NCBI RefSeq assembly: GCF_016901015.1
Contig: NZ_JAFEUP010000004.1
Location: 1-64,000 of the forward strand
Reading direction: 5' to 3'
Length of the DNA: 64,000 nt
Origin: Zestomonas insulae
GTDB lineage: Bacteria > Pseudomonadota > Gammaproteobacteria > Pseudomonadales > Pseudomonadaceae
Of the stretch, positions 1-64,000 are shown in pieces. Numbering within the stretch: the stretch's first letter is position 1; every line of letters starts with the position of its first letter. The position numbers were made by a program, and so were the translations under genes. The notes beneath the pieces are model-generated. The model worked only from the letters and a program-made list of their open reading frames with translations. It did not search any database and was not told the origin of the DNA.

Positions 1-122
1 ACATCGAGATGTTTTATAACCCCAAACGCCGGCACAGCAGCGCTATGCAGCTATCGCCAGTGGAGTTTGAAAAGCGCTATTTCCAAAGCTTGGAGAGTGT
101 CTAGGAAAGCCGGGGCGATTCA
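1..122 (+). mobile_element. Right end of an IS3-family insertion sequence (partial)
   Basis: Only the last bases of the element lie in the window. They hold the C-terminus of an IS3-type transposase (stop at 102-104), then a short non-coding tail ending near GATTCA at 117-122. IS3 elements end in CA, so the right terminal base is placed at about 122. The left end and target duplication lie outside the window, so element identity and exact boundary are inferred. Confidence 0.7.
3..104 (+). CDS. IS3-family transposase OrfB, C-terminal fragment
   Basis: The frame opens at the window edge and encodes 33 residues before TAG. It starts IEMFYNPKRRHSS and continues to LSPVEFEKRY. The IE-FYN--R-H-S block followed by a -SP--FE- block is the characteristic C-terminal end of the DDE integrase-type transposase (OrfB) of IS3 elements. 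It would catalyse strand transfer of the element. The catalytic D, D and most of the protein lie upstream of the window. Whether the copy is intact cannot be judged here. Confidence 0.8.
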   Translation: MEMFYNPKRRHSSAMQLSPVEFEKRYFQSLESV

Positions 123-124
123 GA

Positions 125-1204
125 TCAGAGCGCCTGAAGGCGCTCTGCGATCCGGTTGCTGCTGACCAGCTCCAAGAACTCGTCGCCCAGCCGGCGACTT
201 TCCTGCATTGCCTTGCGCCAGTACTGTTCGCGGCCGACATCGTCGCCCAAGAATCGCTTGAAGTCACTGCGGTCCGGCAGTTTGCCGTGCGGCAGCTGGG
301 CGAGATACTCGCGGGAGGGCGCCAGCAAGAGCACGTCTTGCAGGCGGGTGGCGTCACCTCGCCGCCAGGGCATGCCTTTATCGAACCAGCCCGGAATGAC
401 CTTATCGGTGAAGTGCGGGTACAGCACCACATCCTCGCCGCTATAGGGCAGGTCGAGGTGATAGTCGAGCAAGCCGCCGTCCCGGTAGGTGCCGGGTCCG
501 GCCCCCGGAATATCACGCACGCCTTCCATGACCATCGGGATAGACCCTGATGCCAGCAGGGCATGCCGCAAATTGCCGGTATCCAGCGGCAGGTAACGTG
601 AGGGGAAATCACTCAGCTGAGCTAACGGTGGCGCGCGGCGAGTGTCATGCAGAATCACCCGCTCAAAATGTTTGGCCAGGCGCGGCCGGCCAAAGAGGTT
701 GCTCGCGATCACCGAGGACAAACCGAGGCCGAGCTTGTCGCGCCGGTCGTGCGCGAGCAGGCCGTGGCTTTTGACCACCACCACGTTCAGGCGGTAGTCC
801 GGGTTGTTCAGAATCCGTGCGTCTTGGCCGTCCAGTAGCGCGTCGAGCATGTGGCGACAGCTGCGCGAGATTTCCGCAATGGTTGCGCGCTTGGCAAAGC
901 GCTGCTGCGTATACAGCTCGCCCAAGCGGCGAATGCCCGCCGTTGCGTCGGGCAGACAGGCGCTGGCGAACCGCCAGGAGCCGATCGACGAGCCGATCAA
1001 TGAGCGCTCGCGAGGCGCGCTTGGTAGCCATTCGCCGAAGAGCGCCAGATCCAAACCCTGAATGCCCAAAGCTTTCGGACCGCCCGCGGCGCCCGGCAGA
1101 GTGCCGACATCCGCAGCCGCGAGACCTCGCTCGCGAATGCGCTGCAGGGTCCTGGCACCCGCCTTGAGGGTGAGGGCGGGAAATTTGATATGAATGGCGC
1201 TCAT
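125..1204 (-). CDS. Patatin-like phospholipase family protein
   Basis: The 359-residue protein has the patatin serine-aspartate dyad layout. A glycine-rich oxyanion segment (AAGGPKALG) is followed by the nucleophile elbow GSSIG, and the general base Asp sits in YRDGGLLDYH in the C-terminal half. Patatins hydrolyse acyl ester bonds of lipids. No signal peptide is seen, so a cytosolic or peripherally membrane-bound enzyme is likely. Two ATGs are possible (1216 and 1204). The second has a GGAGA Shine-Dalgarno sequence at good spacing, so it was chosen. The stop codon (125-127) lies two or three bases from the end of an IS3 element, so the original 3' end may have been altered. Substrate is unknown. 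Confidence 0.8.
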   Translation of the reverse strand: MSAIHIKFPALTLKAGARTLQRIRERGLAAADVGTLPGAAGGPKALGIQGLDLALFGEWLPSAPRERSLIGSSIGSWRFASACLPDATAGIRRLGELYTQQRFAKRATIAEISRSCRHMLDALLDGQDARILNNPDYRLNVVVVKSHGLLAHDRRDKLGLGLSSVIASNLFGRPRLAKHFERVILHDTRRAPPLAQLSDFPSRYLPLDTGNLRHALLASGSIPMVMEGVRDIPGAGPGTYRDGGLLDYHLDLPYSGEDVVLYPHFTDKVIPGWFDKGMPWRRGDATRLQDVLLLAPSREYLAQLPHGKLPDRSDFKRFLGDDVGREQYWRKAMQESRRLGDEFLELVSSNRIAERLQAL

Positions 1205-1282
1205 GCCGTTCTCCATCAGTCGATGGCGGCGATTATAGAGACACCGGCGCGCAGACCAAACCTACCGGCAGTCTCAGCGCGA

Positions 1283-1298
1283 TTCAGGTTGAGTTAAG
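1283..1298 (+). promoter_or_regulatory. Possible BqsR-type tandem-repeat operator
   Basis: TTCAG (1283-1287), six bases, then TTAAG (1294-1298) lies about 50 bp before the first PepSY gene. The reported BqsR box is TTAAG-N6-TTAAG, as remembered from published work. This is a one-mismatch version with the correct spacing, in front of the operon that encodes a BqsR-like regulator. Autoregulation is inferred. Confidence 0.45.
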
Positions 1299-1349
1299 TC
1301 GCGCGGGTTACTGTGGTCCGCGTAGACAGCACGCACGAGTCGACCTCCC

Positions 1350-1655
1350 ATGAAAACCCTGAGCATCCTCTTGGTCACTGCGGCCATCATCGCCACCACG
1401 ACCGCCCACGCGCGCGATTTGGGGCCCGACGAAGCCCTGCGCTTGCGCGATGCGGGTACCATTCAGTCGTTCGAGAAACTCAACGCTGCGGCCATCGCCA
1501 AGCATCCGGGCGCGACGGTCAGTGAAACCGAGCTTGAAGAGGAATATGGACGTTATATCTATCAGCTGGAGCTGCGTGACCCGCAGGGCGTGCGTTGGGA
1601 TCTGGAACTCGATGCCGCCAGCGGTCAGATCCTCAAGGATCACCAGGACGACTGA
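1350..1655 (+). CDS. Exported PepSY-domain protein (first of tandem pair)
   Basis: This 101-residue protein has a clear signal peptide (MKTLSILLVTAAII..., cleavage after AHA) and a single small PepSY domain rich in Asp and Glu (SETELEEEYGRYIYQLEL, ending in ILKDHQDD). It is expected in the periplasm. PepSY proteins next to sensor kinases usually modulate the sensor or bind metal, but the role here is inferred. It is paralogous to the next gene: both share the ARDL--DEALRLR start and the D-ASG-ILKD end. It overlaps that gene by one base (TGATG), so the two are translationally coupled. The position matches the small exported proteins (bqsP/bqsQ) ahead of bqsRS in P. aeruginosa. Confidence 0.85.
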   Translation: MKTLSILLVTAAIIATTTAHARDLGPDEALRLRDAGTIQSFEKLNAAAIAKHPGATVSETELEEEYGRYIYQLELRDPQGVRWDLELDAASGQILKDHQDD

Positions 1656-1972
1656 TGAAATTCATCGCCCGCTATAGCGGTATCTGCGCGCTTGTGGCTC
1701 TCGTGCTGTTCCTCAGCATGGGCGTGCAAGCGCGCGATCTCGACCAGGACGAGGCGCTCCGGTTGCGCGAGTCGGGTGTCATCCAGCCGCTGGACAATGT
1801 CATGGCGCAGGCCCTGTCACGCTATCCCGGTGCGCGTTTGCTGGAAGTCGAGCTGGAAGAGGAAGACGACATCTATGTTTATGAGGTGGAGTTGCTCATC
1901 ACGGGTGGGGTAGTGCGGGAGTTGGAAGTGGATGCCAGTGACGGACGGATTCTGAAGGACGAGGAAGATTAG
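1655..1972 (+). CDS. Exported PepSY-domain protein (second of tandem pair)
   Basis: A 105-residue secreted protein with a signal peptide (hydrophobic core CALVALVLFLSMG, cleavage after VQA) and one PepSY domain with strongly acidic stretches (VELEEEDDIYVYEVEL; C-terminus ILKDEED). The start at 1655 overlaps the upstream stop by one base, and the response regulator ATG follows its stop immediately. Both point to an operon. It is a clear tandem duplicate of the preceding protein, but shorter in the central loop and more acidic. A metal-binding or sensor-accessory role in the periplasm is plausible, not shown. Confidence 0.85.
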   Translation: MKFIARYSGICALVALVLFLSMGVQARDLDQDEALRLRESGVIQPLDNVMAQALSRYPGARLLEVELEEEDDIYVYEVELLITGGVVRELEVDASDGRILKDEED

Positions 1973-2641
1973 ATGCGACTGCTGCTGGTAGAGGACCATG
2001 TGCCGCTGGCCGACGAGCTGCTGGCCGGCCTGACCCGCCAAGGCTATGCGGTGGACTGGTTGGCGGACGGCCGAGATGCGGCGCACCAAGGTGCGATTGA
2101 ACCCTATGACCTGATCATCCTCGACCTGGGCTTGCCGGGAAAACCCGGATTGGAAGTGCTCAGCGAGTGGCGCAGCGGCGGCTTGGCGACGCCCGTGTTG
2201 ATCCTCACCGCGCGTGGCTCCTGGGCCGAGCGCATCGAGGGATTGAAGGCTGGGGCCGACGACTACCTGACCAAACCCTTTCATCCCGAAGAGCTGCAGC
2301 TGCGCATCCAGGCGCTGCTGCGGCGTGCGCACGGTGTCGCCAATCAGCCACAGCTGGAGGCGGCGGGCCTGCAACTCGACGAGAGCCGTCAGAGCGTGGC
2401 GCTGGACGGCGCGGAGATCACGTTGACCGCGGCGGAGTTCCGCTTGCTGCGCTACTTCATGCTGCACGCCGGGCAAATACTCTCCAAGTCGCACCTGGCG
2501 GAACACCTGTACGACGGCGAGACCGAGCGCGACTCCAATGTCATCGAGGTGCACGTCAATCATCTGCGCCGCAAACTCGGGCGCGACGTGATCGAAACGC
2601 GGCGGGGGCAGGGTTATCGCTTTGCCGGGGCCGCGCAGTGA
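1973..2641 (+). CDS. bqsR: OmpR-family response regulator, BqsR/CarR-like
   Basis: The 222-residue protein has an N-terminal receiver domain and a C-terminal winged helix. The receiver shows the acidic pair ED at 7-8, the phospho-acceptor D51 in [10 protein letters not shown], and the conserved Lys in YLTKPF. The DNA-binding half carries the OmpR signature around [14 protein letters not shown] and ends with TRRGQGYRF. It begins directly after the PepSY gene stop and overlaps the kinase gene by four bases. Assignment as BqsR/CarR (Fe(II)- or Ca-responsive in P. aeruginosa) rests on operon structure and position near nuo, tlpQ and the PA2653-type permease. A QseB/PmrA-type paralogue is the alternative. 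Confidence 0.65.
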
Positions 2642-3975
2642 GATCGATCCAGCGGCGCTTGAGCCTGGGTCTGTTCGGTGTGTTACTGGTGGTCGGGCTT
2701 GGCTTGGCGCAGACCAGCGTCTGGCTGGTGGATCTCGGCCTGCGCCGCTACCTGGAAAACACCCTGCGCGATGATGCGGAAACTCTGTTGGCCGCCATGG
2801 TCCGCGGCCCGCAGGGTATCCAGCTGGACGAGCGGCGGGTGACCGCCGGCTATCAGCGACCGTTCTCCGGTCAGTATTTTCGCGTGGATTTCGCTGACGA
2901 GCCGTGGCGCTCGCGCTCGCTGTGGGACCGCACGCTGGAGCGTCCTGACTCCGTCGGGCTGCAAGCAGGGCTTGGCGCCGGACCGAATCAGCAGCAACTG
3001 CTGGTGTATCGCGCCGATTACAAACGTTATGGCCAGCCACTGTCGATTACCGTGGCGCTCGACTACAGCCCGGTGCTGGAAGGGCTGCGGCGCTTCCAGT
3101 GGATTGCCGCGGCACTCGGCGGTGCGGCATTGCTGTTGATCCTGTTGCTGCAGCGCTGGATCGTCCGGCGCGCCCTGCAGCCGCTGGAGGAGACGCGGCA
3201 GCAGATTGCGCAACTCCAGCAGGGGCAGCGCAGCGACCTGGACAGTGCCGTGCCGGCAGAGCTCGAGCCGCTGGTCCGGCAGATCAACCACCTGCTGCTG
3301 CAGACCGAAGACACCCTCAAGCGCTCACGCAACGCCCTGGGCAACCTGGGCCATGCGCTGAAAACCCCGCTGGCGGTGTTGCTGAGTCTGGCCAACCGTG
3401 AAGAGCTGCGGGCCCACCCCGAATTGCAGGACAGCCTGTTGCAGCAATTGCAGTTGATCGAGCAGCGCCTGGCGCGCGAGCTCGGTCGTGCCAAGCTGGC
3501 CGGCGAGGTGCTGCCGGGCGCGCACTTCGATTGCGCAGAAGAGTTGCCGGCACTGTTCGAGACCCTGGCCATGATTCACCGTCGAGGGCTCGATCTGGAC
3601 TGGCAGGCAGCGCCCGGGCTGCGTTTGCCCAAGGATCGCGAGGACGTCCTAGAGTTGCTGGGCAACCTGCTGGACAACGCCTGCAAATGGGCGAGTCAGC
3701 GCGTGCGCCTGACTATCGAGGCGACTGGCGAGGGCTTCCGTCTATTGGTCGATGATGACGGTGCGGGGATTGAGCAGGAGCGCCGCGAGGGCGTGCTCGG
3801 ACGCGGTGTACGGCTGGACGAGCAGGTCGCTGGCCATGGCCTCGGGCTCGGCATCGTGCGTGATATCGTCGACAGCTGGGAGGGCTGTCTGCAGCTGCAG
3901 GACAGCCCCCTGGGCGGTTTGCGCGTGAACATCGAGCTGCCGCAACGGCCAGCGCGTCAGCTCGGCAAGCCGTGA
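2638..3975 (+). CDS. bqsS: Sensor histidine kinase, BqsS/CarS-like
   Basis: Translation starts at GTG 2638 inside the regulator stop (GTGA overlap) and gives 445 residues. Transmembrane helix 1 is at about 9-31, a periplasmic domain of about 120 residues follows, helix 2 is at about 153-172, then HAMP. The phospho-acceptor H239 lies in LGHALKTPL. The ATPase domain has the N box ([12 protein letters not shown]), G1 (DDDGAGI) and G2 (GHGLGLGIV). It should phosphorylate the adjacent regulator. The published BqsS Fe(II) motif RExxE is not seen; the closest string is RDDAE at residues 44-48, just outside helix 1. The cognate signal is therefore uncertain even though context favours BqsS. Confidence 0.65.
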
Positions 3976-3978
3976 CGC

Positions 3979-4575
3979 TTACATGCCGTTGGCGAACGCC
4001 GGGTTGGCCATGTCGATCGACTCGCGGACCGGCTTCAGTGCCTGTCCGTACTTGACCAGGATCTCCAGGTCATAGTCGATGCGCGCGCGCAGGCGGCTGT
4101 CGTCTTCGCTGCTCGCCTCGGCGTCGTTGAGCACCTTTTCCGCATGACGGACGATCAGGTGCTCAGGGATGTAGCACAGCCGGCAGTTCTTGTAGCCCGA
4201 GGCGCGCAGCTCACTGATCGGATAGGCGCCACCGACCCCGGAGGACACGCCGACCAGCAGGGCCGGCTTGTGCGCCAGCTCGGCCTTGCTCGCATAGATG
4301 AAGAAGTTCTTCACTGCCGGGCTGGCCATACCGTGCCATTCCGGCGCGATGATGATCACCGCGTCGGCGGCCTGCAGCACTTCGGCGTACTGGCTCCACG
4401 GGCCGCTGTGTTCGGCTGGCCAGAGGGGCAGGGGATTCTGGCCGAGGTCGATGACCTGACTCAGTTCGTCGCGGGTGTGGCCGAGCTCGATCAGGCGCTG
4501 ACGCAGGAAACGGGCGATCTTCCCCGACTGGCTGGCGGCGCGGCTGGAGCCGGCGACGATGGCGAAATTCAACAT
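3979..4575 (-). CDS. NADPH-dependent FMN reductase family protein
   Basis: A 198-residue flavodoxin-fold protein. The N-terminus MLNFAIVAGSSR is the phosphate-binding loop of the FMN-reductase family. PEWHGMASPAVKNF is the second family motif (the usual PEYN/PEWHG segment before K-F), and GVSSGVGGAYP lies in the third flavin loop. Such enzymes reduce FMN, quinones or azo compounds with NAD(P)H in the cytosol. The substrate cannot be predicted. It converges on the sensor kinase gene (3 bp between stops) and is transcribed on its own, with the chemoreceptor gene upstream on the same strand 167 bp away. Confidence 0.8.
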   Translation of the reverse strand: MLNFAIVAGSSRAASQSGKIARFLRQRLIELGHTRDELSQVIDLGQNPLPLWPAEHSGPWSQYAEVLQAADAVIIIAPEWHGMASPAVKNFFIYASKAELAHKPALLVGVSSGVGGAYPISELRASGYKNCRLCYIPEHLIVRHAEKVLNDAEASSEDDSRLRARIDYDLEILVKYGQALKPVRESIDMANPAFANGM

Positions 4576-4707
4576 GCTTGAGGTTCCTTCACAAAGAGGT
4601 GCGCAGGCTAACCGTGCGCGGAAGCGTCGACAAAGGTTGAAGCGTCAGGCCGGTGGTCGAATGACGCCAGCACTGTTGAGAGGGAGTCGGCGACGCCGGC
4701 TCCGGCG

Positions 4708-4730
4708 AACCGGGCGGCAGCCGCCCGGTT
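4708..4730 (-). terminator. Hairpin after the chemoreceptor gene
   Basis: A perfect GC-rich inverted repeat (arms AACCGGGCGGC and GCCGCCCGGTT) lies 12 bp beyond the chemoreceptor stop. There is no T-run on either side, so it may stabilise the mRNA end or act as a weak terminator. Confidence 0.4.
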
Positions 4731-4742
4731 GCAGGATGGCGA

Positions 4743-6896
4743 CTATACGCGGAACTGGTCCATCAGGCCTTGCTGGTGGTTGGCCAGGTTGTTCAGCGAC
4801 TGGCTGACGCGCGCCGATTCATCGGCCTGACCGGCCAGCGATTCGGTGACGTCACGGATGGTCGCCACGTTGCGATTGATCTCTTCCGCCACCGCGCTCT
4901 GTTCTTCCGCGGCACTGGCGATCTGCAGGTTCATGTCGGAAATCACGGTGACCGCGTCGCCGATGCGCCGCAACGCGGCGACCGCCTGTTCGACCTGGGT
5001 CACGCCGCTCTGCGCCTGCTCGTGGCTGTTGTGCATGGCGCTGACCACGTCACGAGTGCCGCCTTGCAGGCCTTCGATGACCTGGCGGATTTCCTCCACC
5101 GAGTCCTGGGTGCGCTTGGCCAGGTTGCGCACTTCATCGGCGACCACCGCGAAGCCGCGACCGGCCTCACCGGCGCGCGCAGCCTCGATCGCTGCGTTGA
5201 GCGCCAGCAGGTTGGTCTGCTCGGCAATGCCGCGAATCACCTCGAGCACCGAGCCGATCTGCTCGCTGCTGCTCGCCAGGCCTTCGACCTGCGCCATGGC
5301 GGTGGTCATGTCGCGGGCCAGGCTGTCGATGGCCGCGGTGGTCTTGTCGATGACGCTGAGGCCCTCGCGAGTGGCCTGGTCGGCGCCCTTGGCGGCCTGC
5401 GCGGCTTGCGCAGCGCTGCGCGCCACGTCGTGGGCGGTGGCGCTCATCTCGTTGGAGGCGGTGGCGACCTGGTCGACTTCACGGAACTGCTGCTGCATCC
5501 CGGCGCTGGTCTGGTTGGCGATGACTGCAGACTGATCGGCGGTGCCGCGCGCATCCTGCACCGAGCGTTTTACGTCGGCGATGATCGGCTGCAGCTTGTC
5601 GAGGAAGCGGTTGAACCAGCCGGCTAACTCACCAAGCTCGTCCTGTTTGTTGTAGTCGAGGCGCCGGGTCAGATCGCCTTCGCCGCTAGCGATGTTCTTC
5701 AGCATGCTGGCCACGCCGAGAATCGGTCGGGTCACGCCGCGGGCGGTCAGCCACATCAGCAGCAGACCGGCGAGCACCGCGGCGAGGCCGACGGCGAGCG
5801 CCACCAGGCTGTCGCTGAGGCGCCGGCTATCCAGTTGCGACTCGAGCTGCTGGGCCGGGCCGAGCAGCTGTTGGCGCGGCACTTCGAGCAGCACGCTCCA
5901 CGGCTTGGCATCGGGAATCGGTTGCAGCGGCTCGAGCACACGCAGCAGGGCGTCGTGGTGCAGCACCTTGGCCTGGCCCTGGGCGGCGAGCTGCAGCAGC
6001 TCCGCACTCTGTTCGCCAAAGGCGTTGCTGGTGGATTTGCCGAGCAGCTTGGCATCGCGGCTGTTGCCGGCCAGCAGGCCCTTGGCGCTGAGGATGCTGA
6101 CGTGCCCCTCGCCGCCATAGAGTTCCTGGTTCGCCTGCACGCTGAGCTGCTGCAGGCTGGCGAGGCTGATGTCGACGCCCATGACGCCGATGACCTTGCC
6201 GTTCAATTCGAGCGGGAAGGCGATGCTGGTCATCAGGGTCGGCGTGTCGTTGACGTTGTCGATGTAGGGGTCGATCAGGCAGGGTTTGCCGGTGTCGCGC
6301 GGGCAGGTGTACCAGCTGTTGTAGGGCAGGCCGTTGGTGACGGGGCTGGTATCGCCGAGCAGTTCCTCGCTCATCGATTCCGACTTGAGCTGGCCGGGGG
6401 TGGTTTGCGCCCAGTACAGCGAGAAGCGCCCCTTGTCGTTGCTGCCGATGGCCTCCTGATCGACGAACAGCTCATCCTTGCCGTCCAGCGCGTTGGGTTC
6501 GAACACCACGTACAGACCGAGCAGCGACGGGTTGGCGTCCAGTGCGGTGCGCACCTGGCTGGTCAGGTCTTCGCGCAGGTCGTAGGCATCCAGGAAGCGT
6601 TTCTCCGCCTGTTCGCGGAGGAACAGGATCTGCCGCGAGAAGCCCTTGCCGTACTGGTAGGCGTCCATGAAGTAGCGCTGGATGCGCAGCGACTGGGTTT
6701 CCCCGCGCGCCTGCATGCGCGATACCGCCGCTTCTTCGAGCATCTGCGAACTGGCGCTTTTCACCAGCGCGGCGCTGCGTTGCGACTGGTACAGCGAGGC
6801 CCCCACCAGCAGGGTCACGATGGCCAGCAGGCAAAGGCCGGCCAGCAGGCTGATCTTCCATTGAATGGATAGCCGGTTGGAAAACATGCGGAACAC
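4743..6896 (-). CDS. tlpQ: Methyl-accepting chemotaxis protein, TlpQ/McpU-like (dCACHE)
   Basis: A 717-residue transducer. TM1 is at about 14-36, followed by a periplasmic domain of over 300 residues of double-CACHE type ([19 protein letters not shown], later [13 protein letters not shown]). TM2 is near 370-392, then HAMP and a cytoplasmic coiled coil. The hairpin tip that binds CheW/CheA is seen around [19 protein letters not shown] with [17 protein letters not shown]. Length and neighbours match P. aeruginosa TlpQ (PA2654; histamine and polyamine taxis), beside the PA2653-type permease. A FliA-type promoter lies just upstream, so it should be expressed with the flagellar class IV genes. The TlpQ ligand range is inferred from family and context, not from residues checked here. 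Confidence 0.7.
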
Positions 6897-6920
6897 CTTC
6901 CTGTAATCGGACTACAAGCC

Positions 6921-6948
6921 TTATCGGCACCAGGTGGCTATTTCTTGA
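6921..6948 (-). promoter_or_regulatory. FliA (sigma-28) type promoter for the chemoreceptor
   Basis: Read on the minus strand: TCAAGAAA, 12 bases, GCCGATAA, about 25 bp before the chemoreceptor ATG. The sigma-28 consensus is T(A/C)AAGTTT-N11-GCCGATAA. The -10 element is perfect; the -35 is TCAAG followed by A-rich bases, and the spacer is one base long. Confidence 0.75.
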
Positions 6949-7159
6949 CCCGGGCCGGCAGGCCACTCGAGCTGATCGAAATCAGCGGACGAAATACAGC
7001 AAGAAGCGTGCTTGACTGGCTGATGGGACCTGCCGGCGACGCCTTCTAACAGGCCGATGTCGCTTGGTTGAACGTGCGCCGCATGGCCTTTGACCTAGTG
7101 CGGGGTGTCGGGCACAGTCCGCCATTTTTTCGCCGGACCGACGGCAGGGAGCGAAGGGA

Positions 7160-8479
7160 ATGAACGCTGTGGTGATGGCGGTTGGCATCATGTTGGTGCT
7201 TAGCCTGTGCCGCGTGCACGTGGTGATTGCACTGATTGTGGGCGCGCTGGCCGGCGGCCTGCTGGGCGGGCTCGGCATTGAGGGAACACTCAAGGCGTTC
7301 AATGCAGGCCTCGGGGGTGGCGCGACGGTGGCGTTGTCCTACGCGATGCTCGGGGCCTTTGCCGTGGCGATCGCCAAGTCCGGCCTGGCCCACGCGGTGG
7401 CGGGCAAGGTGCTGGCGCTGGTGGGGCGACAGGACAGCCGGGGCGCCGGGACGATCAAGGCGCTGCTGGTCAGCCTGATCCTGGTGGTGGCGCTGTCCTC
7501 GCAGAACCTGCTGCCGATTCATATCGCGTTTATCCCGCTGCTGATTCCACCGCTGCTCTATGTGTTCGCCCGCTTGCAGATCGATCGGCGCCTGATCGCC
7601 TGCGTCATCACCTTCGGGCTGATCACCCCCTACATGTTTCTGCCGATCGGCTTCGGCAACATCTTCCTCAACGAGATTCTGCTGGCCAACGTGGCGCGCA
7701 GCGGCGTTGATGTGGCCGGTATCAACGTGACCCGCGCCATGGCCATACCTGCACTGGGCATGCTTTGCGGTCTGCTGATTGCCGTGTTCGTCAGCTACCG
7801 GGGTAGGCGCACATACGACTTGCAGCGCATCGAGCAGGTCGAGCAGGTCGCGGTCAGCTACAACCCGCGGACGCTGGGCGTGGCGTTGGCGGCGGTGGTG
7901 GTGGCGTTCGTCGTGCAGCTGCTGCTCGATTCGATGATCGTCGGTGCGCTGGCGGGCTTCGTGCTGTTCTCGCTGTCTGGCGTGGTGCGCTGGAAGGAGT
8001 CCGACGAGCTGTTCACCGAAGGCATGAAGATGATGGCGATGATTGGCTTCATCATGATCGCCGCCGCCGGCTTCGCCGAGGTAATGAAGGCCACCGGGCA
8101 GGTGGCCACACTGGTCGATGCCGCCGCGGCGTGGATCGGCAACAACAAGGCGGTCGGCGCGTTGCTGATGTTGCTGGTCGGCCTGCTGGTGACCATGGGC
8201 ATCGGTTCGTCGTTCTCCACGGTGCCGATCATCGCAGCGATCTTCGTCCCGCTGTGCGTACAACTGGGCTTCAGCCCGCTGGCGATCGTCAGCATCGTCG
8301 GTACGGCCGGCGCCCTCGGCGATGCCGGTTCGCCGGCCTCGGACTCGACGCTCGGGCCCACCGCTGGCCTCAATGTCGACGGCCAGCACAATCACATCTG
8401 GGACACCGTGGTACCGACCTTCCTGCACTACAACTTGCCGCTGCTGGCGTTCGGCTGGGTGGCCGCGATGGTCCTGTAA
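7160..8479 (+). CDS. Na+/H+ antiporter-family permease (YuiF/COG2056 type)
   Basis: A 439-residue polytopic inner-membrane protein with about 11-12 hydrophobic segments. Repeated glycine-rich loops and the late segment [20 protein letters not shown] are typical of the Na_H_antiport_2/NhaC-like YuiF family. Bacillus YuiF is annotated as a putative histidine transporter. The gene diverges from the TlpQ-like chemoreceptor, in the same arrangement as PA2653/PA2654. That suggests the receptor and permease share a ligand class (histidine, histamine or another amine). Actual substrate and coupling ion are not determined. A GGGAG ribosome-binding site precedes the ATG. Confidence 0.75.
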
Positions 8480-8500
8480 CGCCGCTGAATGGCTGGGCAC

Positions 8501-8540
8501 GCAACAGATTGTCGCGTCCATGCAACAACCAATCTGTTGC
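8501..8540. promoter_or_regulatory. 11-bp perfect inverted repeat upstream of marR-type gene
   Basis: GCAACAGATTG (8501-8511) and CAATCTGTTGC (8530-8540) are exact reverse complements separated by 18 bp. They lie in the 123-bp gap between the permease and the MarR-type gene. This could be an operator or the terminator stem of the permease gene, although no T-run follows. Confidence 0.5.
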
Positions 8541-8546
8541 TAAATG

Positions 8547-8589
8547 CTGCCTACGCAGGGAAACTGCAATGACATCCCTGCCTAGGCAG
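8547..8589. promoter_or_regulatory. Paired palindromes, probable MarR-family operator
   Basis: CTGCCTAGGCAG (8578-8589) is a perfect 12-bp palindrome. CTGCCTACGCAG (8547-8558) is the same site with one change, 31 bp away centre to centre (three helical turns), and the flanking GGGA/TCCC extend the symmetry. The sites sit 14 to 56 bp before the regulator ATG, as expected for autoregulation of a MarR-controlled efflux operon. Confidence 0.6.
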
Positions 8590-8602
8590 CTATTAGCAGC
8601 GT

Positions 8603-9073
8603 ATGAACCACTACAACCCCGACAGTTTTCCGTTCCCCGAGTCCATCGGCCATTTCCTTGGCAAGGCCGCAGTCCTCAAGGACCGGGTTCTCGACACACA
8701 GCTGGCCGCCCTGGAGATCAGTGCCGCGCAGTTTCGCGTGCTGGTCTACATCGGCCTTGAACGCGCCAACACGCCGGCCGACCTGTGCCGCGAGCTGGCC
8801 GTCGATAGTGGCTCGATGACGCGCATGCTGGATCGACTGGAGCGCAAGGGCTTGCTGCTGCGTGCCCCGTGCGCGGATGACCGGCGCTGTGTGCGCCTGG
8901 CGCTGAGCGAGGCCGGTCAGTCGATCTATCAGCAGAGCCCGCAGCTCGGTGCGGCCGCCATGAACGAACTGGCCCGGGGGCTCGATGCGCAAGAGCTGCA
9001 GAGCCTTATCTCGCTACTCAGAAAATTGCTGCTGGCGCATGAAGTGCCGGCGGCTGCGGCGGAGCATTGCTGA
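8603..9073 (+). CDS. MarR-family transcriptional regulator
   Basis: A 156-residue winged-helix protein. The recognition region reads ELAVDSGSMTRMLDRLERKGLLLR, followed by the wing with DDRRCVRLALSEAG, both typical of MarR. It probably represses the downstream efflux operon, releasing DNA when a phenolic or other lipophilic compound binds. It is the first gene of the operon: its stop overlaps the outer-membrane factor ATG by one base. Two copies of a CTGCCTA-GCAG palindrome lie immediately upstream. Organisation resembles EmrR-EmrAB with an added outer-membrane gene. The inducer is unknown. Confidence 0.85.
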   Translation: MNHYNPDSFPFPESIGHFLGKAAVLKDRVLDTQLAALEISAAQFRVLVYIGLERANTPADLCRELAVDSGSMTRMLDRLERKGLLLRAPCADDRRCVRLALSEAGQSIYQQSPQLGAAAMNELARGLDAQELQSLISLLRKLLLAHEVPAAAAEHC

Positions 9074-10551
9074 TGTTCAGTTCCAATCGTGTGGCTTCGG
9101 CAGTGCGGGCGTCCGCGCTGCTCGGTTCGCTGCTGTTGCTCGGCGCCTGTGTCAGCTCCAAAGGTCTGGAAACCCAGGGTAAGGCGCTGGATGCGGCGGC
9201 GCTGCAGGCCGGCCAGAGCCTCGGCGGCGTGCCGCTGTCGGCGGCCGCCTGGCCGCAGCAGGACTGGTGGCGTGCGCTGAATGACGCGCAACTCAACGGG
9301 CTGATCGATGAAGCCTTGCGCGGCTCGCCGGACCTGCAGATCAGCGATGCGCGCGCGCGCCAGGCCGGTGCGTTTGCCATGGCCCAGAACGCGGCGCGCA
9401 TGCCGAAGGTCAGCGGCACCGCCAGCTACTCCGGTCTGCGCATTCCTGAGAGCGTCGCCCCGGAGCCGTTGGGCGGCACTTATGCGGCAATCAGCTACCT
9501 GTCGCTGGGCTTCAGCTACGACTTCGACCTGTGGGGCGGCCAGCGTGCGGCGTGGGAGGCGGCCCTCGGACAGGCCCGCGCCGCGCAAGTCGACCAGCAG
9601 GCCGCGCGCCTGACATTGTCCGCCGACGTCACCCGCACCTACAGCGACCTCGAACACGCCTATGTGGTGCGTGATCTGGCGCGCGACGAGCTGGCGCGCG
9701 CCGAGCATCTGGTGCGCCTCAGCCAGCAGCGCATGGATGCCGGGCTGGATAGCAAGGTGCAGCTGCAGCAGAGCCAGACCCTGCAGGCCAGCGCCCGCCA
9801 GCAACTGGCGGCGACGGAGCAGCAGATCGAGGCGCAACGCATTGCCCTGGGCGTGCTGCTCGGTCAGGGTCCGGACCGCGGCCTGCGTATCGAGCGTCCG
9901 CAAGCCTTGCCGGTTGCCCCGCTGGCATTGCCGTCGAATCTGCCGGCGGAACTGCTCGGCCGGCGGCCGGATGTGATTGCCGCGCGCTGGCGGGTCGAAG
10001 CGGCGAGCAAGAGCATCGACGCGGCGAAGACCGAGTTCTATCCGAACCTCAACCTCGGCGCCATGATCGGCCTGGCCGCTCTGGGCGGCGCCGACATGCT
10101 CAAGGCTTCCAGCCGCTTCTATCAGGTGGCTCCGGCGCTGTCCCTGCCGATCTTCGATGGCGGACGCCTGCGCGCCAACCTCGAAGAACACGACGCCGAC
10201 TACGACCTGGCCGTGGCGCAGTACAACAAGACCCTGGTCCGCGCGCTTGGCGATGTCAGCGAGAACCTCAGCGTGCTGCGTTCGCTGCGCGAACAGATCG
10301 ACGCGCAGCAGCAGGCCCGCGACATCGCCCAGACCAACTACCAGCTGGCCCTGCGGCGTTACGGGGAAGGGGTGGGCAATTACCTCGACGTGCTGACGGT
10401 GGAGCAGCAGCTGCTGCTCAACGAGCGTCAGCTGGCCAACCTCAATGCCGAACAGTTCGATGCCTCCGTGCGCCTGGTGCAGGCGCTGGGTGGCGGCTAC
10501 CAACCTGATCAATCTCCGCTCGCCCAGTTGGCGCAGCCGAACGACGAATAA
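9073..10551 (+). CDS. Outer-membrane efflux lipoprotein (NodT/OprM family)
   Basis: A 492-residue TolC-like channel. The signal sequence ends in a lipobox (LLLGAC; Cys at about 23), so the mature protein is lipidated. Two outer-membrane-efflux repeats follow, with alpha-helical barrel segments and the family signature LGRRPDVIAARWRVEAA. The C-terminal repeat includes RRYGEGVGNYLDVLTVEQQ. It should form the exit duct for the EmrA/EmrB-like pair encoded next. ATG at 9073 overlaps the marR stop. The downstream adaptor gene begins 14 bp after its stop. Confidence 0.9.
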   Translation: MFSSNRVASAVRASALLGSLLLLGACVSSKGLETQGKALDAAALQAGQSLGGVPLSAAAWPQQDWWRALNDAQLNGLIDEALRGSPDLQISDARARQAGAFAMAQNAARMPKVSGTASYSGLRIPESVAPEPLGGTYAAISYLSLGFSYDFDLWGGQRAAWEAALGQARAAQVDQQAARLTLSADVTRTYSDLEHAYVVRDLARDELARAEHLVRLSQQRMDAGLDSKVQLQQSQTLQASARQQLAATEQQIEAQRIALGVLLGQGPDRGLRIERPQALPVAPLALPSNLPAELLGRRPDVIAARWRVEAASKSIDAAKTEFYPNLNLGAMIGLAALGGADMLKASSRFYQVAPALSLPIFDGGRLRANLEEHDADYDLAVAQYNKTLVRALGDVSENLSVLRSLREQIDAQQQARDIAQTNYQLALRRYGEGVGNYLDVLTVEQQLLLNERQLANLNAEQFDASVRLVQALGGGYQPDQSPLAQLAQPNDE

Positions 10552-10565
10552 TCGAGAGCCTTGCC

Positions 10566-11750
10566 ATGACTACCGAAGCGAATTCTCTTCCGCAAAACCC
10601 CCAGCGCAAACGCATGTTGCTGCTGTTATTGCTGGTGGTGGTTGTCGCCGGTGCCGCCACCTTCGGCTGGGAGCTGCTGGTCGGCCGCTGGTTCGAGGCC
10701 ACCGAAGACGCCTATATCGGCGGCAACGTGGTGCAGATCACCCCGCAGGTCACCGGCACCGTGGTCAGCATCGGCGCCGATGATGGCGACCTGGTCAAGG
10801 CCGGTCAGGTGCTGGTCAAGTTCGATTCCAGCGACGCCGACGTCGGCGTGCAGCAGGCCGAAGCCAACCTGGCGCGCACCGTGCGCCAGGTACGCGGGCT
10901 GTTCAGCAACGTCGACGGCTACAAGGCCGAGGTGGCGACCAAGAAGGTCGCGCTGGACAAGGCCAAGGCGGACTACGCGCGGCGCCGCAACCTGGCCAAG
11001 GACGGGGCGATTTCCCAGGAAGAACTGGCCCACGCACTCGACGCCCTGAACAGTGCGCAGAGCGCGCTAACCACAGCCGAGCAGCAGCTCAACACCAACC
11101 GCGCGCTGATCGACGACACTGTGATCAGCTCGCACCCGGACGTGCAGGCCGCCGCCGCCAAGCTGCGCCAGGCCTACCTGGATGACGCGCGTACCACCAT
11201 CGTCGCGCCGGTCACCGGCTACGTGGCCAAGCGCACCGTGCAGCTCGGCCAGCGCGTGCAGCCGGGGGCGCCGCTGATGGCGGTGATTCCGCTCGACCAG
11301 GTGTGGATCGATGCCAACTTCAAGGAAACTCAGCTGAACAAGATGCGCATCGGCCAGCCGGTGGAGATCGAGTCCGACCTGTACGGTAGCAGCGTGAAGT
11401 TCAGCGGCAGCATCGACAGCCTCGGCGTCGGCACCGGCAGCGCCTTCTCGCTGTTGCCTGCGCAGAACGCCAGCGGCAACTGGATCAAGATCGTCCAGCG
11501 GGTGCCGGTGCGCATTCGCCTCAACCCGCGCGAGCTGGATGAGCATCCGCTGCGCATCGGCCTGTCGATGAAGGTCAAGGTCGACCTGCATGACCAGAGC
11601 GGCCCGGTGCTCGCCCAGCAGCCGCCGAAGACGCCGCTGTTCTCCACGGACGTCTACCAGGAGCAGCTCGCCGCCGCGGACGCGCTGATCGAGCAGCTGA
11701 TTCATGCCAACGGTCCCGAGCGTAGCAAGCACAACACTGCGCAGCGCTGA
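10566..11750 (+). CDS. HlyD/EmrA-family membrane fusion protein
   Basis: A 394-residue periplasmic adaptor with one N-terminal membrane anchor (residues about 18-37, LLLLLLVVVVAGAATFGW). The biotinyl-lipoyl half motif around STEDAY-type sequence (FEATEDAYIGGNVVQI) is followed by VTGTVVSIGADDGDLVKAGQVLV. A coiled-coil hairpin of about 100 residues precedes the second lipoyl half (TTIVAPVTGYVAKRTVQLGQ) and beta-barrel domain. It links the MFS pump to the outer-membrane channel. Called EmrA-like by architecture and by the adjacent DHA2 pump. Confidence 0.88.
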   Translation: MTTEANSLPQNPQRKRMLLLLLLVVVVAGAATFGWELLVGRWFEATEDAYIGGNVVQITPQVTGTVVSIGADDGDLVKAGQVLVKFDSSDADVGVQQAEANLARTVRQVRGLFSNVDGYKAEVATKKVALDKAKADYARRRNLAKDGAISQEELAHALDALNSAQSALTTAEQQLNTNRALIDDTVISSHPDVQAAAAKLRQAYLDDARTTIVAPVTGYVAKRTVQLGQRVQPGAPLMAVIPLDQVWIDANFKETQLNKMRIGQPVEIESDLYGSSVKFSGSIDSLGVGTGSAFSLLPAQNASGNWIKIVQRVPVRIRLNPRELDEHPLRIGLSMKVKVDLHDQSGPVLAQQPPKTPLFSTDVYQEQLAAADALIEQLIHANGPERSKHNTAQR

Positions 11751-11761
11751 CGGAGCCGTTC

Positions 11762-13297
11762 ATGAGCCATTCCGACAAGGCCAGCTTCACGCCGCCGAAC
11801 CTGGTCCTGGCGACCATCGGGCTGTCGCTGGCCACCTTCATGCAAGTGCTCGACACCACCATCGCCAACGTCTCGCTGCCGACCATCGCCGGCAACCTCG
11901 GCGCGAGCGCGGAGCAGGGCACCTGGGTGATCACCTCGTTCGCGGTGAGCAATGCCATCGCGCTGCCGCTGACGGGCTGGATGGGCCGGCGCTTCGGCGA
12001 GGTGCGCCTGTTCATCGGCGCCACGCTGCTCTTCATGCTGGCGTCGTTTCTCTGCGGCATCGCCCAGTCGATGAACAGCCTGGTGGCGTTCCGCGCCCTG
12101 CAGGGCTTCGTCGCCGGGCCGCTGTACCCGATCACCCAGGCGCTGCTGCTGTCGATCTATCCGCCGTCGAGACGGGGCATGGCCTTGTCATTACTGGCGA
12201 TGGTCACGGTGGTTGCGCCAATTGCCGGTCCGCTGCTCGGCGGCTGGATTACCGACAGCTACAGCTGGCCGTGGATCTTCTTCATCAACCTGCCGATCGG
12301 CCTGTTCGCAGCCTTCGTGGTTTACCAGCAGCTCGGCAAGCGCCCGGAGACGCTGAAGAAGGAACCGATGGATTATGTCGGCCTGGTCAGCATGATCATC
12401 GGTGTCGGCGCGCTGCAGATCGTCCTCGACAAGGGCAACGACCTGGACTGGTTCGAATCGAACTTCATCATCGGCGGCACGGTGATTGCGGTGATCGCCC
12501 TGGCGTTCTTCATCATCTGGGAGTTCACCGAGCGGCATCCGGTGGTCAACCTGCGGCTGTTCCGCTACCGCAACTACAGCGCCGGCACGCTGGCACTGGT
12601 CGGCGGCTATGCGGCGTTCATGGGCATCAGCCTGCTGCTGCCGCAGTGGCTGCAGACGCAGATGGGCTATACCGCGACCTGGGCGGGCATGGCCGCTGCG
12701 CCGATCGGCATCGTGCCGGTGCTGCTGGCGCCGTTCATGGGCCGCTACGCGCACAAGTTCGACCTGCGCGTGCTATCGACCCTGGCCTTCGCCGCGATGG
12801 GCGCCAGTTGCTTCATGCGCGCCAGCTTCACCACCGATGTGGACTTCATCCATGTCGCGCTGGTGCAGCTGTTCATGGGTATCGGTGTAGCGATGTTCTT
12901 CATGCCGATCCTCAGCATCCTGCTGTCGCAGCTACCGCAGGATCAGATCGCCGACGGCTCGGGCCTTGCCACCTTCCTGCGCACGGTGGCCGGCAGCTTC
13001 GCGGCTTCGCTGTCGACCTGGCTGTGGTTCCGTCGCGCCGACGAGCATCATGCGCGTCTGACCGAGCACATCAGCGTGTATGACCCGAGCACCCGCGAGG
13101 TGCTTGAGCAGATGGGCGGGATGAGCCAGCAGAACGCCGCAAGCCTGGATCACATGATCAATGGCCAGGCGTTCATGCTGTCGACCATCGACTATTTCAC
13201 CCTGGCCGGTTGGGTGTGCCTGGGCCTGATCGTGCTGATCTGGCTGGCCAAGCCACCGTTCGGTGCGCAATCGGCAGACGCTTCCGGCGGGCACTGA
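11762..13297 (+). CDS. EmrB/QacA-type DHA2 MFS drug efflux pump
   Basis: A 511-residue, 14-helix major-facilitator transporter. Motif C-like and DHA2 signatures are visible: LATFMQVLDTTIANVSLPTIAGNL carries the D1 motif (LDTTIVNVALP type), GWMGRRFGEVR is motif A, and ITQALLLSIYPPSRRG follows. It exports lipophilic compounds by proton antiport and, with the preceding adaptor and outer-membrane lipoprotein, forms a tripartite pump across both membranes. It is the last gene of the marR-led operon and ends before a strong bidirectional terminator shared with nuoN. Confidence 0.9.
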   Translation: MSHSDKASFTPPNLVLATIGLSLATFMQVLDTTIANVSLPTIAGNLGASAEQGTWVITSFAVSNAIALPLTGWMGRRFGEVRLFIGATLLFMLASFLCGIAQSMNSLVAFRALQGFVAGPLYPITQALLLSIYPPSRRGMALSLLAMVTVVAPIAGPLLGGWITDSYSWPWIFFINLPIGLFAAFVVYQQLGKRPETLKKEPMDYVGLVSMIIGVGALQIVLDKGNDLDWFESNFIIGGTVIAVIALAFFIIWEFTERHPVVNLRLFRYRNYSAGTLALVGGYAAFMGISLLLPQWLQTQMGYTATWAGMAAAPIGIVPVLLAPFMGRYAHKFDLRVLSTLAFAAMGASCFMRASFTTDVDFIHVALVQLFMGIGVAMFFMPILSILLSQLPQDQIADGSGLATFLRTVAGSFAASLSTWLWFRRADEHHARLTEHISVYDPSTREVLEQMGGMSQQNAASLDHMINGQAFMLSTIDYFTLAGWVCLGLIVLIWLAKPPFGAQSADASGGH

Positions 13298-13317
13298 GTC
13301 GTCGAACGAGCGGCAGT

Positions 13318-13345
13318 AAAAAACCCGGCCTAGGCCGGGTTTTTT
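13318..13345. terminator. Bidirectional terminator between emrB-like gene and nuoN
   Basis: A 28-bp perfect palindrome: six A, an 8-bp stem half CCCGGCCT, its complement, then six T. It serves both converging transcription units. Confidence 0.92.
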
Positions 13346-13358
13346 ATGTCCGCCGGAG

Positions 13359-14834
13359 TTACCCGGCGACGGCCAGACCGGCCTGTTGCACCAGCTCCAG
13401 CAGCGGTTGCGGGTACACGCCGAGGAAGAATGCCAGCAGGGCAACGAACAGCAGCATGATGCCGCCGGCGCGCTGGGCCCAATGCAGCGGGGCATCGTGG
13501 CGGCGCAGGTTAGGTTCGACCAGGAACAGCGAGATCATCACCCGCAGGTAGTAGAAGACCCCGATGGCGCTACCGACCACCAGCGCGGCGAGCAGCCACC
13601 ATTGCTGCGACTCGACGCCGACCGCAATCACGTAGAACTTGCCGATGAAGCCAGCGGTCAGCGGGATACCGGCCAGCGACAGCATCATCACGGTGAGCAC
13701 GGCAGTCAGGTACGGACGGCGCCAGAACAGGCCACGGTACTCGTACAGCGCATCGGCGTCGCGGCCGCTGTACGGCGTGGACATCAGGGTGATCACACCG
13801 AACGCGCCGAGGCTGGTCAGCACGTAGGTCGCCAGGTACACACCGATGGCTTCCACGGCCAGGCCCTTGCTGGCGATGACGGCGATCAGCAGGTAGCCGA
13901 AGTGGGCGATCGACGAGTAACCAAGCAGGCGCTTGAGGTTGCTCTGCACCAGCGCCAGCAGGTTGCCGACCAGGATCGAGGCGACCGCGATGGCCGACAG
14001 CACCAGGTTCAGCAGCCCTTCGTTGGCCACCGGGGAGAGCTGGAACAGGCGCAGCAGCACGGCGAACACTGCCACCTTGCTGGCCGTGGCGAGGAACGCG
14101 GCGACTGGCGCCGGGGCACCTTCGTAGACGTCCGGCGTCCACAGGTGGAACGGCACCAGCGACAGCTTGAACGCCAGGCCGACCAGCATCATGCCGAGAC
14201 CGAGTTGCGCGACCAGGCTGGGCATGCCGGTGGCGGCCAGCTTGGCGCCGATGCCGCTGAAGCTCAGGCTGCCGGCGTCGGCGTAGAGCAGGGCCATGCC
14301 GAACAGCAGGAACGCCGAACCCGCGGCGGACAGCACCATGTACTTGATGCCGGCTTCCAGCGAGCGCTTGTTGAAGAACGCGTAGGCGACCATGCCGTAG
14401 ACCGGCACCGAGAGCAGCTCGAGGCCGATGAACAGGCCGGCCAGGTGCTGCGCGCTGACCAGCACGATGCCGCCGGCAGCCGCCAGCAGGATCAGCAGGT
14501 ACAGCTCTTCACGGTTGCCCGGATAGCCCTTGTCGGCCTGGCGTTCGCCCAGGTAGGCGTGTGCCAGGGTGACGCAGGCGAGGGTCGCGACCAGAATCAG
14601 CGCGATGTAGAAGTTGGCGAAGTTGTCGATCAGCAGCAGCGAGGTGACCGCCAGCGGCTGCACCTTGAGGGCCGGGAGGATAGCCAACAGGGCCAGGTTG
14701 AGGCCGCCCACCGACAGTACGAAGGTCATCGAGTGGTGGCGTTTCCAGGCGATGCCGAGCATCACCACGACGATGGTCGCGCAGGTGACCAGCAGTGGCA
14801 GAAGCGCGATGAGGTGTTGAGTCGTGAATTCCAT
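13359..14834 (-). CDS. nuoN: NADH-quinone oxidoreductase subunit N
   Basis: A 491-residue antiporter-like membrane subunit of complex I with 13-14 helices. The conserved proton-channel regions are visible, including the Lys-bearing [20 protein letters not shown] segment and [10 protein letters not shown]. It contributes one of the three proton half-channels in the membrane arm. It is the last gene of the minus-strand nuo operon, 8 bp after nuoM, and ends at a bidirectional terminator. Length is normal for the family. Confidence 0.97.
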
Positions 14835-14842
14835 AGCGCTGC

Positions 14843-16372
14843 TTACCGAGCCGAGGCGAGTTGAGTGAAGGCGGTGCTGATCCAGCTCTGTACGCCATGC
14901 ATGCTGGCGGCCGAGGTATCAAGCACCGGCTGCGGGTAGACACCGAGCAGAATCAGCAGGACCGCCAGGCCGAGGATCATGCCCATCTCGCGCGCCTGCA
15001 GGCCGAGCAGCGGACCTTCGCTTTTGGCTGGGCCGAAGTACGCGCGGTGGATCATGATCAGGGCATAGACCGAGCCGAACACCAGGCCGGTGGAGGCGAG
15101 CACGGTGATCAGCGGCGAGCCCGGGAAGTTGCCAACCAGGATCAGGAACTCACCGACGAAGTTGCCGGTGCCCGGCAGGCCGAGCGCGGCGGCGGCGAAG
15201 AACAGGCTGAGCGCCGGCAGATACGGCATGCGTCCCCAGATACCGCCCATTTCGCGCATGTCACGGGTGTGTACGCGCTCGTAGAGCTGGCCGCACAGGA
15301 TGAACAGCGCGGCGGCGGAAAGACCGTGTGCCATCATCTGCACCACTGCGCCTTGCAGGGCTATCTGACTGCCGGAGTAGATGGCAATCAGCACGAAGCC
15401 CATGTGCGAGACGCTGGAGTAGGCCACCAGGCGCTTGATGTCAGTCTGCGCGAAGGACAGCAGGGCGCCGTACACGATAGCGAACACGCCGAGCCACTGG
15501 GCGATCGGCGCGAACTCGGCCGAGGCATTGGGGAACAGCGGCAGGGCGAAGCGCATCAGGCCATAGGCGGCGGTCTTCAGCAGGATGCCAGCGAGGTCGA
15601 CGGAACCGGCGGTCGGCGCCTGGGCGTGGGCGTCCGGCAGCCAGGAGTGCACCGGAACCACTGGGAACTTCACCGCGAAGGCGGCGAAGAAGCCGAGCAT
15701 CAGCAGGTACTCGGTGCCGGGGGCCATTTCTGTCTTCAGCAGGTCGGCGTAGTTGAAGCTGAGCACGCCGGTCTGGCTGTAGTTGACGAACACCAGGGCG
15801 AGGATCGCCACCAGCATGATCAGGCCGCTGGCCTGGGTGTAGATGAAGAACTTGGTGGCCGCGTTGATGCGGGTGTTGTTCTTGCTACCGCTGTGACCCC
15901 AGAGCGCGATGAGGAAGTACATCGGCACCAGCATCATTTCCCAGAAGAAGAAGAACAGGAACAGGTCGATGGCGAGGAATACTCCCACCACACCGCCGAG
16001 AATCCACAGCAGGTTGAGGTGGAAGAAGCCGACGCGGTTCTGGATCTCGTTCCATGAGCAGAGCACAGACAGTACGCCGAGCAGACCGGTGAGGCTGATC
16101 ATCAGTACCGACAGGCCGTCGAGCGCGAGGTGGATGGTGATACCGAAACGCTCGATCCACTGCACCTTGAACTCGGCCGCCCACTGCGGCGCGGCGCCAG
16201 GAGCGGGAGCCAGGCTGAAGTCGCCGCTCGCCCACAGCCACAGGCCGAGGCCGAACAGCAGCGCCATGCTGAGCAATGCGATCCAGCGCGGCAGGGTGTT
16301 GCCGAAGCGTTCCCCTTGCCAGCAGAGCAGGCCGCCGATGAAGGGAATCAGGATTAGCCAAGGCAGAATCAT
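14843..16372 (-). CDS. nuoM: NADH-quinone oxidoreductase subunit M
   Basis: A 509-residue Mrp-antiporter-like subunit of the complex I membrane arm. Diagnostic segments are [38 protein letters not shown] with the conserved Lys, and [13 protein letters not shown]. It forms a proton-translocating half-channel between NuoL and NuoN. The gene is 15 bp after nuoL and 8 bp before nuoN. Confidence 0.97.
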
Positions 16373-16387
16373 GACGGGCTGTGTTCC

Positions 16388-18238
16388 TTAATTCAGAATC
16401 AGAAGAGTGGCGAGCAGCAGCACGGAACCGCCGACGATGGAGGCCGCGTACCAGCGCAGGTTGCCGGTCTCGGTGCGGCTCATCGCCTGGTTGCCGCCAC
16501 GCGCCAGGCGCGGCAGGACGCCAATGGTCTTGTCGATTGGGTCGCGACCGAGCAGGCGGCAGACCAGCAGATAGGGTTTGACGAACAGCACGTCATACAG
16601 CCAGTCGAAGCCCCAGGCGGCGAACCACCAGGCCGACAGGAAGCGACCGGGCGCGCTGTTGGCGATCGCGCTGACCAGGCTGCGCTTGCCGAGGAACAGC
16701 AGGGCGGCGAGCAGGATGCCGGCGATGGCGATGGCGCCCGAGGCGATTTCCAGGCTGTGCTGGGCTTCGCCACCGGCATGGCCGACGCTCTGCGGCAGCA
16801 CGCCGTGCAGCGGCGGGGTGATCAGCGCGCCCACGAAGGTCGACAGCACGATCAGCACCGACAGCGGCAGCCAGTGGCTGATGCCGTGGCCGGCGTGCGC
16901 TTCGGTCTTCGCTTCGCCGTGGAAGGCGATGAAGATCAGGCGGAAGGTGTACAGCGAGGTCATGAAGGCACCGACCAGACCGGCGTACAGCAGCGCCTGG
17001 TGGCCACTGGCGAAGGCTTCCCAGAGGATCTCGTCCTTCGAGTAGAAGCCCGCGGTGACCAGCGGCAGGGCGGCCAGCGCGGCGCCACCGACGATGAAGC
17101 TGGCGTAGGCCAGCGGCAGCTTCTTCCACAGCCCGCCCATCTTGAAGATGTTCTGCTCGTGGTGGCAGGCGACGATCACCGCACCGGAGGCGAGGAACAG
17201 CAGGGCCTTGAAGAAGGCGTGGGTCATCAGATGGAAGATCGCGCCTTCCCAGGCGCCGACGCCCAGAGCGAGGAACATGTAGCCGATCTGGCTCATGGTC
17301 GAGTAGGCGAGGATGCGCTTGATGTCGGTCTGTACCAATGCGGCGAAGCCGGCCAGCACCAGGGTCACACCACCGACGATGCCGACCAGTTCGAGCACGT
17401 CCGGCGCCAGCAGGAACAGACCGTGGGTACGGGCGATCAGGTAGACACCGGCGGTCACCATGGTCGCCGCGTGAATCAGCGCCGAGACCGGGGTCGGACC
17501 GGCCATCGCATCGGCCAGCCAGGTCTGCAGTGGCAGCTGGGCGGATTTACCAACCGCACCGCCGAGCAGCATCAGCGCGGCCAGCTCGATCCAGAAGTCG
17601 CCGGTGGCGAACTTCTGCGGGGCGAGGACCAGCAATTCGCTGATGTTCAGCGTGCCGAGCTGGGCGAACAGGATGAACAGGCCGATGGCCATGAACACGT
17701 CGCCGATGCGGGTAACGATGAAGGCCTTCAGCGCCGCGTTGCCGTTCGGCACGTGCTTGAAGTAGAAGCCGATCAGCAGGTAGGAGCAGAGGCCCACGCC
17801 TTCCCAGCCGAAATAGAGGAACAGCAGGTTATCGCCGAGTACTAGGAACAGCATGCTGGCGATGAACAGGTTGGTGTAGGCGAAGAAGCGCGAGTAACCC
17901 TCTTCACCACGCATGTACCAGGAGGCGAACAGGTGGATCAGGAAGCCGACGCCGGTAACCACACCGAGCATGGTCAGCGACAGGCCGTCCAGATGCAGGG
18001 TGAAGCTTGGGCGGAAGCCTTCCACGCTCATCCACTGCCAGAGCACCTGGGTGAACACGCCACCTTCCGGCGGGCTGACGTGGAATTGCCAGCCGATCCA
18101 GGCGGCGACCAGGGCGGACAGGCCGACCGAGCCTACGCCGATCACGGCAGCGGTGTTTTCCGAGAAGCGGCCGCGGGAGAAGGCCAGGATCAGCCAGCCG
18201 AGCAGCGGGAACAGGCAAGTGAGGTATAGAAGATTCAT
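16388..18238 (-). CDS. nuoL: NADH-quinone oxidoreductase subunit L
   Basis: The 616-residue distal antiporter-like subunit. It carries the typical [15 protein letters not shown] region, the channel segment [20 protein letters not shown] with catalytic Lys, [12 protein letters not shown], and the C-terminal lateral-helix extension unique to NuoL. The extension runs along the membrane arm and ties the channels together. The ATG overlaps the nuoK stop. Confidence 0.97.
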
Positions 18239-18543
18239 CCGCGCATCTCGCTGGCAGCGTCGACATCGAGGGTGTGGAAGCGGCGATACAGCTGCAGCAG
18301 GATCGCCAGGCCGATACTGGCCTCGGCGGCTGCGAGGGTGATCACCAGAATGAACATCACCTGGCCGTCGGCCTGGGCCCAGCGGCTACCGGCGACCACG
18401 AAGGCCAGTGCGGCGGCGTTCATCATGATTTCCAGGCTCATCAGCACGAACAGAATGTTGCGCCGCACCATCAGGCCGACCAGGCCGAGGCAGAACAGCA
18501 CGCCGGCGACAGCCAGGCCGTGCTCGAGGGGGATCGAGTTCAT
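18235..18543 (-). CDS. nuoK: NADH-quinone oxidoreductase subunit K
   Basis: A 102-residue, three-helix membrane subunit. The buried glutamates of the proton path lie in [13 protein letters not shown] and [12 protein letters not shown]. Two ATGs are adjacent (18546 and 18543). The second gives the usual 102-residue length and was chosen, but the first cannot be excluded. The start overlaps the nuoJ stop and the end overlaps the nuoL start, so translation is coupled on both sides. Confidence 0.95.
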
Positions 18544-19046
18544 CATTGTTCCTTGGCCTCGTGGCGTCCGAGGTGGAAGGCGGCGACCAGGGCTGCCAGC
18601 AGCAGCATGGAGGCGAGCTCAACGACCAGCAGGTAAGGGCCGAACAGGCTGATGCCGACGGCCTTGGCATCCACGGTCTGCAAGCCGAGGGCGCCGCCGC
18701 TCGGTTGCGCGAACAGCACATAGAGCAGCTCGCCGAGCAGCACCAGGGCGAGCAGGCCGGGACCGGTCCACACGCCGGGCTTCAGCCACTTGCGTTCCTG
18801 CTCGACGATGGCCGGGCCGAGGTTGAGCATCATCACCACGAAGACGAACAGCACCATAATGGCGCCGGCGTAGACGATGATTTCCAGGGCACCGGCGAAC
18901 GGTGCGCCAAGGCTGAAGAAGCACATGGCCACCGACAGCAGGGAAATGATGAGGTAAAGCAGGGCATGAACCGGGTTGCTGTTGGTGATCACCCGCAGCG
19001 TGGACACCACGGCGACGCCGGCAGCGAAATAGAAAGCGAATTCCAT
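18543..19046 (-). CDS. nuoJ: NADH-quinone oxidoreductase subunit J
   Basis: A 167-residue membrane subunit with five predicted helices. The conserved helix 3 region [19 protein letters not shown], whose pi-bulge is important for coupling, is intact. It lies 9 bp after nuoI and overlaps nuoK. It is slightly shorter than the E. coli protein at the C-terminus, as in other pseudomonads. Confidence 0.95.
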
Positions 19047-19055
19047 CTTTCGTCC

Positions 19056-19604
19056 TTAGGGCAGCAGGCTCTTCACGTTGATCGGCTCGGCTTCGTTCTG
19101 CGCGGCGCCTTTCGGCTTGCCGGCAATGGCCATACCGGCAACGCGGTAGAAGTTGTAGTCCGGATTCTTACCGGGGCCGGAAATCAGCAGGTCTTCCTTC
19201 TCGTAGACCAGGTCCTGACGCTTGAACTCGGCCATCTCGAAATCCGGGGTGAGCTGGATCGCGGTGGTCGGGCAGGCCTCTTCGCAGAGACCGCAGAAGA
19301 TGCAGCGCGAGAAGTTGATGCGGAAGAATTCCGGGTACCAGCGACCGTCGTCGGTCTCGGCTTTCTGCAGCGAGATGCAGCCGACCGGGCAGGCCACGGC
19401 GCACAGGTTGCACGCCACGCAGCGCTCTTCGCCGTCGGGATCGCGGGTCAACACGATGCGGCCGCGATAGCGCGGCGGCAGGTAAACCGGCTCTTCCGGG
19501 TACTGCAGGGTGTCGCGCTTGCGGAAGGCGTGACCGAAGATCATCACCACGCTGCGCAGTTGGGTCCAGGTGCCGTGCAGCACGTCCCAGATGTACTTGA
19601 ACAT
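19056..19604 (-). CDS. nuoI: NADH-quinone oxidoreductase subunit I
   Basis: A 182-residue ferredoxin-like subunit of the complex I connecting module. It holds two [4Fe-4S] motifs: [15 protein letters not shown] and [13 protein letters not shown] (clusters N6a and N6b). These pass electrons from NuoG toward NuoB. An N-terminal amphipathic helix contacts the membrane subunit NuoH, whose gene lies just upstream (13 bp). Confidence 0.97.
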
Positions 19605-19617
19605 TGTGTCTTACTCC

Positions 19618-20610
19618 TTACTGGGCCGCGGCCAGCACGACTGCGCCGGTCACCAGCAGGTTGATCAGGGTCAGCGGCAAGCAGAACTTCCAGCTGAAGC
19701 TCATCACCTGGTCATAGCGCGGGCGCGGAATGGACGCGCGCAGCAGGATGAACAGCATGATGAAGAAGGCGGTTTTCAGGGCGAACCAGATGAACGGGAT
19801 CTGCGGCAGGATGCCGAACGGGCCGTGCCAGCCACCGAAGAACAGGGTCACCAGCAGTGCCGAGATGAACACGATGCCGATGTATTCGCCGACGAAGAAC
19901 ATGCCCCATTTCATCCCGGCATACTCGATGTGGTAACCGTCGGCGAGTTCCTGCTCCGCTTCCGGCTGGTCGAACGGGTGACGGTGGGTCACCGCGATGC
20001 CGGCGATGAAGAAGGTACAGAAGCCGAAGAACTGCGGAATGATGAACCACAGGTGCTGAGCCTGGTAATCCACGATGTCGCGCATGTTGAACGAGCCGAC
20101 CTGAATCACGATGCCCATCAGCGCCAGGCCCATGAACACTTCATAGGACACGGTCTGTGCCGAGGCGCGCAGGCTGCCGAGCAACGCGTACTTGTTGGCG
20201 CTGGACCAGCCAGCGAACAGCACGGCGTACACCGAAAGGCCGGCCATGGCGAAGAAGAACAGCAGGCCGATGTTGAGGTCCGCGACGCCCCAGGTCGGAG
20301 TGATCGGGATGATCACGAAGGCGATCAGCAGGGCGCTCATCGCCACTACCGGGGCCAGGGTGAAGATCGGCTTGTCAGCGAACGGTGGGGTCCAGTCTTC
20401 CTTGAAGAACATCTTGATCATGTCGGCGCCGAGCTGGAAGGCGCCGAAAGGACCGACCCGGTTCGGACCGTGACGGTCCTGCCAGAGGCCCAGCAGGCGA
20501 CGTTCGACCCAGCTCAGCAGCGCGCCGCAGACCACCACGGCGAGCAGGATGACGATGGCCTTGAGGACCGCGATGATCACGTCGACGAGTTCGGGAGTCA
20601 GCCAGCTCAT
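19618..20610 (-). CDS. nuoH: NADH-quinone oxidoreductase subunit H
   Basis: A 330-residue, eight-helix membrane subunit that forms much of the quinone chamber. The conserved loop [20 protein letters not shown] and the acidic region [20 protein letters not shown] are intact. It joins the hydrophilic and membrane arms. The start overlaps the nuoG stop by four bases. Confidence 0.97.
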
Positions 20611-23318
20611 TGCGCGACCTCCTGCAGACCACTGGCCGCTTGGCCGGCAGCCCGTGGCGGAATGCCGTCGAGGCCGACGGGCAGGGCGACCAGACCGGCT
20701 GCCAGCTCGTCGTCGATACGCACCGGCAGACGCAGGGTCTGGCCGGCCACGCGGAGACTGATGAAGGTGCCGTCGTTGACCGCCAGGCGCGCCGCTTCGG
20801 CTTTACCCAGCGCGGCGTAAGCCTGCGGAATGCGTTCCTGAACCGGCGCAGCGCGCGAGCTGTTCTCGTCGCTGCCGAACAGGTGATGGACCGGCACGAC
20901 CTGCCAGGTGCCTTGGGCCGGGTTGAACGGCGCAGGGATGGCGCTGAACCAGGACAGGCGATCGCCTTGGGCCTCAATCAGACGCACACCCGGATCGCCG
21001 GCGCGCAGGTGGCCGCCGACTTCGTCCTGGAACTTGTTCCAGGCTTGCGGCGAGTTCCAGCCCGGCGACCAGGCGAACGGAATCTGCTGACGGTCTTCCT
21101 TGCTGCCCGAATAGCCTTCCATGGAGAAGGCGAAGGCGGAGTCTTGATCCTGCGGCTGGCGCGGCTCGTGCACGCTGATGTTGGCGCGCATGGCGGTGCG
21201 ACCGCTGTAGCGCAGCGGTTCGCGGGCCAGCTTGAGGCCCTTGATACGGAACGACGCGGAAGGCGCGGCGTTGCGGATACCGGCCAGTTTGGCGTTGCCG
21301 GCGGCGCAGGCTTCGGTGACTTGGTCCAGTTGGGTCCAGTCCACGGTCTTGCCTTGCAGGGTGCTGTGCAGGGCGTGCAGCCAGCGCCAGCCCTCGCGCA
21401 CCAGGATGCTGGAGTCGTAGTAGGACGGCTCGTAGACCTGGAAGAAACGCTGGGCACGACCTTCCTGGCTGACCAGGGTGCCGTCGCCTTCGGCGAAGCT
21501 GGCGGCCGGCAGGACCAGATGGGCGCGTTCGACGGTGGCGGTCTGCTGGTGGTCGGCGACGATCACCACCTGGGCGGCGGCCAGCGCGGCGTCGACCTTG
21601 GCGGCGTCGGCGCGGCGGTACAGATCGTTCTCCAGTACCACCACGGCATCGGCTTGGCCGGCGGTCAGGGCATCCAGCGCGGCATCAACGGAGTCGCCGC
21701 CGAACAGGGCCAGGCCAAGGCTGTTGGCCTCCGGCACGACCAGGCTCAGCGAGCCGTTCTTCTCGCGGGTCTTCAGCGCCTTGGCGATGTTCGCCGCAGC
21801 TTCGATCAGTGCCGGGTTACCCAGCGAGGTGCCGGAAATCACCAGCGGGCGCTTGGCAGCGAGCAGCGCATCGGCGATGCGCTGGGCCAGTTCGCCGGCT
21901 TCGGCGTCCAGGCCGGCAACCGCCGGGGCGCTCGGATCGATGGCGTGGGCCACGGCGAAGCCGAGGCGAGCCAGATCATCCGGCGCGGCGTGGGCGCACT
22001 CGGCCGCGACGTCGTCGAGCTTGGTGGCGCTCAGGCTGGCGATGAACAGCGGGTTCAGTTCGTGCTGGGCGATGGTCTTCACCGCGGCATCGAGCCACGG
22101 CTGGATCTTCATCGCGGCGGCCATGTCCTCACCCTTGCCCTTGACCGACTGGCGCAGCGCCAGGGCGATGCGGGCGGCGGTCTGGGTCAGGTCTTCGCCG
22201 AGGACGAACACCGCGTCGTGGTCTTCGATCTCGCGCATCGACGGGATCGGCAGCGGGCTGTCCTGCAGCACCTGCAGCACCAGGCGCAGGTTGTCCAGCT
22301 CGCCGGCGGCGATGCCGGAGTAGAAGTTGCCTTCGCCGACCAGCTCACGCAGGGCGTAGTTGCCTTCCAGGCTGGCGCGCGGCGAACCGATACCGATCAC
22401 GTGCTTGCCTTTCAGCAGCTCGGCGGCCTTGTCCAGGGCGCCGTCCAGGCTCAGCTTCTGCGCGCCGAATCGCGGCTGACGCGGACGGTCTTCGCGGTTG
22501 ACGTAGCCGTAGCCGAAACGGCCACGGTCGCAGAGGAAGTAGTGGTTCACCGAACCGTTGTAGCGGTTCTCGATGCGGCGGATCTCGCCGTAGCGCTCGC
22601 CGGGGCTGATGTTGCAACCGCTCGAGCAGCCGTGGCAGATGCTCGGGGCAAACTGCATGTCCCACTTGCGGTTGTAGCGCTCGGAGTGGGTTTTGTCGGT
22701 GAACACACCAGTCGGGCAGACCTCGGTGAGGTTGCCGGAGAACTCGCTTTCCAGCACGCCGTCTTCGATACGACCGAAGTAGACGTTGTCGTGTGCGCCG
22801 TAGACGCCGAGGTCGGTGCCACCGGCGTAGTCCTTGTAGAAACGCACGCAGCGGTAGCAGGCGATGCAGCGGTTCATCTCGTGGGAGATGAACGGGCCGA
22901 GGTCCTGGTTCTGGTGGGTGCGCTTGGTGAAGCGATAACGGCGCTCGTTGTGGCCGGTCATCACCGTCATGTCTTGCAGGTGGCAGTGACCGCCTTCCTC
23001 GCACACCGGGCAGTCGTGCGGGTGGTTGGTCATCAGCCATTCGACGACGCTGGCGCGGAACTGCTTCGCCTCTTCGTCGTCGATGGAGATCCAGGTGTTG
23101 TCGGTGGCGGGCGTCATGCAGGACATGACGAGGCGACCGCGTTTGTCGTTCTCATCGGTGTACTGCTTGACCGCGCACTGGCGACAGGCGCCGACGCTAC
23201 CGAGCGCCGGGTGCCAGCAGAAGTACGGGATGTCGAGGCCGAGGGAGAGACAGGCCTGTAACAGGTTGTCCGCACCGTCGACTTCAAGCGCTTTGCCGTC
23301 TACGTGGATAGTGGCCAT
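20607..23318 (-). CDS. nuoG: NADH-quinone oxidoreductase subunit G
   Basis: The 903-residue large peripheral subunit. The N-terminal ferredoxin domain has a [2Fe-2S] set ([17 protein letters not shown]). A His-Cys3 cluster region ([16 protein letters not shown]) and a [4Fe-4S] set (CIACYRC) follow. The extra cluster site CHGCSSGCN matches N7 found in E. coli-type NuoG. The long C-terminal half is a molybdopterin-oxidoreductase-like domain without known catalytic role. It is preceded by an unusually long (139 bp) gap after nuoF and overlaps nuoH at its end. Confidence 0.97.
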
Positions 23319-23457
23319 GGTTCAGTCTTCATCTACCCGCCGAAACGGGTTTGGCTAATGGAATTCTTGTCTTGCTCGCCGCCCGCTGCGCGGTGGGGAA
23401 GGGGAATGGCCACAGCCAACATCCTTCCTCACCCGCCGACGGGTGCGCAGCTAATCG
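23319..23457 (-). other. nuoF-nuoG intercistronic spacer with small palindromes
   Basis: This is the largest gap inside the nuo operon (139 bp). It contains the small stem CACCCG-TCGG-CGGGTG and the imperfect repeat ACCCG-TTTCG-GCGGGT. No ORF or promoter is evident. It may be a processing or mRNA-stability site. Confidence 0.4.
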
Positions 23458-24810
23458 CTACACGCCAACCGCTTGCGGCTTGGCCTCGAACGGATTCGTC
23501 GTCTGGGCCACGCCCGCTTCGAACTCCGGTCGGAAGTACTTGATCGCGCTGCCCAACGGTTCCACGGCACCGGGTGCGTGCGCGCAGAAGGTCTTGCCGG
23601 GGCCGAGGAAGTTGACCAGCTGCAGCAGGGTGTCGATGTCTTCCTTGGTGCCCTGGCCGCGCTCCAGCGCGCGGAGCATCTTCACGCTCCACGGCAGGCC
23701 GTCACGGCACGGGGTGCAGAAGCCGCAGGATTCGCGGGCGAAGAACTCTTCCATGTTGCGCAGCAGCGAGACCATGTTGACGCTCTCGTCGACCGCCATG
23801 GCCAGGCCGGTGCCCATACGGGTGCCGACCTTGGCGATGCCAGCGGCGAACATCGGCGCATCGAGGTGCTCGGGCAGCAGGAAGCCGGTACCGGCGCCGC
23901 CGGGCTGCCAGCATTTCAGCTTGAAGCCATCGCGCATGCCGCCGGCGTAGTCCTCGAACAGTTCGCGCGCCGGAAGGCCGAACGGCAGCTCCCAGACACC
24001 GGGGTTCTTCACCTTGCCGGAGAAGCCCATGAGCTTGGTGCCCATGTCTTCGCTGCCCGGACGGGCCAGGGTCTTGTACCAGTCGACGCCGTTGCCGACG
24101 ATCGCTGGCACGTTGCACAGGGTCTCGACGTTGTTGACGCAGGTCGGCTTGCCCCACACGCCGACAGCGGCGGGGAAGGGCGGCTTGGAACGCGGGTTGG
24201 CGCGGCGGCCTTCCAGCGAGTTGATCAGTGCGGTCTCTTCGCCGCAGATGTAGCGACCGGCACCGGTGTGGACGAACAGCTCGAAGTCGAAGCCGCTGCC
24301 GAGGATGTTCTTGCCGAGCAGGCCAGCGGCCTTGGCTTCTTCGACGGCGCGGTTGAGGTTACGCGCCGCGTCGACGTATTCGCCGCGCAGGAAGATGTAG
24401 CCACGGTAGGCCTTGAGCGCGCGCGCACTGATCAGCATGCCTTCGATCAGCAGGTGCGGCAGCTGCTCCATGAGCATGCGGTCTTTCCAGGTGTTCGGCT
24501 CCATCTCGTCCGCGTTGCACAGCAGGTAGCGGATATTGAGGGATTCGTCCTTGGGCATCAGACCCCACTTCACCCCGGTGGGGAAGCCAGCACCGCCGCG
24601 GCCCTTGAGGCCGGAGTCTTTGACGGTCTGCACGATGTCGTCGGCGGCCATGTCGGCCAGTGCCTTGCGCGCTGCGCTGTAGCCGTCTTTCGCCTGGTAT
24701 TCGTCGAGCCAGACAGTTTCGCCGTCGTCGCGCAGACGCCAGGTCAGCGGATGGGTTTCCGGGCTGCGGGCGATCAGGTTGGCCGGACCGAAGGAGGTCA
24801 GCTTTTTCAT
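23458..24810 (-). CDS. nuoF: NADH-quinone oxidoreductase subunit F
   Basis: A 450-residue flavoprotein subunit that oxidises NADH. It shows the NADH-binding glycine loop ([16 protein letters not shown]), the FMN-binding segment ([15 protein letters not shown]), and the N3 [4Fe-4S] motif [12 protein letters not shown] plus a distant Cys. Length is normal. The start overlaps the nuoE stop by four bases. Confidence 0.97.
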
Positions 24811-25307
24811 TGATAGGCCTCCAGCAGTTTGGCCACACCGTCGGCTTGCACGTCACCGAAGGTGTCGTCGTCGATCATCAGCGCCGGCGCCTTGTCGCAA
24901 TTGCCCAGGCAGCACACCGGCAGCAAGGTGAAACGGTCATCGGTGGTGGTCTGGCCGAGGCCGATGCCGAGCTGCTGCTGGATGGCGCTGACCACCGACT
25001 CATGACCACCGATGTAACAGACCATGCTGTCGCAGACGCGAATGATGTGGCGGCCAACCGGCTGACGGAAAATTTGACTATAGAAGGTGGCCACACCTTC
25101 GACATCACTGGCCGGGATGCCGAGGATTTCGCCGATCGCCGGAATGGCGCCGTCCGGCACCCAGCCACGGTGTTTCTGCACGATCTTCAGCGCTTCGATG
25201 GACGCCGCGCGCGGGTCCTCGTAGTGGTGCATTTCGTGCTCGATCGCCGAACGCTCGCTGTCGCTGAGAAGGAAACGGTCGGTCTGGATAAGATTTGCCT
25301 GGCTCAT
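24807..25307 (-). CDS. nuoE: NADH-quinone oxidoreductase subunit E
   Basis: A 166-residue thioredoxin-like subunit carrying the off-path [2Fe-2S] cluster N1a. The four ligands lie in VCDSMVC and [10 protein letters not shown]. The reading frame is open upstream into nuoCD, but the ATG at 25307 (MSQANLIQ) gives the normal family length and lies two bases before the nuoCD stop. It partners NuoF in the NADH-dehydrogenase module. Confidence 0.96.
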
Positions 25308-25309
25308 GC

Positions 25310-27109
<1,800 letters not shown>

Positions 27110-27155
27110 TCAACAACGTAAAGGGTGAGGGGGCTTTTCCGCGGAAAGGCCGGGA

Positions 27156-27830
27156 TCACACTTCGTCGGGGCTGCGCAGGTTGGTTACCTGGATACGCTG
27201 TTCACGGCGTTCTTCCCGCTGTGACGGCATGTCGGCACGGTAGATACCTTGATCGCCAACAACCCAGGAAAGCGGGCGCCGCTCCTTGCCGATCGAGTCT
27301 TGCAGCAGCATCAGTGCTTGCAGGAATGCTTCGGGGCGCGGGGGGCAACCAGGCACGTAAACGTCCACAGGAAGGAACTTGTCCACTCCCTGAACGACCG
27401 AGTAAATGTCGTACATTCCGCCCGAGTTGGCGCACGAACCCATGGAAATGACCCACTTGGGCTCGAGCATTTGCTCGTAGAGGCGCTGGATGATCGGAGC
27501 CATCTTGATGAAGCAGGTACCGGCGATCACCATGAAGTCGGCCTGGCGCGGTGATGCACGGATAACTTCGGCGCCGAAACGGGCGATGTCGTGGGGAGCG
27601 GTGAACGCGGTGGTCATCTCCACGTAGCAGCAGGACAGGCCGAAGTTGTACGGCCACAGCGAGTTCTTGCGTCCCCAGTTGACCGCGTTGGTCAGGACGT
27701 CCTGAAGCTTGCCCATGTAGATGTTGCGGTGGACTTGACCCTCGAGCGGATCTTCTACGGTCTCCCGCTCGCCGATCGGATACTGCTCGTTAGGCGCATC
27801 CGGGTCGATCCTGGTGAGTTTGTATTGCAT
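27156..27830 (-). CDS. nuoB: NADH-quinone oxidoreductase subunit B
   Basis: A 224-residue subunit that binds cluster N2, the last iron-sulfur centre before quinone. Ligand motifs GLSCCYVEM (tandem cysteines), [11 protein letters not shown] and GCPPRPEA are all present. The ATG at 27830 was chosen because it begins the conserved [13 protein letters not shown] and is 10 bp after nuoA; a TTG two codons upstream is less likely. Confidence 0.97.
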
Positions 27831-27840
27831 CGCCAAAGCC

Positions 27841-28257
27841 TCATTGTTTTAGCTTCGCCTGCCGCTTGCGACGACCTTCGGGAGCCCAATCGAGCGCCCC
27901 GATGCGCCAAAGGTAGACAAGACCTGCCAACAGAATTGCTATGAAAATGGTAGCTTCGATGAAGCCGGCCCATCCGCTTTCGCGAACAGATACCGACCAG
28001 GCGAAGAGAAAGAGGGCTTCAACGTCGAAGATCACGAAGAGCATCGCGACCAAATAGAATTTTGCCGAGAGGCGCAGGCGGGCGGTGCCGACCGGGAGCA
28101 TCCCGGACTCGAAGGGGTCGTTCTTGCTGCGTCCCCAGGCTTTGCTTCCGAGGAGGCTGGATACGCCGAGCATAAAGGCGCAGAGGCCGATGACACCCAG
28201 GAGGAAAATGGCAAGGCCCCAGTTGTGGGACATGGTGGCGACAGCTTCAGCGGGCAT
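27841..28257 (-). CDS. nuoA: NADH-quinone oxidoreductase subunit A
   Basis: A 138-residue, three-helix membrane subunit and first gene of the operon. The conserved loop ([24 protein letters not shown]) and [13 protein letters not shown] helix are intact. An AAGGAG Shine-Dalgarno sequence lies 8 bases before the ATG. The upstream 490-bp gap holds the operon promoter region. Confidence 0.96.
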
Positions 28258-28750
28258 GCCGTGGCTCCTTAGACAGAGGCGGCGGAAACAAATTAGTTGA
28301 TGTCGCGGGTCTAATGATTAGCCAGCGATCTAATTCGCTAATTCTATGCGGGTCTGCGTCGCCAAGTAAATTTTTCCTTATAAAAAATTAACTTAGCGGT
28401 CGAATTGGATGCGCGAAGGCAGGCAGGGCGCGCGTTGCAGCGGACCTATTCTTTGGTCGCATGGTTTGGCGGCAATTAGCGATTTTATTTAAATGAGAGG
28501 TATTAGCATTTGCTGGTCGTGATGTTTTCTAGCACTCAACAGCTAATAACAATCCGCTTAATCCAATTGAAAAGACTATCTCCAATCGATATTTGCCGCG
28601 AATCTCCCTGAACTAGCGTACTAACAGTGTCTTCGGGCGCCGTCGCTCTGTTTCCCGGTCGTACTCAGGCGCCATGTGGGGGGCGGAGTGCCTTGACCGT
28701 AGGTCAGCCGCTTCGACCTCGTCCAGAACAAGAAGATGAGGAACGCAGCA
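28258..28750. other. Divergent intergenic region, nuoA / pectin-acetylesterase-like gene
   Basis: A 493-bp AT-enriched gap with no convincing ORF. It contains the probable nuo promoter (separate entry) and, close to the plus-strand gene, a 13-bp palindrome TGACC-GTA-GGTCA at 28694-28706. The middle part (about 28480-28620) is AT-rich and could hold the plus-strand promoter or further regulator sites, but no clear match was found. Confidence 0.5.
28341..28369 (-). promoter_or_regulatory. Candidate sigma-70 promoter of the nuo operon
   Basis: On the minus strand, -35 TTACTT (28369-28364), 17-bp spacer, -10 TAGAAT (28346-28341). The predicted start is about 75-80 bp before the nuoA ATG. Confidence 0.5.
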
Positions 28751-30154
28751 ATGCCCAAGCGCTTACTACGTTTTCCCCACGCGCTCGCCTGCGCGATACT
28801 GCCCATGGTGAGTTCCGTCGCCCATGCGGAATTGGGCGACTACAGCTTCTGGCAATCGACAATCAACCTGGTTGCCCCGCCGCGAGCCGACAACAAGGTC
28901 ACGTCGTCCCAGCGTCTGGGGATTTATCCGCTCCTTGCCAATCCCGCCGGTTTCGACAGCGGCTTCAAGCCGGCCAGGTACTATGCGTGGCAAACGGTGA
29001 AGCTGGCGCCGCAGACCGGCGCCGTATGCGGCAACGGTTCGCCTTACAAGTTCTTCGTCAATCGCGTGCCGAATACCAGCAACACCATCATCTATCTGGA
29101 GGGCGGTGGTGCCTGCTGGGACAGTGCGAGCTGTAGCGGCCAGGCAGGCATCCGCGGTGCGCGCAATGCCGATGGCATTCCCGATGACTACATGTCACTG
29201 CTGAATCCTGGTGCCAGCCTGGTCAGTCCGCTGGTGGTGCGCCTGCACCCCTGGACGCGGGTGAAAACCCAGAACTGGAACATGGTCTATGTACCGTACT
29301 GCACGGGTGACATCTACTCGGGCGACAAGGTTGCCATCTACTCGGCGGCCGACCCGCAGCAAGCGCCGCTGGTCTGGCAGCACAACGGCTTGCGCAACAT
29401 GCGTGCGGTGGTCAGTTGGCTGAAGGACAACCTGCAGCGCCCGGCGCAACTGCTGACCACCGGCTGCAGCGCCGGTGGTGCCGGTAGCCTGACCAACTAT
29501 GCGTCGATACGGCCAGACATGGCGCCGACCCGAGGCTTCCTTTTCGATGACTCCGGCCCGGTCTTTTCGGCACCCGCAGGAAGCAATCCGTTGCAGTATC
29601 CGTCGTTGCCGCTGCAGACCTTCATCCGCAGCGCCTGGGGGCTGGACGCTGCAAATGGCCCGCTGGCGTATATGCAGAGCCGACTTCCCGGTTTCAATCG
29701 CGCGGACCTCGGTTCCCTGTATCCCGCGCTATCTAGTACCTGGAGTGCGGACCGCATGGGGCAGGCGCACTTCTGGAAGGATCTGAATTACTCGTCCTAC
29801 TCCTATGAGCGCTTCTATGCGGACATCATCAACGCACCGGATCAAGCTACCAAGGAGGCGTTGATTCATGCGCGGTGGGATGTGGACTCTGGGCGTCTGC
29901 GTGCCAGCTTGGCTGGGCTGAACAATTTCGGCGGCTACTTCCCGCAGTTTCGTGCGGTCAACGAGAGCCATTGCACGAGCATCATCGAGTTCGCCAATGC
30001 GGATATTCAGGAGCAGGGGCTAGAGCTCGATCATTTTGTCAGCAGCATCCTCGATGGTAGCGGCAAGGTGCTGGATGCTTCCGAGTCCAGCGATGCGGCG
30101 GATCGGCAGAAGCCCTTCAACCTGCTCTACTACGTGCTCGACCAGCTGCTGTAG
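28751..30154 (+). CDS. Exported pectin acetylesterase/Notum-family hydrolase
   Basis: A 467-residue protein with signal peptide (MPKRLLRFPH then a hydrophobic core, cleavage after AHA at about 26). The alpha/beta-hydrolase domain has the PAE/Notum nucleophile motif GCSAGG (Ser240), an oxyanion-side segment IIYLEGGGACW, and a probable catalytic His407 in NESHCTS. Six mature cysteines (93, 122, 128, 184, 239, 408) suggest disulfides and an extracytoplasmic location. The ATG at 28751 has a GAGGA site eight bases upstream; an in-frame ATG at 28736 is less likely. Substrate is unknown; family members deacylate carbohydrates or proteins. It converges with a putative membrane-anchored foldase-like gene (9 bp between stops). 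Confidence 0.75.
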   Translation: MPKRLLRFPHALACAILPMVSSVAHAELGDYSFWQSTINLVAPPRADNKVTSSQRLGIYPLLANPAGFDSGFKPARYYAWQTVKLAPQTGAVCGNGSPYKFFVNRVPNTSNTIIYLEGGGACWDSASCSGQAGIRGARNADGIPDDYMSLLNPGASLVSPLVVRLHPWTRVKTQNWNMVYVPYCTGDIYSGDKVAIYSAADPQQAPLVWQHNGLRNMRAVVSWLKDNLQRPAQLLTTGCSAGGAGSLTNYASIRPDMAPTRGFLFDDSGPVFSAPAGSNPLQYPSLPLQTFIRSAWGLDAANGPLAYMQSRLPGFNRADLGSLYPALSSTWSADRMGQAHFWKDLNYSSYSYERFYADIINAPDQATKEALIHARWDVDSGRLRASLAGLNNFGGYFPQFRAVNESHCTSIIEFANADIQEQGLELDHFVSSILDGSGKVLDASESSDAADRQKPFNLLYYVLDQLL

Positions 30155-30163
30155 CGCTGGCGG

Positions 30164-30799
30164 CTACTGATAGGCCCGCTCGCGGGCCTCCTGAAGTTGC
30201 TGGCGCAGGTACTCATCGCGCGGCAGGCCGCCCGGGACGCTGTCCATTGCCATGACCTCGTCGACGATGCGCTTCTCTTCGAGCTTGTACTGGGAGAATT
30301 GCGCGTCTTGCTGTTCGATCGTGCGCTGTTCACGCGCAGCGCTGAGTGCCTTGTAGCGGGCTACTAGCACCGAGGCGCGAGCTTTCTGCTCTTGTTCATC
30401 GCCGCTGGTCGCGCGAATCAGGGCGACTTGCAGCAACAAGGCTTCGCTGAGGGCGAGTTCACCACGCTGCTCATAATCATCGATTTGCTGGGCCAGTGCC
30501 TGTGCTTCGCTGTTGCGCTGCGCAGGCGAGAGATCGGCGGTGCGGGAAAAGAAGTTGCGATAAGTGTTATGAAAGGCCAGTCGGCGCTCTTCCTCCTTCA
30601 CGGCCGGTGTGTCCAGCAAATGCTGAAGATCTGCGGTATGCGTGGGGGTGGGCGGTGGTGGCGATGTGGCGAGGTCGCGGGCAGGGGCGGGCGCCGCGTC
30701 GGTGCGGCCCTGCGGTGTGTGGGAGAGGCTGAGCAGCGTCAGTCCAGCGGCGCTGATGCCCAGTGTCACACCTAGAAGCCAAGTGTTTGCGCGTGGCAT
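30164..30799 (-). CDS. Membrane-anchored helical protein, lipase-foldase/PlcR-like architecture
   Basis: A 211-residue protein: one N-terminal membrane helix (residues about 7-26), a Pro/Ala-rich linker (about 29-53), then an all-helical charged domain (about 57-211) rich in Glu, Gln, Arg and Ala. This layout matches lipase-specific foldases (Lif) and the phospholipase C accessory protein PlcR, and the length is near that of PlcR. No enzyme motif is visible. ATG 30799 has a GGGGAG ribosome site; a longer frame upstream lacks support. The neighbour is an exported hydrolase in convergent orientation. The foldase role is an inference from architecture and context. Confidence 0.55.
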   Translation of the reverse strand: MPRANTWLLGVTLGISAAGLTLLSLSHTPQGRTDAAPAPARDLATSPPPPTPTHTADLQHLLDTPAVKEEERRLAFHNTYRNFFSRTADLSPAQRNSEAQALAQQIDDYEQRGELALSEALLLQVALIRATSGDEQEQKARASVLVARYKALSAAREQRTIEQQDAQFSQYKLEEKRIVDEVMAMDSVPGGLPRDEYLRQQLQEARERAYQ

Positions 30800-30859
30800 A
30801 TCCGCTCCCCAGGTACTAGATGGTGGGATTCCAGTGTAGACAGCGGGGGAGTCAGAAAT

Positions 30860-30889
30860 GACAAACCCCGGCAAATGCCGGGGTTTGTC
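30860..30889 (-). terminator. Terminator hairpin after aceA
   Basis: An inverted repeat with arms GACAAACCCCGGC and GCCGGGGTTTGTC around AAAT or ATTT, about 50 bp after the aceA stop. The T-run is short, so efficiency is uncertain. It also separates aceA from the next minus-strand gene. Confidence 0.7.
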
Positions 30890-30937
30890 GGGTAACACCG
30901 CGATCCGGGCAGGGCCTAGATCGGGAGCCGGTTCCTA

Positions 30938-32533
30938 TTAGTGGAACTGGTTCATGGTGTTGTCTTTACCGCCAGCTTTCAGGGCAGCATCACCAGCGAA
31001 GTACTCTTTGTGAGCGTCACCGATGTCGGAGCCGGACATGTTCTGGTGCTTAACGCAGGCGATACCTTGACGGATCTCCTGACGCTGAACGCCTTTCACG
31101 TAAGCCAGCATGCCTTGGTCTGCGAAGTAACCTTTGGCCAGGTTGTCGGTCGACAGCGCAGCGGTGTGGTAGGTCGGCAGAGTGATCAGGTGGTGGAAGA
31201 TGCCAGCCTGAGCCGAACCGTCGCGCTGGAAGGTACGGATCTTCTCGTCGGCAACCTGGGCCAGTTCGGTTTCGTCGTACTCGACGCTCATCAGCTTGGC
31301 GCGGTCGTAGGCGGAAACGTCTTTGCCTTCGGCAGCGAAAGCGTCGAACACTTGCTGGCGGAAGTTCAGGGTCCAGTTGAAGGACGGGCTGTTGTTGTAA
31401 ACCAGCTTGGCGTTCGGGATGACCTTGCGGATCTCGTCAACCATGCCTTTGATCTGGCCAACGTGCGGCTTCTCGGTTTCGATCCACAGCATATCAGCGC
31501 CGTTCTGCAGCGAGGTAATGCTGTCCAGTACGCAACGAGCTTCGCCGGTGCCAGCGCGGAACTGGAACAGGTTGGAAGCCAGGCGCTTCGGACGCAGCAG
31601 CTTGCCGCCACGGTTGATCACGACGTCGCCGTTGCCCAGGTCGGCAGCGGAAACTTCTTCGCAATCCAGGAACGAGTTGTACTGGTCGCCCAGGTCGCCC
31701 GGCTCGTTGGTAACGGCGATCTGCTTGGTCAGGCCGGCACCCAGGGAGTCGGTACGAGCAACGATCACGCCGTTGTCGATGCCCAGCTCGAGGAACGCGT
31801 AGCGAACGGCGTTGATCTTGGCCAGGAAGTCAACGTGCGGAACGGTAACTTTACCGTCTTGGTGGCCGCACTGCTTCTCGTCGGAAACCTGGTTTTCGAT
31901 CTGGATGCAGCAAGCACCCGCTTCGATCATTTTCTTGGCCAACAGGTAGGTGGCTTCGGCGTTACCGAAACCAGCGTCGATGTCGGCGATGATCGGGACT
32001 ACGTGAGTTTCGTGGTTGTCGATCTGAGCCTGGATGTCGGCGGCTTTGGCGTTGTCGCCAGCAGCGCGAGCGGCGTCCAGAGCAGTGAACAGTTGGTCCA
32101 GTTCGCGGGCGTCAGCTTGACGCAGGAAGGTGTACAGCTCTTCGATCAGGCCGGAAACCGAGGTTTTCTCGTGCATGGACTGGTCCGGCAGCGGACCGAA
32201 GTCCGAACGCAGAGCAGCAACCATCCAGCCGGACAGGTAGAGGTAGCGCTTGTTGGTGGTCTTCAGGTGTTTCTTGATCGAGATCAGCTTCTGCTGACCG
32301 ATGAAGCCATGCCAGCAACCCAGCGATTGGGTGTAGACGGAAGAGTCAGCATCGTACTCGGCCATGTCTTTGCGCATGATGTCGGCGGTGTACTGGGCGA
32401 TTTCCAGACCGGTTTTGAAGCGGTTCTGGGCGCGCATACGGGCCACGTATTCCGGGTTGATAGCGCTCCAGCTGTTGCCAGCTGCTTCTTTCAGCGCGGC
32501 AACGGCCTTGATGTCGTTTTGATATGCGGACAT
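30938..32533 (-). CDS. aceA: Isocitrate lyase
   Basis: A 531-residue enzyme that splits isocitrate into glyoxylate and succinate, the first step of the glyoxylate shunt. The signature region is DEKQCGHQDGK (catalytic Cys in the KQCGH variant typical of this long subfamily). IIADIDAGFGN and IQIENQVSDEKQCG surround the active site. Length and start (MSAYQNDIKAV) match Pseudomonas aceA. An open frame extends upstream but lacks conserved residues. Monocistronic, with a long leader and a TGTAGT/ACTACA site upstream. It competes with Icd, encoded 8 kb away. Confidence 0.97.
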   Translation of the reverse strand: MSAYQNDIKAVAALKEAAGNSWSAINPEYVARMRAQNRFKTGLEIAQYTADIMRKDMAEYDADSSVYTQSLGCWHGFIGQQKLISIKKHLKTTNKRYLYLSGWMVAALRSDFGPLPDQSMHEKTSVSGLIEELYTFLRQADARELDQLFTALDAARAAGDNAKAADIQAQIDNHETHVVPIIADIDAGFGNAEATYLLAKKMIEAGACCIQIENQVSDEKQCGHQDGKVTVPHVDFLAKINAVRYAFLELGIDNGVIVARTDSLGAGLTKQIAVTNEPGDLGDQYNSFLDCEEVSAADLGNGDVVINRGGKLLRPKRLASNLFQFRAGTGEARCVLDSITSLQNGADMLWIETEKPHVGQIKGMVDEIRKVIPNAKLVYNNSPSFNWTLNFRQQVFDAFAAEGKDVSAYDRAKLMSVEYDETELAQVADEKIRTFQRDGSAQAGIFHHLITLPTYHTAALSTDNLAKGYFADQGMLAYVKGVQRQEIRQGIACVKHQNMSGSDIGDAHKEYFAGDAALKAGGKDNTMNQFH

Positions 32534-33027
32534 GGTCAATCCTTCAAAGTATGTGGTTGAGCACCGACTTTCCCAATCAACCCGTGCGGCAGACGGATCG
32601 TTGCGAGCTTGGAGCGGAATGATGGAATGGCGACCTAGACGAGTGGTGCCGAACGGCGGGGGAGGATACGAACAGTTGGATGACCCATCTTTCACATCGA
32701 ACTGCTTCACCGGTGGGCTCGTGGATGCCGCTGGGTGATTCAGGCGCTGGAGCTGGTCGATCTGGCTGATACGTTGAACACGCTTCCCCGTCCCTCAGGA
32801 CAACTTCGTGCCAGTCGCAATCTCATCAAGCTGCCTTTTGGGCTGCGCAACACGGACCGGCTCGGTGGTGGCCTGGCTCGATCCGGAGGCTCTTTCCAGA
32901 GCCCCTGATTAGCGGGAGCGGGGCAATCATGCCTTTTCAAACGGATGTTCGTCAAACGTTTTGTAGTGATTTTTTATCACTACTACAAAATTTCTTAGAG
33001 GCGACCGTTTGGTCACTTGCGGCGGCA
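32534..33027 (-). promoter_or_regulatory. aceA upstream region: promoter, half-site pair and long leader
   Basis: A 494-bp gap without a credible gene. On the minus strand a promoter-like pair TTGACG (32955-32950), 18 bp, CATGAT (32931-32926) would start a leader of about 385 nt. Just upstream lie TGTAGT (32962-32967) and ACTACA (32982-32987), half-sites of RccR type. Early in the leader a hairpin (GGCTCT, loop GGAA, AGAGCC on the minus strand, 32903-32888) displays GGA in its loop, as RsmA/CsrA sites do. Function of all three is predicted only. Confidence 0.45.
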
Positions 33028-33837
33028 TCAGTCGAGCGCGTCGACCTTCAGGCGAATGGTCGTATCGTCGCTGCCGCGGGTTGAGTACTGCTGCAGGAAA
33101 CCGCCCTGGCTGGACTGATTGCTCTGGCTCGCGCCGCCGATCGTCAACCACTCGCCGAGGCGGCCGCTGACACGGGTGCTGGTGCCCTGCACGTCGACCG
33201 CGCCGGACTGGGAACGGCTGAGTCGGTCATTGTTGGTGTCGATGGTGACCTGTACGTTCTCGCCGCTCACCCGGGCCGTCACGTAGAAGCCGCGAGTGAC
33301 GTCACGATACTGGGTGTCGTTGTAGACGCCGCCGTACGGGCCGACGCTGGTGGTGGTCAACGGCACGCTCTGGCCCACCTGAATCAAGGCAGGGTAGCCC
33401 TCGGTGGCTTGGACCTGCTGGGTGCCACCATCGCGGCTGGAGGTGCTGCGGCGAATCACGCGCACCTGGTCGCGGCCGTTGACTTCGCCGCGCCCGGAAT
33501 GGATTTCGATATTGCCGGCACTGGCGCTGCCGTCGACCCGGTAGCCCTGTTCATTCATGTGGTTGGAATCGCTGGTATCCACACTGATGAGCAGGCGTCG
33601 CGGCTGGGTATCGAGCTGCTGGAGCAGCTCGCGCAGTTCCTGAATTTTCTCCGGCGACGCGTTGACGACGAGCTGGTTGCCATAGGCGCTGACGCGGCCG
33701 TCGTAGCCCAGCATGGACTGAGCGACCGGCAGGATGTCGTCGGCGGTTCGGTAGTTGAGTTGAATGACTTCCGTGGCGGCCAGCAGGGATTGGCTCAGCA
33801 GCAAGAGCGCTGCGGTGATCAAAGCGCGAAGGGTCAT
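33028..33837 (-). CDS. Exported secretin-N-domain protein
   Basis: A 269-residue protein with signal peptide (MTLRALITAALLLLSQSLLA). Residues about 22-95 form a NolW-like secretin N1 domain (VIQLNYRTADDILPVAQSML, IQELRELLQQLDTQPRRLLI). The C-terminal part is Ser/Thr/Gly/Asp-rich and resembles the portion preceding a secretin barrel, but the barrel itself is absent. It is therefore not a full secretin. It overlaps the upstream gene by four bases (ATGA) and ends the roxA operon. Role unknown; a periplasmic or outer-membrane-associated accessory protein is plausible. Confidence 0.7.
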   Translation of the reverse strand: MTLRALITAALLLLSQSLLAATEVIQLNYRTADDILPVAQSMLGYDGRVSAYGNQLVVNASPEKIQELRELLQQLDTQPRRLLISVDTSDSNHMNEQGYRVDGSASAGNIEIHSGRGEVNGRDQVRVIRRSTSSRDGGTQQVQATEGYPALIQVGQSVPLTTTSVGPYGGVYNDTQYRDVTRGFYVTARVSGENVQVTIDTNNDRLSRSQSGAVDVQGTSTRVSGRLGEWLTIGGASQSNQSSQGGFLQQYSTRGSDDTTIRLKVDALD

Positions 33838-34469
33838 AGCAGGAAGCTCCGCAGATCAGGGTCGGTGATGCTGGTATCCCAGGCCTGATCGAACTGCGCC
33901 TGGCGCAGCCGTACCCGGCCTGGGTCGTTGTAGAGCGCGTAGCCGACGGGTTGTTCAGGGCTTGGCCGCAGCAGCAGGCCGCGATCGTCGGCGAGGAGGA
34001 ACGCTGCGTCCTCGATGGGGTAGTCGGGATGCAGCTTGCGAATGTGCAGGTTGCTCGGCAGGCGGCGCGAGAGAGTGATCAGCCTGTGTCCCTCGCGCAC
34101 GGCGCGACTGACGTCGCGAACGAGGATGCGCAGGCGATTTTTCGGGCTGGCCAGCAGGAAGTGCGTGGCGGCGTCCTGAATGCTGCTGTGGTGGTAGAGC
34201 CAGCTTTCCAGATCCTGGCTGTACAGGCACAGACTACGCTGCGCCTGCCCGAATAGCGCCAGGGCATGCGCGCGCGCGGCTTCCGGCTGGTGGAAGTGTT
34301 CCACGGACAGATGGGCGCCCAACTGGAAGGGCGCCGGCTCAAGTTGTTCAGTGGTGGGCGGCTGAGTGGCTGGGTTGTGTACGGCGAACCGCCCCGGTGA
34401 TTGAAACTCGATCGCCGGCAGCTCCACTGGCTCGGCAACTTGTTCAATGGGGGCGGTATCGTCGCTCAT
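33834..34469 (-). CDS. Conserved protein with a PLD-like fold (function unknown)
   Basis: A 211-residue soluble protein. After a poorly conserved, proline-rich N-terminal third, a compact domain begins near the segment LGAHLSVEHFHQPEAARAHA. It continues with SLCLYSQDLESWLYHHSSI, NRLRILVRDVSRAVREGHRLI and DYPIEDAAFLLADDRGLLLR. This resembles phospholipase-D-like or DUF7931 proteins of pseudomonads, but the catalytic HKD motif is not seen. It lies 7 bp after the GNAT gene and overlaps the secretin-N gene. Function unknown. The start at 34469 follows the likely operon spacing. Confidence 0.65.
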   Translation of the reverse strand: MSDDTAPIEQVAEPVELPAIEFQSPGRFAVHNPATQPPTTEQLEPAPFQLGAHLSVEHFHQPEAARAHALALFGQAQRSLCLYSQDLESWLYHHSSIQDAATHFLLASPKNRLRILVRDVSRAVREGHRLITLSRRLPSNLHIRKLHPDYPIEDAAFLLADDRGLLLRPSPEQPVGYALYNDPGRVRLRQAQFDQAWDTSITDPDLRSFLL

Positions 34470-34476
34470 CGTTGCC

Positions 34477-34902
34477 TCAGCTGCTGACTCGCACCATATC
34501 GACATGGGGAATGCCGGCGTCGAGAAACTCGTCGCTGACAATGGAAAAGCCTAGTCGCTCATAGAACGGCGCGGCTTGCACCTGGGCGCTGAGCATCTGG
34601 CGGGTGAGGCCGAGCTTCTCGGCTTCCTGGATAACTGCGGTCATCAACGCTTCACCGACTTTCAGGCCGCGCCAGTCCTTGATGACCGACACCCGGCCGA
34701 TGCTGCCGTCACGCAGCAGGCGTGCTGTGCCGATCGCGTAACCATTGTCCAGGGCCAGGAAATGAATGGCTTCGGCGTCTTCGCCGTCCCATTCCAGCTC
34801 GGGCGGTACCGCTTGTTCGGCGACGAAAACGGTATCGCGGATGCGGCGCAGGTCGGCGTTGTCCTTTTGCCAATCGGCGACGCGCACGTGCAGATCATTC
34901 AT
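34477..34902 (-). CDS. GNAT-family N-acetyltransferase
   Basis: A 141-residue GNAT protein. The acetyl-CoA loop is seen at VIKDWRGLKVGEALMTAVI (R-x-x-G-x-G/A like motif A), preceded by beta strand GSIGRVSV and followed by motif B QAAPFYERLGF. It resembles the ElaA/YitI type small acetyltransferases. Substrate unknown. ATG 34902 lies inside the end of the roxA gene (8-bp overlap), so translation is probably coupled. Confidence 0.8.
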   Translation of the reverse strand: MNDLHVRVADWQKDNADLRRIRDTVFVAEQAVPPELEWDGEDAEAIHFLALDNGYAIGTARLLRDGSIGRVSVIKDWRGLKVGEALMTAVIQEAEKLGLTRQMLSAQVQAAPFYERLGFSIVSDEFLDAGIPHVDMVRVSS

Positions 34903-36061
34903 CAGCAAACTCCAAACTACCTTGCTTGATCAGCTCGACGAGCAGCTTACGCCCCTCATCGTCGGTCAGCCATTGGCCGATGTTGTCGAGATGCAACGCG
35001 TCGGCCGAGCAGATCAGCTTGAGCAGCTCGCGCAGATTGCCCGGGAGCAGACGGCTCTGCCCGCTGGCGAACAGCAGCAGGTTGTCGTCCACTTCGGACC
35101 AGGCCAGGCGCGCGCTGGGGTTGCGCACTAGCACCGCGCCGTCTTTCAGGCCGGCGAGCAGGTCGGTTTCGGCAACTTCGCTGCCGGCAACCAATTCGGG
35201 ATAGCGCGGCTCGGTCATGAACTGGCCGAACCAGGTCAGCAGTAGGCGTTCGTCGCCCATGTGCTCGTTGAGCAGGGCTTTCAGGCGATCGAGGGCGTCG
35301 TGCTGGATCTGGCTCGGATCGTTGCTCGGCTCGAGACCGGCATCACTGTAGCGCTCCTCGTCAGGCAGGAACTGACTGAGGAAGTCGGTGAAGTGGGTCA
35401 GGACCTCGGCGGCGCTCGGCGCGCGGAAGCCTACCGAGTAGGTCATGCAGGCGTCCTCAGCGATGCCGAAATGGGCGAGGCGCGGCGGCAGATAGAGCAT
35501 GTCGCCGGGCTCCAGAACCCATTCGTCGCCCTGCTGGAAGTCGGCGAGGATGCGCAGGTCGGCATGTTCGAGCAACTGGCTGTCGGAGTCGCACATCTGG
35601 CCGATCTTCCAGCGACGCCGCCCCTCGGCTTGCAGTAGGAATACGTCGTAGTTGTCGAAATGCGGGCCGACGCCGCCGCCCGGAACCGCGAAGCTGATCA
35701 TCACGTCGTCGATACGCCAGTTCGGCAGGAAGCGGAAGTGCTGTAGCAGTTCGGCAACCTCGGGCACGAATTGGTCGACCGCTTGCACCAGCAAGGTCCA
35801 ATCGCGTTCCGGCAGCTTCTGGAAATCATCCTCGCCGAAGGGGCCGCGGCGCAGCTCCCAGGGCCGCTCGCCGTGCTCGATCACCAGGCGCGATTCGACT
35901 TCCTCCTCCAGGGCCAGGCCTGCCAGCTCGTCGGCGGAAATCGGGCTTTCAAATTCCGGCATTGCCTGGCGAATCAGCAGGGGCTTCTTCTGCCAGTAGT
36001 CGCGGAGAAATTCACGTGCACTGAGGCCGCCCAGGAGTTGAAGAGGAATATCTGGATTCAT
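34895..36061 (-). CDS. roxA: JmjC-type ribosomal protein uL16 3-hydroxylase (RoxA/YcfD)
   Basis: A 388-residue Fe(II)/2-oxoglutarate oxygenase. The iron triad is visible as H-x-D in GVGPHFDNYDVF and the distal His in PPRLAHFG. The N-terminal part starts with the family pattern FLRDYWQKKPLLIRQA. A C-terminal dimer/winged-helix region (residues about 270-388) is present as in YcfD. It hydroxylates an Arg of ribosomal protein L16 in E. coli. It is the first gene of a four-gene unit with GNAT, PLD-like and secretin-N genes. Confidence 0.85.
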   Translation of the reverse strand: MNPDIPLQLLGGLSAREFLRDYWQKKPLLIRQAMPEFESPISADELAGLALEEEVESRLVIEHGERPWELRRGPFGEDDFQKLPERDWTLLVQAVDQFVPEVAELLQHFRFLPNWRIDDVMISFAVPGGGVGPHFDNYDVFLLQAEGRRRWKIGQMCDSDSQLLEHADLRILADFQQGDEWVLEPGDMLYLPPRLAHFGIAEDACMTYSVGFRAPSAAEVLTHFTDFLSQFLPDEERYSDAGLEPSNDPSQIQHDALDRLKALLNEHMGDERLLLTWFGQFMTEPRYPELVAGSEVAETDLLAGLKDGAVLVRNPSARLAWSEVDDNLLLFASGQSRLLPGNLRELLKLICSADALHLDNIGQWLTDDEGRKLLVELIKQGSLEFADE

Positions 36062-36074
36062 GGGTAACCCCTTG

Positions 36075-36101
36075 AAATAAAAAAGCCCGGCACAGCCGGG
36101 C
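36075..36101 (-). terminator. Terminator after purB
   Basis: The stem GCCCGGC-ACA-GCCGGGC (36085-36101) is followed on the minus strand by a T-rich run (36084-36075), just beyond the purB stop and before roxA. Confidence 0.85.
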
Positions 36102-36119
36102 GTGCAAAATAGGGTGGGT

Positions 36120-37535
<1,416 letters not shown>

Positions 37536-37605
37536 TCATACATGAAAAATGCGCTCACGCCCGGTTTGGCCGATCAGCGCGCGGGAGCGCTGTGGCGGGG
37601 CGGGA

Positions 37606-38226
37606 TCAGCTGCGCATCATCGGGTACAGCTCGCGCAAGAGTTTTTTGCGGCTGAAGACCATCTGCCAGCGGTGGCCGCCGAGCTGGCGCCACAGGCGCG
37701 CCGAGCGGATTCCGGCAAGCAGCAGGGCGCGAATTTTCGCGGCGTTGCTGGGTTGTTGCAGGTTGCGCATGTCGCCATGCACCTGGATGCGCTGGCGGAA
37801 GGTGCTCAGGGTGTCCTGATAGAGCCCGGCGCAGGACGCGATGACGTTGTCGTGGGTCAGGCCAAAATGCTGGACCTGCTGCTGGATCTGGTCGAGGCGA
37901 TTGCCGATCACTTGCAGCATGTCGTCACGCTTGGCCAGTTGTCGCTCCAGGCCGATCATCGCCAGCGCATAGCGCAGCGGCTCGCGCTGCAGGCTGGACG
38001 GTTCGCGCTCCAATGCCCCGATCAGTGCGCGATAACCGTCGCGCAGGTTGAGGTCGTCGCCGCCGTACACCTCGAGCGTGCTCTGCGGATCGCGAATTAG
38101 CAGGCTACCCAGCATGCAGCCGAGTGGCGCTTCGCTGGATTGACCGGTGCGCGCGATCTTGTCCACCAGCGCGGCGGCCTCGAACACCGCGCCAAGCGCC
38201 ACGAGCTGTTCTTGCATTGGCGTCAT
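37606..38226 (-). CDS. hflD: High frequency lysogenization protein HflD
   Basis: A 206-residue alpha-helical, membrane-associated protein of the HflD/YcfC family, recognised by sequence ([19 protein letters not shown] at the N-terminus) and by its place between mnmA and purB. In E. coli it affects lambda CII stability, but its normal cellular role is unclear. The start overlaps the mnmA stop by four bases. Confidence 0.9.
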
Positions 38227-39353
38227 GCCGACGCCTCCGTATCAAACCACTGCTCGGCGACCTCGATCACGCCACCGCCCAGGCAGATGTCGCCGTCGTA
38301 GAACACCACCGACTGACCCGGTGTCACCGCGCGTTGCGGCTTGTCGAACAGTGCCCGGTAGCCGTTGGCAGTGCGCTCCAGCGTGCAGGCTTGGTCGCCT
38401 TGGCGATAGCGCACTTTAGCGGTCAGTCGCCGCGGTTGGTTCAGGTCGATCGGATTGACCCAGTAGATCTCCGAAGCAAGTAGGGCCCGGGAGAACAGCC
38501 AGGGGTGCTCATTACCCTGGCCGACAATCAGGACGTTGCGCTCCAGGTCCTTGCGCAGCACGTACCACGGCTCATCACCGGCTTCCTTGAGGCCGCCGAT
38601 GCCGAGTCCCTGGCGCTGCCCGATGGTGTGGTACATCAGGCCGTGATGGCGGCCGATCACCACGCCTTCGGTGGTCTCGATGTTGCCCGGCTGGGCGGGC
38701 AAGTACTGCTTGAGGAAATCGCTGAAGCGGCGCTCACCGATGAAGCAGATGCCGGTCGAGTCCTTCTTCTTGGCGGTCGCCAGCTGATACTGCTCGGCAA
38801 TTGCGCGAACTTCCGGCTTCTCCAGTTCGCCGACTGGGAATAGCGTCTTGGCGATCTGGTCACCACCGACGGCGTGCAGGAAATAGCTTTGGTCCTTGTT
38901 CGGGTCCAGTCCCTTGAGTAGCTCGGTGCGCCCGTCGGTGTCGCGGCGGCGCACGTAGTGGCCGGTGGCGATCAGGTCGGCGCCGAGCGTCAGGGCGTAG
39001 TCGAGGAACGCCTTAAACTTGATCTCGCGGTTGCACAGGATGTCCGGATTCGGCGTGCGGCCTGCCTTGTACTCGGCGAGGAAGTGCTCGAACACGTTGT
39101 CCCAGTACTCGGCTGCGAAGTTGGCCGTGTGCAGCTTGATACCGATCCGATCGCATACCGCTTGCGCGTCCGCCAGGTCATCCATGGCCGTGCAGTACTC
39201 GGTGCCGTCGTCCTCTTCCCAGTTCTTCATGAACAGGCCTTCGACCTGGTAGCCCTGCTGGATCAGCAGGAGCGCGGACACAGACGAATCGACACCGCCG
39301 GACATGCCGACGATTACGCGTTTGGGGGCGGCGGAAGAGTGGACATCGGACAT
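38223..39353 (-). CDS. mnmA: tRNA-specific 2-thiouridylase MnmA
   Basis: A 376-residue enzyme that puts sulfur on U34 of Lys, Glu and Gln tRNAs. It shows the PP-loop [12 protein letters not shown], the catalytic Cys in ILCNREIKF, and the second Cys in [13 protein letters not shown]. Sulfur is delivered by the Tus relay, whose genes lie 20 kb away in this window. ATG 39353 was preferred over upstream non-ATG codons. It overlaps hflD. Confidence 0.96.
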
Positions 39354-39416
39354 GGCGGGGCGGACTTCATGCAAGCAAAGGACGAAATTCTATCAGGTAG
39401 CCTCGGAGGCGGCGAA

Positions 39417-39863
39417 TCAGCTCGGCGCCCGGATCAGGCTGAGTGGGAAGCGCTCGCCAGCCAGGTAATCGTCGATGCAGCGCAGCACCAGCTCGCTGCG
39501 CCAGCGCTCGGGCTGGGCGGCCAGCTCCTCGCGCGTCAGCCAGCGCGGGCCGATGATGCCGTCATCCAGCGGCAGCTCTTGCTGATGGCGGAGTGGCTTG
39601 CCGGCAAAACAAACTCGCTGGTAGGTCACGCCGTTGCTCGGTGCGGTATATAGGTAAATGCCCGTCACCGCGGTCAGCTCGATATGCCAGCCGGTTTCTT
39701 CAAGCGTTTCGCGCAGCGCAGCCTGCGTCAGACTTTCGTCGGCTTCCAAATGGCCGGCCGGCTGATTAAATACGGCGCGGCCATCGGCCAGTTCTTCGAC
39801 CAGCAGGAAGCGGCCTTCATCTTCAACCACGGTGGCGACGGTGACGTGCGGGGTAAATCGCAT
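39417..39863 (-). CDS. nudJ: Nudix hydrolase, NudJ family
   Basis: A 148-residue Nudix protein. The full Nudix box G-x5-E-x7-REx2-EExG is present, starting GHLEADESL and ending RETLEETGW. NudJ of E. coli hydrolyses nucleoside tri/diphosphates and thiamine pyrophosphate precursors (HMP-PP). It precedes mnmA-hflD-purB, as in E. coli, which supports the NudJ assignment. It is divergent from icd. Confidence 0.85.
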   Translation of the reverse strand: MRFTPHVTVATVVEDEGRFLLVEELADGRAVFNQPAGHLEADESLTQAALRETLEETGWHIELTAVTGIYLYTAPSNGVTYQRVCFAGKPLRHQQELPLDDGIIGPRWLTREELAAQPERWRSELVLRCIDDYLAGERFPLSLIRAPS

Positions 39864-40179
39864 CTTGCAATGTTCTCCAAAGTGCCTTTGAGCGGGACGC
39901 CGCGGGCGGTCGGCGCAATGCGGAAATGAGCTGCTAGGATAATGGCTGCCCTTGAAGATGGCGGTCTTGTAGCGGCCTTGTAGTCGTACTACATGGTTTT
40001 TCAGGTTGATAGGGCTGGAGTGCGCCAAAAGCGCCAGTTCATTGTGCGGTCCAGCGGAAAAATGCGTGACATCCTGTAGAAAAACTACAAGAATATGTCG
40101 CCTTTCCGAGACCCAAAGATCTATCTGTCACGCTATACGCGTGGCGGGACGTCAGACCACGAGAGCAACGGAGTCCAGC
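39864..40179. promoter_or_regulatory. nudJ-icd divergent region with two RccR/HexR-like palindromes
   Basis: A 316-bp gap without a gene. It holds TGTAGT-CGT-ACTACA (39979-39993) and TGTAG-AAAAA-CTACA (40075-40089), 96 bp apart and both 15 bp long (TGTAG-N5-CTACA). They resemble RpiR-family operators (RccR, HexR) of Pseudomonas central carbon genes. They likely control icd; looping between the two sites is possible. Exact promoters were not resolved. Confidence 0.5.
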
Positions 40180-41436
40180 ATGGGATACCAAAAGATCCAG
40201 GTGCCAGCAACCGGTGACAAAATCACCGTCAATGCCGATATGTCCCTGAACGTACCGAACAACCCGATCATCCCGTTCATCGAGGGTGACGGCATCGGCG
40301 CTGATATCAGCCCGGTAATGATCAAAGTCGTCGATGCGGCCGTGCAAAAGGCCTACGGCGGCGAGCGCAAAATCGCCTGGATGGAAGTCTACGCCGGTGA
40401 GAAAGCCACCAAGGTGTACGACCAGGACACCTGGCTGCCGAAGGAGACCCTGGAGGCTGTGCGCGATTACGTTGTTTCCATCAAAGGCCCGCTGACCACT
40501 CCGGTCGGTGGCGGCATCCGCTCCCTGAACGTGGCGCTGCGCCAAGAGCTGGATCTGTACGTCTGCCTGCGCCCGGTGCGTTGGTTCGAAGGCGTGCCGA
40601 GCCCGGTCAAGAAGCCCGGCGACGTTGACATGACTATCTTCCGTGAAAACTCCGAAGATATTTATGCCGGTATCGAGTGGAAGGCCGGTTCGCCTGAAGC
40701 GAACAAGGTCATCAAGTTCCTGAAAGAAGAGATGGGTGTCACCAAGATCCGTTTCGATCAGGACTGCGGTATCGGTGTGAAGCCGGTTTCCAAAGAAGGC
40801 ACCAAGCGCCTGGTGCGCAAGGCTCTGCAGTACGTGGTTGATAACAACCGCGACTCGCTGACCATCGTGCACAAAGGCAACATCATGAAGTTCACCGAGG
40901 GTGCCTTCAAGGATTGGGGCTACGAAGTCGCACGCGACGAGTTCGGCGCAGAACTGCTGGATGGCGGCCCTTGGATGCAATTCAAGAACCCGAACACCGG
41001 CAAGAACGTTGTAATCAAAGACGCCATCGCCGACGCCATGCTGCAGCAGATCCTGCTGCGTCCGGCCGAGTATGACGTGATCGCGACCCTGAACCTGAAC
41101 GGTGACTACCTGTCGGACGCCCTGGCGGCAGAAGTGGGTGGTATCGGTATCGCTCCGGGCGCCAACCTGTCCGACAACGTGGCAATGTTCGAAGCTACTC
41201 ACGGCACCGCGCCGAAGTACGCTGGCCAGGACAAGGTTAACCCGGGTTCGGTCATCCTCTCGGCCGAGATGATGCTGCGCCACATGGGCTGGATCGAGGC
41301 TGCTGACTTGATCATCAAAGGCACCAACGGTGCTATCGCTGCGAAGACTGTGACCTACGACTTCGAGCGTTTGATGGATGGTGCGAAGCTGCTGTCGTGC
41401 TCCGAGTTCGGCGATGCCATGATCGCCCACATGTAA
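40180..41436 (+). CDS. icd: Isocitrate dehydrogenase (NADP+), dimeric type
   Basis: A 418-residue enzyme converting isocitrate to 2-oxoglutarate in the TCA cycle. The phosphorylation loop [15 protein letters not shown] contains the Ser that AceK phosphorylates in E. coli. Substrate Arg residues and the C-terminal NADP site ([14 protein letters not shown] region) are present. The chosen ATG starts [12 protein letters not shown]; longer upstream in-frame codons lack conservation. Upstream TGTAG-N5-CTACA sites suggest carbon-source control. No monomeric idh lies next to it, unlike in P. aeruginosa. Confidence 0.97.
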
Positions 41437-41451
41437 GCGATCAGCGGTAAT

Positions 41452-41484
41452 AAAAAAGGCCGGTCAAATGACCGGCCTTTTTTT
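41452..41484. terminator. Bidirectional terminator between icd and cspD
   Basis: Six A, stem GGCCGGT, loop CAAAT/G, ACCGGCC, then seven T. It serves both converging genes. Confidence 0.92.
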
Positions 41485-41499
41485 GCCCAGGTTTTTATT

Positions 41500-41763
41500 T
41501 CAGACTTCGATGGCAGAGCTCTGCTTCTGCGGGGCAACGGTTAGGGCGTCAGTTGTTACAGGGGCTGTGCTGATGTTCACCGCGTGCAATCCTTTGGGGC
41601 CTTGGACGATATCGAAGCTTACCGGCTGGCCAGCTTTAAGCGTCTTGTAGCCTTCCATCTGAATGGCCGAGTAATGGGCGAACAGGTCCTCATCTCGGCC
41701 ATCTGCCAGGATAAATCCATAGCCCTTGGCGTTGTTGAACCACTTGACCTTACCGCTAAGCAT
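41500..41763 (-). CDS. cspD: Cold-shock-domain protein CspD
   Basis: An 87-residue single-stranded nucleic-acid-binding protein. RNP1 (NNAKGYGFI) and RNP2 (DEDLFAHYS) are present, with a short Ser/Thr/Gln-rich tail that marks CspD rather than CspA. In E. coli, CspD inhibits replication in stationary phase. It is divergent from clpS, the same arrangement as in E. coli. The 225-bp spacer includes a 6-bp hairpin (TACCCA-ATG-TGGGTA). ATG 41763 starts the conserved MLSGKVKWF. Confidence 0.92.
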
Positions 41764-41988
41764 GCTGATATCCCTCTGCAAAGGACTCCATCGCTGGAGT
41801 ATCATCCACTACGATTCCGCGCAGAATGATCGCCTTGGATGAGACGCGGAACTCCTGGTACCCAATGTGGGTATCTCTGTTTGTAACACCCTTTTGCTGA
41901 TAGTCAAGGCTAGACGACGACCGCCTGCGAAGTAGGTCAAAATCCGTCTGGCTCCATGCATACCCACTCAATGACCTTTCCAGTCCTT

Positions 41989-42351
41989 ATGCGTTCAAAC
42001 AGCCAGACTCGACTAACATTCAATCAGGATCATCCCGCGCCGCATGAGGGTGATTCTTCCGATTTGGCTGTGCAGGAGGCCAAGCCGAAGCTGCAGGTAC
42101 CGCCAATGTACAAGGTGGTGCTGCTGAACGATGACTACACCCCTATGGATTTTGTGGTTGAAGTGCTCGAAGTGTTTTTCAGCATGAACAGGGAGTTGGC
42201 AACCAAAATCATGTTGGCTGTTCATACGCAAGGGCGTGCTGTCTGTGGTGTCTTTACTCGCGATGTCGCTGAAACGAAGGCGATGCAGGTCAATCAGTAC
42301 GCGAAAGAGAGCCAGCATCCGCTACTTTGTGAGATAGAAAAGGACGGTTGA
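41989..42351 (+). CDS. clpS: ClpS adaptor for the N-degron pathway
   Basis: A 120-residue adaptor. The conserved core starts [23 protein letters not shown] and includes the substrate-pocket residues (N/D, D, H) and the helix [14 protein letters not shown]. ClpS delivers proteins with destabilising N-terminal residues to ClpA. Three ATGs are in frame (41956, 41971, 41989). The last was chosen for fit with family length; none has a strong ribosome site. It is followed by clpA 30 bp later. Confidence 0.93.
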
Positions 42352-42381
42352 TTCCGGCCGTTTTGGGTAAGAGGTGAAGCC

Positions 42382-44655
42382 ATGTTAAACCGCGAGCTCG
42401 AAGTCACACTCAATCTGGCCTTCAAAGAGGCGCGCACCAAGCGTCATGAGTTCATGACGGTCGAGCACCTGCTTCTGGCGCTCTTGGATAATGATGCGGC
42501 GGCCAGTGTATTGCGGGCATGTGGCGCCAATCTGGATAAGCTGCGGCATGACCTGCAGGAGTTCATCGACTCCACCACTCCCCTGATTCCGCAGCACGAC
42601 GAAGATCGGGAAACCCAGCCGACACTGGGCTTCCAGCGCGTATTGCAGCGCGCAGTGTTCCATGTGCAGAGCTCTGGCAAGCGCGAGGTCACGGGCGCCA
42701 ACGTCTTGGTTGCCATCTTCAGTGAGCAGGAAAGCCAGGCTGTGTTCTTGCTCAAGCAACAGAACATCGCCCGTATCGATGTCGTTAATTTCATTGCGCA
42801 TGGCATTTCCAAGGTCCCGGGCCACAACGATCATCCCGAGCACGATCAGGACATGCAGGATGAGGATGGCGGTGAAGCGCCGGCGTCCGGCAATCCTCTC
42901 GACGCCTATGCCAGCAATCTGAATGACCTGGCGCGCCAGGGGCGCATTGATCCCTTGGTCGGTCGCGAGCATGAAGTCGAGCGCGTTGCGCAGATTCTGG
43001 CGCGGCGCCGCAAGAACAACCCGCTGCTGGTAGGCGAGGCAGGAGTGGGCAAGACCGCGATCGCGGAAGGGCTCGCCAAGCGCATCGTTGACGGACAGAT
43101 TCCCGACTTGCTGGCTGAAAGCGTGGTGTATTCACTGGATCTGGGCGCGCTGCTGGCTGGCACCAAGTACCGTGGCGACTTCGAGAAGCGCTTCAAGGCG
43201 CTGCTCAACGAGTTGCGCAAGCGTCCGCATGCGGTGCTGTTTATCGATGAGATTCACACCATCATCGGGGCTGGTGCTGCCTCGGGCGGGGTTATGGATG
43301 CTTCCAACCTGCTCAAGCCCATGCTGTCGTCTGGTGAAATCCGCTGCATCGGGTCTACGACTTTCCAGGAATTCCGCGGCATCTTCGAGAAGGACCGGGC
43401 GCTCGCGCGGCGCTTCCAGAAGGTGGATGTCACCGAGCCCTCCGTCGAGGATACCATCGGCATCCTCCGTGGCCTGAAGGCGCGCTTTGAGCAGCACCAC
43501 AGCATCGAGTACAGCGATGAGGCGTTGCGTGCGGCAGCCGAGTTGGCTGCGCGCTACATCAACGATCGGCATATGCCGGACAAGGCCATCGATGTCATCG
43601 ATGAGGCGGGCGCCTACCAGCGTCTACAGCCGCTGGAAACGCGAGCTAAGCGAATCGATGTGATCCAGGTGGAAGATATCGTGGCGAAGATCGCCCGGAT
43701 TCCGCCGAAGAATGTCACCAGTTCTGACAAGGAGCTGCTGCGCAATCTTGAGCGCGACCTCAAACTGACGGTCTTCGGTCAGGACGCAGCTATCGACTCA
43801 CTGTCCACCGCCATCAAGCTTTCGCGAGCGGGGCTCAAGTCGCCGGACAAGCCGGTGGGCTCATTCCTGTTTGCCGGGCCGACCGGGGTCGGGAAAACAG
43901 AGGCGGCGCGGCAGTTGGCCAAGGCCATGGGTATCGAGTTGGTTCGCTTCGATATGTCCGAGTACATGGAGCGACATACGGTCTCGCGCCTGATCGGGGC
44001 GCCGCCGGGTTATGTCGGGTTTGATCAGGGTGGATTGCTTACCGAGGCGATTACCAAGACGCCGCATTGCGTGCTCTTGCTCGATGAAATCGAGAAGGCG
44101 CATCCTGAAGTCTTCAACCTGCTCCTGCAGGTGATGGATCACGGCACGCTTACCGATAACAACGGGCGCAAGGCGGACTTCCGCAATGTGATCCTGATCA
44201 TGACCACCAACGCCGGCGCCGAGACCGCAGCGCGAGCTTCGATCGGCTTTACCTATCAGGATCACTCCAGCGACGCGATGGAAGTGATCAAGAAGAGCTT
44301 CACGCCGGAGTTCCGCAATCGTCTGGATACCATCATCCAGTTCGGCCGCTTGAGTCATGAAGTCATCAAGAGCATCGTCGACAAGTTCCTCACCGAACTG
44401 CAGGCGCAGCTCGAGGATAAGCATGTCACTCTGGAGGTCAGTGATGCCGCACGAGGCTGGCTGGCTAGCTCCGGATACGACGTGCAGATGGGCGCCAGGC
44501 CGATGGCGCGCTTGATTCAAGAGAAGATCAAGCGTCCGTTGGCAGAGCAAATCCTCTTTGGCGAGCTGGCGGAGCACGGCGGAGTGGTACACATCGACCT
44601 GAAGGACGATGGTGAGCTGAGCTTCGAGTACGAGATCGCTGCCGAATTGGCCTAA
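42382..44655 (+). CDS. clpA: ATP-dependent Clp protease ATP-binding subunit ClpA
   Basis: A 757-residue AAA+ unfoldase. The N-domain (about 1-145) binds ClpS. D1 has Walker A GEAGVGKTAIAEG and the DEIH Walker B; D2 has GPTGVGKTEAARQ and LLDEIEKAH. It feeds unfolded substrates to ClpP. A GAGGTG ribosome site lies 6 bases before the ATG. It lies downstream of clpS and converges on infA across a strong terminator. Aat and Bpt, which make the N-degrons it destroys, are encoded within 4 kb. Confidence 0.97.
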   Translation: MLNRELEVTLNLAFKEARTKRHEFMTVEHLLLALLDNDAAASVLRACGANLDKLRHDLQEFIDSTTPLIPQHDEDRETQPTLGFQRVLQRAVFHVQSSGKREVTGANVLVAIFSEQESQAVFLLKQQNIARIDVVNFIAHGISKVPGHNDHPEHDQDMQDEDGGEAPASGNPLDAYASNLNDLARQGRIDPLVGREHEVERVAQILARRRKNNPLLVGEAGVGKTAIAEGLAKRIVDGQIPDLLAESVVYSLDLGALLAGTKYRGDFEKRFKALLNELRKRPHAVLFIDEIHTIIGAGAASGGVMDASNLLKPMLSSGEIRCIGSTTFQEFRGIFEKDRALARRFQKVDVTEPSVEDTIGILRGLKARFEQHHSIEYSDEALRAAAELAARYINDRHMPDKAIDVIDEAGAYQRLQPLETRAKRIDVIQVEDIVAKIARIPPKNVTSSDKELLRNLERDLKLTVFGQDAAIDSLSTAIKLSRAGLKSPDKPVGSFLFAGPTGVGKTEAARQLAKAMGIELVRFDMSEYMERHTVSRLIGAPPGYVGFDQGGLLTEAITKTPHCVLLLDEIEKAHPEVFNLLLQVMDHGTLTDNNGRKADFRNVILIMTTNAGAETAARASIGFTYQDHSSDAMEVIKKSFTPEFRNRLDTIIQFGRLSHEVIKSIVDKFLTELQAQLEDKHVTLEVSDAARGWLASSGYDVQMGARPMARLIQEKIKRPLAEQILFGELAEHGGVVHIDLKDDGELSFEYEIAAELA

Positions 44656-44672
44656 CAGCCCGCGACAGCTGT

Positions 44673-44708
44673 AACGAAAACGCCCGGCATTAGCCGGGCG
44701 TTTTCGTT
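44673..44708. terminator. Bidirectional terminator between clpA and infA
   Basis: 16-bp arms (AACGAAAACGCCCGGC and its complement) around a 4-base loop, with A-rich and T-rich tails for both strands. Confidence 0.9.
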
Positions 44709-44718
44709 GGGACTGGGT

Positions 44719-44937
44719 TTAGCGAGCGCGATAGGTGATGCGCCCCTTGCTCAGGTCGTACGGCGTCAGTTCAACGCGTACTTTGTCGCCAGTCAGAATT
44801 CGGATGTAGTTCTTGCGCATTTTTCCGGAGATATGCGCGGTTACGACGTGCCCGTTTTCCAACTCCACACGAAACATGGTGTTGGGCAGGGTGTCGACGA
44901 CAGTGCCTTCCATTTCGAAGCTGTCTTCTTTCGACAT
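44719..44937 (-). CDS. infA: Translation initiation factor IF-1
   Basis: A 72-residue S1/OB-fold protein, the usual length for IF-1. The sequence from [20 protein letters not shown] through [16 protein letters not shown] is the family core. It binds the 30S A site during initiation. It lies between clpA and bpt on the minus strand, keeping the clpA-infA neighbour pair seen in E. coli. Confidence 0.97.
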
Positions 44938-45034
44938 GCAGTAGTGCCCTCGGTATTCAGTGAGTGGCCTGGAGCTAACTGCCAGGCAAAATCGGCGTGC
45001 ATTGTGCCCGAAACAGGCTTGGCCGCCAAGGGGC

Positions 45035-45742
45035 TCAGGTCAGCGGGACCCAGCGTTGATTGACAAAGAGCTCAATCGGGCGGTACTGGGTTTTGTAGTT
45101 CATCTTCCGGCAGTTCTTGATCCAATAGCCAAGATAGACCGCTTGCAGGCCCATGCGCGCGGTTTCGGCGATCTGCCAGAGGATCGCATAACGCCCCAGG
45201 CTGCGACGTTCTTCGGAGGGGTCATAAAAGGTGTAAACCGCCGACATTCCGTTGGAAAGCACGTCGGTGACGGCGATTGCCAGCAGGCGGCCGCTCTCGC
45301 GGAACTCGTAAAAGCGGGAGAACGTCAGGTCGCGGACCAGGAAAGTGGAGAACTGATCACGGCTCGGAGGATACATGTCGCCGTCGGCGTGGCGCTGTTC
45401 GATGTAGCGCACATAGAGGGCGTAGTACTCCTCGGTAAAGGTTGGCCGAACGGCGCGCACGTCAAGGTCGGCGTTGCGCTTGAGGATGCGACGCTGCTGG
45501 CGATTGGGGATGAAGCTCGCGGCGGGAATGCGCGCGGGAATGCAGGCGGTGCAGCGCTGGCAGTGCGGGCGGTACAGGTGATCGCCACTGCGACGAAAGC
45601 CCATCTCCGAGAGTTCGGCGTACAGCTCCACGTCCATCGGCTGGCTGGGGTCGAGGAACAGCGTCGTAGCTTGCTCCTCGGCCAAATAGCTGCACGGATG
45701 AGGCTGGGTGGCATAGAACTTCAAGCGGGCCAGCTCGGTCAT
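45035..45742 (-). CDS. bpt: Aspartate/glutamate leucyltransferase Bpt (ATE family)
   Basis: A 235-residue enzyme that transfers Leu from Leu-tRNA to proteins starting with Asp or Glu, creating N-degrons. The Cys cluster lies in [14 protein letters not shown], with further motifs [11 protein letters not shown] and [19 protein letters not shown]. It belongs to the bacterial Bpt branch of the ATE family and is encoded next to aat. E. coli lacks bpt. Confidence 0.95.
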
Positions 45743-45797
45743 GGTCGTGTCTCAAAATTGACCTTGCGATAAGTGTAAGCCACGCTGCGGGGCTCGC

Positions 45798-46478
45798 CTA
45801 GGCAGGCCAGGTTGCCGTCGACGGCTGATCGAGATGGCGGGCCAGGTACGTCACGAAGTCATCGCGCGGAATCGCTCGAGCGCCCAGGCTGTGCAGGTGT
45901 TGTGTCGGCATTTGGCAGTCGATCATCACGAATCCCCAGTCGCGCAGCTGTTTAACCAAGGTGACAAAACCGACTTTGGAGGCATTGTCCGTTCGGCTGA
46001 ACATCGATTCGCCGAAGAACAATCTACCGATCGCCAGGCCATACAGGCCGCCGACCAGTTCACCAGCACGCCACACTTCGACCGAGTGAGCGATTCCCTT
46101 CGAGTGCAGCGCCGCGTATGCAGCCTGCATCGGCTCGGTAATCCAGGTGCCGTCCGTATAGCTCCTCGGGCCCGCGCAGGCATGAATCACTGCGGCAAAA
46201 TCCTGATCGAAAGTGACCTCGAACAGGCCCTGGCGCAGCACTTTGCGCAAGCTGCGTGAGACGTGCAACTCGTCCGGGAACAACACCGTGCGCGGGTCGG
46301 GTGACCACCAGAGCAGTGGCTGACCGTCCTGGTACCAGGGGAAGCAGCCGTGGCGATACGCCTGGACCAGCCGTTCGGGGCTTAGGTCGCCGCCAGCAGC
46401 CAGAAGCCCATTAGGCTCGCGCAGCGCCTTGCTCACTGGAGGGAAGTCCAGTGAGTTGCGCTTGAGCCAGGTCAGCAT
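45798..46478 (-). CDS. aat: Leucyl/phenylalanyl-tRNA-protein transferase
   Basis: A 226-residue enzyme that adds Leu or Phe to N-terminal Lys or Arg. The family signature [20 protein letters not shown] is complete and [16 protein letters not shown] follows. It supplies N-degrons to ClpS-ClpAP. The gene lies 55 bp before bpt and 55 bp after trxB on the minus strand, so the three may be co-transcribed. Confidence 0.97.
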
Positions 46479-46533
46479 CGGCGATCCGGATGGAGGGGAG
46501 GGTAGAGGCGGGCACTCGATGCCCGCTCATGCC

Positions 46534-47493
<960 letters not shown>

Positions 47494-47696
47494 TCATAAG
47501 CCTTTGTCACAAAAGAGTTTGCATGCTCAAATTGAGTCGCGTGTACGCTGCTGGCGACTATGCTACACCGAAGCACCCATGGAGCGAGAGCTTCCGGATT
47601 CGGCATGGCATGTCGTAGCCAGGGCCGTACAATAGGCCGCGTTTCAGGCACTTCGTCGACCGTTGGGTGCGCAGAGCGCGCAGGGTAAAAAGCGTT

Positions 47697-50105
47697 TTGA
47701 AGAAATCGAACACAAACGTTCAAGCTCCGGTCTGGCGACAGCAGTTGCCGTACCGACTCAAGGAAGGGGCGCTGATCGCCCTGGGCGCGCTGTGCCTCTA
47801 TCTGTGGATGGCGCTGCTGACCTATGACCAGAGCGATCCGGGCTGGAGCCATACCAGCAATGTCGAACAGGTGCAGAACTCTGCTGGTCGGGCGGGGGCC
47901 TGGTTCGCCGATATCCTGTTCATGGCCTTGGGCTATTTCGCCTACCTCTTTCCGTTGCTGCTTGCCGTCAAAACCTGGCAGGTCTTCCGCGCCCGCCATC
48001 AGCCCTGGCAGTGGAGCGGCTGGCTGTTCTCCTGGCGTCTGATCGGCCTGGTGTTCCTGGTCCTTTCGGGCGCGGCCCTGGCTTACATCCACTTCCATTC
48101 CGGTACCAGCCTGCCGGCGTCGGCGGGTGGTGCGCTCGGTGAAAGCCTGGGCCAGCTGGCGGTAGCGGCGCTGAACGTGCAGGGCAGCACCTTGCTGTTC
48201 ATCGCACTGTTCCTGTTTGGTCTGACGGTGTTCACCGATTTGTCGTGGTTCCAGGTCATGGACCTGACCGGCAAGATCACTCTGGACCTGTTCGAGCTGG
48301 TGCAGAGCCTGATCAACCGCTGGTGGAGTGCCCGGGTTGAGCGTAAGCAGCTGGTTGCTCAGCTTCGTGAAGTCGATGATCGGGTCAACGAGGTCGCAGC
48401 TCCGGTCGTTCCGGATCGCCGCGAGCAGGCCAAGGTCAAGGAGCGCCTGATCGAGCGCGAAGAGTCGCTCACCAAGCATATGAGCGAGCGCGAGAAGCGC
48501 CCGACGGTGCAGATCACTCCGCCGGAGGCACCGAAGGCCGCCGAGCCGAGCAAGCGCGTTTTGAAGGAAAAACAGGCGCCGCTGTTTGTCGACAGCGCAG
48601 TCGAAGGTACCTTGCCACCTATTTCCATCCTCGACCCCGCTGAGAAGAAGCAGAAGAGCTTCTCGCCCGAGTCGCTGGAAGCCATGTCGCGCCTGTTGGA
48701 GATCAAGCTCAAGGAGTTCGGCGTCGAGGTGATTGTCGAATCCGTGCATCCAGGCCCGGTAATCACCCGTTTCGAGATCCAACCGGCTGCTGGCGTGAAA
48801 GTCAGCCGCATTTCCAACCTGGCCAAGGACCTCGCCCGTTCGCTGGCAGTGATCAGCGTGCGTGTGGTTGAGGTAATCCCGGGCAAGACAACCGTCGGTA
48901 TCGAGATTCCCAACGAAGACCGCCAGATCGTGCGTTTCTCCGAGGTGCTCGAGTCGAGCCAGTACGATGATGCTAAGTCGCCAGTCACCCTGGCGCTGGG
49001 CCATGACATCGGCGGTCGACCGGTGATTGCCGACCTGGCGAAGATGCCGCACCTGCTGGTTGCCGGTACCACGGGCTCCGGTAAGTCGGTCGGGGTCAAC
49101 GCAATGATTCTGTCGGTCCTGTTCAAATCCACGCCAGAAGAGGCGCGGATGATCATGATCGACCCGAAAATGCTCGAACTCTCGATCTACGAGGGCATTC
49201 CGCACTTGTTGTGTCCGGTTGTCACCGACATGAAAGAGGCGGCCAATGCGCTGCGCTGGAGCGTCGCCGAGATGGAGCGGCGCTACAAGCTGATGGCAGC
49301 GATGGGCGTGCGTAACCTGGCCGGCTTCAACCGCAAGGTGAAAGACGCCGAGGAGGCGGGCACACCGCTGAGTGACCCGCTGTATCGCCGCGAAAGCATG
49401 GAAGATGAGGCGCCGCTGCTGAAGACCCTGCCGACCATCGTGGTGGTGGTCGACGAATTTGCCGACATGATGATGATCGTCGGCAAGAAGGTCGAAGAGC
49501 TGATCGCGCGTATCGCGCAGAAGGCGCGTGCCGCCGGCATTCACCTGATCCTCGCGACCCAGCGGCCGTCGGTGGACGTGATCACCGGCCTGATCAAGGC
49601 CAACATCCCGACCCGTATGGCCTTCCAGGTGTCGAGCAAGATCGATTCGCGCACCATTCTCGATCAGGGCGGCGCCGAGCAGTTGCTCGGCCACGGCGAC
49701 ATGCTGTACCTGCCTCCGGGTACCGGCCTACCGATTCGTGTCCACGGCGCCTTCGTCTCCGACGATGAAGTGCACCGCGTGGTCGAGGCGTGGAAGCTGC
49801 GTGGCGCTCCGGACTACATCGAAGACATCCTCGCCGGTGCCGAAGAGGGTGGCGCCGGTGGTGGCTTCGATGGCGGCTCGGGCGAGGGCAGCGAGGGCAG
49901 CGAGGACGACCCGCTGTATGACGAGGCGGTGCGCTTTGTCACCGAATCGCGGCGTGCCTCGATCTCCGCAGTGCAGCGCAAGCTGAAGATCGGCTACAAC
50001 CGCGCGGCACGCATGATCGAAGCCATGGAAATGGCCGGGGTGGTCACCTCGATGAACACCAACGGTTCGCGCGAAGTGATCGCGCCGTCGCCGGTACGCG
50101 ACTAG
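47697..50105 (+). CDS. ftsK: DNA translocase FtsK
   Basis: An 802-residue septal DNA pump. The N-terminal part has four membrane helices (about 30-210). A linker follows, then the RecA-like motor with Walker [16 protein letters not shown] and Walker B ([13 protein letters not shown]). The C-terminal gamma winged helix ([20 protein letters not shown]) reads KOPS and activates XerCD. The start is uncertain: a TTG at 47697 begins MKKSNTNVQ and follows a CAGGGT site, while GTG at 47667 is also in frame. It is divergent from trxB and upstream of lolA. Confidence 0.95.
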
Positions 50106-50111
50106 CTCACT

Positions 50112-50153
50112 GCATTGCCCGCACAGTGCCTGGCGGCGCGGTGCGGGCAATGC
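50112..50153 (+). terminator. Long hairpin between ftsK and lolA
   Basis: 13-bp perfect arms (GCATTGCCCGCAC and complement) separated by 16 bp, directly after the ftsK stop. There is no T-run, so it may be an attenuator or mRNA stabiliser rather than a full terminator. Confidence 0.5.
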
Positions 50154-50242
50154 GCGGCGACTCCCGGTAAACTTCTCCCCTTCATGCCCGCGGGTGCCGA
50201 CTTGGCCTCCGCTCTGCAGACCTACCGAGTAAGAGGATTTTC

Positions 50243-50869
50243 ATGCGTCTGATCCGTCTGTTGTTGATCGCCGCACTGGGCATTGCCGCGCTGCCGGCCA
50301 TGGCCGACGACAAGGCGTCCGTGCAGCGCCTGACTCAAATGCTGGACCAGGCGCAAACCATCACCGGGCGCTTTTCCCAGCTGACCCTGGACGGTTCCGG
50401 CACGCAGCTGCAGGAAACCTCCGGCGACATGATCCTCAAGCGCCCCGGGCTGTTCCGCTGGAGCACCGACGCGCCGATGGAGCAGCTGCTGGTGTCCAAT
50501 GGCAGCAAGGTCTGGCTGTATGACCCAGACCTGCAGCAGGTGACTATCCAGACCCTCGATCAACGCCTGACCCACACTCCGGCGCTGCTGCTGTCCGGCG
50601 ATGTGTCGAAGATCAGCTCGAACTTCGAGATCAGCCACAAAGAGGCGGGTGACGTGGTCGACTTCACCCTCAAGCCGAAGGCCAAGGACACCTTGTTCGA
50701 CAGCCTGCGCCTGTCGTTCCGCAAGGGCGTGATCAACGACATGCAGTTGATCGACAGCGTTGGCCAACGCACCAACATCCTGTTCTTCGGCGTGAAAATG
50801 AATCAGTCGGTAGACGCCGGGCAGTTCGACTTCAAGATCCCCGAAGGCGCCGACGTCATCCAAGAGTAA
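50243..50869 (+). CDS. lolA: Outer-membrane lipoprotein carrier protein LolA
   Basis: A 208-residue periplasmic chaperone that carries lipoproteins from LolCDE to LolB. The signal peptide is [21 protein letters not shown], and a LolA core follows ([28 protein letters not shown] with the conserved Arg, [20 protein letters not shown]). The gene lies 137 bp after ftsK and 8 bp before rarA, an order shared with E. coli. Confidence 0.95.
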
Positions 50870-50877
50870 CGAGGCCC

Positions 50878-52200
50878 ATGGACCTGTTCCGCTCCGAACC
50901 CCTTGCTCAGCCCCTGGCGGCACGCCTGCGTGCCACCAGCCTGGATGAGTACGTCGGCCAGGAGCATGTGCTGGCGGCGGGCAAGCCGTTGCGTGAGGCC
51001 CTGGAGCAGGGCGCGCTGCACTCGATGATCTTCTGGGGACCGCCCGGGGTGGGCAAGACCACCCTGGCCAAGCTGCTCGCCAAAGTGTCCTCGGCGCATT
51101 TCGAAACCATTTCCGCGGTGCTGTCGGGCGTCAAGGAAATCCGCCAGGCCGTGGACATGGCCAAGCAGCAGGCCGCGCAGTATGGCCGCCGCACCATCCT
51201 GTTCGTCGATGAAGTGCACCGCTTCAACAAGTCGCAACAGGACGCCTTCCTGCCTTACGTCGAGGACGGCACGCTGATCTTTATCGGTGCCACCACCGAG
51301 AACCCCTCGTTCGAGCTGAATAATGCGCTGCTGTCGCGGGCACGCGTCTATGTGCTGAAGAGCCTGGACGCGGCGGCCATGCGCAAGCTGGTGCGCCGCG
51401 CGCTGGAGGAGGACAAGGGGCTGGGGCGGCGGCAGTTGAGCCTGCCTGAAGAGAGCTTCCAGATACTCTGCGCCGCCGCCGATGGCGACGGTCGCCGCCT
51501 GCTCAACCTGCTGGAAAATGCCGCCGACCTGGTCGAGGACGGCCAGGTGATCGACAGCGAGCTGCTGCAGAACCTGCTCAGCGACAGCCGCCGGCGCTTC
51601 GACAAGGGCGGCGAAGCGTTCTACGACCAGATTTCTGCGCTGCACAAATCGGTACGCGGTTCCAATCCCGATGCGGCGCTGTACTGGTATGCGCGCATGC
51701 TCGATGGCGGTTGCGATCCGCTGTACTTGGCTCGCCGCGTCGTGCGTATGGCCAGTGAAGACATCGGCAACGCCGACCCACGGGCGCTGACACTCTGCCT
51801 GAATGCCTGGGATGTGCAGGAGCGCCTGGGCAGCCCTGAGGGCGAGTTGGCGGTGGCCCAGGCCATCGTCTATCTGGCCTGCGCGCCGAAGAGCAATGCG
51901 GTGTATATGGGCTTCAAGGCGGCCATGCGCGATGCCGCCGAACACGGCTCGCTGGAAGTGCCGTTGCACCTGCGCAACGCACCGACCAAGCTGATGAAGG
52001 AACTGGGCTACGGGGACGAGTACCGCTACGCCCACGACGAGCCGGATGCCTACGCGGCGGGGGAAGACTACTTCCCCGAGCAGCTGGAACCGCGCCGCTA
52101 CTACGCGCCGGTGCCGCGCGGCTTGGAGCTGAAGATTCGCGAGAAGCTCGAGCGCCTCGCCGGGCAGGATCGGCAGAGCCTGCGCAAACGCCGCCCCTGA
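50878..52200 (+). CDS. rarA: Replication-associated recombination protein A
   Basis: A 440-residue AAA+ ATPase of the RarA/MgsA/WRNIP1 family, related to clamp loaders. It has Walker [17 protein letters not shown] and Walker [15 protein letters not shown], followed by the sensor and a C-terminal tetramerisation domain. It acts at stalled replication forks. It is probably co-transcribed with lolA. It converges with crcB. Confidence 0.95.
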
Positions 52201-52214
52201 TTAGACGTTGGCGC

Positions 52215-52601
52215 TCAGCGCGCCAGCCACTGCCAGCTAAACAGGCCCGCCAAGGTCATAAGCAGCGAGCCGCTGACATGCAGTGCGATCGCCCCGGCCG
52301 CAATGGCAATGCGGCCCTGCTGGAGCAGCGAGACGATCTCCGCGGAAAAGGTCGAGAAGGTGGTCAGGCCGCCGCAGAATCCCGTGATGATCAGCAATCG
52401 CCACTCCGGCGACAGGTTCGGCGCGCTGGCGAAATAGGCGATCGCCAGGCCGATGATGTAGCCGCCGATGAGGTTGGCCGCCAGCGTCCCCGGTGGTACT
52501 GCCGGCATCAGGTTGTTCAGCTTCAGGCCGAGGAACCAGCGCAGCAGCGCACCGGTTGCGGAGCCGACGGAGATGGCGACAATGGCTTTGAGCACGGGCA
52601 C
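52215..52601 (-). CDS. crcB: Fluoride exporter CrcB/Fluc
   Basis: A 128-residue, four-helix membrane protein. Family motifs are [27 protein letters not shown] with the pore Asn, and [14 protein letters not shown] with the central Na+-site region and Phe box. Dual-topology Fluc dimers export fluoride. It is transcribed opposite to rarA and serS, which flank it. No fluoride riboswitch was recognised upstream (52602-52775). Confidence 0.93.
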
Positions 52602-52715
52602 GTCCGTTTGCGAAGATCGAATGTTCGGGCTAGGAAAAAGGCTTATGCCGATAAATGCAAGGGTGACTTGGATTTCATCGCAAAAGGACTCGGCTTGGCG
52701 GCGCTAAGACCGTAA

Positions 52716-54056
<1,341 letters not shown>

Positions 54057-54079
54057 GCGACCCGGTCGGCACACTTGGC

Positions 54080-54109
54080 GGGGCGGCACGGGCCGCCCCG
54101 TTTCATTTT
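54080..54109 (+). terminator. Terminator after serS
   Basis: The stem GGGGCGGC-ACGG-GCCGCCCC (54080-54099) is followed by a T-rich tail, about 24 bp after the serS stop. Confidence 0.85.
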
Positions 54110-54126
54110 CTTCGCGAGAACGTCCT

Positions 54127-55512
54127 ATGGATTTCCTCCCTCTGTTCCACAACCTCAAGGGTCGCTCGGTATTGGTGGTGGGCGGTGGTGAGGTCGGGCT
54201 GCGCAAGGCGCGCCTACTGGCTGACGCTGGCGCCTACTTGCGCGTGGTCGCTCCGGAGGTGCTCCCCGAGCTGCAGCAACTGGTCGCCGCGCAGCACGGT
54301 GAAACGCACCGGCGCGGCTACTTCGCCGCCGACCTCTCCGGCGTGGTGCTGGTGATCGCCGCGACGGACGACGAGGTGTTGAACGCGCAGATTTCCGCCG
54401 AGGCCCAGGCGCTGGGGATTCCGGTCAACGTGGTGGACGCGCCGAAGCTGTGCAGCGTGATCTTTCCGGCGATCGTCGACCGTTCGCCGTTGATCGTCGC
54501 CGTGACCAGCGGTGGTGATGCGCCGGTCCTGGCGCGGTTGATCCGAGCCAAGATCGAGACCTGGATTCCCGCCACCTATGGCCAGTTGGCCGGCTTGGCC
54601 AAGCGCTTTCGGGCCCGGGTGAAGGCGCTGTTTCCTGACGTGCAGCAGCGTCGCGTGTTCTGGGAAGACGTGTTTCAGGGGCAGGTTGCCGAAAGCGTGT
54701 TCGCCGGCAAGCTGGGCGAGGGCGAGCGCCTACTCGAAGCCAAGCTGGCCGGCGCCGCTCCGCGGTCGCTGGGCGAGGTATATCTGGTCGGGGCCGGGCC
54801 GGGTGATCCGGATCTGCTCACTTTCCGCGCCCTGCGCCTAATGCAGCAGGCCGACGTGGTGCTCTACGACCGCCTGGTGGCCCCGGCGATCATTGAACTG
54901 TGCCGTCGCGACGCCGAGCGCATCTACGTTGGCAAGCAGCGCGCCGAGCACGCCTTGCCGCAGGAGCAGATCAACAGCCGCTTGGTCGAGCTGGCCAAGC
55001 AGGGCAAGCGCGTGCTGCGCTTGAAAGGCGGGGATCCGTTCATCTTCGGGCGCGGCGGCGAAGAGATCGAAGAGCTGGCGGCTCACGGCATTCCCTTCCA
55101 GGTCGTGCCAGGTATCACCGCGGCCAGCGGTTGCGCGGCCTACGCCGGTATCCCATTGACCCACCGCGACCACGCGCAATCGGTGCGCTTCGTCACCGGC
55201 CATCTGAAGGACGGCAGCTGCGATCTGCCGTGGGCCGATCTGGTCGCGCCTGGGCAGACGTTGGTGTTCTACATGGGCCTGGTCGGCTTGCCGGTGATCT
55301 GTGCGGAGCTGATCCGCCACGGCCGCGCGGCGAACACGCCGGCGGCGCTGGTGCAGCAGGGCACCACGCGCAATCAGCGGGTGTTCACCGGCACTCTCAG
55401 CGACCTGCCGAGCCTGGTCGCCGAGCATGAAGTGCATGCGCCGACGCTGGTGATTGTCGGCGAGGTGGTGCAGTTGCGCGACAAGCTGGCGTGGTTCGAA
55501 GGCGCTCAGTAA
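54127..55512 (+). CDS. cysG: Siroheme synthase CysG (multifunctional)
   Basis: A 461-residue fused enzyme. The N-terminal half (residues 1-about 210) is the precorrin-2 dehydrogenase/sirohydrochlorin ferrochelatase domain with the NAD motif [15 protein letters not shown]. The C-terminal half is uroporphyrinogen-III methyltransferase with [25 protein letters not shown] and [15 protein letters not shown]. It makes siroheme for sulfite and nitrite reductases. It converges with the next minus-strand gene (4 bp between stops). Confidence 0.96.
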
Positions 55513-55516
55513 GCCT

Positions 55517-56518
55517 TTAGCCGTTGCGCGCGATGCCGCGTCCCGGCAAGCGGGCGCGATCGTGCGACGCATCGAAGTCCAACTGCGGTCCGAGCGGCAC
55601 CACGCCGGTCGGGTTGATGGTGCGATGGCTGGCGTAGTAGTGATGCTTGATGTGCTCGAAGTCCACGGTCTGCGCCACGTCCGGCCATTGATACAGCTCG
55701 CGCAGCCAGTTCGACAGATTGGGGTAGTCGGCGATGCGCTGGCGGTTGCACTTGAAGTGGCCGTGGTACACCGCGTCGAAGCGAATCAGCGTGGTGAACA
55801 GCCGCCAGTCGGCCTCGGTGAGTAGCTCGCCTGTGAGATAGCGCCGCTCGCCTAGGCGAGCTTCCAGCCACTCGAGCTCATCGAACAGGGTGATGAACGC
55901 CTCTTCATAGGCTTCCTGCGTGGTGGCAAAGCCCGCCCGGTACACGCCGTTGTTGATTGCCGGGTAAATGCGCGCGTTGAGCGCGTCGATCTCTTCGCGT
56001 AGTTCGCGCGGGTAGAGGTCCAGGCGATTGCCGGTCAGCCCGTCGAACGCGCTGTTGAACATGCGGATGATTTCCGCCGACTCGTTGCTGACGATGCACC
56101 GCCGCTGTTTGTCCCAGAGCAGCGGCACGGTGACGCGTCCGCTGTAATGCGGGTCGTCGAGGGTGTAGCGCTGGTGCAGGTAGGTCAGCGCGTCGAGGCC
56201 GTCGCCGCTGGAGCCATGGTCGACGTCGAAGGTCCAGCCCTGTTCACCCATCAGCCAGCTGACCACGGAGACGTCGATCAGCCCCTCGAGGCCTTTGAGC
56301 TGTCGGAAGATCAGCGTGCGGTGCGCCCAGGGGCAGGCAAGCGACACGAACAGGTGATGGCGGCCGGCTTCGGCCGGAAAGCCAGCTTCGCCACTAGGGC
56401 CAGCGCTGCCGTCGGCGGTGATCCAGTTGCGCCGCTGCGCGTCCTCGCGGCGGAAGCGTCCATCGCGCTTGGTGTCGTACCACTGGTCACGCCATTGTCC
56501 GTCGATCAGCAGGCCCAT
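55517..56518 (-). CDS. Glutathionyl-hydroquinone reductase (Xi-class GST, YqjG/Ecm4 type)
   Basis: A 333-residue glutathione S-transferase-like protein. The catalytic Cys lies in VSLACPWAHRTLIFRQLKGL, typical of Xi-class enzymes that remove glutathione from glutathionyl-hydroquinones. The C-terminal all-helical GST domain includes EWLEARLGERRYLTGE and IRFDAVYHGHFKCN. Cytosolic. It is transcribed alone, convergent with cysG. Confidence 0.9.
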   Translation of the reverse strand: MGLLIDGQWRDQWYDTKRDGRFRREDAQRRNWITADGSAGPSGEAGFPAEAGRHHLFVSLACPWAHRTLIFRQLKGLEGLIDVSVVSWLMGEQGWTFDVDHGSSGDGLDALTYLHQRYTLDDPHYSGRVTVPLLWDKQRRCIVSNESAEIIRMFNSAFDGLTGNRLDLYPRELREEIDALNARIYPAINNGVYRAGFATTQEAYEEAFITLFDELEWLEARLGERRYLTGELLTEADWRLFTTLIRFDAVYHGHFKCNRQRIADYPNLSNWLRELYQWPDVAQTVDFEHIKHHYYASHRTINPTGVVPLGPQLDFDASHDRARLPGRGIARNG

Positions 56519-56605
56519 GGAGGTGCCCTCGCGTTCGTGTAAGTGACTTGAGTCTAAGTCAGCTTGCTCGAACTAATCGCGAAAAAAGCGGCGCATTTCA
56601 ATCGA

Positions 56606-57604
56606 TTAAATCGATCTGTCGCGCGCGCTCCAGTACTCAGCGGCCCGCGCGAACGCCTCTTCCTGAGAGACCCCCAAGCCACGCAGCGCCAGGGCCATGG
56701 TCGCCTGAACGGCCAGCAGACCGTAGGCGTCATCCACATCGCCACGCCAGACGACTTGCAGTTGGGCGGGGTCCAGTTGTTCGGGTTTGACATGCCGCAG
56801 CGGCGACAGCGGCGCCCATTCCTCGTCCCAGCTGACACCAGCGGTGGCCCCGAACAGATGGCTGCGCGCGTCCGGGTTGATCTCGATCTCGCCGCCTTCG
56901 CCCTTGATCACCAGCGCGGTATCGCCGAGCAGGCGACTGGCCTCGCGGTGCTGCTCCTGGTAACCGGGGTGGAAGATGCTCTGCAGACCGCAGCGCGCCT
57001 GCAGCGGGTTGAGGATGCGTGCCAGCGAGTGGATCGGCGAGCGTAGGCCGAGGGTGTTGCGCAGGTCGATCATGCGTTGCAGGCGCGGCATCCAGTCGAC
57101 CAGCGGGTGGAAGGCCAGGTGCTGCTGGTCGAGGGCGTGCGCTACCGCGGCCCAGTCGCGGCACAGCGGAATGTTCAGTGCCTCGAGCAGCTGCTCGCTG
57201 TACAGGCGCCCGGCGGTATGGGCGCCGCCGCCGTGCAGGTAGATGCGCAGTCCCTGGCCGGCCAGGCACTTGGCGGCCAGCAGGTACCAGGGCAGGTGCC
57301 GCTTCTTGCCGGCGTAGGTGGGCCAATCGAGGTCGACCGCAATCGCCGGGGCATCCAGGCGCTCACGCACGGCCTCGGTGAAGCCGGCCAGCTCCTCGGC
57401 GTTCTCCTCCTTGTGGCGCAGCAGCATCAGGAAGGCGCCAAGCTGGGTCTCTTCGACGCTGCCGTCGAGCAACATGCCCATCGCTGCGCGGGCCTCGTCG
57501 CGCGTCAGGTCGCGCGCGCCGCGCTTGCCCTTGCCAAGAATGCGGACGAACTGGGCGAAGGGGTGTTCCTCTGGCGTGACCAAGGTGAGCGGCGCGGCGG
57601 TCAT
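56606..57604 (-). CDS. TrpD2/YbiB-type glycosyl transferase family protein
   Basis: A 332-residue protein of the nucleoside phosphorylase/anthranilate phosphoribosyltransferase-like family. The N-terminal helical bundle (about 10-75, RILGKGKRGARDLTRDEA) and alpha/beta domain (GGGAHTAGR and LRNTLGLRSPIHSLARILNP) are present. This branch (TrpD2; YbiB in E. coli) lacks anthranilate activity and binds nucleic acids. It overlaps the tusE stop by four bases, so it is probably the last gene of the tus operon. Function in this operon is unknown. Confidence 0.82.
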   Translation of the reverse strand: MTAAPLTLVTPEEHPFAQFVRILGKGKRGARDLTRDEARAAMGMLLDGSVEETQLGAFLMLLRHKEENAEELAGFTEAVRERLDAPAIAVDLDWPTYAGKKRHLPWYLLAAKCLAGQGLRIYLHGGGAHTAGRLYSEQLLEALNIPLCRDWAAVAHALDQQHLAFHPLVDWMPRLQRMIDLRNTLGLRSPIHSLARILNPLQARCGLQSIFHPGYQEQHREASRLLGDTALVIKGEGGEIEINPDARSHLFGATAGVSWDEEWAPLSPLRHVKPEQLDPAQLQVVWRGDVDDAYGLLAVQATMALALRGLGVSQEEAFARAAEYWSARDRSI

Positions 57605-57936
57605 AGGCAATTCGTCGGTTTCGGTAGGCCCGCCAGCTTGGCGGCCAGTTTGGCTGGAGTGCCCTTGAACAGGCCGTTGAGGTGCAGGCTATTGCCTTTC
57701 TCGGGGCCGAGCTTGAGGGCGATGTATTTGATCAGCGGCCGGGTTGCCGGCGAGAGCTGGAACTCGGCATAGAAGCCGCGCAGCAGCTCGAGAATCTCCC
57801 AGTGCGCGGCAGTCAGCACGATCTCCTCCTGCTCGGCAAGCGCACTCGCCACCTCAGGAGCCCAGTCCTGCAGGTCGACCAGGTAGCCGTCCTTGTCCAG
57901 CGCAATGCGGCGCCCCGCGACAGTCAGTGCACTCAT
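57601..57936 (-). CDS. tusE: Sulfurtransferase TusE (DsrC family)
   Basis: A 111-residue DsrC-like protein with the penultimate reactive Cys (C-terminal PKPTNCL). TusE takes persulfide sulfur from TusBCD and passes it to MnmA for tRNA 2-thiolation. ATG 57936 (MSALTVAGRR) was preferred over an upstream non-ATG codon. It overlaps tusB by four bases. Confidence 0.93.
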   Translation of the reverse strand: MSALTVAGRRIALDKDGYLVDLQDWAPEVASALAEQEEIVLTAAHWEILELLRGFYAEFQLSPATRPLIKYIALKLGPEKGNSLHLNGLFKGTPAKLAAKLAGLPKPTNCL

Positions 57937-58232
57937 AGCCAACTGTTGACCTTGTCGTAACGGGTGCAGAGCTCGACGAAGGCGGGATAGTCGAGCGCCT
58001 CGAGACGGGGTGGAGCAGACAAGCCACGGGCCTGCAGATCCTCGTCGAGGGCGTACAGCTTCACTCTCTCGGAGATCAGCGTCAGCGCCTGTAGCTGCAC
58101 GGTGCCGGGTTGCACGGCATAGGCGGCGTCCCCGGTGAGGAGTAGACCGTCGTGCGCGCCCAGCAGGTGCAGGCAGCTGGTCAACCGGCTGTCGCTGAAT
58201 GGCGAATGGGAAAGGATGTGCAGGGTAGCCAT
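57933..58232 (-). CDS. tusB: Sulfurtransferase complex subunit TusB
   Basis: A 99-residue DsrH-family protein (ATLHILSHSPFSDSRLTSCL at the N-terminus). TusB, TusC and TusD form a heterohexamer in sulfur relay. It overlaps tusC by one base and tusE by four, forming a tight operon. Confidence 0.9.
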   Translation of the reverse strand: MATLHILSHSPFSDSRLTSCLHLLGAHDGLLLTGDAAYAVQPGTVQLQALTLISERVKLYALDEDLQARGLSAPPRLEALDYPAFVELCTRYDKVNSWL

Positions 58233-58591
58233 CAGAGGGTAATCACCTGGTCGTAACGATCGATCAGTGCGGTCAGCGCAACGTCATCCAGCACCTGGAC
58301 CGCCAGGCTCAAGGCCGACGCATTCAGGCCTCGCTCGCCAAGGCTGCGCGCGGCGGCGAAGAGCGACTCCACGCCGAACAGCGGCAGCGCCTGCAGATTG
58401 GCGCTGAGGTCCTTCTGCTGTAGCTGGCCGGGCTGCTGGGCAGGGGCCAGCTGAAAGACGCCATCATCGAGGAACAGCATGCCGATCGGCAGGTCATAGG
58501 CGCCGCCGGCCAGCGCGATGTCCAGCGCTTCGCGTGCCGCCGGGCCGGCCCAGGGTGCCTGGCGGCTGATGATCAACAGCGACTTGGCCAT
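58232..58591 (-). CDS. tusC: Sulfurtransferase complex subunit TusC
   Basis: A 119-residue DsrF/DsrE-like subunit with the SLLIISRQAPWAGPAAREAL start and GMLFLDDGVFQL strand typical of the family. It has no required Cys in this position and acts as a structural partner of TusB and TusD. Starts one base after the tusD stop. Confidence 0.9.
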   Translation of the reverse strand: MAKSLLIISRQAPWAGPAAREALDIALAGGAYDLPIGMLFLDDGVFQLAPAQQPGQLQQKDLSANLQALPLFGVESLFAAARSLGERGLNASALSLAVQVLDDVALTALIDRYDQVITL

Positions 58592-58592
58592 C

Positions 58593-58985
58593 TCAGTTGC
58601 CTCCGAAGCAGATCAGGCGATCGGCCAGTTGCGCGGCTTCGTGAAGCTGGCCGAGACCGGACAATTCCCACGGCCGCTCGAGGTTGGCGGCATTGCGTTC
58701 GTAGCGGCGCGCCTCTTCATCATTCAGCACGCCACGGCGCAGGGCCGCGGCAATGCATACGACCCCGTCGAGCTGGCGGCCGCTGACGAAGCTCCGCCAC
58801 TCGGCGGCGGCATCCAGCTCATCCTGGGGCGCGACAATGCTCGCCGACGCGCTGTGCACACCGTCCTGATAGAAGAACAAACGCACGATCTCGTGACCTC
58901 CGTCCACCACCGCCTGGGCGAAGCGCAAGGCGCGTCGGGAGGAGGGGGCATGGGGCGGGGAGAACAGGGCAATGGCGAATTTCAT
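58593..58985 (-). CDS. tusD: Sulfurtransferase complex subunit TusD
   Basis: A 130-residue DsrE-family protein. The catalytic Cys lies in LDGVVCIAAALRRGVL, followed by the family end around LICFGGN. It receives sulfur from TusA. The frame is open upstream, but ATG 58985 (MKFAIALFS) gives the normal length. It is the first gene of tusD-tusC-tusB-tusE-trpD2. Confidence 0.92.
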   Translation of the reverse strand: MKFAIALFSPPHAPSSRRALRFAQAVVDGGHEIVRLFFYQDGVHSASASIVAPQDELDAAAEWRSFVSGRQLDGVVCIAAALRRGVLNDEEARRYERNAANLERPWELSGLGQLHEAAQLADRLICFGGN

Positions 58986-59045
58986 GATGTTCCCAGGCGC
59001 AGCGAATCTGCCGGAATGATACCGAAGATGCGCGGCGCAGGCATG

Positions 59046-59069
59046 AAAAAGCCCGCCGGAGCGGGCTTT
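59046..59069 (-). terminator. Terminator after yccA
   Basis: The stem GCCCGC-CGGA-GCGGGC is followed by TTTTT on the minus strand, about 20 bp after the yccA stop. Confidence 0.8.
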
Positions 59070-59085
59070 GTCGGTGGGGCATGGA

Positions 59086-59754
59086 TCAGTCGTCGCTGCC
59101 CATGATGCCGAACAGCTGCAGCAGGCTGACGAACAGGTTATAGATCGACACGTACAGGCTGATCGTCGCCATGATGTAGTTGCGCTCGCCGCCGTGGATG
59201 ATCGCGCTGGTCTGGAACAGGATGCAGGCCGACGAGAACAGCACGAAGCCGGCGCTGATCGCCAGTTGCAGGCCGCTGATCTGGAAGAACAGGCTGACCA
59301 GCACTGCACCGAGCAGGACGAAGAAGCCGGCGGTGATGAAGCCGCTGAGGAAGCTCATGTCCTTGCGGGTAGTCAGCACATAGGCGGACAGGCCGCAGAA
59401 GACCAGAGCGGTCATGGCGAAGGCAGCGGTCACCACTTCGGCGCCACCGCTCATACCGAGGTAGCGGTTGAGGATCGGGCCGAGGGTGAAGCCCATGAAG
59501 CCGGTCAGAGCGAAGGTGCTGACTAGACCCCACGCCGAGTTACGCAGCTTGGTGGTAAGGAAGAACAGGCCGTAGAAGCCGATCAGCAGCACGAAGACGT
59601 TCATGTGGCGAACGTTCATCTGCTGGGCGACGTAAGCCATTACCCCGCTGAAGGCCAAGGTGAGGGCGAGGAGGCCGTAGGTATTGCGCAGAACGCGGCT
59701 GACCTCGCCCTGCGCGGCTTGCGTCTGGTTGAGGACGTAATCTTGTTCGTGCAT
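59086..59754 (-). CDS. yccA: Bax inhibitor-1/YccA family membrane protein
   Basis: A 222-residue protein with seven predicted membrane helices of the TMBIM/BI-1 fold. Conserved C-terminal Asp/Gly region (YVSIYNLFVSLLQLFGIMG) is present. E. coli YccA modulates FtsH protease. The order tus genes-yccA-tRNA-Ser(UGA) is also found in E. coli, which supports the name. It is divergent from the tRNA gene. Confidence 0.9.
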   Translation of the reverse strand: MHEQDYVLNQTQAAQGEVSRVLRNTYGLLALTLAFSGVMAYVAQQMNVRHMNVFVLLIGFYGLFFLTTKLRNSAWGLVSTFALTGFMGFTLGPILNRYLGMSGGAEVVTAAFAMTALVFCGLSAYVLTTRKDMSFLSGFITAGFFVLLGAVLVSLFFQISGLQLAISAGFVLFSSACILFQTSAIIHGGERNYIMATISLYVSIYNLFVSLLQLFGIMGSDD

Positions 59755-59837
59755 GGCATGCTCTCCTGGGCGTGAAGTCCAAATCCGTAGTTGCCTGGCA
59801 TCATAGCAAAGCCCCGCGCCAGGCCAACGGCGAGAGT

Positions 59838-59865
59838 TTGACAGTGTGTTTCCTTTCGGTAAGAT
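59838..59865 (+). promoter_or_regulatory. Stable-RNA promoter of tRNA-Ser
   Basis: TTGACA (59838-59843), 16 bp, TAAGAT (59860-59865), then a GC-rich discriminator. This is typical of growth-rate-controlled stable-RNA promoters. Confidence 0.8.
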
Positions 59866-59883
59866 GGCGGCCCCGCGTTACCT

Positions 59884-59973
59884 GCGGAAGTGTGGCCGAG
59901 TGGTTTAAGGCAGCGGTCTTGAAAACCGCCGGGTGTAACAGCCCCCAGAGTTCGAATCTCTGCGCTTCCGCCA
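59884..59973 (+). tRNA. tRNA-Ser (anticodon UGA)
   Basis: A 90-nt class II tRNA. Acceptor GGAAGTG pairs with CGCTTCC, anticodon TGA lies in CTTGAAAAC, a long variable arm is present, the T-loop is TTCGAAT, and CCA is encoded. Same neighbour (yccA) as serT in E. coli. Confidence 0.97.
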
Positions 59974-60131
59974 TTTCTCTCCTCGCATATCCCCTTCCTT
60001 GTTTGGTTTCTGGCGCTTGTCTTTTGACTACTGTGCGCCAAACTAGGTCCAGCCTGCAGATTTTGATAAGGTTGCCGACACACAAGAATTACCGCTGCAG
60101 GGAGCGGCCCCTGACGTGCATGAGGTGTCGT

Positions 60132-60776
60132 TTGATTAAGGTCTTAGTGGTCGATGACCACGATCTGGTGCGTACCGGCATTACGCGTATGCTGGCCGAT
60201 ATCGACGGGCTACAAGTGGTAGGGCAGGCCGACTCCGGCGAGGCATCGCTGCTGAAGGCGCGTGAGCTCAAACCCGACGTGGTGCTGATGGACATCAAGA
60301 TGCCCGGCATCGGTGGCCTGGAAGCAACCCGCAAACTCCTGCGCAGTCATCCTGACCTGAAGGTCATCGCAGTCACCGCCTGCGAAGACGACCCGTTTCC
60401 GACGCGCCTGCTGCAGGCCGGTGCCGCCGGCTATCTGACCAAGGGCGCGGCCCTCGAAGAGATGGTGCAAGCCATCCGTCTGGTGTTCGCCGGACAGCGC
60501 TTCATCAGCCCGCAGATCGCTCAGCAGCTTGCGCTGAAGCCGTTCCAGCCGCAGCAGAACGGTTCGCCGTTCGATCTGCTGTCGGAGCGCGAAATCCAGA
60601 TTGCGCTGATGATCGCCGACTGCCAGAAGGTGCAGAGCATCTCTGACAAGCTGTGCCTGTCGCCGAAAACGGTGAACACCTACCGTTACCGCATCTTCGA
60701 AAAACTGGCGATCACCAGCGACGTGGAGCTGGCGCTGTTGGCCGTGCGCCACGGCATGGTCGACGCCACGAGCTGA
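60132..60776 (+). CDS. gacA: Response regulator GacA
   Basis: A 214-residue LuxR/FixJ-type regulator. The receiver has the DD pair in [11 protein letters not shown], the phospho-acceptor Asp in [10 protein letters not shown], and the Lys in YLTKGAA. The C-terminal HTH is [16 protein letters not shown] followed by [19 protein letters not shown]. It starts at TTG 60132, with GAGGTG five bases before it, as is typical for Pseudomonas gacA. With GacS it drives RsmY/RsmZ RNAs. It is followed one base later by uvrC. Confidence 0.96.
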
Positions 60777-60777
60777 G

Positions 60778-62601
60778 ATGAGCGCACCTTTCGACGCCTC
60801 GGCCTTCCTCAATACCTGTACCGGCCGCCCCGGCGTTTACCGGATGTTCGATGAGGGCGGCAAGCTCCTCTATGTCGGTAAAGCCAAGAACCTCAAGAAG
60901 CGCTTGGCGAGCTACTTCCGCAAGACCGGCTTGGCGCCGAAGACGGCGGCGCTGGTCGGCAAGATCGTCCAGGTCGAAACCACCATCACCGCCAACGAAA
61001 CCGAGGCGCTGCTGCTTGAGCAGACGCTGATCAAGGAATGGCGGCCGCCGTATAACATCCTGCTGCGCGACGATAAGTCGTATCCCTACGTCTTCCTCTC
61101 TGATGGCGACTTTCCGCGCCTCGGCATCCATCGTGGGGCGAAAAAGCAGAAGGGCCGCTACTTCGGTCCTTATCCAAGCGCCGGTGCGATCCGCGAGAGT
61201 CTGGCCCTGCTGCAGAAGGCCTTTCAGGTCCGCCAGTGCGAGGACAGCTACTTCAAGAACCGTACCCGGCCCTGCCTTCAGTACCAGATCAAGCGCTGCA
61301 AGGGGCCCTGTGTCGATTTGATCGAGCCGGGCGAGTACGCCGAAGACGTGCGCCATTCGGTGATGTTCCTCGAGGGGCGCAGCAATGCGCTGAGCGAAGA
61401 ACTGTCGAGTTCGATGGAGCAGGCCGCAGCGGTGCTGGATTTTGAGCGCGCTGCCGAGTTGCGCGATCAGATCGGCGTACTGCGTCGGGTGCAGGATCAG
61501 CAGAGCATGGAAGGTGGCACCGGCGACGTTGATGTCGTGGCCGCCACGGTCAACCCCGGTGGCGCCTGCGTACACCTGATCAGCGTGCGCGGTGGCCGCG
61601 TGCTGGGGAGCAAGAATTTCTTCCCTCAGGTGGCGATCGAGGAGGGCGTCGACGAAGTGATGTCTGCCTTCCTGGCGCAGTACTACCTGGGCAGCCAGGA
61701 GCGCGAGCTGCCCAGCGAGCTGATCGTCAACGTGGTGCATGACGACTTCGCGGCGCTGATCGAGGCCATTCACGCACTGCGTGACGTCGAGCTGAGCATC
61801 AGCCACCGCGTTCGCGGCACGCGCGCGCGCTGGCAACAACTAGCGGTAACCAATGCCGAGCAGGCGCTGAGTGCGCGCCTGGCTAACCGGCAGCACCTGG
61901 CCGCACGTTTCGACGCCCTTGCCGAAGCCTTGGATCTGGATGAGTCGCCGCAGCGCCTGGAGTGCTTCGATATCAGCCACTCCAGCGGCGAGGCGACGGT
62001 GGCCTCGTGCGTGGTGTTCGGCCCTGAGGGGCCGCTGAAGTCCGACTATCGCCGCTACAACATCGAAGGGGTGACGGCGGGCGATGACTATGCCGCCATG
62101 CGCCAGGCGCTGACGCGTCGCTTCAGCAAGGTCAAGGATGGCGAGGGTAAGTTGCCGGATATCCTGCTGGTCGACGGCGGCAAGGGCCAGCTGGCGATGG
62201 CGCAGGAAGTGCTGCAGGAACTGGCGGTGCCCGAACTGATTCTGCTCGGCGTAGCCAAGGGCGTGACGCGCAAACCCGGCCTGGAAACTCTCTACCTGAA
62301 TGATGCGGCCCATGAGTTCACTCTGCCGGGCACATCGCCGGCGCTGCACCTGATTCAGCAGATCCGTGACGAGTCGCACCGCTTCGCGATCACCGGTCAC
62401 CGCGCCCGCCGCGGCAAGGCGCGTCGCACTTCGAGCCTGGAGGAGGTGGCCGGTGTCGGGCCGAAACGGCGTCGTGAACTGCTCAACCATTTTGGTGGCC
62501 TGCAGGAACTCAACCGCGCCAGTGTCGAAGAAATCGCCAAGGCGCCCGGCATCAGCAAAAAGCTCGCCGAGTCGATTTATGCCGCCTTGCACAGCGAGTA
62601 G
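60778..62601 (+). CDS. uvrC: UvrABC system protein C
   Basis: A 607-residue nucleotide-excision-repair nuclease. The N-terminal GIY-YIG domain ([20 protein letters not shown]) makes the 3' cut. A UVR motif ([18 protein letters not shown]) binds UvrB. The RNase H-like domain with [20 protein letters not shown] makes the 5' cut, and a C-terminal helix-hairpin-helix pair ([18 protein letters not shown]) ends it. Adjacent to gacA in all pseudomonads. Confidence 0.97.
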
Positions 62602-62634
62602 AATGCCCGCTCACCTCGCAGCCCAGATGTGCCG

Positions 62635-63195
62635 ATGAATATCCCCAATCTGATTACCGTTCTGCGCGTTCTCCTGATACCGATCTTTATTCTGCTGTTC
62701 TACCTCCCGTTTACCTGGAGCCATCTCGCGGCCAGCGGCGTCTTTGCGCTCGCGGCGGCGACCGATTGGCTGGATGGTTACCTGGCCCGGCGCCTGGAGC
62801 AAAGCACGCCCTTCGGCGCGTTCCTTGATCCAGTGGCGGACAAGCTGATGGTGGCTGTCGCGCTGGTACTGCTGGTGGAGGAGCACGCGAACATCTGGCT
62901 GACCCTGCCCGCAGCGATCATCATCGGTCGCGAGATCGTGATTTCCGCGCTGCGTGAATGGATGGCTGAGCTGGGCGCGCGCGCGCATGTCGCGGTATCC
63001 AGCTTGGGCAAGTGGAAGACGGCCGCGCAGATGTCGGCGCTGGTCATTCTGCTGGCCAATCCGGCGCTGCTGAATTTCTGGGTGATTGTCGGCTTCACGC
63101 TACTGATCATCGCTGCAGCACTGACCCTGTGGTCGATGTTCAATTACCTGCTTGCTGCCTGGCCGCATCTCCGGACCACCACCGAGAAGAAATAA
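62635..63195 (+). CDS. pgsA: CDP-diacylglycerol--glycerol-3-phosphate 3-phosphatidyltransferase
   Basis: A 186-residue integral inner-membrane enzyme that makes phosphatidylglycerophosphate. The CDP-alcohol phosphotransferase motif is seen as [10 protein letters not shown] followed by [16 protein letters not shown], containing all conserved Asp and Gly residues. ATG 62635 ([10 protein letters not shown]) was preferred over GTG 62629. It is the third gene of gacA-uvrC-pgsA. Confidence 0.95.
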
Positions 63196-63215
63196 AACTT
63201 TTTTGAATCAAAGGG

Positions 63216-63243
63216 TTGACGGGGCGTTCCGATCCTATAGAAT
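63216..63243 (+). promoter_or_regulatory. Promoter of tRNA-Gly/tRNA-Cys
   Basis: TTGACG (63216-63221), 16 bp, TAGAAT (63238-63243), followed by GGCGCCCG discriminator. Confidence 0.75.
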
Positions 63244-63263
63244 GGCGCCCGTCACCAAGACAA

Positions 63264-63339
<76 letters not shown>

Positions 63340-63347
63340 GTTAGTTG

Positions 63348-63378
63348 ACGAAGACGCCGCCTAAAGCGGCGTCTTCGT
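63348..63378 (+). terminator. 13-bp hairpin between tRNA-Gly and tRNA-Cys
   Basis: Arms of 13 bp around loop CTAAA, starting 9 bp after tRNA-Gly. TTT follows, so it could partially terminate or mark an RNase processing site. The tRNA-Cys start lies five bases after the stem. Confidence 0.5.
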
Positions 63379-63382
63379 TTGA

Positions 63383-63456
63383 GGCCGGGTGGCAGAGTGG
63401 TCATGCAGCGGATTGCAAATCCGTGTACGCCGGTTCGATTCCGACCTCGGCCTCCA
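63383..63456 (+). tRNA. tRNA-Cys (anticodon GCA)
   Basis: A 74-nt cloverleaf. Acceptor GGCCGGG pairs with CTCGGCC (one G-T), anticodon GCA lies in ATTGCAAAT, and CCA is encoded. The T stem GCCGG/CCGAC contains one C-A mismatch. Confidence 0.95.
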
Positions 63457-63460
63457 CTAT

Positions 63461-63499
63461 AAAAAAGCCCCGTAGATATTTGATCTACGGGGCTTTTTT
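63461..63499 (+). terminator. Terminator after tRNA-Cys
   Basis: A-run, stem GCCCCGTAGAT, complement, then T-run; a strong intrinsic terminator five bases after the tRNA. Confidence 0.95.
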
Positions 63500-63535
63500 G
63501 TTTGTTTCGAGCGGTGTTCAGGCACGCCTGAACGC

Positions 63536-63563
63536 TTGCGTCGAGGGGAAGGGGCTGTATATA
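63536..63563 (+). promoter_or_regulatory. Promoter of tRNA-Leu, with upstream palindrome
   Basis: TTGCGT (63536-63541), 16 bp, TATATA (63558-63563), GC-rich discriminator. An 8+8 bp palindrome (GTTCAGGC-AC-GCCTGAAC, 63516-63533) ends three bases before the -35 element. Confidence 0.7.
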
Positions 63564-63618
63564 GTCCTGCCCTCGTTCAGGGAGGCAACCTCCCGTCGAC
63601 GCGATTGATCGCGCTACC

Positions 63619-63705
63619 GCCCGAATGGCGAAATCGGTAGACGCAGGAGACTTAAAATCTCTCGTCCGCAAGGGCATGCCGGTTCGAGTCCGGCTTCGGG
63701 CACCA
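63619..63705 (+). tRNA. tRNA-Leu (anticodon UAA)
   Basis: An 87-nt class II tRNA. Acceptor GCCCGAA pairs with TTCGGGC, anticodon TAA lies in CTTAAAAT, the long variable arm is CGTCCGCAAGGGC type, and CCA is encoded. Confidence 0.97.
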
Positions 63706-63955
63706 TTAAAATCAAATACCTGCGGCACATTGCTAAGGTATTTTCGATAAAAGCAGCACCCTGCGTATCCCTTCTTCTCCTGCTGCAGATTGCTCTGAAC
63801 GTGGCCAAGAGCCAGCTGAGTCTGCTGCACACAGGAACTATCCTTTCCGAGTTTCCTCTAACCACGCAGCCTGCCAGTTGGCGGGCATTGTAAGGCGACT
63901 GCCGCCTGATTAGACTGCGCGGCACTTACGCACCCTCCTTATTGCAAGGACCCCC

Positions 63956-64000
63956 ATGATCAAGAAATGCCTGTTTCCCGCAGCTGGTTACGGAACCCGT
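63956..64000 (+). CDS. galU: UTP--glucose-1-phosphate uridylyltransferase (5' end only)
   Basis: The first 15 codons read MIKKCLFPAAGYGTR, the conserved N-terminus with the nucleotide-binding AAGxGTR loop of GalU. It makes UDP-glucose. AAGGA lies five bases before the ATG. The gene runs off the window edge, so only the start can be described. The 250 bp between tRNA-Leu and galU hold no other recognised gene. Confidence 0.9.
   Translation, partial: MIKKCLFPAAGYGTR

Follow-up and report, generated by a model that had tools for sequence, protein, structure and literature searches.

The window (the whole stretch of 64,000 nucleotides of Zestomonas insulae DNA analysed here) contains a gene for a PAE/Notum-like hydrolase with a predicted export signal and, converging on it, a second gene whose small, membrane-anchored product is related to PlcR. 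Sequence comparison makes it quite probable that this partner is a dedicated, membrane-anchored folding or secretion chaperone of the PlcR superfamily, acting in the periplasm on a hydrolase bound for type II secretion. The reading rests on the tight co-occurrence of the two genes, which accompany each other in many gamma-proteobacteria, the homology of the partner to PlcR, one case of a decayed partner where the hydrolase is missing, and the conserved cysteines of a hydrolase without Tat motif. It is well supported by the comparative evidence and PlcR homology, and not by homology to the lipase foldases (Lif).

The hydrolase

The hydrolase gene (28751..30154, plus strand) encodes a PAE/Notum-like alpha/beta hydrolase of 467 aa with predicted Sec-type export. 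Its start is placed at the ATG at 28751; an alternative in-frame ATG at 28736 would add five residues. The signal peptide (residues 1-26; 28751..28828, plus strand), read by eye from the sequence, ends in ...SSVAHA, followed by ELGDY, and carries no twin-arginine motif. A strict Tat motif is likewise found in none of the 66 hydrolase loci described below, the single relaxed match (L077) preceding the likely start. PF03283 matches the protein with an E-value of 2.6e-19 and 70 bits (cut-off 26.6), and Notum is its best PDB match by sequence as well as the best fold match of its model (Foldseek E 2.9e-10, probability 1.00; mean pLDDT of the model 78). Profile and fold are shared with Notum and the plant pectin acetylesterases, but the window hydrolase belongs to a bacterial subfamily and its Pfam match is limited to residues 81-254. 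No characterised member of this subfamily was found in a literature survey of titles and abstract openings.

The mature hydrolase possesses six cysteines (93, 122, 128, 184, 239 and 408), each present in all 38 rows of alignment A10, which combines the window hydrolase with 37 of the 66 homologous loci; the two Burkholderia relatives of the hydrolase have other residues at positions 239 and 408. The sequence-only reading had described a signal-peptide-bearing PAE/Notum-type hydrolase with six mature cysteines, and the open reading frame, the PF03283 match and the A10 rows agree with it. Because no strict Tat motif is present and the mature cysteines are conserved, the natural inference is that the hydrolase folds in the periplasm, the compartment in which the helical domain of the partner is expected to lie.

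The active site of the PAE/Notum family is a Ser-Asp-His arrangement (PMC5465549). By analogy with the triad of Notum, Ser240 in the motif GCSAGG (29468..29470, plus strand) is the probable nucleophile and His407 (29969..29971, plus strand) the probable catalytic histidine, while Asp344 (29780..29782, plus strand), which follows strand 335-339 in the model, is a candidate for the aspartate. All three occur in 38 of 38 rows, as do the competing aspartates D267, D334 and D379.

The partner gene

The partner gene (30164..30799, minus strand) encodes a PlcR-related protein of 211 aa, the proposed chaperone; according to the open reading frame positions the two stop codons are separated by 9 bp (30155..30163). 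The protein begins with an N-terminal membrane anchor (residues 7-24; 30728..30781, minus strand), a hydrophobic stretch that forms a helix in the AlphaFold2 model, followed by a Pro/Ala-rich linker (residues 25-54; 30638..30727, minus strand) that is unstructured in the model. The remainder is an all-helical domain (residues 55-211; 30167..30637, minus strand), modelled with helices from 55 to 210 and core pLDDT values mostly of 95-98, in which conservation rises toward the C-terminus of the alignments. Reading frames and model thus bear out the earlier description of a convergent 211-residue anchor-linker-helix protein with 9 bp between the stops. Outside the pair, nuoA lies beside the hydrolase and aceA beside the partner (names judged from sequence).

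That the partner is a real gene is indicated by its homologues in 63 of 66 hydrolase loci, by a third-position excess in three comparisons, and by dN/dS ratios of ~0.09-0.32 in six close pairs of relatives. The Fisher tests that accompany these comparisons ignore kinship and are not used as proof.

Pairing across loci

With the hydrolase as the only query, a scan of one locus collection that kept only loci holding one of two peptide patterns left 66 loci. These bear the names Pseudomonas, Atopomonas, Marinobacter, Alcanivorax, Lysobacter, Tahibacter, Steroidobacter, Povalibacter, Aliikangiella, Reinekea, Hahella and others; close relatives are among them, and they do not represent independent events. 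A profile of the partner, derived from seven genomes, was then searched in the 4-kb flanks, where the first pass detected a homologue in 63 of the 66 loci. The two genes are convergent in 49 of these 63 (gaps of -13 to 1031 bp) and in tandem, with the partner downstream, in the other 14; a third order, with the partner upstream on the same strand, occurs in two Burkholderia replicons. Median pairwise identity is 35% for the partner versus 69% for the hydrolase, i.e. the partner is the more divergent protein. The distances of the two proteins correlate over the 63 loci (mirror-tree r 0.90), which is not used as proof since species descent alone could give such a correlation.

The three loci without a nearby partner (Pseudomonas indica, Pseudomonas sp. 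PIC25 and Pleionea) belong to genomes that all encode it elsewhere; the search for unlinked partners was positive in five of five genomes, two of these being positive controls. In Pleionea the partner lies ~16 kb from the hydrolase, apparently on the same contig. In P. indica and PIC25 it is found near aceA, beyond a PhoX gene, with the hydrolase still at nuoA, as if the pair had been split by rearrangement and both halves kept. The co-occurrence across genomes that the sequence-only reading had proposed as a check is found: 63 of the 66 loci have both genes close together, and in the other three the partner is encoded elsewhere in the genome.

In locus L202 the unlinked partner gene (4319-4948 (+)) follows a PhoX-type gene with a twin-arginine-like start (2175-4217 (+)), and L203 is similar; the PhoX-type gene matches PF05787 (scanned for L202 only). 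This neighbour in P. indica and PIC25 may be an accident of rearrangement or a second client.

Whole-genome samples

The genus sample of 149 genomes, own genome included, contains the hydrolase in seven and the partner in eight; the seven coincide, with the genes adjacent and convergent. The eighth genome (G063) holds a decayed partner in two frames with stop codons (L023 6627-7123) between aceA and nuoA, and the hydrolase gives no match there, neither at the partner locus nor genome-wide. The broken partner is probably the record of a loss of the pair.

These data bear on the simplest alternative, that two unrelated genes are neighbours through shared inheritance of the locus and have no joint function. 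The position of the pair near nuoA and aceA in many Pseudomonas loci would fit it, but the pair is also found in other surroundings and comes in three gene orders, three genomes have retained both genes although these lie apart, and the partner is broken in G063, where the hydrolase is absent; we consider this alternative highly improbable.

Among 293 genomes of the order sample the partner occurs in nine, all of which have the hydrolase next door. Hydrolase matches are found in 29, of which 15 reach E <= 1e-60, and the 14 genomes in which all PAE matches are weaker yielded no partner; the partner is thus linked to this particular hydrolase subfamily and not to PAE domains in general. Six genomes with a strong hydrolase match lack a detected partner: G345, three with a longer and two with a shorter anchored neighbour. 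No partner was found on the available side of the G345 hydrolase, whose reading frame begins at the contig start, and this case counts against the pairing. That frame (L184 2-2308 (+)) is open over 769 aa, its hydrolase domain being followed by a long extension at the C-terminus. The class sample gave matches in six of 274 genomes, strong only in the own genome and in G678, where the hydrolase lies beside the partner; E-values in the other four range from 1e-4 to 1e-3.

The longer neighbours are anchored proteins of 312-317 aa beside distant PAE hydrolases (G182, G247 and G275). They display no homology to the partner (0.6% probability in the profile comparison) and resemble Lif to a middling degree (63%, E 7e-5 over 179 columns), which argues against a single family that would include every PAE partner. 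The shorter neighbours (156 aa; G297 and G418), likewise beside more distant PAE hydrolases, have no clear family match, one of the two having been scanned. All five genomes with such non-homologous neighbours were left out of the counts. Genes for the 312-317-aa anchored proteins lie convergent to the distant hydrolases in L185 (1637-2581 (+)), L186 (4088-5038 (-)) and L189 (5455-6390 (-)); the L185 hydrolase has 43% identity, and the L189 hydrolase is split by a transposase-like reading frame.

Relationship to PlcR

TIGR03398, the NCBI model of PlcR, matches the window partner with an E-value of 2.9e-5 and 24.7 bits, below the equivalog cut-off of 99.1. At E-values up to 0.1 it matches 49 of the 55 members of alignment A4, window protein included, the best with 1.3e-10; A4 combines the window protein with 54 of the 63 linked partners and omits seven near-duplicates as well as L086, whose N-terminus is unread, and L068, which lacks a start close to the anchor. 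Above its cut-off the model matches no protein in 194 order genomes and none in 149 genus genomes. Profile-profile comparison (hhalign) relates the partner to phospholipase-linked PlcR of Burkholderia (97.1%, E 5.6e-11, 138 columns) and to PAE-linked Burkholderia partners (97.9%, E 5.9e-13). Both Burkholderia profiles consist of two sequences each, the PlcR yardstick being the two phospholipase-linked sequences and not P. aeruginosa PlcR, and the E-values are those of single comparisons and are loose (Lif against the partner gives 3e-4 despite 40% over 17 columns). Judged from these profiles, the partner is distantly related to PlcR, its helical domain being homologous at superfamily level. 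Of the Lif/PlcR-like character proposed for it earlier, the PlcR half stands on TIGR03398 and hhalign and the Lif half finds no support, no A4 member matching PF03280 at E-values up to 0.1.

The Burkholderia cases examined, B. arboris and B. stagnalis, carry PAE-linked partners (L171 3120-3824 (+) and L172 3125-3823 (+)) that score 196 and 219 bits with TIGR03398. Proteins encoded next to PAE hydrolases thus exceed the model's cut-off, and for them the name 'phospholipase C accessory protein PlcR' may be misleading. The 3.5-Mb replicon of B. arboris possesses two PlcR-family genes over the cut-off, one preceding the PAE hydrolase and the other following a phosphocholine-specific phospholipase C (904 bits with TIGR03396), so that one family stands beside two unrelated enzymes. 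The B. stagnalis phospholipase was judged by eye from its reading frame, with profile confirmation for B. arboris only. An unrooted tree of the window partner, 28 of the 63 linked partners and four Burkholderia sequences separates the latter from the 29 gamma-proteobacterial rows (100/97), a split in which long branches may mislead. The presence of PAE-linked members on both sides suggests that the PAE pairing is old, two recruitments being the alternative.

With PlcR the window partner has in common the homology of the helical domain and a place beside an exported hydrolase. It differs in its neighbours, a PAE hydrolase and aceA instead of a phosphocholine-specific phospholipase C, in a client without Tat motif where that of PlcR is a Tat-exported phospholipase, and in its score under the equivalog cut-off. 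PlcR furthermore has a second in-phase start that yields the short PlcR2, whereas the linker of the window gene contains no ATG or GTG. At least one such codon is found in the linker of 33 of the 62 partner genes scanned (window included; two of 64 skipped), i.e. an internal start is not conserved.

The comparison raises the possibility that the partner is a stoichiometric subunit exported together with the hydrolase, the two forming a heterodimer in the manner of PlcH and PlcR2. PlcHR2 has been reported as a secreted folded heterodimer that exits through Tat and Xcp (PMC3601568), and the partner is homologous to PlcR. The missing start codon for a soluble form in the window linker, such codons being limited to 33 of the 62 scanned genes, favours a tethered foldase or escort, and the client without Tat motif likewise speaks against export as a folded heterodimer, so that we hold a co-secreted subunit to be unlikely.

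Lif, CpaB and other families

Lipase foldases consist of an anchor, an unstructured linker and a chaperoning domain, and are not co-secreted (PMC13381987). The window pair has the same layout of anchor, unstructured linker and helical periplasmic domain beside an exported hydrolase, and proline makes up 8 of the 32 partner residues 25-56, near the 27% printed for P. aeruginosa LipH (PMC13381987). The helical domain, however, comprises ~157 aa, compared with residues 63-340 of LipH (PMC13381987). PF03280 (Lif) matches none of the 55 A4 members at E-values up to 0.1, and hhalign of the partner against 23 Lif sequences yields 40% probability (E 3e-4) over 17 columns. Membership of the partner in Lif is not supported, neither profile nor profile-profile comparison giving a significant relation. 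One Burkholderia PAE-linked partner has a sub-threshold PF03280 match (E 0.046, 14.1 bits, cut-off 25.7).

The protease CpaA is served by CpaB, a type II secretion chaperone that is membrane-anchored and specific to its client (PMC4713064). CpaB is as such an anchored helper of a non-lipase client, as proposed for the window partner; its client is a protease. NF033512 (CpaB) is absent from the 17 families matched by the 55 A4 members at E-values up to 0.1. Foldseek found no PDB match of the partner model at E <= 0.001, and VIA-align gave a best Z of 7.9 (ribosomal protein S20, 14-3-3 chains) within a range of common helical arrangements; this outcome is neutral as to kinship with Lif, PlcR or CpaB. 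Of two PDB sequence searches with the partner, one returned no match and the other two chance-level matches. A mycobacterial VapB antitoxin model matches 27 of the 55 A4 members weakly (best E 1.4e-4), perhaps through a common helical pattern.

The protease inhibitor BamI gives a weak match in one of the 55 A4 members (E 0.0071). This match would fit a protein that inhibits the hydrolase, or gives immunity to it, by holding it inactive in the periplasm of the producer, and linkage and co-decay of the genes would look alike under such a function. Kinship with PlcR points instead to a secretion helper, and no known inhibitor family was matched with confidence by the 55 members; an inhibitor appears slightly less probable still than a co-secreted subunit.

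Earlier reports

Harding et al. 2016 sought anchored reading frames beside known type II effectors (PMC4713064). Their Table 1 names BURPS668_1220, an anchored hypothetical protein of B. pseudomallei 62 bp from a pectinacetylesterase, as one of a putative type II chaperone pair, and lists another B. pseudomallei anchored hypothetical protein beside phospholipase C (PMC4713064). BURPS668_1220 resembles the window partner in being an anchored protein beside a pectinacetylesterase; it occupies a single table row, is in the same operon by the authors' criterion, and comes in that row with no mention of PlcR homology, no test and no distribution (PMC4713064). It was compared by its published description, with the B. 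arboris and B. stagnalis loci standing in. A 2026 review places pectinacetylesterase family proteins among the Burkholderia type II substrates (PMC13391677). The open-licence literature, covered mostly as titles and abstract openings, yielded no other report of the pair or of a link between PAE hydrolases and PlcR. The earlier claim that a PAE-family pair was undescribed hence has to give way for the Burkholderia pair of Harding et al. 2016 (PMC4713064), and holds, within the literature covered, for the link to PlcR. The family-level pairing with unrelated clients appears to be new, though partly foreshadowed in print.

Proposed function

Under the chaperone reading the hydrolase would cross the inner membrane via Sec and form its disulfides in the periplasm. 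The helical domain of the partner, on its flexible Pro/Ala tether, would capture it there and fold it or hold it secretion-competent, before handing it over to the type II secretion system. These steps, from Sec use and disulfides through direct binding, folding and release to type II export, are all inferred for the hydrolase. A GspD secretin over the cut-off is present in the own genome and in all 16 other pair genomes searched (17/17), which counts little toward type II export because secretins are common in such bacteria. Counting against a chaperone are the convergent arrangement, in which the genes form no operon, the score far below the PlcR cut-off (24.7 vs 99.1), and the genomes that depart from the pairing, i.e. 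G345 without partner and the five with non-homologous anchored neighbours.

If the partner is a chaperone, PlcR-type proteins serve at least two unrelated hydrolase classes, and the Notum-like esterase, having a PlcR-type partner of its own, adds a client class. Such bacterial esterases would then be predicted to fold poorly when expressed alone, the 'phospholipase C accessory protein PlcR' would be recast as a more general helper whose PAE-linked members public names may mislabel, and the three gene orders would offer a natural set of pairs for asking how a chaperone changes its client. More tentatively, and with a confidence that falls a little short of even, PlcR-type proteins may form a third class of steric, anchored type II foldases beside those of lipases and proteases, with exchangeable unrelated clients (Notum-like esterases, phospholipases C, perhaps secretory lipases of PF03583, and others), and may mainly be helpers of the PAE family.

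Genome G191 (L190) encodes a secretory lipase (3230-5098 (-); PF03583, E 6.6e-54) followed by an anchored protein of 205 aa (2555-3169 (-)) with a partial PlcR match (E 2.6e-5); the lipase is possibly a third type of client of PlcR-like proteins.
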